Shown here piece by piece: positions 1-64,000 of a stretch of DNA of 64,000 bases. The translations under genes were made by a program, and so were the position numbers. Below the pieces are notes generated by a model. That model had not been told where the DNA came from, did no database searches, and saw only the letters and a program-made list of their open reading frames with translations. Positions within the stretch are counted from its first letter, which is position 1. Every line of letters begins with the position of its first letter. Source of the stretch: Ecdyonurus torrentis (taxonomy: Eukaryota; Arthropoda; Insecta; Ephemeroptera; Heptageniidae); assembly GCA_949318235.1 (NCBI GenBank), contig OX439132.1:5316886-5380885 (forward strand), written 5' to 3'.

Positions 1-736
1 TATTAACAAGTTAGATGACGTGCCTTATTTGCTGTGCACCAACTCTCTCCTCATCACATTTCCTAGGCAGATGCTGCTACTGCTTCAGTATAATATTATT
101 GTATGTTACTGCAAGCCCTGAGGAAGCTACGTGTTTCCACACAGTTCTCATTACATGTCCCAGTTTACTCTCTATGTTAATTAATTACGTGGTACTTTGA
201 AAATGAGAAGGGAATTTTCTTTATAAACTTTTCTACCGAGATAGTGAGATAGCGAGCGAGAGAGAGAGAGAGAGAGAGAATGTAAGAGAGAAAGGGAAGA
301 GAGTGTATGTAAGAGGGAAAGAGAGAGTATAAAGAGAAACTTTACTAGAAAAGACTCAAAATACACATGATTACAAAAGAATAAAGTTAAAGAAAAAATA
401 TATAGTTGTGACTTTAAAGTTTAGTTTTGATAATAATGGGTTTAATTACTAGAATTTAATTTTGAACTATTAAGAGGAATTAAATATTTTTTTTATCTTA
501 AATTTAAAGTAAATGTGCCAACTGGATTAACACTTTTATAAAGATTGACTTTTTAGAGTTGAGTCTAAGTTTATGTAAAGTCATTGAAAAGTTTTTAATT
601 TATTAAATAACGTTATTGTATACCTGCAAATAAAAATTCTGAACAATCTTTGTAAATCTAACTTTTGAAACTAATTAAATTTGATTGAGTATCTTATATT
701 ACTGAATGACAACATCGTCATAATATGATGATGATG

Positions 737-769
<33 letters not shown>

Positions 770-3097
770 GTAAAATGTTAAACGATGTTTTTTAATTACA
801 TGTTCGAAACTGTTTAGTTATAGAATGAGTTAAAATATTTTTAATAAAAGAGCATAATTATAAGAAATAAATTTAAATTCTATAACTTCAAGTGCCACTG
901 CACTCGAAACAAAATTTCTTTTTCTATTCCTTATAATTGATAAATTATGAGTTAGAATAAACTCTCTTAACCAACGTAATTGGGAGAAAAATTGAAAAGT
1001 AGGCAACCATTTTTTCAGTCTCTATTGTACTATGCAGTAGATAAATTATAAATAATAGCTTTAGTGAAAAATCAAATAGACAATAGGTGCAATTAAGGTA
1101 AAATATCCTGTATCTGAATCAATGCATTAAAAATAGCAAATATAGGAAAAAGTTGAAACCTTTCTTTCAATAAATTAGTACTTGAACACAAGTTTTATGT
1201 GTATTTACGACTAGAGCAACGCTTGTTGAAACTCCTGCTACAATGAACTGCCTGGGTTAATATAAATATTTATTTCTCAATGTATAAACCATGAATACCA
1301 GAAGTACCCAGAAGTAGCCTACTGTACAATTTTAAAAACCCTATTTGCAGGGGGTCTAAAGAAGCGTAAGAGACATTAAAAAGCTTATGATTAATTAGTT
1401 TGTTTTGAATACAGTAGCCCATTAAATATCTAGGCGGTATAGAAAAATCATACAATGCAAGTAAAAAAATGTATACTTTTATTTTTATTTCTAAAAATTT
1501 CAAAATAAATTTAACAAAATAATATCTTTAAAAGCACAATACTGTATTATTGTAATATGGAATAAAATCGCCTACATTTTAAAGCAATTTTACTTATTCG
1601 TTTTTTCCTCCTATTGTGAAAAACATATTACTTAAAAAAAAAAAAAAAAAAAAAAGTTATCTCCATAATATAGTCTGGCAATATAATAAAAATAGAAGTT
1701 TAGACCTCTTATTGTGTATTGTGTGGTCTGGTGGGGAAGCTGGTGGTCTGGCGTACTGAGTGGCAAAGTGCCAAGTAATCCTTCATTTAAACCAAAGTAT
1801 ATAGCCAGGAGAGGACGTGCAACTAGTTGTAGGCTGCTTTTTTCTTCTTCCCAAAAGTGATTGAACTTATAACATCAATCACAACAAACATCAATGAGTT
1901 TTTGTTATAATATATATTTTTATATTGTGTCTCATTTTATGTTTCATTTGTACGTACATAATAGGAATATAGAAATAGTTTCAAATGTCATTGCACCGAT
2001 CAGTCTACTTGGACGTTTCCACGGTATCTCAAGGCAGATGCCAGGCTTTATATTTTGGCCAATATGTGTGTCATTTCATTACACCTGTTAATAAGGCTAT
2101 GTCTTGATGGGACTTTGATAAAGGTGTAGCGTGATAAGACAATATGTGGGAGTACAAATTATGATCTGAAGAGAAATAAATGTATGTAGGTTGCTGTTAT
2201 GTTTGTGTTGAATCAACCCACATGTTTGGTTTGTGGGAACTCATAGAAATATTTCAACTTACTTATTAAGGAAGATAGGAGTTGTAATAACCATCGGAGG
2301 GGGTTGATCTAAAACATAAAATGTGCCATCACAACTTTTTTTTTTTTTTTTTTTTTTTTTGCATAAATGTAATTTAAAACTAATATAATAGATTCGTTTA
2401 AGTTGAAAAGTATAATTATACGTATTAAGTACATATTTCGTACATTACATCTATTCCATTTGCTAAGCGTGATTGAAAAAATATTTTACGCTGTTCCAAT
2501 TATAATTAGATTTGATTTAGAAAAATGGTCTCAATTCCAGAAAGAAAATAAAACTTCTTTAAACATTTTTTTTTTTTTTTTTTTTTTGCATTATTGTAGC
2601 CAAATTAAGGTTCTTTACTTAAATTCTTTCTCCATTGTTTAAAAAAGAAAAAAAGGAAAGCTCCATAAAAACTTGGATGTCACTTTGAACATTTTCAAAG
2701 TATAATCAATCAAAGTATGGAGCCTAAAATCTTGAGAATATATAATGACTAATGACTCGGTGGTAATGACGCAAACATACAATAATACTTTGCCAATGAT
2801 TTGGAATAATTAAAGCTTTTATTTTTAAATGTAGAGAATGAATAATTAAAAAACGATTTTCTTATTTTTTTATGACTATAATCATCAGTTATATTATCTA
2901 TTTTAAAATTTTCATTTTATAGAAAATGCTGTAGGTTAAAAAAAGTTATTGTAAACAAATATAGACATTGATATAGTATTCTAAATTGTTATTTGATTAC
3001 ATAATTATGAAAAAAAATTGCAGCTGCTTTAATTCTTTAATAATACGCTTTTAATAAAAAAAATTAGTTTGTGTTATTTTATCTTGCCTAGGGATAA

Positions 3098-3140
<43 letters not shown>

Positions 3141-3870
3141 GGTAACTGCGTGCTTTAATTATAATCGGAATAAAATATTAATATAATATTATAAACGATA
3201 TGATATAATAAAAAAAAACTTATCATAGGTCTTATGTAAGCAAAATATTGATCGATGATTGTAAAACAATAATGTAAAAATTTGAATATTGCGTTTATTG
3301 AGTATAATAAAACAGTTGAATGTAAAAAAAAAAAAAATAGAAAATTGATTTAAGTGTCAGTGGAGATAAAAAAATCTATTTATCTAGATTTCTCAGCCTT
3401 TTTTTTCTGATAGGGTTAGTTTAATGATATGTAATGATATGGATCGGGAGGTATTTGTAAAAATTTGTATCATTAATCAAATGAAAAGCAATACGATTTT
3501 CCATGACATATATCTATATAATATATAACTCAGTAAATAAGAAATAACATTTTGCAATACAGTACAGAAAAAATTCAATAACGAATATGAGATTTTTTAC
3601 AGGCTACAGCAATTATCAATATAGGTTGATGGTTAGACAAGATTGCGATTGGCTTTCAAACTTTATCGTCTAACGTTTTACTTCAGTCTAATATCTAATA
3701 CCACTAACTTATTGTGTTTTTTTCCGCAAAAAATAAGCCAAATAAGTATTTTTTTCAATAATCAAAGGAAATAGTGTACTTGCTCAAAAATATCATTGAT
3801 ATTTATATTGTTAGAAAAATAGTAACAAATATTACATAATAGTCCCTCAATAACAGAACCCTCATGTTAC
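1..3870. other. Non-coding A+T-rich DNA
   Basis: It holds homopolymers and a (GA)n array at 3101-3135. A small G+C-richer patch near 1719-1775 has TGGTCTGG twice, in which I recognise nothing. The short open frames here look like chance. Confidence 0.6.
242..330 (+). repeat. Purine-rich GA tract
   Basis: A short pure (GA) core (257-279) is followed by degenerate AGAGAGAAAGGGAAGAGAG sequence. Confidence 0.85.
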
Positions 3871-3873
3871 GGT

Positions 3874-3904
3874 AAAGCTATAGCTTTATAGTCTATATAT
3901 AGAC
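3874..3904. repeat. Two adjacent 14-bp palindromes
   Basis: AAAGCTATAGCTTT (3874-3887) and GTCTATATATAGAC (3891-3904) lie three bases apart, just left of the first ACGTAA-family MITE copy. Confidence 0.8.
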
Positions 3905-3920
3905 ACCAGGGATACTGCTT

Positions 3921-4110
3921 ACACGGAAAAAATAAATTACGTAATTTATGATGCATTTATGTAATTATAGCATAAATTATGCTAAATTAGAAACGAATAA
4001 ATAGCTATGCTCTACGACATAATATTTATGCTATGTATAATAGTTGTTATAAAGTATAGCATATATTATGCTGTATTAATCATTTTTTGCTGAAAATGGG
4101 CTAATATTGC
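3921..4110 (+). mobile_element. ACGTAA-ended MITE family, copy 1
   Basis: It begins ACACGGAAAAAATAAATTAC and ends near TGCTGAAAATGGGCTAATAT. The middle is full of ATTATGCT and AGCATAAT words that can form hairpins. Related copies lie at 6371-6568, 17885-18050, 30579-30763, 39012-39160 and 40105-40290. The family is short, A+T-rich and non-coding. Confidence 0.6.
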
Positions 4111-6370
4111 TTTTGTTTGTTCGTGAGAAAAAGCAGAAAACTTTGAATTTGTTTCAAGTTATTCAAATCAAAACATAAAAATATTTGTAAAAAAAAACTA
4201 AAACTGTGCACTTTTATTTTAATTGCAAGTCTCTAACATTTTAAGCCCATAGGTCATCATATTTATTTCAACAATAGCTTTTTCACTGATCTGATGGTTG
4301 CACTGGTTGTGACGTATTTATCAAGATGCTACCAAAGGCTTTTAAATGACATCAAGAAATGAAAAGGTAAACTTTTGAATTCTAAAGATAAGACTCTCTA
4401 CATTTTAACTTTCAAAAAGTTTCGTTGTCTTTGTTCAAAAATAACTCTATTTGGTGTCTATTTTATCACACATGACACGTTTTCTACGTAACATAATTCA
4501 GTTTAAAAAAAATACGCCAAAGAACCTTTCGTTCATACAAAATAGCCATCCATTTTTCTTGGATCTAAAAGAAGAAATTCAATGATGGGTATGTCGTTTT
4601 TAGTTTGCTTCTCTGCTTACTTTGAAATATATCAAACTGTAGTGAATATTCAATTAGAGGTTACTTTTTGAAATACTAAACGTAGCACCGCCTAATTTAG
4701 TTTGCCAGTTTATTATTTAACATGCTAATTACTACTAATTAGTAACTGGAGTACATTTGGAAATATATGCTAGAGTTTCTAACGTTGTTGCAATTATTAA
4801 GTTATAATATTCTGTCATAATTTGTTATAACATTTTATATGAAAGCTTACATTATTAACTATATACTAAGTTGAATTGGTTGCAATTATAATTAACATGA
4901 AATACTCTGACAAGGAAATGTTGTTCAAAGTCAGGAGACCATGTAAGTTGCTTTCTACCTTTTCTGGCCTCTAAATGAAATTAGTTCTTATTATTTTAAA
5001 ATTATAATCAAGGTTGAATAAAAAGGAGTATCAAGCCTTAATATCGCTTTCATAAAGTTTTAATTACATAAGGGATTCAAATGTAGGTCATTTTACAGGA
5101 AAAACATATTATGTAATCGGATTTGACCATAAAAATTCTCTAAAATTTTAGTTTTTACTTTTTAAGAAGTTGAGACTTGAGAGACCGGGTTAAAAATGAA
5201 TTAACATCAATGAAAGATTTGAATTTTTTAATATATAATATGGAAGATATTAAAAATTGCATCTTGGAAATAAAATCCATCAAATGAGTTCGTTAATTTC
5301 GTATTCTTTATTGTAATCATCTGTATATTTTTTTTCTGCTGAAATTTAATTATTTGATTTTAATTATAAATAATCAACGAAGCTGATTTTCTTTATAGAA
5401 TTCTCATCTTACTATATTTACAAAACAATACCTTCTCACATTATAATATAAACTCAATTATAAAACATATAATAAAATAAAAACATCCTTTATTTTAATT
5501 CAATTTTTAATTAAAAAAAAAAAAGGTCATAACGACGCAACAAAATTTAATTAACTTTAATACAATAACGTCATTTTAATTATTTCAACGTGCATGGACA
5601 TTGTGGAAATTAGAATAACAACAAAGAATAAAGCCTTCGTATACTGACTGGCTGCGAGTTTATTATAAAGTTAACAGAAGAATAATTTATAAAGAAATAT
5701 ATTTTGCTTTTGTTATCAAATAAAATATACAGTAGTAAAAAAACATTATAATGCACATCAGTGTATTTTGCTGCTAGCAAAATGTAAAATAATAATAATA
5801 ATAATAAAAAAGCGCAGCTTTGAAAATGTGTTGTCCGTTTCTATGGCTCACAACAATATACATCATATTTTTTTTCTTCTAGAAATCACGTTGTTATAGT
5901 TGAAAACAGAACAAAAACTCAACAAGTCAGGATGAGAAAAATAACATAAAATAATTGGCAGTGGGGTGTATAACAAAGGAATTGCGAGGGAAAGAGATTG
6001 AGAGAGAATGAGCAACATGTATTGTAAAGATTTAGTTTTTATTTTGTAACATGGATGCTCATTCACGTGTTCAAATTATTACGTATCACATACACACACA
6101 TATACACACAAGGTTTTTTTTTAATCAGATATGTCATTTCCTTTTTTAATATAAACATATTGTGTGACATGCAAAGATATAATCTATACTAATTAAACAA
6201 AAAAATGTTGTTAAAATTGTGACAGTAAAATTATGTCATTTGTAGCATGCAAATTTATATGAAAAAAACATACTAAATGTGTTTTTATAAATTATTTTAT
6301 GTGAAGTAAAAAAAAAAACGTATTATTTTTTATTTAACTGAACTCTCGGACAAAAAATAAATATACGTAA
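4111..6370. other. Non-coding A+T-rich DNA
   Basis: I see nothing beyond short AAT repeats near 5788-5807 and CA repeats near 6090-6110. Confidence 0.6.
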
Positions 6371-6568
6371 TAATTATTTTAGCACATTTTCAACACAATT
6401 TATTTAATACAGTATAATCTATGCTATACTGCATAATAAGTATGTTACATAGCAAAAATATTATATTGTTCAGCAAAATTATTTGCGTTGTTCTAAGTTA
6501 GCATAATTTATTCTATATAATGACAGAAATACAGCATATAAATTACGTAATATATTCTTTCCGTGCAG
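6371..6568 (-). mobile_element. ACGTAA-ended MITE family, copy 2
   Basis: Read on the minus strand it starts TGCACGGAAAGAATATATTA and ends GTTGAAAATGTGCTAAAATA, matching both ends of the copy at 3921-4110. The two lie in opposite orientation about 2.3 kb apart. Confidence 0.55.
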
Positions 6569-6699
6569 AAAGTTACTGTTAATGTAGGTTACTTATGTAA
6601 GGGACATTGTATAGGTTACAATATAAAATAAAATACGATATTTCCATAAGAAAATACAATATAGATTTTGTGTCGCCTCTGGTACTGATTTTTCCTATA

Positions 6700-6835
6700 T
6701 ACACATGATTGTGATATATTTTACTATACAAAAAAAAAAAAAAAAAAAAAAAAAACACGCAAGAAATTTGCAATTTTATTCTTATGAGAAAATCACGCAC
6801 TGAATTTAAATTGTAAAAATATATTATTACAATCA
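6700..6835 (+). mobile_element. Small MITE (ATTTTACCATT family) with an internal A run
   Basis: The ends TATACACATGATTGTGATAT and ATTATTACAATCATGTATAC are imperfect inverted repeats. The interior AAATTTGCAATTTTATTCTT then ATGAGAAAA matches copies at 13733-13828 and 23808-23908. A run of about 26 A (6730-6755) sits where the other copies have only AAAA, so a poly-A expansion grew inside this copy. Confidence 0.5.
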
Positions 6836-7509
6836 TGTATACATCGTTCTACCGTGAAATTTGGTGCGAAATTACACGAGTCCCGTGAAAACAAAATGTA
6901 ACATGTTCACTTCATAGTAGCATATTTTATTAATCAGTACGCAGTAAAATATATCGCTTTAATAATTACCGTTACTATATACAAAATAACTAATAAACTT
7001 TTATAGAATGGAAGTTATTTTATGAACTGTAGGATGAGTAATTTTATACTATAAAATTCAATAATAATAAAAAATCATATAATTTTTGTTATGTTAAATG
7101 CCAACAAAATGTCATTGTGCGTGCGTTAAATATTACATAAATGTCACGTTATCTATTCTGTTTTGTCTACGATGGGTGTAAATATAAAATATTATTAGTT
7201 GAAAACTTGATGGTAACATCATGTACAAACTTTTACGTATGTTGTTGCAAAATAATGGATCCAATTTTCATGTTATTATTATAATAATAAGAAATGTAAT
7301 GGAAATTTTCTCATAACAATTTCTAAGTGATGAGTTTCTCTTGAAGGATGGAAATGTCTAGTAAAAAGTTTGTAAAAAAAAAAAAAAAAAAAAAAAGATG
7401 ATTGACAGATATATGAAAAGTAAAACACGCACAAGTTTAAAAATAGCAATATTTTATACAGAGAAATTTTTAGTTATTATAATATTTTGTGTTTTTTAAA
7501 TTTATTTAA

Positions 7510-7842
7510 GGGAGTAGGATACTGACTTTATATCTCAAAAACTAGACGTGTTTTGGGTCTAAATTTGGTGTCATTGTGTAGCTAAGAGTCACGCCTAGCC
7601 TTGATAAAAATTTCATGATGTTTGACCGTCCTGAAAAAAAGAAAAAAATTATCGAAATTAACATTGGGTCTTATGGGCTTAAATTTTCAAAAAATCATAT
7701 TAAATTAATTTGCACGGTGACCCCTCAAAACTTTTATATATTTGAAATTGTCTCAAGCTGAAGTATCATTGTGCAACATTTCATTTTTTTTTTTTGACGA
7801 GAAAAGTTTGAGTCTAATGGCCGACGTCGGTCCCCTACTCGC
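7510..7842 (+). mobile_element. piggyBac-like MITE, copy 1
   Basis: This 333-bp element is flanked on both sides by TTAA (7506-7509 and 7843-7846). The right end GTCGGTCCCCTACTCGC is the inverted form of the left end GGGAGTAGGATACTGAC, with a few changes. A second copy at 61356-61687 aligns along the whole length. TTAA duplication with GGG-type ends is the hallmark of piggyBac-type elements. There is no coding capacity, so it would need a transposase supplied in trans. Confidence 0.8.
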
Positions 7843-7846
7843 TTAA

Positions 7847-8480
7847 ATCTTGATACCGATATTTTGTATCGGTATCATATCGCAATTCCTATATACTTGC
7901 GTTACATATACATGATATTATGTAGCTATATAGGTACAATATTGATATACGATACCAATATTTATTGACATTTTTATTGTTTATAATTAAAAAGCACGTA
8001 TCTTTGATATTCAAAAGTTGCTACCCAGCCTTGATATGTTATTTAAAATAATAACAAATGTATCCACTATATGTTATGAAAGTCGCACGTGATCAATAGC
8101 ATGAATATCGTATATTTTTCAGCTGTTACAACTTTCAGCAAAATCAGCTCAGTTTATAATTTTTAGCCTATTACGAATGAAACTTATTTAAGTTTACTAT
8201 GTTGTATGTAAAATATGTTTTTTTTGCAAACATTTTTGAATACTTTTATACATTTTATAAAATTTTAACTAAAATACAAGACTTTCTTTCAAAGCAAACT
8301 AAGCTTCTATTTTATACTAGCAATTTCAAGCAAGTTTCACTTTATAATTTAATGCTGCGCTAAAAATATTGAAAAATATATCGAAATATAAAATAAAATG
8401 TGAAATCGATACAATACTAAAAACCTAAAAATATTGTAGACGTGATTTCGATAAGATTAAAATATCGATATTTTTTCCTC
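7847..8480. repeat. Block with ATCGAT/GATACCGATA repeats, possible decayed hAT-like element
   Basis: The block opens directly after the piggyBac-like MITE with an 11-bp-stem hairpin, TGATACCGATA at 7851-7861 and its complement at 7867-7877. It closes with several ATCGATATTT and CGATACAATAC units (8360-8475). Clustered short repeats near both ends recall the subterminal arrays of the element at 19716-21268. No clean terminal repeats or target duplication could be found. Confidence 0.35.
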
Positions 8481-8713
8481 ATAACTGTAATTTTAAATCA
8501 CAGAAGTTTTTAGTTGACTGAAAACTATATCTTAAGCCTGGTTCTTCTGCACTGCAAACAAACTTCAATTCAATTATATAAGATGATCTTTTATTATTTG
8601 AACAGTAAAGAAGTCTGTTTGTTTTAATCAATTAACGAGGTCATCAAAGAAGACAAAAAAATATCTATAAAGGACTATGGCTGCTGCTTTAATATTGTTC
8701 ATGCATTTTGTAA

Positions 8714-8717
<4 letters not shown>

Positions 8718-8774
<57 letters not shown>
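8718..8774 (+). repeat. (CT)n microsatellite, 57 bp
   Basis: An uninterrupted CT dinucleotide array in A+T-rich surroundings. Confidence 0.95.
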
Positions 8775-8778
<4 letters not shown>

Positions 8779-8779
8779 T

Positions 8780-9530
8780 CCAGTGTCTCAATGAATTATG
8801 ATACCTAATTAATTACAGTTTTTTAATAATAAAAAAAAAACTTTTTCATGATAAATAACTTTAAAAGTATAATATTACGTTACCTTCTTTTTTTTGTTTT
8901 ATATTAGCTCAAAGATCAAGTTACAAAACTTTTTTTCTCGAACTCTTTCATTTTTTTTATTAATATTATGAAAAAAAACAAACTGATATACATTAAATTA
9001 TTATACCACGCTAAAAGCTGATAATTAGTTGTTTTTTATTATTATTTTTTAAGAGAAGTAAAGATAAATAAATATACAGCAATTTTTAAGATTTTAAGTC
9101 CATAACTGTGGAACTACATAGATATTCTCCGATATATTTTGTTTTACTGGCATCCAAGAAACAGTCAGTTTTACTTGCTCAATATATTCATGATATTACA
9201 TGCCGTAAAGAAACAAATTACAGAGTTTCATACTTAACATTTACATCCGATATATACAATCATATCAAGGTTTATATAAACCTTGCAATCATATCAACTT
9301 TATGTATGCATGTGTGAAATTACCGTCAAATATATTTACTTCCGATGCATTGAATGAAGACGTAGACTTTGAGATAAAAGAGTTTTTTGATACGTATTAA
9401 TACATATGATATTATTATTATTATTATTGTTATTTGAGAGTTCCATTCAAAATGCTAATTTATACAAAATTCAAAAGCTTACTTCTCATTTTTTTATGTC
9501 ATTTTAAAACTTGTCTAAAAAAAATTACCC

Positions 9531-9576
<46 letters not shown>

Positions 9577-12505
9577 AGCTAAAACTAAAATCAACATTAA
9601 CGGTCTTCTTAATAAGAAAGAATTGTTACGTCATAACTGTGAGAAAAAAAAAGTAATGAAATTCTATATTTAGCTTAAAGTATAAATTTAAATATTTTAT
9701 TTAATTTTGCTTTGTAAAAACGTTCGTTATTGATAATAAAGATCAACTGAAAAATATATAAAAACGAAACATTTAAACGTTTATTTATTTATGATAAATC
9801 TATACTAAATTTAAAGAGCCCTTCAGGGATAAATACACATTTACTTGTTCTACTTTTTTGTCTCTCCCCACAACCCTCTATCTCTCATGATGAGAGAGGT
9901 TAACTTCTATATTATGTTCATAATTTTTTCATGTTGATGTTTGAGCAAAATAAAATCCAGTAACCTAACTCGTGGATTATTTACCTGTTTACGCCGGTAG
10001 CATGGAAAATGATACTTTCTCTCTAGCTGTAACTACTACAATTTTTCAAATTTAAATATGATATTCTACATTTTGTTTATGTTTACATTTTATGATTACA
10101 TGTAAGGCAATATTTACTATTGAAATATTGATTGTATGAGGAAATTTCTACGAATATATTAATATATTATTGATTGAAATTCATTCATAAAGTTAAAATA
10201 TTTTATATAATATTTCAATGCAAAGGTCATTGATAAAAATGAAGTATAATGTGTTACATTAGGGTGTGTATTGTTGTCTACTGCCTATTTTTTAAGTCAC
10301 CCGAACTTGTGTCATAGCACCAAGCAATTAATAATAGTCACAGCGGATTAAAATTTTGCAGGTTATATAATGAAATACAGTATTTTCGAGGACAGTTAGC
10401 GTTTTTGTTCTAACGGCAAAACTTATATGCGACTTGAGGAACTTATCATACGACCCTCGTAGTATTTTCAAAATGTTTACTGATTTTATTATTACGGATT
10501 CAAAAAATTATTAAATAATTAGCTTCATTCACATATTATATTTATTTTAATAATTGTTTAGGAATCCTGCTTCTACAAAAACTCTTGATAAATCCCAAGA
10601 TGAGAGCTTAATTCATACAAAATTATATCTCTTAACCCGTAGCCTCACAAACTATGGCGAGAAAACTTATCAAGTAGGCGACGAACTTTCTATTGTAGAA
10701 ATAGTTTTTGTGACGTCACGAATTCCAAAACTTGGATAGTGAATAATTTTCTATCCCCAGTTTTTGAAAGTTACAAAAGGGTTAAGAGACAAAATAGATA
10801 GTCACCATCTAATGATTGACATATAGATGGTCCAATCTTATGATTTTTTTTTTCTTCTTCTTATTTTTTATTTTTTTATTTTTTTTCTTCAGTTCTTTAA
10901 ACATTAAAGGTAGGTAAAAAAAGTACTATACAAGCCCCAAGTGCTAAATAAAACTATGGTTGGGAATTGTGCCCTAATACGTACGACATCTTATTTGAAA
11001 TGTAACGTATGTACTGTATACACTTTAATTACAATTATGCCATAATGAGAATGAAGTGGTTAATTTAAAGAAATAGTCTAGAAGAAAACATTAGCATTTA
11101 CATCACAAAACACTTGATGATACTTACAATTATAATTTCAAAGGGTTTTTACAATTCGATTACGTAGCGGTGATCAGATAATTTTGACTTATGCAACACG
11201 CACAACATTTTCATACTAATTTTTGTCTGTTTCTTGTTTCTGCTCTTAGAAATAAAAATTTTCACGCAAATTGCATACTTAAAAGTATTTTTACGCTCTC
11301 TAGTTGGGCCAAATTTACATTTTGGTAAAAATTATTATCAGTTATGGATATCCCATTTTGTGTTTAATCATTAAAACGCGTATGTGTTGTTTCATGTGGT
11401 CTATGGCTTTAAGCACGATTTTTTTTATATGTATAGTTTCATGAACTAAGTTACCAACACACACAGTATCACAAATATGCGTGAACACCACACCATATTA
11501 AGTCCAGTACATAGAACATGCACGCAAACAATTAAAATGTGTCACTTGCATGTTATTATCTACAATTGCAAAGCTGAAGTGTCGACCACAGCATGTGAAA
11601 GTCACTGGACTGTAAAATGTGCAATGATCAACGTCCCCTCAAATGAGGCTATTTACGTTAATTGATTACATTAATTACTAACATTTTAATGCTTCTCTTT
11701 ATTATATAGCTTTTAACTGCATTAGTAATGTTGCTCCTATATTTTAACATACGAAAGACGAGTTTTCATAGGGGTAGTACATAGTAATAAAGTTTTAGTA
11801 CCAAAAAAAAAAAAAAAAAAAAAAAAATCAAGTAAAAAAGTTTTAAAACCATTGTTCTTTGTTATATAAAAGTGACTCAGATTTAAAAATAGGGTAAAAG
11901 CAGTTTTATTATTATTATTTTTTTTTTAGAGTATAAATAAAAGTTTTGGTAAAGCTGTGAGTAAAAATTAAAGCAGTGCAATCGCGTGACATCACTTTAG
12001 TTTTTATGTATTTTATTGTATTTTTTTTTTGTATGATTCAACTATTTGTTTTTAAAACTTAAAATAAATTCCACACGATTTGTTATTTTTGTTTTGAAAT
12101 TCAAAGCAAAAAACTTCTTTATTCTTGTTTTTCTTATACAAAAATTTCAACTGGTTTCTCATAAAATAAATTGGCTAAATTAAACGATTCCTTTTTATAC
12201 ACTCAAAACATTGAACAAGTTTCTTTGTTAGATTTTGCTTCCCCTACTAAAATTTATGATTCTACAATATTGACTTACATATTGCATATAATTTAATAAA
12301 TAAATATTTGAGTTTATGGCATCTGTTATGAGTTTTTTCATAACTCTCCCTTAAAGTTGCATACAGGATTTTTTCCCCTTTGTTTTTCCCTGTAGAAAAT
12401 GGGTACAATTTGAAAGAAGTCCTAAACATGCGGGAAATATGAATGTGTGTGTGGCTCATGGTGAGAGTATGGGACTCGAGGGAAACTGAGATTGAAAAAA
12501 CAACA

Positions 12506-12557
<52 letters not shown>

Positions 12558-13150
12558 GGGGATTCAGTAAAGCGAAAGCGTCATGGGGCTTAAGTTTAGA
12601 TCTGGACACGACAACACATAAATGTATCACCTACAGGATTATGTTTTCCAATGTGTAGAGTATACAAACGAAAAAAAAAGTAGCATCATTGTATTTGTAT
12701 TTAAGTTAAATTGATTTTAAAATAACAGTAGTTTGTGTCGCTTAAAATAATAAAAAAATAAAGCAACTTTTTTCTTTTGTAGATTTTTTTTAGATTTTTT
12801 ATGGTATATACAATATAATATATCTTAACATAATATATTGGCCAAAAAAAAAATCAATCAAATAAAAAAATTTGGGAAATTTTCAAAACAGAGAGAGAGA
12901 GAGAGAGAGAGAGTTCATAATTCTATCAATCTCAGAAATTCAATCATTATATTATATTACTTCCAAATATTTATTCATATTCCATTATTTCAAATAGTTA
13001 CTGCGTGTATAAAAACCTATTTCATATGTTTAATTTAAATTTACGTCACTACATAATAACGTTGATGTGTCATGAATTATGTAGTATTACTACAAACTCA
13101 CATGAGAAATTGAGGAAACATTTCAGCATGTTCACATAATCGTGACAAAT
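8780..13150. other. Non-coding A+T-rich DNA with a few richer patches
   Basis: Patches near 10620-10730 (with TGACGTCA at 10711) and 11450-11640 are less A+T-rich and partly open, but show no domain or convincing splice context. An ATT repeat lies at 9411-9430. Confidence 0.5.
12510..12553 (+). repeat. (GA)n microsatellite, 44 bp
   Basis: The array has overlapping open frames on both strands (RERERE and SLSLSL), which are artefacts. A second shorter GA array lies at 12891-12913. Confidence 0.9.
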
Positions 13151-13159
13151 TGTATAAAA

Positions 13160-13215
13160 TGACGTCACTATAACTTCAGTAGTACGTAATGTTAGACTTT
13201 GTATACAACTTTGTA
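13160..13215 (+). repeat. Short dispersed repeat with TGACGTCA (partner 25509-25585)
   Basis: TGACGTCA, then AGTACGTAATGTTAG, then TTGTATA occur in the same order at 13160-13205 and 25509-25570. Sequence between them is diverged. Confidence 0.4.
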
Positions 13216-13732
13216 TAAGTTTGCTGTTTTACGCTCTCATGCTCCACAAATGCTACACAAGTGTAAAATCTACACGTAAATGCGGCACAAAACAAAGCTC
13301 GGGATTACTCCGATCAGAAATATCAAAAATCTTCTCTATTATTTACTGTTACAATATGAGATTATGCCGCAATGCGATACTATTGTTCATATTATATTTG
13401 GTTTTGTATTATGTTCAGCTTTATATTTAGAAAATCTTTTATATGATTTAACATATTATACGAAGCAGATTATTATAGAATTAAGATATGTATTTGCATT
13501 TCAATACAAAAAGTGTCATAAATTTTGCGCACCAAGCGGTAATGTTGACTACCAAAATACAAACAACAAAGTAATTTTTGAAAGAGTTAAATTGGAGCTT
13601 ATTAAGTAATCACTTTCCAAATTAAATTAAAAATCGATTGTTTAAAATTAAAAATACGGAACAACATAATGCATTAATGATAATTAGAAGGTATCCTATG
13701 AGAATGTATGTATATATGTACAAACGTTTCTG

Positions 13733-13828
13733 ATGATATATTTTACCATTCAAAAACTCGAGCTAAATTTGCAATGTTATACATTAAGAGAAAAACACGC
13801 ACAAAATTTAATTAATAAAATATATCGT
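13733..13828 (+). mobile_element. Small MITE, ATTTTACCATT family
   Basis: It contains ATATTTTACCATTCAAAAAC, then CTAAATTTGCAATGTTAT, and closes with AATAAAATATATCG. It aligns with 23808-23908 along its length. Both are preceded by GTATGTA...TGTACA, so the element may extend 30-40 bases further left. Confidence 0.5.
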
Positions 13829-15719
13829 GTGTGTATTATTTTAAAAAAGATCGAATTTTTTGCATTTGGTTCTTCAAATTTGTACTTTTATTTTCTATTT
13901 TTTAGTCTATTTATAGACGTTTTGTAAATAAAAAAATCTACATCAAAGAGTTCAAATATCAAAAAGAATTTAATTTTAAGGTCTTAATTTAAAAAAATAT
14001 ATAAATATTCTTATATAATGCATTATAGGATAATAAATAATATATATGTCATTTCACGAGTAATAACAGTAAAATTTATATTACTCTTTTTTCATTTATA
14101 ACAATTTTCAAATACAAACATAAAAATATAGATTTAAGAAAATCCATTTCTTGAAAAAAAAAATTTTTTTTTCTTCTTCAATATAATACAATAGCCTGAG
14201 AAATTCCTATAAAAATTTGTGCTTATATATGAAATGCCTGTGGATATTTTACGTTTAATATCAGTGAAGGAAATAAAGCCATAAAATGTGTCTTACTTGT
14301 GTTGTATAGCAAACAATAACCCTGAAACTTGACACTACGGGTGGGTCTGTTGTTGAGTCAACATATATATACAGCAAACTTTATGTCTGCTTATTGCTTA
14401 GCGACGTATTGTTGTTGGGTTTTGTCTCACTCTTGTTTCCTTTACAGTTCAATTCTAGACAATAACATCATGGGGATTTGACCACTTTATCAAACTAGCA
14501 AAAATTATATTTTAACAATCTGATATACATAGAACAATAGTCTTTTCTTTTTCTCGATGATATAGTATACAAAAGTTATATAAAAAAAAAGGTACAATAA
14601 CATCAATCGTATATGAACTTTGTGATTGGCTCCTAGAATGTGACTGTAAACTACACGTGTCTTATTAATAAGTAAATATGATTGGAAAAAGTTGGCACCA
14701 AACACTCTAAAAAAATTACATTGAAAAACTAATACATACTTTTGCAATGAACTTTTAACTTTTTTTGAATTAACGGTTATGATGTTTTTCACAAACAAGA
14801 CGGTCGTGAATTATAATTTTACTACAAAGTAAAGAAGAAATGGTACTTAAAAGTTTAGCTACGTCAAATATGTGAAAACATGATCAAATTTTAGCGGCAA
14901 ATTTTAGTCAAATTAGAAACTTTTTTTATATTAAAAATATTATTAAAACTTTTTTCCGAAAAAAAAAAATTACTTGATTTCATTTGAAAATTATAGTGTT
15001 TGCTTTGCTGGAAATAAATAAAGTACAAAGAATGGCAGTGAAAATATAGTTCCTCTTTTAGCGATTTCCGGTCCAAGTCAGTCACCCTCTTCGTTAAACG
15101 TTAACAATCTAACGATAAGAACGGAAATGACGTCACAATCGTTAGGAACATATTGAAATAAACATAGAAGCTAACTATTGCATACCTACCTATATTCTTA
15201 CCATTATTTGATCCTAACATCCTAACGCTTGTGAAATTACTTACATTTTTTTTATTAATTTTATTGAATGCAATTGAAGGAATTTAGGTTAAATAATGAC
15301 CTAAGTAATCACTACGTTATTAGTACAATTAAGGTTAGTAATATTAACTACAGGTGAAGCAGCTGACCAATTAGTGCACCAAATGTTCGCCAGAAGGAGT
15401 ATAATTATATTTAAGAATGCCATGATTAAGGAAATGATTGAATATACTGCACTGCGTTTAAATATCTAAAGTTCTGAGTCATATAGAATTTAAGAAATCG
15501 ACTGAATATTTCAACTATCGGTTTGATTTATTGTAGCATTAAGCCTCAAAATCACGTTTCTCTTAAATTTTAACTGTTTTATATCCTTCATAAAAATTAT
15601 ATTCATCTTATTTGTAAGTTTAAATAGTTAAATTGAATGTAAAATTATTTATTATTCAATAGTGAGATGTTATGATGCTATGATATTACACATTTAGGTG
15701 GTTTGGTGAGGAGAAAGAG

Positions 15720-15722
<3 letters not shown>

Positions 15723-15759
<37 letters not shown>
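15723..15759 (+). repeat. (GA)n microsatellite, 37 bp
   Basis: It is followed by a slightly G+C-richer stretch (15760-15870) in which I see no recognisable gene. Confidence 0.9.
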
Positions 15760-15761
<2 letters not shown>

Positions 15762-16244
15762 GGCCGGGGTTGTTGATATTTGGCAACACGCCAAACCAGA
15801 ACAAGTAGTTGAAGCCAAACTCTTTACTTTCTTGTTTTTACACCTGTTGAGGCACTGGCTTCAATCCTCGGAGCTAGCATTGCACTCTAAGGGATTAATT
15901 TTTATCATCCGGTAAACTTTAAGTTAAAAAAAATCTTGAGCTCCAGAGAAGTAACTTCGACTTTAAGTGAGAATTTTTAACACACAAAGAAAACACTTAC
16001 AGCTCGTCAAAAGCTAGAAAGAATAAGTTTTCAACTGACTGTACCCACTTTAATGCAACTAACCAATGAGGATTGAATTTCATAAGAATAAACATCTTCA
16101 ATATTATACTGATAATATGCCAAAAACAATATATCCTTAATTTAGAATCTGCAAAAAAGTGGTAAATCCGGTTGAAGTAATCTTTTTCTTCTTTATCCTC
16201 TTCAGTCTCAGTATACAATACAGTAGACATCAGATAATTCAATG

Positions 16245-16311
16245 AGGAAAAAAAAAAAAGAGGAAAAAAAAAAAAAAAAAAAGGAAAAAAAAAAAAAAAA
16301 AAAAAAAAAAA
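16245..16311 (+). repeat. A-rich tract interrupted by GG/GAG
   Basis: Sixty-seven purines, almost all A, with GAGG and AGG interruptions. Confidence 0.9.
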
Positions 16312-16902
16312 CGACAAAAATAGAACAAATTAAACCAGAAAACGCCCTGGAATTTATGCGTGTTTTTTTAAAGCTATTTCGAGCATTCTAGAGTAGGTAG
16401 GTGGTCTGCAAAAGTAAGAAACCTTTTATGAAAAAAGGGACATATTTTTGCTTTTCTGAGAGACGCACAAAAACGTGATTAAAATTTACGACATTGAAAT
16501 AATTTTTTTTTTTTTTTTTAAGTCAGGGACTTAAGAGGTTATAGTTTTGGATGACTGTATAGGTACTCGCTGTATATGCCTTGAACTGAATTATCGGTCA
16601 ACTTTCAGTGCCATGTAAACCTCTGGAATGCCTGACCTTCTACGATATGAAACGAATGAGAATCTTTGAAATGATACAATCTTTAGGTTAAGTAGTTATC
16701 AAAGCAGTTAATTGCGACGTTGCATTTACAAAGGTAAATATTACAATAATAATAATAACTGCAGGTAAATTAGTTATCCGCAAAGTAGTGTGCTAAACAT
16801 CTGCCGGAGTTACTTATATTTAACTGCAAATGTATTGCCACTAGATATATATTTTTTATATTTGCTCTGTGTGCTAAATTCAGCTATTCAAGAACATGGA
16901 GT

Positions 16903-16905
<3 letters not shown>

Positions 16906-16946
<41 letters not shown>
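16906..16946 (+). repeat. 41-base T run
   Basis: It is among the longest homopolymers in the window. Other runs of 20 or more are at 741-769, 1634-1655, 2336-2360, 2566-2587, 7374-7396, 9536-9574, 11803-11827, 23222-23251, 28467-28507, 37130-37153, 38160-38185, 42211-42238 and 54053-54083. Confidence 0.95.
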
Positions 16947-16950
<4 letters not shown>

Positions 16951-17884
16951 ATGACATTAATCTTACTGTTAGTTTAAAAACATATTTAAATTAAATTATA
17001 AATAAACAACTGTGTAAAATATATTATTTATTAAAGTTTCTTTGTTTCTATATAATGTAGAAAATTTGCGTATTTTTCATGTCAAGATTATGTTTAAAAA
17101 TGAAATTTAAAAAAAATAATTATTTACAAGAAAATAAATTATTAAAGTGTACTGTACTGTACTTACAAAGGAATTTCAATTATTAATGAAAAATTTACAT
17201 GGAAAAAAAGTCTAGCTATCATGTTTAACATCACACAGTTTCTCGGAATAAATTTTTTAATTACTTTAATTTCATCCCACATGACGATCTTTTATTAGTA
17301 TTCTTTAGAGAATATTCTTTAATTGGTAAAAACTAAAAAAGAAAATCTCAAGAGATTGGCTACGAAATAATGACATTTTTTGGAAGATTAGACATTTTTT
17401 AATTTATATAAACCTAAGGCTGCGATTTAATTTTAGTTTCTTCTTCTTATTCTCTCTCTCTCTCTCTCTCTCTCTCGCTTCTCTTTCACAAAGTTAAATT
17501 TCCATTATTGTTAAGTGGGGATATTACTAATTACTTTTCTTTTAATTAATAAATTCCATTCCACTTTTCTTTGCTAAACTAATTCAGTTCTCTACGCAGG
17601 TATAAGTTCTTACTATATTTTGCTAATCTATAGATTTATTAAAAGGGTTTCTACAATTTTTATTGAAATATTTTTTATATTGTTTAATTTTTTCTACACA
17701 AATGTCATAACGTTATTAAGTTTGCCTAAATATTCATAAAACACCATTATTTAATGGCTATGCTTATGATTATGCAAATTAGAGAGGAAATATTTTATAA
17801 TTATGTAAAAAAAAAAAAATGCCCTATTAAAGTGTAAAAAAATATTTTATATTATAACCAGATAATGAAAATTACGAACTTTAT

Positions 17885-18050
17885 GGTATATTTATTTTAT
17901 AAAGTATACATGTTGATATTTTGGAACTGCATGAATTATTATGCTGTACAACATACTTGTTATGCTGTGCAGCATAATCATTATGAAATATGTCATAAAT
18001 AACGTTGTTATATACAAATAAAAGTTGCTGAAAGCAGGCTAGCATATTTA
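17885..18050 (+). mobile_element. ACGTAA-family MITE, copy 3 (left end lost)
   Basis: It shares the central ATTATGCTGTACAACATA words and the right end TTGCTGAAAGCAGGCTAGCA. It includes the perfect palindrome TTATGCTGTGCAGCATAA near 17968. The ACGTAA start is not visible. Confidence 0.45.
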
Positions 18051-19560
18051 TTATTGTACTGTGTGTATGTCTGCCAGTAAGAATATCAATGAGCTACCAG
18101 TTGTGTAACATTTTTGACCTGCAAAAAAAAAAAATAATAATAATAAAAATCCATAACTCTTTCTTATTTATCGGACGGCTCTTTACTTTTTCTTAAAATT
18201 TGTTGAGTGAATATTTAGTAAATTACAAGGTTTGAACCCCTCAAAATGTCTTAATATTGTAAGTCATCAGCGATGAAAAGTTCGTAAAATTGTGGAATCT
18301 TATATAAATATCTAAAAGCAAGAAAAGAGCGTGCCGGAACCGGTAATCAATTGACGATAAAAGTAGCAGAAGATTTCACTCCAGCTGCAAGCTACACTCC
18401 CACTTTAAATATCACATGTTTTTTTGTTTTCTGGAACTGCTGCTTTTGTTTTGTACCTTTACATATGATTCTAAAATTTAAAATAATAATAATAATAATC
18501 TTAAAAAAAAATAATAAAATAAATAAATCCTGTAATGCTGAAGGGAAGGATTGAAGGGCCCCGAAGTTTTTTCTGCACCAACTGTGATTGGCTAGAACGC
18601 TCCTCCGTTGACCTCTAAATTAAGTTCCTTTTATACAGTTAATTACTGTACCTAATTACACTACATTAATTACAATACGTAAAATCAAATTAATTCATGT
18701 TTACGATATATTTTATCATTTCAAATTAGTATACTTTTCAACATAATAAACTATACACATCATATATTTATTAAATAATATTTTATTCACTATTATCAGC
18801 ATTATATTATATTGAAAAGCAACAATCATAATTATAAGTTATTACAACAAAATAATAATAGCAATAAATAATCATGATAATGTACGTTATTGGTTGAAAA
18901 TAAATTGATTTGATTTGCTAAAAGCAATATTAACTTTTAATTTATATCTTAACTAATAGAGATAGTGATTTTTTTTTTTTTCCAATATCAAAATATTTGT
19001 GATTGAAAATTGAGTAGTAAAATGGTTTTGAAAATTTGAGAGATATTCTCCGCATCTTGCTAGCCCGAGGGGATGCAGAAGGACACGAAATGTTTCTCTG
19101 TTAGTTATTTGCATGTATTTGAGCCTGGTAAACTCTATTCACATTTAAATTTATTTTATTGAAGTTTCAATAAACATATGTCATATTTCTATACGTGTCG
19201 TATAGTTGCTCTTGTATATCTTTGGATTCTTGTATTTAATTTTTTTTTAATTATTACGTAATTTAGTATTGAAATTACGCACGGATAAAACAATCATAAT
19301 TATGAAAAGTATTATTTTTCAATTTAGCCGAAAAACACAATAAAAAGTGCCTAGTATACCTAAAACCTTCTGAATTCGGTGCATTGGTTTATTATATAAA
19401 AAAGCAACTTTTATCATTTTTTTTTTTCAATTCATAGAAAATTAGGGGTCTTTTTGCTTTACTTGATTTTCTATAGCGTTCCAACGGTACACCTCATTGA
19501 ATTAAAACTTAGAAAAAAATTTCCATGATTTTATACTTCCCAAGAAATTTAACTTCAAAC

Positions 19561-19708
19561 ATTGTACAGTCATTGCACTAAAAAATGAAATTGTATTGGT
19601 TTATGGCCATTCAATGCAATCAGATGGAGATTTCAGTTGACGCAAAACATATTTATCTAAATACATGTTATTCCCATATGCCAATAGAATTTCATTTTTT
19701 ATTGCAAT
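19561..19708. mobile_element. Short inverted-repeat MITE interrupted by the hAT-like element
   Basis: The left end, TGTACAGTCATTGCACTAAA then AAATGAAAT, pairs with AATAGAATTTCATTTTTTAT then TGCAATGAC on the right. The missing tail of the right end (ACCGTACA) is found on the far side of the hAT-like element at 21272-21279. The MITE was therefore present first and the larger element landed in its right terminus. Confidence 0.65.
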
Positions 19709-19715
19709 GACCCGG

Positions 19716-19925
19716 CAGTGTTGTAGTCGATCGATCAAATTTCGATCCGATCACGATCCGATCACGATCATTTGATCGGATCGTGATCGGTTCGACCCAT
19801 TTTATAAAAAAATGATCGTGATCGGATTTCGATCACATTTAGGGCTGTGATCGAACGTTTTTTCGATCCGATCATCATGTTTCATACTTTAGTTTTTACA
19901 ACCATATAGGTATCTTTTTCTTTCT

Positions 19926-19958
<33 letters not shown>

Positions 19959-21028
19959 CCTTTTTTTTATTCATTATAATAAAGCAAAAAGTCAAAGTCC
20001 AAAATAGAAAAGAATTTAAAGGTACAGTACAGGCAGTACTCTGCTAGCAGCTGCTAGGTAGATATTAAGATGTAATCTACTTTAGCTAAAAGGTATCGCA
20101 AAACAAAACAAAGAAAGCAAAAATGAAAGAAATAAAAGAAAAATAGCAAATACCTGACTCTGAGCTATATAAGCTTCTAGGCTTTCTAGGAAAGAAATTA
20201 TTCTATCAATAGTGTGTCTATGTCACCAAAGATTTTTTTCTTTTTTTTTTTTTTTTTGACATGACATTAAAGGCGGTAAATAAGTTTTGTTTAAAATGAA
20301 TTCTTGACGTATTATTTTGTTCGTATATTCAAGTAACAGAATTTTTTTCTGCATTGAAAGATTGTCAATTTTATTTTAACACAATACATTTCTTGTATGA
20401 GTTTTAGAGGTGACTTTATAACCAATCGAAAAATTTTAAGTGCTTTTTTACACTAATGATTTTGTCCACGAAATTTTGATGTATTAAAAAACCGCGGTGA
20501 GGGGAAATTTTTTCTGAAATAAACACGAGGGGGTTGCTTTGATTAGTGGGGATGAAGACACACAGTACTGTACATAGGATAATTTTTGGACCTCCATCCA
20601 GACACCAGTCATTTGGTCTGTACGTTCTCGCAGGTGTCACGAGATAAGAAAGCAGGCAAAAGTGTATTTTTTATTTATTTTTACATATTCATAAACGTTA
20701 ATATATTATAATTTATAATATAAATTAAAGATAATTTAGGTGACAATTTTTTTTCGTGAAATAATAACTTAAAAGAATTTTATCACGTAACTGGAGCTCC
20801 TAAAAAAGATAAAAGTGGGAAAGAGCTTGGTATTCAGTGTTTGTATTTATCGTGCAAAAATAAACCGAATAACGTCGTATAGCCTTTAAATCTGTTGCAG
20901 CAAATCTAATAAAACATCTAAAGGTAAGAACTAACAATTATGTAACACATTTATTTATTAAAAAAAATTGCACGGAAATATGAATATAAAAATATTGTTA
21001 AGTATAATGTATTATTACAGTATGATTT

Positions 21029-21061
<33 letters not shown>

Positions 21062-21268
21062 CATAATTATTATAATTTACAAGTTCTTACATACCTACAT
21101 TTATTATTGAAAACGATCGAAAATTTTCGATCAAATGATAGTCGATCAGATCGGATTGTGATCGGATAGTCTCGAGTTTTGAAGATCGTGATCGAGATCG
21201 GATCGAGCTACATCTCAATTGATCGGATCGTGATCGGATCGAAAAAAGGGCGATCGACTACAACACTG
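19716..21268. mobile_element. Non-autonomous hAT-like DNA transposon, 1.55 kb
   Basis: The ends are a perfect 18-bp inverted repeat, CAGTGTTGTAGTCGATCG at 19716 and its complement ending at 21268. Flanking octamers AATGACCC (19706-19713) and AATGACCG (21269-21276) match at 7 of 8 bases, the size expected for hAT target-site duplications, although two G bases separate the left one from the terminus. Inside each end, about 150 bases (19728-19880 and 21106-21265) are packed with GATCGGATCGTGATCGG-type units, probably subterminal binding repeats. The interior holds T runs (19933-19958, 21031-21061) and a 74-codon minus-strand frame at 20416-20640 in a slightly G+C-richer patch. I see no transposase motif in it. 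CAGTG ends and 8-bp duplications are typical of hAT elements. Confidence 0.75.
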
Positions 21269-21280
21269 AATGACCGTACA

Positions 21281-21305
21281 TAGCTTGACATTGTTGGTCA
21301 AGCTA
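21281..21305. repeat. Hairpin TAGCTTGAC / GTCAAGCTA
   Basis: A perfect 9-bp inverted repeat separated by seven bases lies directly outside the nested MITE and hAT pair. It may be part of the older MITE's terminal structure or a chance hairpin. Confidence 0.5.
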
Positions 21306-21806
21306 TACAAGAAAGATAGTCAGCAGTCAGTCGTCAGTAGTGACGGGAATGTATATTCAAGCATACAGAAATCTCATGTTTTCATTCCCGAGCTTATTTT
21401 TTTTATCATACTGAACTGAACGTTGCTCAGATATTCGAGCAAAAACATGTTTATTTTGCAAGCTCGTGTTTCAGGTTTAATATCATACAAATCCTCAAGT
21501 GACTCGTGTTTTTTACCTCACCACACAATACACAATGTAATGTCCTAGTCAATTATTAAAGTCAACCAGTAGTAGTTTTTTGTGCGTCAATATGAATTAT
21601 ATTTTTTTCTGCTAATAATACAAAAATTGTTCAGGGAAATAAACACTCGTGTTGCGGCATATATATATAATATATAAATAATATATGTTGCTATTTTTTT
21701 GTTTTTTACATACTGGAAAAAGTAAATAATTCAATGTGATTTGTTGGAAATAAAATCACGATCTTATTTTTCATTATTTATTCAGAGCCAATCAAAAGTT
21801 TTCATA

Positions 21807-21810
<4 letters not shown>

Positions 21811-21894
<84 letters not shown>
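21811..21894 (+). repeat. (CT)n microsatellite, 84 bp
   Basis: A pure array. Open frames on both strands through it are repeat artefacts. Confidence 0.95.
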
Positions 21895-21896
<2 letters not shown>

Positions 21897-22432
21897 CAAA
21901 GAAAATATTCAAAAAATATGCAGCTTTTTTTCTTCTTTTTTCTTTTTAATATTTTATGCAACAGGAAGAATATAATATTATATTCCAAGAATGAAAATAA
22001 TACATTCAAATCGCGTGCTATTTTATTTTATAGAACCTCTTCTTTTCTTACAACAAAGATTTATAACTTTTTAGTGTCACAGTTGAATAAGCATACTACA
22101 ACAACCTGTGATGTGCAAGAGTAGAGGCAAATAATACAGACTTTAATTTTAAAATGTACATTTCAAGTATATGGTAAGTGTACCAGTTATCGGCAGTTGT
22201 ATTTTTGAAATACTTTACACTAATTTTAGAACTTTAAAATTTTAACCACCTTAAAAAAATAAAGCATATTTATTAATTTTTGTACCAAAATTTAAAATCC
22301 CTAAAATGAGTGGAAAGTTTTTAAAAGCGAAAATTTAAGCGCCGATAATGTCGGTATGCTGATAACTATAGTCGTTTCATGACACCTGCTCACTCATTTC
22401 ACATTTTATAAAAGTTGAGGCCTTAAGGGAGT

Positions 22433-22520
22433 AGGTTAACAGTTGATATCTTATGAAGTGAAATTTCTTAATAACAAGAAGTAAAGATGAAATGTTACTT
22501 AAAAGTTTAGTTAAGTCAAA
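22433..22520 (+). mobile_element. Truncated relative of the piggyBac-like MITE
   Basis: TTAAGGGAGTAGG followed by TTGATATCTTATGAAG resembles the left end of the two complete copies. No matching right end follows. The next stretch, around ACTTAAAAGTTTAG at 22498, is shared with 14848-14862, so both may be remnants of a related subfamily. Confidence 0.45.
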
Positions 22521-22867
22521 TAAAAGTAAAGAAGATGTTCAGTTATTCTGCTTTAAAGATAATGTAAATCATTCCAATTTTAGCATCAGTACTAAAATTA
22601 GATTTTTAAAAAAATTTAAGTTGAAATTTATATTTTTAAATGAAATATTATCGGATTAGAGTATATATTTGTTTGAAATAAAATAAGGGTTCTCTTTGAC
22701 TTTGGGAGTCCCCAAGTTGGTAATCTACTGAGTTCAACAGATAATCCAAAGTTACCAGAAGGTGATTAAATTAGCAGAATAGGTACATAGTCCAATCACC
22801 ATAACACATCGCTATATTAAATTTATTTTGTTTTTCCATATAAGAATAACAATACAAATCAAGGTAC

Positions 22868-23182
22868 CTTACATGTCTTCCAACTCCCTGTATAAATTTG
22901 TAGACAAGCATGATTCAAGCTTTTATACTCTAACGCCGCGATAGGCAGCCAAAACTACTATTACTAATACTGCTTCACAAGGTTTGAGGTCTTGCTGTCA
23001 CATGAGCGCAAGAATTCCGAGTGGTTATCTCTGTTTACGTCATACATTATATCGTTTCTGACCTTTAGTCAGCCTTATCATAATAGTTCAAATAGCCCCC
23101 AAACGTATCGCAGTGTTCCCTAGAGAGGGAAATTTAAAACAACGTGTCTAAAAAATCAGCCAAGTGTTGGAAGACATGTAAG
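22868..23182. mobile_element. 315-bp element with 17-bp inverted ends
   Basis: CTTACATGTCTTCCAAC at 22868-22884 is repeated exactly in inverted form at 23166-23182. The enclosed DNA is richer in G+C than the surroundings. No target duplication was clear. Superfamily unknown. Confidence 0.55.
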
Positions 23183-23219
23183 AGACATTGAATACAAATA
23201 CTACCAAAATTTTAAAAGA

Positions 23220-23254
<35 letters not shown>

Positions 23255-23807
23255 AACAAAACAAAGTGAACTGATTTGAAATGACTTCAATGTACTTTCA
23301 TTAACTGTCATGTTAGTTTATATTGAATTACCAAAATGTACATTAAGTACACCGTGTTTGTTATTCTAAAGTCGTAGCCATGGGGTACAGTTTAGATTTA
23401 ACTCTTACGTAATACACTGTGTACATTCTAGTAAACAAACAATGAACATACTCTCAACACTTGTTTTTACTTACCACATGCTGCATAGTTTTAACTAATT
23501 TAATGTGTTTGAATTTGTAATGTTTTTGTTAAAATTTGAACTTAATTATTGTATTGAAGTTTTGTCTCATTTCATTTACTTATCAAATCAATACGAATAT
23601 AATAACAATTTAAATATTTTTGATAAAGTAAATCCATTATTTTTCGTGGTTTTTCTATTTTATCTCACTATAAATTTTAATATAATATTATAAAGTATCA
23701 TAAATGTTTTTATGATACTAATTATGTACCTGAAAAAAATAATAAATAAAAAGGCTACATCAATACTGATATATCATGACGCTGTATGTGTGTATGTACA
23801 CAAGTCA

Positions 23808-23908
23808 GCGATAACATATTTTACCATTCAAAAACTCACGCTAAATTTGCAATGTTATTCTTATGAGAAAAACACACGCTGGATTTAAATGGTAAAATAT
23901 AATATCGC
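23808..23908 (+). mobile_element. Small MITE, ATTTTACCATT family, best-preserved copy
   Basis: The left end GCGATAACATATTTTACCAT and right end ATGGTAAAATATAATATCGC are near-perfect inverted repeats of about 20 bp. The element is about 100 bp and non-coding. Confidence 0.6.
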
Positions 23909-23911
23909 GGT

Positions 23912-25190
23912 CCTATTATAAAAGGTCTTTCTCAAAGAGCTATAAGAGCATTGATCTTCCTATTAGGCCCAGTGATTGCAAAGTTAATTTTTTTTATCAT
24001 ATATTAATCAATTACAGCAATTACATCAATTAAATTTAATTAACCGGAAGAAAAGTAGTGTCCAGAAAAATTGACTGACATATGCACTGAAGTTATATTA
24101 ATAACAACAACAATGAAATTAAAATCTGTAATTATTACACATTTTGTTCTCTGTTTTCGTTTTTTGAAGTAATTCAAAGCTATATTTCATAACTTCAAAC
24201 ACTCCACCGTTTCTCTTTCATCACATAGTTATACTAGAGTAATAATTTAGTGTCTTTGAGTTGTGCATTTCAATCTTATATTTTTTATCTTTTGAAAACT
24301 GTACGTACTGTATGACTTTCATGATTATTTCATACGAAACGTAAGATGAAAAAAAAATATATATTCAAAGTTCTACTGCATAGAGAATAAAAAAATAATA
24401 AAAAAAAAAACTTAAGCTTTGTGCTTGAGCTGTGCATATTCGTGGTTGCAAATCTCTTGATGTTGACTCTTTTTGTCACAGTTTTTGCTGCAGGCATTTT
24501 ATTGTTGAAATAAGAAGGAAAAATCTCATAAAAGTAGCTTTATTATCCTTGATAAGGTTGGAAATAACACAGATAGAAAAACTGCTTATTTGAAATAACT
24601 TACGTTTAAGAAGAACGGACAGGAAAACTTTAGTTTGCATTATTGCTCACACATATCGCCCATTTTAGATAGCAGTTATTAGTTAATTACACGATTATTT
24701 AAGAATAATCATAATCGAATAAAATCCCGCAGATATTTAATATAAAAAATAAATCTTTTTCTTTATATAGTGACAGTAGGATATGGTTGTCCTTTATTAG
24801 CCCTGACAACTGGAAAAAAATCAAAATTTTAATAAATTTTAACCATTTGCAATCAGTTTTTAAAATTTCTTATTGGAAGTATATAAATACCAATTAATTT
24901 CTTAATTTATAATAAAAATTTAGATAAAAATAAACATTTTTAAACTTTTTAATATTTTTTTTTTATATTTTTCTTAATTAAAAATTTTATAATAACATTC
25001 CCTTTTATACATTAAATTTTTAATAAAAAGAACATTATATTTTCTAAAATAACAATACAAATTGTAGTTTTTTATTCTAATTTGTAAATTTAATAGTTTT
25101 TATTATTACATTTTCATACTTATTTCTTAAAAATAAATTATAATAAAAAAAAAAGTATAATATATAAGTTAAGTACACTCTGTTTCTGCA
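23912..25190. other. Non-coding A+T-rich DNA
   Basis: No gene, RNA or element was recognised. Confidence 0.6.
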
Positions 25191-25232
25191 TTCTAAAGTA
25201 CATACGTATACGTAAGAGTGCTAGGATTTAAA

Positions 25233-25333
<101 letters not shown>

Positions 25334-25656
25334 GTACTCGCTCCACTTTACTTGCCTAACTAAGAATAAATTTTCGACCTTCTCATTACCACACACACGC
25401 TTATAGCTACAGCTTATGGTGTTCTCTTGAAATATACAATTTTCATTTACAAGTTCATACAAGAGTACGTTACGTATATTTTGTCACCGCAGTATGATGT
25501 AAAGTGTGTGACGTCATATATTATAACTCGAGTTATAACATTTAAGTACGTAATGTTAGCCTCTTGTATAAAAAATGTTAAGTATTCTTTCAAGAAATAT
25601 TTTTTGTTTCATTCCATTGTTACTAAATAGTAATTTGCTCATTGTTTCTTTCTTTT

Positions 25657-25660
<4 letters not shown>

Positions 25661-25727
<67 letters not shown>
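25661..25727 (+). repeat. (CT)n microsatellite, 67 bp
   Basis: It is preceded by a TTTCTTTCTTTTCTTT lead-in. Confidence 0.95.
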
Positions 25728-25729
<2 letters not shown>

Positions 25730-26299
25730 AAAATGTACCTACATAACGTAAGTCTTACTTCAAAAGGTTATAAGTATATATTTAGCCCCCATTGATGGTA
25801 TTGTTAAGATATTAAAAACTTATATACTTTAACGTAGAAAACAAGTCCAAAATTACTAACGAAGTTTTAAAATCTTAATTTTTAAAGCCATTAATTAAGA
25901 TTTTTATTTTAATTTTCCATCGTCTTGCAAAGTTTTCTTAACACCTTTATACATAGAAATGAACAAAATGCTTCTTTAATGAAAGTGGAAAACAATATCT
26001 CAACAGTGTTAATTTTTTTATAAACCGTTTTTCTAACTTTTACTATAACTTTCTTAACCACTTCACGGAAAAAAGAAAAATCCCATCAGTACTAACTAGG
26101 GTTGAAAAAAAAGAAGAAATATAATGTCTTTGTTGTTGGGCTGCTGTTGCTACCTATATTTCAACAATAGAAAAACTTTAAGGCCTAATAGCACACCCTT
26201 TTAAATTGTTGAACTTAAAATGGGACCCCTAAAACTGATGATATATTTTTCATGCAAGAGAGCACGAAATGTAGTATGTAATATATTATGCAATCTCTC

Positions 26300-26652
26300 T
26301 GCCTAAGACGTAGGTTTTCTGTGGTTTCCCTTCGTCAATTCAGGTGAATACCGGGGCAGATCTTTTTAATTTAGGCCACGGCCGCTTTCCTTCCAAATCT
26401 TAGTACCCTAATTATTACCTCCTCCCAAATCCTTTTTTCCGCTGTACGGGTCTCGTCAGGTACCATACTTGGTATTGTGGGCTGAAAAAGCCTGTTTGAC
26501 TTTTCCTTCTGCCTATAACATTGAGTGGACCAACCATTGAGTCCATTCCATTGAGTGACTGTACCATTCCATGAGTGGACAACTTGTGTGTTCGCGCGGT
26601 TAAGCAAATAAAACCAAACAATAAACAATATATAAAAAAAAAAAAAAAAAAA
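26300..26652 (+). mobile_element. SINE-like retroposon with poly-A tail
   Basis: The stretch around GTGGTTTCCCTTCGTCAATT, ACCGGGGCAGA and TAGGCCACGGCCGCTTTCCT resembles, from memory, a segment of widespread insect SINE tails. It continues as G+C-richer sequence with three imperfect CATTGAGT/GAGTGGAC units (26520-26580). It ends in an A run (26632-26652), as a retroposed copy would. The left boundary and the target duplication were not resolved. Confidence 0.45.
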
Positions 26653-26661
26653 TCCTTACCA

Positions 26662-26760
26662 TGACGTCATGCTTAGATGACATTGGATAGAAAATGTGGT
26701 GCTGGTTGCATAAGTTGAATTTTTGATGCACTTTTACGGTTATTTGGGAATTAATTATGT
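26662..26760 (+). repeat. Diverged dispersed repeat starting with TGACGTCA (partner at 29245)
   Basis: TGACGTCA is followed about 45 bases later by TGGTTGCATAAGTTGAATTT then TTGATGCACTT. The same order is seen at 29245-29330 (GGGTTGCATAAATTGAAATT then TCTGATCACT). The copies are strongly diverged but collinear. Confidence 0.4.
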
Positions 26761-27425
26761 TATTTTTGCCAGTCATATCTCGAGATTTGTTTATAATAAA
26801 ACAATATTGCTATGTATTTTTATTTATTCATTAAATTAACATTACTGTACAACAAAGTTGCGTAAACATCAACATAGTTAGCTCAAGCTTATATTTTTCT
26901 CCGTGTTCAATACACGATTATTTATTATTTTTATATCATTTTCTTTATGCCGGTAAATGTACAAACAAGTAATATAAATTTAAAAATAAACTATAAATTC
27001 TTAGACGTACATAATTCTATAGAAATAACGCCACACCCGCATTTTGTTATATCATTAAAAACAAAGAACAATAACATTTAAGTAAAGAAATGTAACTATA
27101 AAGTTCTTTATTTTAATTATAAAACTAAAATAGAAAATAATAACTTTTCTTTATACATTTTATACATTACATGTATTTTATATAATTTTTATTTTTTTTT
27201 ATTATTTTTTTTGTGAAAAAAAAATATTAAAAATTAAAATAAGCACTTAAAGTTTATTATAATGTTTAATATGAAATATTTATTTTTTAATATTTAAACA
27301 GACGACGAGACATTTTATAATTTGTCTACATTAATAAAATATTATTTTTATGTAGAGTACTTAAATTAAATTATCTGATTCACAAGATAATGAGCAACAA
27401 TAAAAAAAAAAGAAAAAGAAAAAAA

Positions 27426-28020
27426 GAAAAGAAAAGAAAAGAAAAGAAAAGAAAAGAAAAGAAAAGAAAAGAAAAGAAAAGAAAAGAAAAGAAAAGAAAA
27501 GAAAAGAAAAGAAAAGAAAAGAAAAGAAAAGAAAAGAAAAGAAAAGAAAAGAAAAGAAAAGAAAAGAAAAGAAAAGAAAAGAAAAGAAAAGAAAAGAAAA
27601 GAAAAGAAAAGAAAAGAAAAGAAAAGAAAAGAAAAGAAAAGAAAAGAAAAGAAAAGAAAAGAAAAGAAAAGAAAAGAAAAGAAAAGAAAAGAAAAGAAAA
27701 GAAAAGAAAAGAAAAGAAAAGAAAAGAAAAGAAAAGAAAAGAAAAGAAAAGAAAAGAAAAGAAAAGAAAAGAAAAGAAAAGAAAAGAAAAGAAAAGAAAA
27801 GAAAAGAAAAGAAAAGAAAAGAAAAGAAAAGAAAAGAAAAGAAAAGAAAAGAAAAGAAAAGAAAAGAAAAGAAAAGAAAAGAAAAGAAAAGAAAAGAAAA
27901 GAAAAGAAAAGAAAAGAAAAGAAAAGAAAAGAAAAGAAAAGAAAAGAAAAGAAAAGAAAAGAAAAGAAAAGAAAAGAAAAGAAAAGAAAAGAAAAGAAAA
28001 GAAAAGAAAAGAAAAGAAAA
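27426..28020 (+). repeat. 595-bp perfect (GAAAA)119 array
   Basis: One hundred and nineteen uninterrupted five-base units are preceded by an impure A/AG lead-in (27400-27425). An open frame across it (27390-28205) translates as KKRKE repeats plus serine-leucine repeats and is not a gene. A perfect array of this size implies recent expansion. Confidence 0.95.
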
Positions 28021-28095
28021 AGATGAAAAAGAAGTTTAGTGTCAGATGGACTGCATTTACGTACTGCGCAAGTTGGAAATATTTGAGAAATAAAG

Positions 28096-28184
28096 TCTCT
28101 CTCTCTCTCTCTCGCTCTCTCTCTCTCGCTCTCTCTCTCTCGCTCTCTCTCTCTCTCGCTCTCTCTCTCTCGCTCTCTCGCTCT
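28096..28184 (+). repeat. Interrupted CT array with regular CGCT units
   Basis: CTCTCTCTCTCTC blocks are broken by CGCT at roughly 14-18-base steps, giving a higher-order unit. It lies 75 bp from the GAAAA array and is separated from it by unique sequence. Confidence 0.9.
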
Positions 28185-28464
28185 TGCTTATCTTTGCAAC
28201 TTTAATATTATTTAATATAATATAAAAAAACGTATGCCAAGCTTCCATTATTAATTACAAAGAACACGTTTTAATACAGTGTTTGTTTTTCTTATAAAAA
28301 TTAATTATTTTTATTATTTTACTTTCAAAGTCTTATGATAATGTCATTCATTTCACATGTCTCTGTTTCATTTTTTAAGTTATACTGTTGTAAGAACATA
28401 TAAATGAATTTTACATAGAGTAAGAAAATTTCAAATAAATTCAAAAATAATTCTTTTTTTACTT

Positions 28465-28509
<45 letters not shown>

Positions 28510-29244
28510 GAAGAGTATACCTTACGTTTGAGATCAAAAGAACGAAAAGATGCTCGTGCTCGTTGTGTTCACTAGTTCTTTTTCCTTGCTCAAAAGTTAT
28601 TTGCTTGTAAGTTGGATGAATTGTATCCAAGAAAAAAATTATATAAAAAAAGTGAATAAAAATATACGTACATATAAAAAATTCCATGTAGTGTACAATA
28701 TATTGAAAGTATGATTGTACTGAACAATTTATTTATTGAATGGAAGAATGAGAGGTTTAATATATCCAGATTTTCATTGTACAGTATTGTGCCATAAAAT
28801 ATGATTTCTTTCATTAAGTTTATTGTATCAGGTACGTCACCATGTAAATATTTATGTACTTATTTTTTAAATTAACTTTGAGATGTATGGTTTTAAATTT
28901 CAATCCCCCTTTGATTAAAAACTTCACATGGTGGTACTCTGTACTGTTTTTATTCAGAGTATTTGTTATTTGTGATTCTCTTGTCCCGCACCATTGCGGA
29001 AAAAGTCAGTCACATCTGACGATAACTTTTCTGATAAACTGATCATCATTAATAATTAATCCCCATATAGTCACTATCTTACAGCCATACACTACATGAA
29101 ACAACATTTTGCTTTTTAATAATTTAACACAATACGGGATTTCCAAAACAGATGACAATTTTTTAACAGAATTTATATGTGGCTCCACAAGATAATGTAA
29201 AAATACTGTAAAGTTTATGCTATTGGCGTGACAATTTCGGTTTC

Positions 29245-29330
29245 TGACGTCAGAAACAGACAAAAATTAGTATAAAAATATTGTGTGGGTTGCATAAATT
29301 GAAATTTCTGATCACTGCTACAGTTTAGTT
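29245..29330 (+). repeat. Partner copy of the repeat at 26662
   Basis: TTTCTGACGTCAGAAA at its start is a perfect 16-bp palindrome. The downstream GGTTGCATAAATTGAA block is shared with 26662-26760. Confidence 0.4.
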
Positions 29331-29653
29331 TTCAGACAAACTAATGTTTTAAGTCCCAGCAAGTGTTTTGTGATGTAAATGCTAATGTTTTCTTGTGGTC
29401 TATTCCTTCAAATATTGTCTGCATCGTATAGCCTGGGTATTATAGTGTATTATACATGTTTCTATACTTCTTCAAATATAAACAAAATTACTCAATGTAA
29501 ATTAAGTTTTCAACCAGAAGTTTCAAACATAAAAATTAAATTAAATTTGTTAAAAATCATACAAAAAATGAAATTAATTTTACGTTTAAAAAAATATACT
29601 TAAGTATATATACATTTATAACATTATTCAATACAGTACGTATACAGAATAAA

Positions 29654-29890
29654 TTAAATAAAATCTTCGTCTGCTTTAACTTTGAACTTAATGACGTCAA
29701 CGATGACAGTCACTTTTATGTGGTGGTTCGTCACGTTTCCGATGCAACTTATAACACTCTCGAACCACAGAAAGCTGTAGCAAGCTAGCAAGGTATCACG
29801 TTCTCTTTTAGTCGTTGCAACGAGCACATCAAGCGCGGTGACCCGCACACTAGATGTCGTAATTTGTCGCAGAGATTCTAGAGTATGCAA
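29654..29890 (-). other. G+C-richer open frame of 78 codons, coding status unknown
   Basis: This island is much richer in G+C and CpG than the flanks. Its minus strand is open for 78 codons from ATG to TAA, with varied residues starting MHTLESLRQITTSSVRVTAL. It contains TGACGTCA at 29692-29699. I recognise no domain, splice signal or homologue. It could be a real small exon, a decayed repeat or a regulatory island. Confidence 0.2.
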
Positions 29891-29902
29891 TACGTTAAAA
29901 AT

Positions 29903-30300
29903 CGATGTTGCGGCGGAAAATATGTGTATCTCGTTTTATTTCACTTGAAGCACAATGTGTAACTTTCTTGTGATGGAAAGCAAAATGTGTAACTTTTTTT
30001 ATATTATTATTTCTCACTGTAAGCAATATGTGTAAGTCGAGCTCCATTTACATTACATTCAGTAACGACTTACACATTTTGCTTCCCGGGAGAAAAAAAT
30101 GAGATACACCACATTTTGCTTCCCGGGACAAAAAAATGAGATACACATTTTGCTTTCCGGGAATAAAAATGAAATACACATTTTACTTCCCCGGGACAAA
30201 AAATGAGATACACATTTTGCTTCCCGGGACAAAAAGTGAGATACACATTTTGCTTCACGTGATAAAAAACGGGATACACATATTTTTCGCAACAACATCG
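29903..30300. mobile_element. Foldback element built from tandem CCCGGG-containing units
   Basis: The outer roughly 48 bases are inverted repeats: CGATGTTGCGGCGGAAAATA then TGTGTATCTCGTTTTATTTC on the left, and the complement of CGATGTTGTTGCGAAAAATA then TGTGTATCCCGTTTTTTATC on the right. From about 30064 to 30280 there are six units of about 33-40 bp with core ATACACATTTTGCTTCCCGG, and each core carries an intact or decayed CCCGGG. On the left (29925-30035) three degenerate units run the other way. The minus-strand frame through the array reads as repeated CVSHFLSREAK and is a by-product of the repeat. Confidence 0.7.
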
Positions 30301-30578
30301 AAATGTAATTTGAATTGACTTTAAATTCAACTTCTTTTTTTTTTACGTCACTTTTTTTCCCTGTATAAAATCTCTATGACACACTGAATTAACAGGTAAG
30401 AGAAAATTATCGGTATATGGAATATACTAATACAGTAATCGTAATAAATGACAAAAAAAAATTACCACAGCTGCATGTTGTGTAAGTTTAATTGAATTTA
30501 ATTCTGTGACTAGTTACTGTATTTGAATTGCTACATCAAATTAAATAGAACACGGGCAAAAATAAATAAACAATTATT

Positions 30579-30763
30579 ATGCTAGCTCATTTTAAGTAAC
30601 TTTTTTTTTTCAATGCAGAATGATTTATACTATATTTCATAAAAATGGTAAGTAGCATAAACATTATGGTGTACAACATAATTATGTTGTTCTAATTTAG
30701 CAAAATTTATGGTATAATGAAATAAATGCAGCATAAATTACGTAAATTTTTCTTTTCGTGTAC
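30579..30763 (-). mobile_element. ACGTAA-ended MITE family, copy 4
   Basis: On the minus strand it starts TACACGAAAAGAAAAATTTA then CGTAATTTATGCTGCATTT, and it ends AAAATGAGCTAGCATAATAA. Both ends match the other copies, so this is a full-length member. Confidence 0.6.
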
Positions 30764-31010
30764 TTGAAGTTAATATTATACACAATGAGTGATATTTAGA
30801 GTGGTATTTTTGACCACTCAGATTGTGAAATGACATTATAAATAGTGTTCATATGGCTACAATAACATCTGCAGAGATTATACAATATAAAAGACAACTT
30901 CAATATTGATCGAGGTTACTATACCAGATATAATTATTAGAGACGGGATTTTAGGTGATAAATGCGATTGCACGTTTCTTAGTTAATCTTTTTGCCCTAC
31001 AGTCCATTGA

Positions 31011-31128
<118 letters not shown>

Positions 31129-31425
31129 TATTTTTTTTAAAGCTACAAGTAGAAATAAAATTTTGAGGAAAACTCACAGTAGGTTGTGGTGAACCGTCAT
31201 TTGTTACATAACAAAACAATCTCTAAAATAACAATATTACAATATTATTTATTTTTGTTTACATTGGAAGTTAGCTAAACTTTTTTTATATAGTAACAGT
31301 CATTTTTAATATTTTATTTAGTACTATTTTTATTTATTTATTATTTTGTAAAAAAGTGCTGAAAGGAATCTTTTATACTATATAAACTTTATATTTGCGC
31401 AAAACTGGTTGCCTATGGTGACAGG

Positions 31426-31473
<48 letters not shown>

Positions 31474-31709
31474 TTATTTATTTAGTATTTTTGTGAAGTA
31501 TGCGTAAAACATGGAATTTTTTCGTACTGAAATTGCAAGGTTTTTGAGTGTTGTCAATTTAACAAAATTTATTTCTTGTTTTTCCTTTTTTTATACATAC
31601 GACTCTTTCAAGTACTAAAAACAGATCTACAAAAAATTTCTTCATGGTTGTGACTACTCTAAAATTCTCTGTATTTTGTGATGTTTGGATGTTAAATTGC
31701 AAGTCTGAC

Positions 31710-31740
31710 TTGGCAGGCAGGCAGGCAGGCAGGAAGGCAG
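31710..31740 (+). repeat. (GGCA)n tetranucleotide repeat
   Basis: About six GGCA units with one GGAA variant. It is unusual for this window in being G+C-rich. Confidence 0.9.
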
Positions 31741-34380
31741 TCCCTCGCGGTCACTACGTTTACTTGAAAGGTATACGAACGTACAAGTTTCGTTCAGTTA
31801 AAGATTCTGTATTGAGCGAGCTAAAAACCTACTGACTTTATATTTATATAGGTATGTAACGTGTTAGATAGCCTATACTCTGTATATAATTGTAGGTCAA
31901 CGGGATATCAAGAGATTAAAACGGAAGAATAATACGAGGGGTGAAAGACAAAGAGGGATTTGGAGAGTGTTGAGAAGAAGAAAAATATTTTATTGTATGT
32001 GAGGAAAATATAAAATAAGAGTTGGGAGAGAGAAAAAGAGAGAGAGAGATCTAAAGTAAAAATATAAAGTTGCAGCATCATTATTGTTACAATATAATAG
32101 GAAATGGATGATAAAGACATAGTACTACTGCTAAACGTAAATAAATCTGCCAATCAAAAATGATATCAAATAACGAAGTTAATATAAAAAATTACAGATA
32201 TTGTTGGGAGAAAAGTATTGGGTCAATAAAGAGAGGGAAATATCATGTATAAAATAAAGCTTTTTTTTTTTTTTCACATATATTAAAATTTGTTACACTA
32301 CTTGTTTATATAGAAGTCTAACTATCAGTATTTTTCAAACGGTTATTATTTTATTTGAATAGACAACAACACTTAATTTTTATTAGTAAAAGTTTTATCC
32401 ATTATATGAAATTTATTATTATGTTCTCTACGTTAAGTATTTTCAATTTTAGATTCACAAATTTATAATACACATCTTTATCGTTGATACTTTTTCCTGT
32501 CTCAAGAACAAATTCTATTCTATACCTGCAAGCATTGAAAGCCTAATTTTTTCTTCCATTTGGCATATAAATATCAAAATAATAATGTATTTTATTAATT
32601 ATTAATTTTGCTTAAAATTTCAAGAGTAATGTTGCTTATTAAAGTTGTTTATTATTATTTTTTATAACTTGACCAATAAATATTTAATGTAATCTATTTT
32701 TTTGTTTTAAAACTTTTCACATAAACTCAACATAACGAACGTTTGCTTTTCAAATAATTTCTTTGTGCTTAAAAAAAATAGTGGAAAATATTCCAGCATA
32801 AAAAGGAATAGTCATATTTAATTAAAAACGTAATAAAAAATTTACGCACTATTACTTAACATACGTTGCATTATTAAAGTGTGCTTTAAAAAATGAATAA
32901 CTGAAAAGAATATATTTTAATCAAAAGTAAAACTTTATATTTTAGTTCATTGGAAAATGAAATTAAATTATAAATTACATTACATAAAATCATCATATTG
33001 TGAAATAGAATCCTTCATTTTACTAGGTCAAGTAATACTTAGCCTCAGCAGTACCTTGCTTACCTCTACTATTTTAATATAGTAATAAATTTATTATAAC
33101 TCAAAATAGAGCTACTTATTTGTGATAAAATAAAGTTACATAAGTGCGTTATATATATTTACTAATTAAAAAGTAATTTAACAAAATTTGAAAGTTTTAA
33201 TAGAGTTTTCTCTCAAATAATTTTCTGACCTTTTATGAAATAATAATGATTCCTATGAAGGCAAAGTTAAAAGCCTTAATGTACAGGATTTTGTGGTGTA
33301 TGCAATTTTAAGAGACATTTTCATTATGTGTGTTTCCAATAGAAATTCTCTCTTGCTTCCAAGAGCTTTCGTTTACATACCTATACAATACAGTATAATG
33401 TGTTACTAAAACTTTTATATAACAAAAATCAATTGGAAGAGTCTTTTTTTACTCCAGTGACAATATTAAGCGTACTTTTATAACTTTCTTTAGATGTATA
33501 AATGAGTTTAAAACATGCCATGTTAAAAGAATACAGTGGGATACAAATTAAGTACTTTTACACAAATGTTATTGAAATACATCATTATATTTTAATTTTC
33601 TATAAGAATAGTACAGGATTTCTACGTGGGTTGATTCAAGAACAATTGAAATTTAAAATTCATGTTAGGATAATCATTTATTTGATCGCAAAACGCTGGA
33701 CATTAGACACGTGCGGAAACTATTTTACGGTGAGGGGTCTGATCAGAAATTTAATCGTGAACAAGATTTGACTTTTAGCACAATGGTAATATAGACTAGT
33801 TGCAATAAACTTCAAAGTTATACCAACCTTGATCGAAATAGGAGATCAAGAGATATGGGACTTCTGACCTTTCACCTTAATGCGAGTTGATTATCTATAT
33901 TTGTTCATGGTACTTAAGCAGCATTAGTAATTAACAGGTACAGCCAGGTACTTACTGTAAATAATTGCACAGTGCACAATTGTAATTTTATGCTAATTAT
34001 TGTCTAAATAATCTAATTGATCATTTCAAATATTTATAATATGTACCTTTTTCATGTAAAAACTGTACATACATCCCTTTTATTTTGGCAACATTATGAA
34101 ACTAGTAAGACTAAACATTATTAACTAAGAATGCTTAAGTCTTAATCAATGACAGTTTGAGAGAGAGAGAGAGAGTTTCCATTAAATTGTATTTTTTTTA
34201 AAAATGTGTCCAACTGGTTGCCTAAACTACAGGATACTTTAATAATTTCTGTTATCAAGTACAATGAAAATAATAATATGTAGATAAATTTTTATTTTAC
34301 TTCATGAATGGAGAAAAATGTACTTTTTAATGAACATAGAGTAGAATGGAGGGAGAGAAAGAAGGGAGAGAATGAGGGGT

Positions 34381-34382
<2 letters not shown>

Positions 34383-34451
<69 letters not shown>
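34383..34451 (+). repeat. (GA)n microsatellite, 69 bp
   Basis: A degenerate GGGAGAGAAAGAAGGGAGAG lead-in runs from 34350. Confidence 0.95.
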
Positions 34452-34455
<4 letters not shown>

Positions 34456-35428
34456 CACGGGTAACAGTCCTTACGGTATAGAAAGAACGGTCAAACTTAA
34501 AGCTCAGTTATGCATAAAAGCTAAGTTTGAAAGTTAACTTTTACATGCATGTAATTCAAAGGTATAAAGTATAACTAAAGTAGTATAAGGTATAAAGTTA
34601 ACTTACAAAATTCACTAAAATATGATTATCTTCACTTTATGATGATTTTTTTTATTACGTTAAATATTGATTTTTACCAAGCATGATTGATTGATTTATA
34701 ATGTTATGAGCAGAAATAAGGAAAAGTGGAAAAGTTAGGCAGATTAAAGTTTAGTATACATTCCACATGTTCTATTATATGACTTTTAATTGCTTTCGTT
34801 CTCATCATTATAGCAATCAAGTTACAAAAAAAAAGCATATTTTAAATAAATTATACGATCACAGGAAAACCAAACTTTCATTTTTACCCTTTATGTTTAG
34901 TCTCACAAGTTAAAAAAATATATATATACAGTATGTAACAAAATAGATTATTTACTAAAAATATTGATTAAATTAAAATAATAATGATAATATTTTTTAA
35001 AAAAAATGCGAATATAAATTTGATATCCCTTTGTTCATTTTATTTCGTTTGTAAATATTAGTTTTTTTTTTAACTGTGTGCCCACACACACACAAGAAGA
35101 AGAATGAAAAAATAAAATGAATATTGGAAAAAATATATAACCTCACGTTGAATGTAAATATGAGGAAGTAAAATTTTACTACTCTAGTGTTAAGGGAAAT
35201 AGAGAAAAATATGAAAGTAGAGGATTGAAATTGCAACCTTTCTCAAGAGAATTGTGAAAACTTGAATTATTCAGGTATATATCGCATGTGTTGTAAATTG
35301 CAAAGCTGAGACGAGAAAATAGATATACAAAAAAATTTACATTTTATTCTTAGGATTAAGATACATATTGGGTATTATGAGAAGTAAGCATAAATTTACT
35401 GTTTTATTATATTGTTGATATACTTATA

Positions 35429-35443
35429 TGTGTGTGTGTGGGA

Positions 35444-35531
<88 letters not shown>
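35429..35531 (+). repeat. Compound (TG)n(GA)n microsatellite
   Basis: A short TG run passes directly into about 88 bp of GA with one GACA interruption. Confidence 0.95.
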
Positions 35532-35534
<3 letters not shown>

Positions 35535-35963
35535 CTTTCAACGTGTTTTTTTAGACTTTTTTTTAATATAATTGGAAAGTTTCTGAATGAAATAATCTTG
35601 AAATTATATTTTTAATTTATAAAATTACTTTAAAAAGTTTTTAAATGAAGCAAATAACATTTTAATGTTTCTAAGAAATGACTTACTTTCAAATAATTGT
35701 CATATATATAATTACTTACAATTAAAATTAATATAATATGTAAAAAAATACCATGAATGCATTGTTACATTTAAATATATAAATAAAATGTACAATTTAA
35801 TAATAACGAGTAATAAATTATATTAATGTGTAAATATTAACTTTAATGAAAATTGCATTTTATTATTACTGACTGAAATACGAGTAGGTGTGATAAATTT
35901 TATAGAATGGTGCATTTAGTAAGGTACTACTGGGTAGGTATGTCATTTGACAGTAGGGAGTCA

Positions 35964-35967
<4 letters not shown>

Positions 35968-36025
<58 letters not shown>

Positions 36026-36086
36026 GTGTACGAGAGAAGTTGGTATTGATCGAGAGAGAGAGAGAGAGAGAGAGAGAACAAACTCA
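35968..36086 (+). repeat. Paired GA arrays followed by a CT stub
   Basis: GA arrays lie at 35969-36020 and 36051-36076, and then TCACTCTCTCTT follows. GA next to CT could pair as a hairpin. Confidence 0.9.
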
Positions 36087-36709
36087 CTCTCTCTTGTGCT
36101 TGCTTGCCCTCACAAAAATACGCCCCCGCTTGGCTAACATTGCACAGTAGGCCAGTAGAAGCATCCTCATTTTCTTTCCACCCTTTTTTTTACATAAACA
36201 TATTAAAGTATAAAAATCATATGTGTAAAATTTATTCAGAAAAAAAAAATTACGTTGTTTTTCTTTATATGCCATCATTGTATTTTTTTTATTTATTTTT
36301 TTTTTCATACCGTATACAGCTTTACTTTTGAAAATCTTTATAATCTTCTTATAACGAGACGAAAGAGAAAGGGACAAAAATAAAGACAAAATATGTACAA
36401 AATATTTTACGCAATTTTCTAAAGAAGATTTAAGGGTTATAATATTCTTCTTTTCAATGTAATACACACACACACATAAATATGATAAGCTTCAATATTA
36501 TATATATATATATATATATATATCCAATAGATTTATTTTTTGTTATGTAAGGGTTTAAGAAAACGTGATGTAGGGCATTATGTGGGCGTGGCTTTTTGAT
36601 TTGAAATGTCAGGAAGATAGTTTATACTATGGCTTTGATTTCTGTCTCCGACAAACGTTATATAAAGAACTGAAAGATCCTCATTAACCGTACATTGCTA
36701 CTGGCGTAA

Positions 36710-36714
<5 letters not shown>

Positions 36715-36760
<46 letters not shown>
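36715..36760 (+). repeat. (GA)n microsatellite, 46 bp
   Basis: It follows a slightly G+C-richer stretch (36570-36710) holding TTATATAAAG, in which no gene was recognised. A short AT array is at 36499-36523. Confidence 0.9.
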
Positions 36761-37599
36761 GACAAAAAACAACTTGATTTTCACACTCAAGTATTGAATG
36801 AGTTCAATCAGACATTGAGTCAGCAAAATGTCCTCCAACTTCGACTAAAACTTGTCCAGTTTGACAAGAAACAGTGCAAGTTAATACAGTTTATTTTTCT
36901 GTGATTTTAATTGTCACATGTGATAAAAATATCATCTTATTCTGAATGAAATTTGTTTTGCATCGAGAGAACAGATATCATCCTACTATACATTAGATTA
37001 CCAATTTTGTATTACACTATTGTTCTATAAATATCGGTGCACCACCTGAATAGAAAGATTAATCTTCCTACTCTCAACGTAGCCGCCGCTTTGACCTTGT
37101 TTGAACCTTAAGTTCTTATTGTTATAACCTTTTTTTTTTTTTTTTTTTTTTTTAGTGCACTTTTTATACGGTGATACGTAAGAGCTCAATTTTCAAGCAA
37201 TTACAAATAAATAATGGGCGTTTCCTTTTTGTGTTGTAACTAGTGTTGTAACACGTGTAAATATGTGTGTTTTATTTGTGTTGTAACTGTTCAATCGTTC
37301 TTTCGTAACAAAACTAAATTCTAAGTAAAAAATTAATACAATTTTGGTATTTCATATTATGAACGCAGTACGTGGAAAGCTTAATTTGTTTATTTTAGTC
37401 AAGTAAATACTGTTTGATGGGTAAAAAAAATTGGTAAATATGAACAACATAATATAACTGATTTACGATAAAAATGTTAAAAGAGGTGGAAAATTAATTA
37501 TTTAACGTGTGTGTTTTTTCGTGAAATTTAAAAAGTATATGGACAACAAAATGAAACTAACGTATAAAAAAGTAAACATTATTTTGTGTAAAATAAACT

Positions 37600-37602
37600 G
37601 TA

Positions 37603-37652
<50 letters not shown>
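37600..37652 (+). repeat. (GA)n microsatellite, 53 bp
   Basis: One GAAAGA interruption near the left end. Confidence 0.9.
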
Positions 37653-37654
<2 letters not shown>

Positions 37655-39011
37655 ATCAAATTGAAGATCATTTAAAAAAAATCACGATAAAAAATAATTT
37701 ATAAAACATGACGAAAACAAAGGTTTTCTCGGATAATAATACTATGGTTAAAAATGAAATTGGAGGGATTTCTATCCAATTTGTTAAAGTTTGTTGGTTT
37801 TTTCCTTCATAAAGTAGGTGCAGTATATTTAATAGCATAAATTTCATCTTATGTATTTATACACATTTTTAAATTAATAAAATAGCATTAAAAAATACAT
37901 AATATAATAAAGCCTAAATATGTTTTAGTGACAATACTGTTTACATAAATTGTCAAATTGATGCATTACATTCTAAAAGAAGAATATAAATCTTTCTTGT
38001 GTGAAGAATATTACATTATAATACAATTGAAATGAATAAAACATTAGATTAGTTTTGTTCTAGAAAAACCATCTTATCAGAATAAATAAGTAAGTTAATA
38101 ATAAATTTCTTTTTGTAGTATAAATCAAGTTATATATAATTTCATTCATATTTTATATTCTTTTTTTTTTTTTTTTTTTTTTTTTATATCAACATTTGAA
38201 TTGTAATGATTGCTTATAATATTAAATAGACATTCTTATCATACTACACATGAATTTTATTGTCAATTCAACAGATTCAGTCTCTAAAAAAACATGAATA
38301 AAATTGAATATATAATGAAATACTACAAGAAAAAAATATTTAAATTATATAAAATTTATTTTTAATAAATAAAATTAAAATTGGTAATGCTGTGTAGTCA
38401 TGTCTTAAGCGATGCAATGTTTTGAATCTACAATAAGTTTTATTGCAAGCAATCTCCATTTAAAGATATTAAACTTCCTTATAATCGAATTTAGTACAGA
38501 AATTGCTCCGAGTGAACAAACCTTTCCTGGGTCTTAATCACTACACGTAACAAAATATCACCTTAATCCAAGTGTAGATCATTTTTCGTCGGATAGTTTC
38601 TAGGATGATACTAATGTAGGGCAGTTGTCTCAAACTCTCCCTTATAGTGAAAACCAATTTCGTGCGTCTTTTCATCCGAGCGCCAAAATCTACTTCCGGT
38701 AGAAATAAGAATTCCATCATCAAAACTCTCGAAAAGCAGAAATGAAGAATTAATATTTTGCAAATGAGACACGAAATTCGGTTTCGCTAACTTAAATTAT
38801 CTAAAGTTAAATAGTATAATATATAACAATATACAGATCAAATGTGAAAGACACCGTGATGTCTTCAAAAGGAAATTTTCATTAAAAAATTGAATGCTTT
38901 ACTTAAAATAACTTAAGCAATTGTGTGATTAATAAAATCATGAAATATTAAGTTTAATTTTTTTTTTTATCAAAGCTCTAGTCGTATTAAGGTTATGAAT
39001 TGTTTCCCTTG

Positions 39012-39160
39012 ATACATGAAAAGAATAAACTACGTAATTTATGCTTAGTATCAAATATGGAAAATATTAAATTGTTATGTTGTATAACATAATATTTATA
39101 CAATATAACATAGTAATTATGCAGTATAGCATAATCATTATGTATTTATTATCTGTGCGT
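39012..39160 (+). mobile_element. ACGTAA-ended MITE family, copy 5 (right end unclear)
   Basis: It starts ATACATGAAAAGAATAAACT then ACGTAATTTATGCTTAG, followed by TTATGTTGTATAACATAA and GCAGTATAGCATAATCATTA words. The TGCTGAAA right end is not recognisable. Confidence 0.5.
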
Positions 39161-39970
39161 ACATTAAGACGTTAGGGATTATTTGTTCATTTTCCCCCTG
39201 ATTTTCTATGTTTGACAATATATAAATTGTATATTACCTATAATTGAGATAGTTTCCAATATTAGTTGATAAATCATTTTATTTTGAACCACTTGAGAAT
39301 AAGACGTACAAAAGCCATTATAGAAGTTTTGTTTTTCTTTTGTACCTATACATTACGTGAATCAACATTAACATTTATCTCTCTTTCTTTTCTTTGGCGT
39401 TTACTTAGGTTTTATCCCTAGAGAGACAACATCACTTTAAAAACATTACATTGATCTTAAAACTAGATCAACAGATACACCTACCAACTGACATGAGACA
39501 CACACACACAAAAAAGAACCTTTTATATTTTTAACTCAAACCTATTTATACACGCGAATGTTATGAAAAGTAAAACACATGTCTAAGAATATTTATATTC
39601 TCATGATTTGAGGACACGATATCTAAAATACACTTCCTTCTTATATATTTTTTTTTCCTTATACTGTCTTTTCACATGTTCATGAAATGTAAAGATCATG
39701 TAAAAGAAAGTCAGGCAAAGTAAGTGAAAAGTTGATATGTAAACCGTATATTTTTTTAGGATTTCTTGTCTTTCCTTTCTTTTTTTTTCTTCTTCTTCTT
39801 TTATACACTTCTCTATCTAACAGATAAGAGATGTATACAAATTTAGTTTATTTTAAAAGCAAAATATTTTATACTTGTTCTTTCATTGGTGCATAAAAAA
39901 ATAAGATACCATATTATAAGTTTGAAGTTAGCAAAAATCGTACTTCGCAAAAATTCGCAATGTTTTTATT

Positions 39971-39973
<3 letters not shown>

Positions 39974-40011
<38 letters not shown>
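39974..40011 (+). repeat. (CT)n microsatellite, 38 bp
   Basis: It lies just upstream of the sixth ACGTAA-family MITE copy. Confidence 0.9.
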
Positions 40012-40013
<2 letters not shown>

Positions 40014-40104
40014 TTTTGAAGGCTAAATTATAAATCTTATTTTCAAACACATACAAAAAATACCTTTCGTCATAAAAAATTATACATGGCAAACTAAAAG
40101 AAAT

Positions 40105-40290
40105 AACAGCATAAATATAATTAGACAACATTTATGTCATTATAACATAATTGTTGCCAAGTTGGAACATCATAAATAATTATACTATGCAATATAATGT
40201 ATGCTATGTCACGTATAGCTATCATGCAGTATAGCATTAATTATGCTGTTGTGAATAAATATTGCTGAAATCAACCTAGCATAATAAGTG
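40105..40290 (+). mobile_element. ACGTAA-family MITE, copy 6 (left end degraded)
   Basis: It carries the internal GCAGTATAGCATTAATTATG motif and the right end TTGCTGAAATCAACCTAGCA. It lies about 1 kb from copy 5 in the same orientation. Confidence 0.45.
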
Positions 40291-40733
40291 TTTTTTTACT
40301 TTTTGTCCATGATTATGTTAGAATTAAATATTACATTAAAATTTATGTATTAAAGTTGTTAAATATTAGCAAACTTTAATATTTGATTCATTCGTAACGT
40401 TTATGGTACAATATGCCCAGAGGATTTACAAAATTTTAAATATAAATCTATAATAGAATTAATATAGCATTTTGAGCTCAAATTATAATACTAGTTTCTG
40501 CTGCAGTAAATATTTTCTTTAACATACACGAAAAACAAAAAATGAAATTTACGATTAAAAGCTGTAATAGTTGATGATACGAGAATCATGTTTACTTTTC
40601 TCTTGTTTTGATGTATCTTTCATTTGCTTTGGGGTGATTATGTGTTTTGTAAAATCCCACAGTATCGTGTGTGTAGGCCTTTGACATGGGAATTAAATGT
40701 GATAAAAGCTTCTTGCTGTTGTGTATGTGGTTA

Positions 40734-40873
<140 letters not shown>

Positions 40874-41594
40874 ACCGCTCTCATTGTTCAATAGTATCAG
40901 AATGAAATAATAAGCTAACATTCTATATAAATAAAATCAGAATTATGCGATATAATAAACAAATATTATCAACCTATATATCATTAAAAAAAAGGCACTA
41001 AATAAAAACACACACGGACAAATCAGCGAGCATGTTAAAACATTATAACAAAAACTATATAGTTGAATAATGAATCATTATTATCATAACAACAATAACC
41101 TATATATTTACATTAAATTTTACGTGGTGTTCTAGTTATTTCTGCATTGTATTTATTGTACAGGTAATATTTTGTTTAACCATTTTTGGAGTCATGCAGC
41201 TATTTGCTCGTACCTACATGAAGTTTTAGGAAAGTTTTTATATATAGATAAATATTTTAAACCTCTAACCTTTAGCTGTAACTATTGGAAAAGATTTTCG
41301 TTTTTTAATTTTTTTTCTATATGTGTGATATATTAATGTTACATAATATGTATATCAGCTTAAAGGAATCTGACTTTTAACTATTGCGTATATATACATT
41401 ATTATTATTATTGTTGTTGTTTTCTTTTAGAAAAATGTTTCAGTATTATTATTTTTTTTTCGCAAAAGTTTTGAAAGGAAAAAAAACTGATTTTTTTGTT
41501 GTCAATTCATGATTTTTACTAGAAAGTTATCTGAAAAATGTTGCAAACTTGGGGATAAAGTTGATAAATCAATGATTTTCTGATCCATGGGGAA

Positions 41595-41690
41595 ACAAAT
41601 TGATTTAGTCGAGAGAGCTTCCAGTTCCAGTTAACACGCGCGGGAGATCCATTCGATTCCGAGCTGTGGGTTTAAACCAAAGACTGATAG
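41595..41690 (+). mobile_element. tRNA-derived SINE head
   Basis: TTTAGTCGAGAGAGCTTC resembles a pol III A box (D-arm), and CATTCGATTCC about 40 bases downstream resembles a B box (T-arm). AACACGCGCGGGAGATCC lies between them. The spacing fits a tRNA-like promoter, but no clean cloverleaf with a functional anticodon arm and acceptor stem was seen. A SINE remnant is therefore more likely than a tRNA gene. Confidence 0.45.
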
Positions 41691-42210
41691 TTCAAGAAAA
41701 AGATGGTGCATTCGAGAGCCAGTGTCTCCCAACAACGCGCTTTAAGCTAAAATAGGGAAATATTAGCAGATTGGGATCATGACCCTGACTAACAATTTGT
41801 TAAGATTTAATGGTTATAACAAATAGGATGAATAAGTTGAATTCTGTTGGCATAATGATTGCATTCTTAGCTGTGTGATGATTTGTAATGAAATTTTCTG
41901 CAATAGTTTATATTCTTACGCCAATACACATAGAAAGACATTACATTAACAATGTATCATTTGGATTGGATTACGTGCCTTATTTAGTATAAAAGTAATA
42001 AATGAAAAAAAAAATCTAAAATTTAATTTGTTTTCCACAATATGCTCATGGTGTTATTGTATAGTAACATATTTGTTTAGATTTATTTATTTTTTTAACA
42101 CCAAGTTTTATTTAAATTAAAGTTAAATAATTCATTTGTTTATCAGAGTGTTTAAAAAATATATACACACGCACATATAAAACTTTGATAAAATATTTAT
42201 ACCTTTCACA

Positions 42211-42256
42211 AAAAAAAAAAAAAAAAAAAAAAAAAAAACAACAACAACAACAACAA
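42211..42256 (+). repeat. A run passing into (CAA)n
   Basis: Twenty-eight A followed by six CAA units. Confidence 0.9.
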
Positions 42257-42259
42257 CTA

Positions 42260-45200
42260 TATATTATGAACAAATTTTATTTTATTTTTGCCGCGCTATA
42301 AACAATACTAATTAGAATTAAGACCTTTGACCTTTTAAAACTAATCATACATCGTAAGGTAATTAAGTTACATATTGACTCTAGGGTATGTAACATCCTA
42401 TAGTAATTACAGTCAGGTAAAACATAATCAGTATAAGTTTCATTCTAAAACTCTTCATTTCCCAACTTAAACATTTATAAGTAGAAAATTCTCTATTTTA
42501 TGAGCTTTCTAAATTGACATTTCATCTTGGCCACTAATCTTTTCCTGTAAGTTATTAACTTGTGATGAGGTAACAGTTAAGCTGTTTCTTCTATAAATCT
42601 CACGTACGAGGATCACTGCGTACTTCTCTTAGCGCATCTCGGGAAGTAGTTCAGTGACAGCATGACGCATCTTATTTTAAGAAGATAAAATCAGCGCCAA
42701 ACTAAACGGATTTTTATCTTAAAATATAATACCAAGTATGTGTATCACTGATACAAAATGTAAGTACTAATAAATAAGGTTTGATTTTTGTCATAGTGAA
42801 TAAATAGGAACTACATAAAAATTGCACTTAATTATTATAATAATCTATTACATTTAGTTTTACAATATAGTTTCTTAATCACGATTTTAAATTTAAAAAA
42901 CATCAAACGCATCATTTTGAGTAAAGGTGCTTCATACGGATTTATTTTTTTTTATTTTTTTTTTTTTAGTATACGATAAATTTGATTCGTGTGAAAAAGC
43001 AAAAGTACTTCCATTTGTTGAAATTGTTAACATTTTTATTAAAGAAGCTGATTTTATTAAAACTTTCTATTTTTTCAAGTTAGAACCCCAGTTTGATTGC
43101 TTGCATTTATTTCTTACTCTAACATTTTTAAACACTACTACGATGCTCTCAAACGTAAAGCAATATTTCTATTATGCAATAAATTTAATTTCATACAAAT
43201 TTTATGGACAACTATAACTGGTTCAATTTAAAATTATTTCACATTGTTTCACTTTCATTGTTTCTCAGCTTCCACTCTCATCTTGCAAGAACTGGTGATG
43301 ATAATTTTTATGTAGGGACGATGTCTTTGAGAAAAAAAAAAGAAAAAAAAAAGAAGAAAAAAAAAAAGGTCCCAAATACTGCGTTTTCCAATCATTTTAA
43401 ACACATATTTATCCTTTGAACAACCAGGTCAAAATTACTAGCTTGAGAATACTTTGTACTGTGTTCCAGGCTATCTATCATCAGATAATGTGAAATACTT
43501 TTAATTTCAACATCTTTACGTCCTTAATTGACAAAATGAATGATCTCGATACATTTTGATTATAGCTGTACTGTCATCTGTTGGAAGATTGTTTTATATA
43601 CGAGTAATTATGGTATATTATGACTTGTTCTACTCTACGTAATAAAATATTATATCTAATTTAAACTATTGCATAATATAAATAGACCATTTGTGATTAT
43701 GATGATACTGTACTTTAGAGCATCATTTATATGAAGAATAACCATAGAGGGTTAATTTGTTCGCTAAGGGCTAATTCCCTCGTAATCTATGCAACAAGTA
43801 TAAGAGATAATGTTCTGCATTGTTAGTAACTCACACATTATCTCTAGTAGATTCAACTTTACTTTTTAATGTTGGTATTACGTAACTAACATGTCAACAT
43901 AATAAATACATAACAACATAACTCGTTTCACAATTTTAATATAGGTTAAAATTTAACTTTGCTTCTTTCTGTTACATTTGTTTTAAATTTTGCTACATAA
44001 ACTGTCATTATTACATATTAGTTTCTATATTTTCAAAAAATTTCTCGATTTTTACATTTTTTATCTTTTTATTCTTAGTTCTTGTTGCCATTTTTTTTTT
44101 CATGTTTTAATATTAACTTCTCTTTTATTTCTCCTTTGACAATATAGCCGTATGTTACTAGTATTAAAAAAACTCAAAGTTGTACAAATTAATTAAAAAT
44201 ATGATAAATTTATTATTATTGTTTCTTGTGATATTATGTGTGCTTTAATTAATGATAGTTGTAATGATGACACGTTTCAATAGGGTGCCTGTAATTTCTG
44301 GGAATATATCGCTTAACTCTTTGAAATTTTAATTGATGATGATGACTATATAGAAAATGATAACTCTAAAATGCAGCTCAAAATTTGAGTTTATGAAAAA
44401 GTGAAGAGATCATTTTTTATCAATTCCATTTTTCACTACAAACATATTAAACAGCTCCCTCATTTTTCAATTTGTCATTTTGTAACATTTATTATTTTAA
44501 TTTGAGATGCTTCCTTATTTTTCCTTGATTTTTCTTCTTTTTATGACACCAACCTCGGGCTCTAACTTAAGCCAAGATAGAGATGAGATTATTATTATTA
44601 CTATTTAGGTTCATCTGACGATTTAATTACATAATTAAAAATATCTAAATGTTTCTATAATTACTAACTTCTGTAAGAAAAATATCTCTCACACAAAGGG
44701 CCTCTATTATCAGATTGCGTGTTTAACTGTTTATATGGTTACATTTTTTTATATTTTAATTATTATAGAAACTTCTTTGATTAAATAATTACTTTTAAAA
44801 ACTGTTATAAAAGGTTTACTGTAATAAATTAAATAGATATAAAAACAGTTGAAATGTTACGTTTAATAATAAAAGAAAGCTCATTAAAATTAGCATTTAA
44901 TATAAAAAAAAACAAGTATGCAAACAGACTTGTTGCTGTGTTAAAAACTCATTACTTAGAGTGTATTTACGAATAGAAATAAAGAAAAGTGTGACTTTCT
45001 TTTATTTCAGTTTATTATTAACTATTTTAAAAGCACATATGGGTGACATTTTTTGTCCTTATAGACACTCACAAGCAACAGCTGTTTTTTTGCAAGTTAG
45101 ACGCAATAAAACATGCCAACATAGGTGAGTTATGTCTTTTCAGTTACGTAAAAATGGATTCGTTACTTTATAGCGAGAAATATAAATTGGGGGTACAAAA

Positions 45201-45527
45201 AAATATTATATTGATTTATATTTTTAACTCTTATATTTATAGAAATTTGAGAATAAAGGAAAAAACAATATTGGAGCTCATATTGTTAAGTTATAATCCT
45301 AAAAGCTGTTATAAATGTAAAAGAGAATATAAAGTAAAAACAACACTTTTAATTTACACCTGAAATAATGCAAATTATTCTAATTTTATGTAAAAGCTTG
45401 AGAATATTGTTGCAAAAAATACATACACACACAATCAGAATACACAATCGAGCGGTATGGTTTAAATTACAATACTGGTATTGTGATATTGTTTTTTTAA
45501 AACAAAATACCATATAATATACAACAG

Positions 45528-45567
<40 letters not shown>

Positions 45568-46405
45568 ACAAATAGTAAAAAAAAGGTGCAAAATTTCTGG
45601 ATATTTCTGAAAGCATATTTGAATAGCAACATGTAACTGGACCAGTTTAGCAGTTTTTAGAACATTCTAAGTTTTAAAACTATTTTTAATTAATTTTTAA
45701 TATAAATCTCAAAGGCATGCCAGTTAAGGTATTAAAAATAGTTCTGTCACCTTTTAAGCCATTTGTTCAATACATAATGCATTAGCCAAAATTTTAACAA
45801 ACGGTTTCTAAGTAACTAATTTTATTTATTTATTTATTTATTTTTTTTTTTAAGTTTGTTAAAAGAAAACTAGTTATAAAAAAAATCTGAAATTTGACGA
45901 CGTTATCAAATATATTACCAACAATTCTATCGTCTTCATAATTTTAAAAACTCGTTTCTTAGAATAATATTGAGCATTTCCGTTATTCCCCATAACTTGT
46001 AATAATAATTGTATTTTCCTCACGTACAGTATTAATTATTGTGCAAAGTTTACTAATTTTAAATATATCATACTTTAATTACTTGTGTAATAATAATAAT
46101 ACTAATTATTATTAATTTACATTTTAATATTAAAACCCTCATGATGAAACTAAACAGTAAAATTATTAATTAGAAATATACTTCAAATCATTAGTATTTT
46201 ATATAATGAAGCAAGCTTACACAATACTTAAGACATGTTATACAAGAATTCATCAAAACTTACTAGAGTTTAAATAAATTTTAATTAAAGATAAGTTTCA
46301 TAACGATCTAAGTTAATACGTAGTACAAATAATTTTGCAATATTTTATTATATTAAAATACAACCTCTTCAAATAAAATTCCATGAACTTTACACAATTC
46401 TCATA

Positions 46406-46472
<67 letters not shown>

Positions 46473-47040
46473 TATATATATATATATATATATAAAGTAA
46501 AATTGCTTGTGGCAAATCTTGTACTCAATTCGCTTATTTTTATTATAATTATTATATATAAAAAAAGAATAAAATAAATCTTATTTTTATATCAAGTGGT
46601 TGATTATACTATTGAAACTTATTCGTACTTTCGTTGCATTCAGATATTTTTCTAAAAATAAAAACTTTACATAATACATTGAATGAAGCAGTCTCTACTC
46701 TGATTTTACTTATTTTTTTTTTATGGTTATAAAAGAATACGTGAACGTTTGCAGTTACATGTAAACGAACGTTGCTTTTATTCTTTACTTTCATTTTTTT
46801 TGTCGTACACACTTATATTTTGTATTGTCTCAGAGGATAAAAAAAGTCCTCAAAGACTTTTTTTGATTTGATGGTATTTGTGTAATATCGTGCAATTTTA
46901 TTTTTAAAAAAAATCTTGTATGTTTTATAATATACACATTTTAGCTTACTATGTTTTTAAATACTTACAAAGTACGAACCTTTTGTAATATTTACTGATC
47001 TGTTGTCTTGTGGTTGTAACTTTACAATAAAAAAAATATA
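42260..47040. other. Non-coding A+T-rich DNA
   Basis: A hairpin AGAGATAATGT (43803-43813) with its complement at 43835-43845 is the only small structure noted. The 106-codon frame at 45043-45363 has low-complexity composition and no recognised domain. Confidence 0.5.
46402..46493 (+). repeat. (AT)n microsatellite, about 90 bp
   Basis: It is interrupted by ATTA near 46413 and TAATTA near 46470. A shorter AT array is at 45531-45558. Confidence 0.95.
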
Positions 47041-47235
47041 TACGTACATCCTGGCCAAAATAAGAACACAGATTTTTACAACCGGATGCACCCCTTTTTC
47101 TCAAACAATTTTCCCCATATTAACACCAAAAATGTACAGGTGATCAATGAAATATTGAAGTTAATACGTGTTAAATTTTATTTCTACAACTTGATTAGAA
47201 TCCAAGAAAATGGGGTGCAATGATGTACAAACCAA
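47041..47235. mobile_element. Possible Tc1/mariner-like terminal fragment
   Basis: ATCCTGGCCAAAATAAGAAC resembles the inverted termini of Tc1-type elements (consensus from memory). GATGCACCCCTTTTT at 47085 and AAAATGGGGTGCA at 47210 are mutually inverted. No opposite terminus or transposase was found. Confidence 0.3.
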
Positions 47236-48248
47236 TAACTTGTTTGAAAAAAGTTGAAACAGTTACTCGTTAGTATAAACGTAATTTTATCAGCGGTAAA
47301 TCTTAGATATTAAAAAACTTTGTATGTATCTAACGAATTCATTATAAAAAAAGTATAAATATGAACTCTTTAGATAATTTTTTACGTGTACTGTATATTT
47401 CTAGTCAAGGTACATTTAATACGGTTGAAAAAGCCATGTATACGTCTTAAATAAATTTATTCTATAATTATTATCATAATGAAGCATTAGGCAATTATTA
47501 GTATAGCTATCATCTACGATTATTAACTTACGATATACATGCACTACTGTAGTTTACACATATTTTAATTTTACTACGTCTTCTTGTCAAATACATTTAC
47601 TGTTGTTATATCTTTAAATATATTGCTTTTTTTTTTAACGCTAATATAAAATATTGAATGCAAGAGACAGCTTACAACGAGAAAATGGTATTTACCCTCA
47701 TTTGCAATTGAAAAGGCGCCACCACATGACCTCGTATCTCTCTTATTTAACTGATGAAATGCATTGACATCGACAAAGCTACATCGAGGTCAAACCAAGC
47801 GCTACACTCTTGTATTTTCAACAAATAATATTACCATGGAAAAGAAAATGTATTGTATGCTTTTTCTATACATAAAAACCAAGTTTTATTTTTTTTAACA
47901 TTAAATAATTCTTTTCATCGAATGTAGCAACTGACAAGTAGAAAGCAAGCTATTTTATTCACGTAATGTTAGTTTATAACGAGGATTAAACGCTTTTTTT
48001 ATCTCTTTAATATTTAATAAATTTTAAAATGAAGACTAAAAAAAAACTAATAAAAAAAATCTAATCAATCAATAATTCTACAATTGAAAAACCCTAAGTT
48101 TATCTGATGACTAAATTTGAATTGCCTTGAAAAAATAGCTCATCTCCAAAATACAAAACATTTGTAACTTTACAATCATAACACAATTAGAAAAATGTTC
48201 AAAAAAATCAGTGTCACTGTTTATAATATGTTCTACTGTATAGCGTGT

Positions 48249-48354
48249 CAGGGGCCTGATTCTGTAACTTCATAACGAACGAAATTATTCGATATCTAAG
48301 GCAAATTTGTTTGTTGCAACAAAGCGAAAAAATTACAGAATCAGCAGCCCCCAG
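48249..48354. mobile_element. Short hairpin MITE (GGGGCCTGATTCTGTAA ends)
   Basis: GGGGCCTGATTCTGTAACTT at 48251 is mirrored by TTACAGAATCAGCAGCCCCC ending at 48352, with a three-base indel. The element is about 100 bp with nothing coding inside. Confidence 0.6.
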
Positions 48355-48665
48355 ATTATCTGACAGCAACAATGTGAAATATTGCTGACTAATGATTCCA
48401 AAATAATATTTTTAGTGTTTTTAATCTTTTTAATAAGTTTTTTTTTTTTTTTTTTACAGACTTTATTTATTATAAAAAAATACAGTGTTAATCAGCAAAG
48501 ACATGAAATATAATAGATTTTAACCTTACAGTTAGTTTCTTACAACTTACCTGATTTTTTTTGTCTTTTAAAACAATCAGCATGGACTTTTGGGACATTT
48601 TTTATAGTATATAGTACAGATAATTCTAAGAGGCATAATTAATTTCAAAAATACTTTCAGCCTGA

Positions 48666-48670
<5 letters not shown>

Positions 48671-48731
<61 letters not shown>
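48671..48731 (+). repeat. (AT)n microsatellite, 61 bp
   Basis: A pure AT array ending in TATTATAG. Confidence 0.95.
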
Positions 48732-48735
<4 letters not shown>

Positions 48736-50015
48736 AATATTTTAGGAAACTTAATCCTTATTCCATCTATTTTAAGTAAAATATTTTTTTAAAGAAAGCA
48801 GACTTCAAAATTTGAATAACCTTTTAACCTCTTAATGTTAAAAAAAATACATAATACTTTTATAGTGTGAACCTTTTGAAACTCTCAAAAAAGTAAACAA
48901 TCTCCACCTCTATTTTTTTTCCTTGTTGACTTTCATACTTGAAGAGTATAAAAAAAATATTTTTAATTGATTTTCTATATAATTAGGTAAAACTTAAGTC
49001 TAGTCATGACTTTGATATTTTAGTTGACATAAACTGTGAACAATATAAAAGTTATAATTAAAATAAAGTAACACTTTACAACCTGTGTGTATGGAACTTC
49101 TTCAGTTAGTTTAAATTTAAACTTTTAGAAAATAGAAAGTATAATCAATTTTATTAAACAATAAAATTTAATTATGAAAGTTTAAGTGCGCGTGTAAAAT
49201 TTAGTATCCAATCATTATTACTATTACTCGAACATAACAGAAAGGAAAGCACGAACTAACAGTTTTTATACTCAATAATCTGTATTTTTTTTAAACTATT
49301 TCTCTCTCTCTGATCTTGTTTTTTATTTTAAATATATAAATTGTAGTGATAAAAATAAAAGAAATAATTTTGCTTTCCTTTTCAAATAATAATTATTTAA
49401 AATAATAACTGATGAATCTCTTTGATGCTCAAAGTCTTTTTATCTGCTTTTGTTTTTGTAATAAAAATTGTGATGGCTTTGATCTAAAAATAAAATATCC
49501 TCACCCTCTATGATAAAAAAAAAATTGAACCACAATATTCTAAACATTTCGCTCTCTATTAATAAATTTCAATATAAATATTTTTTTTAAAGAAAATCTA
49601 AATTTTAAGTCACAAACGTAAATTTTTTGAATGAATCAATATTTATTTGATATTATTTAAAAGCTACGAGATAAAAAAAAACATAGTGTACAGTGTACAG
49701 TACTTAACGTGTATATGATGTACCGTAAATAGTTTTTCTACAAAACTATTTATCAAAACTTTTTTAACTTTATTATTCTACAGTCTAGACAAATGACAAA
49801 TTGACTCCCTTTTAGTATACTTCATGTGTTTTAGTAATAATTCATTATTTATTATAAATGATATATTTTCAAAATTTTGTACAATATTATATGATGTGAA
49901 ATAAATCAAATTTCTAGTAATCATAATGTATAAATAAATGAAAGTTTTAGTATAAAAAAAAATATAGAAAGATTATCATATTTTGAACTTTTTATTATTG
50001 CGCCAATAGAAAAGC

Positions 50016-54083
<4,068 letters not shown>

Positions 54084-54097
54084 CATATTCTAAAAGT

Positions 54098-54331
54098 GGA
54101 CATAGTCCTAAATCGATTGTTACGTGAATTTCTAATTCTTGAGTTAATTAAGTATTTTTAACCAGTTTTCCAAAATCGAAAGATTATTTCACGGGCAGCA
54201 ACTTATGGAATTGGGCATAGGAAAACGTTGTCACCCGTGACGTCATTTTATGACTTTCAAATTTCAAATAAAAATACTTAAATGAACTAAAAATTACCAG
54301 CTCGTAAATTTATCGATTTAGGACAATGTTC
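54098..54331. mobile_element. 234-bp hairpin MITE next to a T run
   Basis: GGACATAGTCCTAAATCGAT on the left mirrors ATCGATTTAGGACAATGTTC on the right. Weaker pairing continues inward through AATTAAGTATTTTTA and TAAAAATACTTAAATG. The centre holds TGACGTCA (54238-54245). A 31-base T run (54053-54083) lies just outside the left end. Confidence 0.6.
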
Positions 54332-55246
54332 TCTGTTAGAATATAAAATAAAATGACATGCTAATTTTTTAGTATTCCTCATTTTTATCTTCCAGTGTTA
54401 ATATATTTCACAGTGTACTGCTGCACTTCACTTCAAGAGTATCGAAGTTCTCAGAACTAATCCGTATCTTCTTATACTTTAACATATAGAGTACTTATAT
54501 ATAAAAGTAAATATGTGACACACAAACTATTATATAATGATACAAGTTTACTCTGACAACGTCCTCAATATTAAAGTAAACTCAAAACGTGACTAGATTT
54601 AAACATCTAACATTTTCTTTTTAAAAAAGTATCGGTCGTCTTATATTTTATACTGAAGTAAATGGTGAGCTATATTTTTTTTTGTTTTTTTACTTATATA
54701 TCTAATACTTATATCTTATTTGTGTGTATGGTTTAAGTGTTGTGGTAGAATGTTGTTAACAGTATTAAGTTGCACTTAAAGTTTAATATTGATATGGAAT
54801 TTTTTTTTCATAGTGTCAATATTGTTAGTAAAATAAACAAGTTAAGCTGGAGAGGAAGAAAGACTGGAAAAAGAAAATTTAATTAAATGAATTTCTTTTC
54901 ATTAATTTATAACTCAAATATAATTATATATAATATCAAATATTTGTACCATAAAATTGAATTTGAAGTTAATTTGATTTGAAGTAAAACAATGAATTTC
55001 TTTACACGCTTCTTTACATGCTTCTTTTAAAGTTATGATATATTATCATCTGTGTAGAAACATCACAGAATTTTCAGTTCTTAAGATTCAAATAAGTGAG
55101 ATTGTTTTAGTAGAGGGAACAAGAGGAACTTTTCGGGAAAAGGTGGTAAGAGCATGAATTTTTCAGGGTTCGTAGATATGGTCATTAGTAGCTCTTTCCC
55201 TAAATTTCAACGCATGGGCCACGTAGGGTCGTCAGATATTGACCTC

Positions 55247-55260
55247 TGAACTTTGACCCC
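55247..55260 (-). promoter_or_regulatory. HNF4/DR1-like site in left arm (mirrored at 57520-57533)
   Basis: On the minus strand this reads GGGGTCAAAGTTCA, a close fit to the direct-repeat-1 sites bound by HNF4/RXR-type nuclear receptors. The same site appears on the plus strand at 57520-57533 because of the palindrome. Function is untested. Confidence 0.35.
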
Positions 55261-55760
55261 TTATTCCACAGTTTTTAATTTTTTATAGCGTTCCTGATCA
55301 TCTTTTCACAAAAAGTTTAAGAACAAAATATATTTTAAATAATTATTTCTACGTGTGAAAAAATTTTCAAAAGTGTGACGTCACAAATACTAAGATGGCG
55401 GCCAAATTTTCAAAATTGCCCTAATTATTGGTGCTAATTATTTATTCAACATCTTCTCATTAGCCCAAAAATAATAATTTTGATTATATTTGATGTATAA
55501 TGTACTGAGGAACATGATAAATTTTATTTGAAAGAAATCGGACAATTTGGGTGGAAGATATTAATTTTTTTTCGAAAAAGCTGTATGCCCAGCAATGGTG
55601 CCTATGCTATAACCATAGGGAAAACAGCAGAATTCAAACTGTTGTAACTTTTTATCAAGTTGATGTATGGGTTTGATTTTTTCAGGGAGCATAGATAATC
55701 AAGAGATATTTAATAGAGCCATTATTTTTTAATTCAAATTTGTATAGGGTGACTATGTTA

Positions 55761-55773
55761 TGACCTTTGACCT
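55761..55773 (-). promoter_or_regulatory. Perfect DR1 motif (mirrored at 57007-57019)
   Basis: The minus strand reads AGGTCAAAGGTCA, two nuclear-receptor half-sites separated by one base. It is mirrored exactly in the right arm. The motif identity is seen directly, and binding is inference. Confidence 0.35.
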
Positions 55774-55906
55774 TGCACCTTAGAGGGATGTTATTTTAAT
55801 GATTGCGAGCACTAATTTAGCCCGCGAGAACAACTTTTAAGGACAAAAATGTTAGATTTGACTAAATCAATCGATAAAAATTATGGAGGAGTAATTAAGT
55901 TTCCTC

Positions 55907-55915
55907 TGACCTTGA
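55907..55915 (-). promoter_or_regulatory. Extended half-site TCAAGGTCA (mirrored at 56865-56873)
   Basis: TCAAGGTCA is the extended monomer site used by the NR5A/FTZ-F1 and ERR nuclear receptor families. It occurs once per arm. Confidence 0.35.
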
Positions 55916-56009
55916 CATATTTGGAGAACTTGGTGCTCAAATTTGCTATTTTTTAAGAATTCCAAAGCATTAAAATCGAGCTTAAATGAAAAAAAAAAAA
56001 GAAGCGATT

Positions 56010-56050
56010 GGATCATATCTGTAGCCCCGTAAATCAGTCCGCATACCCAC
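56010..56050 (+). repeat. Direct repeat unit inside the palindrome (copy at 56381)
   Basis: GATCATATCTGTAGCCCCGT followed by AAATCAGTCC in the left arm is repeated as a close variant at 56381-56412 in the central loop region (GATCATATCGGTAGCCCCGT then AAATAAGCCC), and in reverse complement near 56730-56770. The loop therefore seems to derive from arm sequence. This suggests the palindrome was assembled by duplication of an internal segment. Confidence 0.6.
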
Positions 56051-58100
56051 ACCACCCAGCAACCCCCAGCGCTACCCCCCCCCCCCTCCCAAAAAAAATT
56101 AAAGGAAACGTTGTAAACTGCAAACATAAAACATGCGCATAATATATTAATTTATAAAGTAATATTTTTTTATAACTTCATTTTGGCCTCCCCCATCCCC
56201 CATCTTAAAACCACAATTATATTTTAATTTGGGGGGGGGGGGGGACATTTTAAAAAAATATACAGAAAACAGAATTAAAAATTTACTACATGTATAGTGT
56301 ATACAATTAATTATGCATGCATGTCCAAAGTTTACATTTTTTCGGGGGCGGGGGGGATTGAAAATATTTAATTCTGTTAGATCATATCGGTAGCCCCGTA
56401 AATAAGCCCACTTCCCCCTTCCCTTAAAAAAATGTAAATCTTTAACATATACTTATGCCTTATGCATAATTAAATTAAGTTTATACACATATAATACATT
56501 TTGATTTCTGTTTTCTGTATATTTTTTTAACATGTCCCCCCCCCCCCCCCAAATTAAAATATAATTGTGGTTTTAAGATGGTGGATGGGGGAGGCCAAAA
56601 TGAAGTTATAAAAAAATATTACTTTATAAATTAATATATTATGCGCATGTTTTATGTTTGCAGTTTACAACGTTTCCTTTAATTTTTTTTTGGGGGGGGG
56701 GGGTAGCGCTGGGGGTTGCTGGGTGGTGTGGGTATGCGGACTGATTTACGGGGCTACAGATATGATCCAATCGCTTCTTTTTTTTTTTTTTCATTTAAGC
56801 TCGATTTTAATGCTTTGGAATTCTTAAAAAATAGCAAATTTGAGCACCAAGTTCTCCAAATATGTCAAGGTCAGAGGAAACTTAATTACTCCTCCATAAT
56901 TTTTATCGATTGATTTAGTCAAATCTAACATTTTTGTCCTTAAAAGTTGTTCTCGCGGGCTAAATTAGTGCTCGCAATCATTAAAATAACATCCCTCTAA
57001 GGTGCAAGGTCAAAGGTCATAACATAGTCACCCTATACAAATTTGAATTAAAAAATAATGGCTCTATTAAATATCTCTTGATTATCTATGCTCCCTGAAA
57101 AAATCAAACCCATACATCAACTTGATAAAAAGTTACAACAGTTTGAATTCTGCTGTTTTCCCTATGGTTATAGCATAGGCACCATTGCTGGGCATACAGC
57201 TTTTTCGAAAAAAAATTAATATCTTCCACCCAAATTGTCCGATTTCTTTCAAATAAAATTTATCATGTTCCTCAGTACATTATACATCAAATATAATCAA
57301 AATTATTATTTTTGGGCTAATGAGAAGATGTTGAATAAATAATTAGCACCAATAATTAGGGCAATTTTGAAAATTTGGCCGCCATCTTAGTATTTGTGAC
57401 GTCACACTTTTGAAAATTTTTTCACACGTAGAAATAATTATTTAAAATATATTCTGTTCTTAAACTTTTTGTGAAAAGATGATCAGGAACGCTATAAAAA
57501 ATTAAAAACTGTGGAATAAGGGGTCAAAGTTCAGAGGTCAATATCTGACGACCCTACGTGGCCCATGCGTTGAAATTTAGGGAAAGAGCTACTAATGACC
57601 ATATCTACGAACCCTGAAAAATTCATGTTCTTACCACCTTTTCCCGAAAACCCCTTAAAAATACCTCTTGATCCCCCTTTTATTTATATACTTTTATGTA
57701 CTTTTTAGGAAACTCAGATATCATATTTGAACAAATTAAAGCTATCTAACTCGCATACTGCGTATGCAAGTTTCCTGACTTCATTCATTTGACTGTCTAA
57801 TTTAGTTATTTTCATATTGTTACAGCATAATATAATGCAATCAAGTCTTTATAATAAGAAAATACTTGTTTCAAGATAAAAGTAAACATCGTTGACAAAA
57901 GTAAACAAAAGTCGTAATATTTAATACAGATAATGAACACAATACTCTGATGATAATGTTACATGAAATAACAGAGAAAACTTTTGGAATATCTTTTGAA
58001 AATTGCAGTTGAAAAGTGTACCCAGTACTTTTATTTTTCCTTCCTTATGCTCTTACAGATAAGAGGGTTATATAAAAAAAGACAAAGAAACAGCCACGCC

Positions 58101-58109
58101 CTCTCTCTC

Positions 58110-58139
<30 letters not shown>
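58101..58139 (+). repeat. (CT)n followed by a T run
   Basis: Twenty bases of CT followed by nineteen T, directly upstream of the promoter-like segment. Confidence 0.9.
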
Positions 58140-58140
<1 letters not shown>

Positions 58141-58385
58141 GTTCCACTAACACCGATCATTAGGGCCATTTTGAAGTAGCAAGAGAGGGAAGTTTATAGT
58201 CTACGTTGTAAACAAGGTCCATATAATAAAGAGGTTGAGCGCAGCACAAAACTCGCGCAGTTGGTTTTATTTTGTGATGGATGTACTTGATTCTAAGCCA
58301 ATACGATGCCGTTCACCAGTTACGTCACTGATAAGGTGAATAAAAATTCACCCGGTTATATGACGTCTTTGGTAAATTCCGTTGT
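58140..58385 (+). promoter_or_regulatory. Promoter-like, CpG-containing segment (candidate upstream exon region)
   Basis: This segment is clearly richer in G+C and CpG than its flanks. It holds a TATAATAAAG stretch near 58220, GAGCGCAGC and CTCGCGCAG about 20-35 bases downstream, an AGCCAAT (CCAAT-box type) near 58298, TTACGTCA near 58320 and TGACGTCT near 58361. TAAGGTGAAT near 58335 could be a splice donor. It lies about 2 kb upstream of the coding exon on the same strand, which would suit a first non-coding exon. None of this is conclusive. Confidence 0.25.
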
Positions 58386-59234
58386 AAATATAACTAAGAT
58401 TTAATGCTTTTAAAAAGTTACAAGGACACATTATTACTTTCTATTTACTAATAAGAAAATCTAAAGTATTATGAAAATACTTAAAATATATAATGAATTT
58501 TATTTGTAAAAATAAAAATGATTTTAATTATTTTATATGTACTAATTATTTTTTTGGGAAATTTTTATCTATGGAAATTGAATTTTTTTTATTTACGTTT
58601 TGGCGTACACAATACAAGCATATTTAATAAGGGAGCATTGTTTCTTTCTAATTTTTGTCGGTCCCCCTTTTTGTCTCTGTCCCTCTCCCTCACTAGGAAA
58701 AATTCGCAACAAAACAAAGAACATAATTTTTATTTTTTTTATACACGGCAGGCTTGAAATATTTTACGTGCAAAGTATACTAAAAGTACTCACACAAAAA
58801 GAGTGGATGGATTTCATAACACAGAATTTTTTTATATATTTATATTGTGTGGTATTAACACACACACACATACACGGAAACACACATTGTTCAAGATTTA
58901 TTCTTACTTTAGTTGAGATAAAAGTTGCCTCAACCAACAGTTGCATTTACTCAAGGGAGTAAGATTATTATTATTATAGTTGTATAACACGTACTTTGTT
59001 TAAATTACAATTTCCATGTACATTATTTTATGTAAGTACATCGGAAATGAAACAATTTTTGGGCATGTTTTGTTCAATTCTATATAAAATATACCCTCAT
59101 TACCGGTAGATAAAAGTTTATACTTTTTATGGTTTATATTTTGTTATGAAGTCATAGAAAACTATAATAAATGAGGCTTACTTTGTGAAGTCGTTATACA
59201 CATAGCTTTACAATTTTAATGATACTTGCAGCTT

Positions 59235-59450
59235 TTAAAGGCGTAGAACACCTTGCACAAAACAAGGTTGTGTAATATCCTAACAAACCTGAAAATTAAC
59301 TTTGATTTGGCCGAAGTCATTAATTTCTCGTGCCTTTTTGTAAATGGAAAATGAAATAAAAATCAATGACTCCGGCCAAATCAATGTTGATTTTCAGGTT
59401 TGATAGGATATTACACAACATTTTTTTGTTCAAGATGTTCTATGCCTTTA
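59235..59450. mobile_element. 216-bp hairpin MITE upstream of the coding exon
   Basis: About 85 bases at each end pair: TAAAGGCGTAGAACACCTTG on the left with the complement of TAAAGGCATAGAACATCTTG on the right, then TGTGTAATATCCTA and GATTTGGCC in both arms. Only about 45 bases are left as loop. It lies about 800 bp upstream of the coding exon. Confidence 0.7.
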
Positions 59451-59986
59451 ATGATAAATATTATTATAAAATAATTAAAAAATAAAGTAGAAGAATTTAA
59501 ATTGAATGTAGTTTTGTAACCACGTTAAATGATTAAATAATTGTTTCCTTCAAAACTTTAGATTCAAAATACTGGAAAATATGTTGTTTTCTATAACGAT
59601 TTTCTATAAAGTTAGTTTTGTGAGATCACATAATGATAGAATTTATCAAAGTGCTCTTGTATGATTTATAGGATTTTACTTTTTTTGTTATCAATTTTAC
59701 AAGCCGTGTTATTGGTTGCAATCACGATATAAACGACAAAAACTTACTTTGCAGGCAATACACACTGTAGAGAAAATTATTATTAGACTGCAAGCAATGC
59801 AAAATAATACTTCACTCAAACTGAGCTTAAGTTTTATTATTTTAATATATTGAGCAATTGTTTATTTATTAATTTCTATGTGCAAATTACTCAAATTAGA
59901 GACTTTTTGTTGTATGTGTAATATAATAATGTAACGTTTTTTGTTTTTTTTTTAATTTTTTTTTTAAGAATATGTTACAATATTTT

Positions 59987-60018
59987 TTTAAATATAACTA
60001 TATATAGTTATATTTAAA
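59987..60018. repeat. 32-bp perfect palindrome
   Basis: The half-site TTTAAATATAACTATA is followed directly by its reverse complement. It lies 210 bp upstream of the coding exon, within the presumed 5' UTR intron. Confidence 0.85.
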
Positions 60019-60228
60019 GCTTTAAATTTATTGAAATTAAGAAGAAGTTTGAAATTAGAATCGGAGTCTCATTATTATTAATACCAAGTTAGTTATATTC
60101 AATCATAGTGGTAGATTTAACAATTAGCTAAGATTTAATCTAATACTATATAAATGTCTTAACTTTAAATTTAATTTATAGTTTGAAATTGGAGACTAAT
60201 GTTGAAATATTATATTGTTTTGTTACAG

Positions 60229-60247
60229 AAGCGGGGAGTAGGGCAGC
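60229..60247 (+). other. 5' UTR part of the coding exon, with splice acceptor
   Basis: The sequence TTGTTTTGTTACAG ends at 60228 and is a good 3' splice site with a T-rich tract. The 19 bases after it contain an in-frame stop (60239-60241) and so are untranslated leader. The gene therefore has at least one upstream non-coding exon. This is a common animal layout, with an intron in the 5' UTR just before the start codon. The upstream exon was not identified with confidence. Confidence 0.65.
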
Positions 60248-60415
60248 ATGTCCCTGCTGTACCGGTTCGCGCGTCTTCCTGATCGCGCCAACACCCATGT
60301 CTTCACATTTATCGTGACGAGGTCAGTAACCCGTGACCTTGAGCGTGATGTTACGTCACGTGAATTCACGTGTGGATACCAACGTTGGGCCATCACCTTC
60401 TCTAGAAATGATAAG
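60248..60415 (+). CDS. First coding exon of a MATH/TRAF-like-domain protein (partial)
   Basis: This exon encodes 56 residues starting MSLLYRFARLPDRANT and ending at K56 before a GTAAG splice donor at 60416, in phase 0. The start is well supported: an in-frame TAG at 60239-60241 lies two codons upstream of the ATG, and A is at -3. The exon is 86/168 G+C, far above the surrounding roughly 25%. Residues 18-24 (VFTFIVT) followed by SREFTCGYQRWAITF (residues 37-51) fit the start of a MATH/TRAF-type beta-sandwich: a hydrophobic strand, then S-x-x-F, a glycine and a buried W before the next strand. That domain match comes from memory of the family pattern and is an inference. MATH domains usually bind partner proteins, for example in ubiquitin ligase adaptors or TRAF signalling. 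The remaining exons lie beyond the window, so the full domain layout and gene identity cannot be stated. No other coding exon was recognised nearby. Confidence 0.75.
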
Positions 60416-61351
60416 GTAAGACTATAAGCATGAAAATTTTAACGACAACCGATAGTAAACTAGTTTTATAGGCCTGTAGAATAAATATTTTACCGTACGA
60501 ACGAGTACACGTTTTTGCAAAGCTCGTATTCCTATTATTGTTGAGCACATCCTGGACAATCGATATGTATGTAATCTAGTACGTTCACGATAAAAAGATG
60601 GTGTAAAACGGACGAAAATAATACCCACACTTTTTAAAAAGTAAGACTGTTACAATCATAATAGCGATTAAATTATAATGCTTTTTTTTATAACTGAGTT
60701 ACTACCTTTACATCCTTCTTATACCCCATCTTTTACCTACTTTTGAACATACTATCAACCCTAGAGGTAGTTGGGGCCTATCAGCTATAAGATACTCAAA
60801 TTCAAAATTGTTTATTTTAATCCTTTAATCTTCTAAAATCATTATACTGTAAACAGTGCTGTGCATGCTTAGATCAGTATCTATAAAAATATGTGAGAAA
60901 TAATTGTCAATAATTTTAAATAAAAATATAAACATCGTAACTTAAAAAGCATATTCTGTAAAATATTAAAAATAATTGTCTTTGCTTTAACTTAATTATA
61001 AACACTTTTATTTAATACTAAAACTAACTTAATATACTTAATACTTTTATTTAATACTAAAACATAATTTTGTTTAATAGATCGATCTTATCACAGTTTC
61101 TTACTATAGTTTTTTTGTTAGTTTAGTCTTCTTGCTAATTAGTTTTGCTAATGTCTTTTCCACCTGTCTTCGTCAGTGTCGAGGAGTTCTCTCGAAACAT
61201 TGAAAAAGTCATGAAACAGAGTTGATAATCAATATGATTACCTACTTATTACTATTATTATCTATTAGTATAATAAATAAATAAAATTTGTTTTATGTTA
61301 TATAGTATATAATAAAAATTCAAATTTAAGACAGATATAACAAAACTTCAT
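60416..61351 (+). other. Start of the intron after the coding exon
   Basis: The intron opens with GTAAGACTA. It contains no frame that continues the upstream peptide. A pyrimidine-rich stretch ending in TCGTCAG at 61177 resembles an acceptor, but the following frame hits TGA within nine codons, so I do not call an exon. The rest is A+T-rich DNA with a short repeated TTTATTTAATACTAAAAC motif around 61010-61065. Confidence 0.5.
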
Positions 61352-61355
61352 TTAA

Positions 61356-61687
61356 GGGAGTAGGGGACCGACCTTATATCTCAAAAACTAGCTCGTGTTT
61401 TGGGTCTAAATTTGGTATCATTGTGTAGCTAAGGGTCACACCTAGCCGTGATAAAAATTTCAAGATGTGTCACCGTCCAAAAAAAAAAGAAAAAAATTAT
61501 TGAAAATAACATTATGCCTTATGGGCTTAAAATTTCAAAAAATCATATAAAATTAATTTGCACGGTGACCCCCCAAAAATTTTATATATTTTAAATTGTC
61601 TTAAGCAGAAGTATCATTGTGCAAAATTTCAGATTTTTTTGCCGATAAAAGTTTGACTCTAATGGCCGACGTCGGTCCCCTACTCCC
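61356..61687 (+). mobile_element. piggyBac-like MITE, copy 2
   Basis: This 332-bp copy is flanked by TTAA at 61352-61355 and 61688-61691. Its ends are a perfect 17-bp inverted repeat, GGGAGTAGGGGACCGAC. It is in the same orientation as the copy at 7510-7842 and differs from it by scattered substitutions. It lies in the intron after the coding exon. Confidence 0.85.
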
Positions 61688-61691
61688 TTAA

Positions 61692-64000
61692 AACTTTAAA
61701 AAAGAAAATATTAAAGTAAAATTTAAAATAATAATATTAAATTATATATAAAAAAACTAATCATAGTTTATTTTTATCAAGAATTAACTTTTTCTTCTTG
61801 AACAGTGAAATATTAAAATGGAAATTTTTAATAAATAAAACGCAAGTTTAGAACTGTATTTTTTGTTACCCACTCTATTAAGCTGTTTAAACAAGGTAAT
61901 CTTATTAGAAACCATTTATAAAGATTTAAAAAATTCTTATTATATACTACTATTAAAACTTTTTTATGTTTTTAATTTTCATTATTTAAAATGAAACTGC
62001 CAAGAAAAATTGTGTATGTTGCATAAAAAAAAAGAAAAAATAATTCATCATCTTTTTTTTCTTTTTTTTTTTGCAGTTAAGATTTTTTTCACTTGAAGAA
62101 AAATAATAATAATAAAGAAAAAAAAATAAAAGCGAAACTTTTTCCATTATTTTTTTATGTGATATCATTTGGTAAGATGAAAACTTTGTATAAAAAAGGG
62201 ATTAAATTGGCTTTATGTGGACGTCTTATATCCTAATTTTGTAAGATTTAAAAAGAGAAAAAAATATATATATATAACTACTAGTGAAGAGATATCGTAT
62301 TATATAACAAAGCTTTTAGAGAACAATTTTATTTTCTATCTAAAACCTTAATAATAAATGTGAAGAAGAGAAATGATCGAGAAAAATATTTTATTATCAG
62401 TTCTGCGGTTCTAGCCACGCACTTTTTTATTATTATTTTCTCTCTTTCATGGTGACAGAATGAAATGGGGGTATATAGCATTGTAATTTTTTTTTCAAGC
62501 CTCCAAATAAAGGGGTATTGTTACATTGAACAAAAACTGTGAGTGGTAATTAAAATAAATTTTATAACGCTAGCTTTTATGTTTTTATATTATAAAATAT
62601 TAATTACAATGTTATTTTTTAATTAGTACTTTGACAACAAAGGGATAATCAGAAATCAATTTAATTTAGCCTTTGGGAATCTGGATTAAGCTTTTGTATC
62701 GTGTTCGTGCAATGTAACCCTAAAGGAAACATTAAATAAAAAAAAATAAGCTTGAAATAATTAACATATAGTATTTCACAAAATTTAATGACATGGAAAT
62801 ATTTATAAACCTCTAGCCATCATTCATAATACGTAAAAATAATTCTAGTCCATTTTCAGCAACAACAAAACAACATTCATTACACCATAATTCGTGCTAT
62901 AAATATGATAAATTACCCTTAAAATCTAATTAGGCTTAAAAAAAAATGCTGCATTGACATAAACACAACAAAACTTACGCAATTTCTTCTTCCTGTGATA
63001 TAAATTAGATATTTTGTTACGATTGTCTCATATTTCGATCTCTTTCAGAGTATTTATACATTTCAATGCTTCGAGCTAGAATTTGTGTATTTTATTATAA
63101 CATCATTCAATATAATTTTATTCCATTTTTTGTCCCATGAGATGAAATTTGATTTGATTTTTTTTTTTTTTTTAGGCAACACTAAAATTAATTGTTTTAA
63201 TGTAAATGTTGATAACCAGTAGAACACATTAGCCAATCATAGGGGGAGCAGAAAAATCAGAAGATACGCTTATTTTCGTTTTTTTTTTTTAACAAAAAAG
63301 CGGCAAATCGCCCAAACAACCATACCGTTGCATGCGCACCACCGGGGGGCATCTTTTTGCTAACCCCATGCTAAGCGTTAGCTCCCATACTTTCAGCGCA
63401 AAACGCGAAAAACACATTTTTTGGAGAAGAAAAAAAAAGCTCATTACTTACTAGTAATATTCTTTCACTTATTTAGAAAAATTGTAAATATTAAACTTAA
63501 AATTTTAGTTCTGTACAGTAGTAGTATATACACCATGTTTTTAAAATTATCCTATATTTTTTTAATTCAACATACATACCATATTTTCTCGCCAGTAAAA
63601 CGTATTTAAAATCTGAAAACATCATGTAATTTTGTCTCAACTCTTACACATGTCACAGGATCTGGCAAGTTATTTGTCATTTGTCATAGAGAGACAAACT
63701 TCTTGCAGACATAGCAAAATTTATTTATATAAAAATATAATTTTTTTTCCACATACAGCTTATTGTACATCATAAAATAACAACACATTTTTTTATGTTT
63801 TACTATTATAACGATAAACATCTTACAAGCGATGCCTTGTTTATTGTTTACATTCAATCATTTGTCAATACAAAAAAAAAAATATAAAATATCATGCGTG
63901 TTTATTCACATGCGCATATTATGATTGTTTTTTTAGCATTCTAATATTTATTGTTTTCAATATCAATAACAACATTTGCCTTATATTATTATTGATTTAA
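61692..64000. other. Presumed intron, A+T-rich, with a G+C-richer patch at 63290-63420
   Basis: The patch holds CAAATCGCCC, ATGCGCACCACCGGGGGGC, the palindrome GCTAAGCGTTAGC and GCGCAAAACGCG. AGCCAATCA lies upstream at about 63231. No exon continuing the MATH-like peptide could be read. Confidence 0.4.

What the first reader, a model, noticed from the sequence alone, without database searches (positions are those of the whole stretch)
55114..57679. A 2.57-kb palindrome with about 1.2-kb, nearly identical arms
Reading both strands, the left and right halves match as reverse complements around 56390 with very few differences over about 1.1 kb per arm. A transcript through it would fold into about 1.2 kb of double-stranded RNA. 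Such RNA is a possible source of hairpin-derived small RNAs, for which hpRNA loci in insects are the known parallel. The bounded ends with different flanking DNA argue for a mobile foldback element. It could be an undescribed family.
Basis: partly seen in the sequence, partly recalled or inferred. Interest (0 to 1): 0.75.

Follow-up and report, generated by a model that had tools for sequence, protein, structure and literature searches.

The report
Palindromic jumping DNA in a mayfly
A 2.6-kb stretch of mayfly DNA that reads nearly the same on both strands is one of about 40 copies of a mobile element without genes of its own, and its two mirror-image halves keep copying and swapping with each other, so the hairpin stays nearly perfect as the family changes.

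Summary
The palindrome is real: window 55108-57682 (2575 bp), arms 98.6% identical around a 143-bp core. It is one of at least 40 loci of one family. The genome matches the HiFi assembly of the mayfly Ecdyonurus torrentis in span and chromosome lengths. Of 33 copies with both ends, 31 have perfect 3-bp target-site duplications, and flanks are unrelated. So it is a mobile foldback element, not an artefact. It has no long reading frame; its transposase was not found.

The notable part is how it evolves. The ends differ (TAGTAGAGGGAAC / TAGCAGGGGGATC), but the arms change together. Subfamilies A and C differ at 45 unambiguous columns in both arms, and at none in one arm alone apart from 7 near the centre. 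87 substitutions private to one element are in both its arms, 129 in one; 0.5 both-arm coincidences expected. The core lies in either orientation, 19 versus 12, with at least 7 switches on a weakly resolved tree. Recurrent arm-to-arm conversion and crossover explains this.

The hairpin-RNA idea is untested. Kolobok, CACTA and Mutator membership fail. New foldback variant, superfamily unassigned.

The parts
55105..55107 (.). target-site duplication TTT, left
   Evidence: identical TTT on the right; 3-bp TSDs identical in 31 of 33 copies with both ends, against a mean of 3.0 and a maximum of 9 in 1000 shuffles of the flanks
55108..57682 (+). palindromic non-autonomous transposon copy (2575 bp)
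   Evidence: ends defined by TSD and by homology that stops at the same place in other copies; longest stop-to-stop frame 101 aa
55108..55129 (+). L-type terminus TAGTAGAGGGAACAAGAGGAAC
   Evidence: the 14 columns of arm difference shared by subfamilies A and C all lie in the first 32 alignment columns
55108..56318 (+). left arm
   Evidence: 98.6% identical to the right arm
56319..56461 (+). core, found in either orientation in other copies
   Evidence: 19 forward and 12 inverted among 31 full-length copies with distinct ends
56462..57682 (-). right arm
57651..57682 (-). R-type terminus (family form TAGCAGGGGGATCAAGAGG(C/T)ATTTTTAAGGGG; in this copy the first bases read TAAAAGG)
57683..57685 (.). 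target-site duplication TTT, right
56008..56048 (+). 41-nt motif of the left arm, repeated 83% alike in the core (56377-56417) and inverted in the right arm (56730-56770)
   Evidence: families D4 and I7

Best explanation
This is one copy of a non-autonomous foldback DNA transposon family of a heptageniid mayfly. A transposase supplied elsewhere (not identified) is inferred to recognise the short, slightly different L and R termini and to move the element by cut-and-paste or copy-and-paste, making 3-bp duplications at AT-rich targets. Because the arms are 1.2-kb inverted repeats of each other, they recombine with each other: non-crossover conversion keeps the arms nearly identical as the family diverges, and crossover flips the central core. 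Shown: ends, TSDs, copy number, concerted change of the arms, two core orientations. Inferred: the transposase type, and that the homogenising step is inter-arm gene conversion rather than template switching during transposition or gap repair.
For: At least 40 loci (fetched), 33 with both ends, 31 of 33 with perfect 3-bp TSDs (shuffle maximum 9 of 33). 66 flanks of 300 bp compared with each other show only 3 short matches, none placed like a duplicated flank. Concerted arms: subfamilies A and C differ at 32 substitution and 13 indel columns in both arms, at 0 in one arm only apart from 7 columns near the centre; 124 ambiguous columns were set aside. Private substitutions: 87 in both arms of one element, 129 in one arm, 0.53 both-arm coincidences expected; with gap-adjacent columns masked, 65 and 68. 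On the arm tree the own two arms form an exclusive pair in 13 of 32 elements, and the left/right label changes at least 26 times. Core orientation 19/12, in all three subfamilies, at least 7 changes. L024 has R-type ends on both sides with a perfect TSD.
Against: No transposase gene with these termini was found, so the mobilising enzyme is unknown. The tree that gives the 7 flips is weakly resolved (9 of 28 inner branches starred). In 19 of 32 elements the own two arms are not an exclusive pair on the arm tree. 129 of 216 private substitutions are in one arm only, so homogenisation is incomplete. Conversion in place after insertion was not separated from copying between arms during transposition. 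L040, which I counted in subfamily C, falls outside the C clade on both trees, so the subfamily labels are rough.
Confidence: 0.87

Rival explanations
1. Assembly or library foldback artefact: the second arm is a false copy of the first.
For: Palindromes are a known class of amplification and assembly error (general knowledge).
Against: 33 two-ended copies with unrelated flanks and 31 perfect TSDs; arms differ from each other at fixed terminal sites; the matching assembly was made by Hifiasm from 67-fold HiFi reads. Reads were not examined.
Confidence: 0.01
2. The palindrome was made afresh from a single arm in each subfamily (template switching during transposition or replication), so identity reflects repeated formation rather than conversion between standing arms.
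For: Would also give concerted arms, and elements such as L024 with two R ends.
Against: The same L/R terminal differences are present in subfamilies A, B and C, and the core is shared in both orientations: the palindrome predates the subfamilies. Private both-arm changes occur beside single-arm ones in many of the same elements. Template switching confined to the arm interior cannot be told from conversion.
Confidence: 0.25
3. The element is kept because its transcript makes long dsRNA that the insect RNAi pathway processes (hpRNA-like), for host regulation or for silencing the parent transposon.
For: Predicted hairpin of 1229 pairs, -2072 kcal/mol for a full transcript; the host is an insect.
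Against: No evidence of a transcript (none was available to test); dispersed mobile copies with TSDs are explained without a host function; nearly perfect pairing follows from arm recombination alone.
Confidence: 0.12
4. It is a derivative of a KolobokD transposon (Mutator-like domain PF20700 plus DnaQ exonuclease): a diverged R-type terminus lies about 3.3 kb from such a transposase exon on contig C39.
For: C39 R-type terminus followed by PF20700 exons reading inward from it; about ten PF20700 loci in the genome, by my grouping of the 20 exon matches. The R-type end also contains TTAA followed by GGGG, as in C39 TTAA followed by AGGG, which could be a buried Kolobok end or chance.
Against: A related copy in the same genome (L056) has a TTAA target repeat and a 16/16 terminal repeat beginning GGGGG; Kolobok makes TTAA duplications with 5'-RR termini (passages of PMC9587614). 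The foldback's own duplications are 3 bp outside ends that start with TA. The two C39 loci are one duplicated event (1297 of 1298 aligned bases alike, flank included), and C39 also holds other transposon pieces. I did not find the exonuclease part on C39.
Confidence: 0.08

Closest known systems
Galileo (P superfamily, Drosophila)
   Same: Long, nearly identical TIRs (765/757 bp at 99%, 1575/1608 bp at 97.5%), many copies reduced to two TIRs; a foreign insert in one TIR can pass to the other (passages of PMC4168063)
   Different: 7- or 8-bp TSD with consensus GTATTAC; variable TIR lengths; here 3-bp TSD, and 31 of 32 full-length copies are 2.51-2.58 kb (the other 2.74 kb)
Tm1, Mutator/Foldback family (root-knot nematodes)
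   Same: Foldback shape, asymmetric short motifs at the two ends, members without coding potential (passages of PMC3169594)
   Different: TIRs built of tandem repeats of about 14 bp, two TIRs on average 93.15% identical, 9-bp TSD
Tetris (Drosophila virilis foldback)
   Same: Non-autonomous foldback with two TIRs, a middle domain and no transposase found (passages of PMC4079207)
   Different: 8-10-bp TSDs, internal tandem repeats of about 220 bp
hpRNA loci of insects
   Same: A long inverted repeat that would make one dsRNA hairpin
   Different: hpRNAs are expressed host loci (recalled); these are dispersed mobile copies, expression unknown

Membership tests
Foldback-type (long-TIR, non-autonomous) DNA transposon | Two long terminal inverted repeats with little between them | tested here: met
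   32 full-length copies, arm identity 96.7-98.9%
Foldback-type (long-TIR, non-autonomous) DNA transposon | Mobile unit with fixed-length target-site duplication | tested here: met
   31 of 33 identical 3-bp TSDs
Foldback-type (long-TIR, non-autonomous) DNA transposon | Arms made of internal tandem repeats, as in Tm1 and Tetris | tested here: not met
   Tandem Repeats Finder on the window copy lists only four runs of 15-21 bases. Not universal: in the D. willistoni survey tandem repeats were in a single Galileo copy (passages)
Mutator/MULE (home of many foldbacks) | TSD of about 8-10 bp | tested here: not met
   TSD 3 bp; identity at 4 to 10 bp in 0 of 33
Kolobok / KolobokD | TTAA TSD, 5'-RR...YY-3' termini | tested here: not met
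   TSDs TAT, TAA, ATA, TAC and 11 other triplets; termini TAG...CTA; definition from passages of PMC9587614
CACTA/EnSpm | 3-bp TSD | tested here: met
   definition from passages of PMC12730594
CACTA/EnSpm | 5'-CAC...GTG-3' termini | tested here: not met
   termini TAGTAGAGGG / TAGCAGGGGG; definition from passages of PMC12730594
PIF/Harbinger | 3-bp TSD, TWA-like (target preference recalled) | tested here: inconclusive
   middle base A or T in 31 of 31, first base T in 21 of 31, last base free; transposase search did not complete
Zator | 3-bp TSD | tested here: met
   Zator TSD from passages of PMC10045372
Zator | Zator/ISAzo13-like transposase in the genome | tested here: inconclusive
   PF07592 found nothing, but nothing rang in the control genomes either; that this Pfam family covers Zator is recalled
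hpRNA locus | expressed hairpin giving Dicer-dependent 21-22-nt siRNAs | not testable with these tools
   no RNA data

The most novel reading that the evidence does not exclude
The nearly perfect palindrome is produced by the transposition cycle itself: a lineage of transposases with 3-bp (H-W-N) duplications, not yet tied to a superfamily, moves the element through a hairpin intermediate in which one arm templates the other, so each jump re-copies the arms and can flip the core while the asymmetric ends are protected.
Probability: 0.12. Interest if true: 0.75.

Novelty: new variant of a known kind. Interest (0 to 1): 0.42.

Why it matters
It gives a natural series for measuring recombination between closely spaced inverted repeats in an animal: 32 full-length copies of one palindrome with countable conversion and flip events, asymmetric end markers, and a fall of conversion toward the hairpin centre. 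It also shows how a transposon can stay a nearly perfect dsRNA-coding hairpin without selection for the hairpin, which bears on how hairpin RNA loci could arise in insects.

Tried and rejected
Artefact: rejected (TSDs, many loci, unrelated flanks). Mollusc host: my first guess from base composition and size, wrong; mitochondrial COX1 showed a mayfly. A TA dinucleotide as TSD (my first reading): replaced by 3 bp once the two sides were set in register. An earlier count said that arms pair in most elements; the tree shows 13 of 32. Autonomous partner: the terminal pattern gave 66 exact sites, of which 64 lie in the 40 known loci, and 102 with up to 2 mismatches against 12 in the reversed control (listing capped). 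The sites outside the known copies that I opened (L049-L053, L055) were relics with 59 to about 280 bp of terminal homology. In L049, L050, L052 and L053 I looked only at open-frame lists (L052 and L053 are 3-kb pieces), not at family searches, and saw no transposase-like frame; the C39 neighbourhood holds a KolobokD-like gene, judged probably unrelated. The eight 1-mismatch sites listed were all opened; of the 2-mismatch sites none but the window's own. Zator search uninformative. Harbinger and CACTA transposase searches and the search with the diverged terminus of L050 did not complete. Rfam and tRNA scans of the window: nothing. Chromosome bias: 11 of 40 loci on C26, whose length matches the longest scaffold in the paper (presumably the X), 4.8 expected, P 0.006 before correcting for 11 chromosomes; suggestive only.

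Full report
Observation. The palindrome is present and slightly larger than stated. The ungapped search finds arms 55130-56000 / 56780-57650 (871 nt) and further pairs inward. Gapped self-alignment shows 0 or 1 mismatch per 100 bases from 55208 to 56207, 6 mismatches and 10 gap positions in the outermost 100, and decay in the last 200 bases before the centre. Over about 1.2 kb the arms are 98.6% identical. A transcript of the whole element is predicted to form 1229 base pairs at -2072 kcal/mol.

Host. The window lies at G000:C11:5316886-5380885 in a 503,193,034-base genome of 117 contigs. Contig C117 carries mitochondrial COX1 (translated); its best match is Epeorus pellucidus, 99%, and the next five hits are also named mayflies (that some of these genera are mayflies is recalled). 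The published Ecdyonurus torrentis assembly (503.2 Mb; abstract in the listing and passages) has chromosomes of 58.27, 54.23, 53.52, 50.41, 49.0, 40.19 and 34.41 Mb, a longest scaffold of 60.6 Mb and a 15.69-kb mitogenome. These match the contig lengths seen here. The paper counts 121 scaffolds, this copy has 117. It was assembled by Hifiasm from 67-fold HiFi reads, which makes false 2.6-kb palindromes at dozens of sites implausible.

Family and ends. The left half gives 76 matches, with 40 of 85 first-look candidates scored, so counts are lower bounds. I grouped these into 40 loci and fetched all 40. 33 have both ends and 7 are partial. The left end begins TAGTAGAGGGAACAAGAGGAAC; the right end, read inward, TAGCAGGGGGATCAAGAGGCATTTTTAAGGGG. 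Among 66 flanks of 300 bp only 3 short matches were found, between two pairs of copies and away from the insertion point, so copies are separate insertions. The 3 bases outside the two ends are identical in 31 of 33; shuffling flanks among copies gives a mean of 3.0 and at most 9 of 33 in 1000 trials. The exceptions are L027 and L044. The duplicated triplet is AT-rich: the middle base is A or T in 31 of 31 and the first base is T in 21 of 31. In the window copy the TSD is TTT and the element is 55108-57682. No frame exceeds 101 aa, so this copy is non-autonomous. Two pairs of copies are identical at every aligned arm base, small indels aside (L010/L011, L034/L036), which indicates recent movement.

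Concerted evolution of the arms. I used the 32 full-length copies (L044, 1518 bp, left out). Subfamilies were set by eye from identity to the window copy. Comparing consensus arms of subfamilies A (10 copies) and C (16 copies), 32 substitution columns and 13 indel columns changed in both arms together. 14 columns keep an old left/right difference, all within the first 32 columns. 7 columns differ between A arms only, all near the centre. 124 columns were ambiguous. L040, counted in C, falls outside the C clade on both trees. Among single elements, 87 substitutions private to one element occur in both its arms and 129 in one arm; independent mutation predicts 0.53 both-arm coincidences. With columns near gaps masked the numbers are 65 and 68. 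The both-arm share is 60 of 102 in window positions 55130-55929 and 5 of 31 farther in (Fisher P 2.8e-5). Within the outer part the first 200 bases are lower (8 of 26). So homogenisation is strongest in mid-arm and fades toward the hairpin centre, and perhaps toward the ends. On a tree of 64 arms the left/right label changes at least 26 times, and 13 of 32 elements have their own arms as an exclusive pair; in the other 19 the two arms are not an exclusive pair, as expected where near-identical copies share arm-specific differences.

Core flipping. The 143-bp core lies forward in 19 and inverted in 12 of the 31 full-length copies with distinct ends, in all three subfamilies; the 32nd, L024, has R-type ends on both sides. 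On an element tree orientation changes at least 7 times, but that tree is weakly resolved (9 of 28 inner branches starred). Crossover between the arms produces exactly such inversions, and non-crossover events produce the conversion above. L024 and the mixed terminus of L025 look like conversions that reached an end. That the L/R end difference otherwise persists suggests either that conversion seldom reaches the last 30 bases or that transposition needs unlike ends; I cannot separate these.

Centre. The core region is itself an imperfect palindrome (81% then 70% pairing) and contains a third copy of a 41-nt arm motif. The simplest history is a palindrome that once paired to its centre and whose centre decays because it escapes conversion (inference). 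The arms hold no tandem array.

What moves it. The terminal pattern occurs exactly at 66 places, 64 of them in the 40 known loci, and at 102 with up to two mismatches, against 12 in the reversed-pattern control. The extra sites opened were short terminal relics; their insides were judged from open-frame lists only, apart from C39. One, on contig C39 (duplicated as a block), lies about 3.3 kb from a transposase exon with the Pfam Mutator domain PF20700. Relatives of that gene on C12 also carry an adjacent frame with a DnaQ-type exonuclease domain (RNase_T), the combination described as KolobokD (passages of PMC9587614). A C12 copy of that group has the TTAA target repeat and a 16/16 terminal repeat starting GGGGG. 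The foldback's ends and duplications are different, so I do not file it under Kolobok. The R-type end does contain TTAAGGGG some 25-30 bases inside (TTAAAGGG in C39), so a buried Kolobok end is not excluded; I think a nested or chance association more likely. Superfamilies with 3-bp duplications named in passages that I saw are Zator, canonical Harbinger and EnSpm. EnSpm termini (CAC...GTG) do not match. The other two remain open.

Comparison. Galileo, Tm1 and Tetris work alike as foldback elements (passages), but all have 7-10-bp duplications. In the passages seen, transfer of an insert from one TIR to the other is inferred in Galileo, so arm exchange as such is not new. The countable concerted change along the arms and the repeatedly flipped core are what this family adds. 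My paper searches (19 of 19 papers listed, 15 of 80, 7 of 7, 8 of 41) listed no paper that, by title and start of abstract, describes this family; the lists were partly capped and no repeat library was searched, so novelty is not proved.

Hairpin RNA.

Noticed in passing
L056 (G000:C12:27104500-27111500), element about 364-6130: A KolobokD-type transposon (PF20700 transposase frames plus a DnaQ-type exonuclease frame) with a TTAA target repeat and 16/16 terminal repeats GGGGGTGGGGGACCGA.
   Followed up: partly
L051/L054 (G000:C39:163200-173000): A KolobokD-like gene 3.3 kb from a foldback terminus, followed by a reverse-transcriptase-like frame (by eye) and a weak MULE-domain match (below Pfam's cut-off); the start of this block is repeated 253 kb away almost without change.
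   Followed up: partly
window 27403-28020: A 618-base array of AAAAG, 124 copies at 99% (frames read KEKKR).
   Followed up: partly
window 55375-55403 and mirror in the right arm: The arm contains GTGACGTCACAAATACTAAGATGGCGGCC, resembling CRE plus YY1 sites (recalled motifs), and TGACCTTTGACC-like half-sites; possible promoter-like content (read).
   Followed up: no
40 family loci by chromosome: 11 of 40 loci lie on C26 (presumably the X), expected 4.8, and 6 on C20, expected 2.3; none on C12, expected 3.2; weak after correction.
   Followed up: partly
window 54076-54117 / 54312-54353: Another small inverted repeat (42 nt, 86%, 194 nt apart) about 1 kb left of the palindrome.
   Followed up: no
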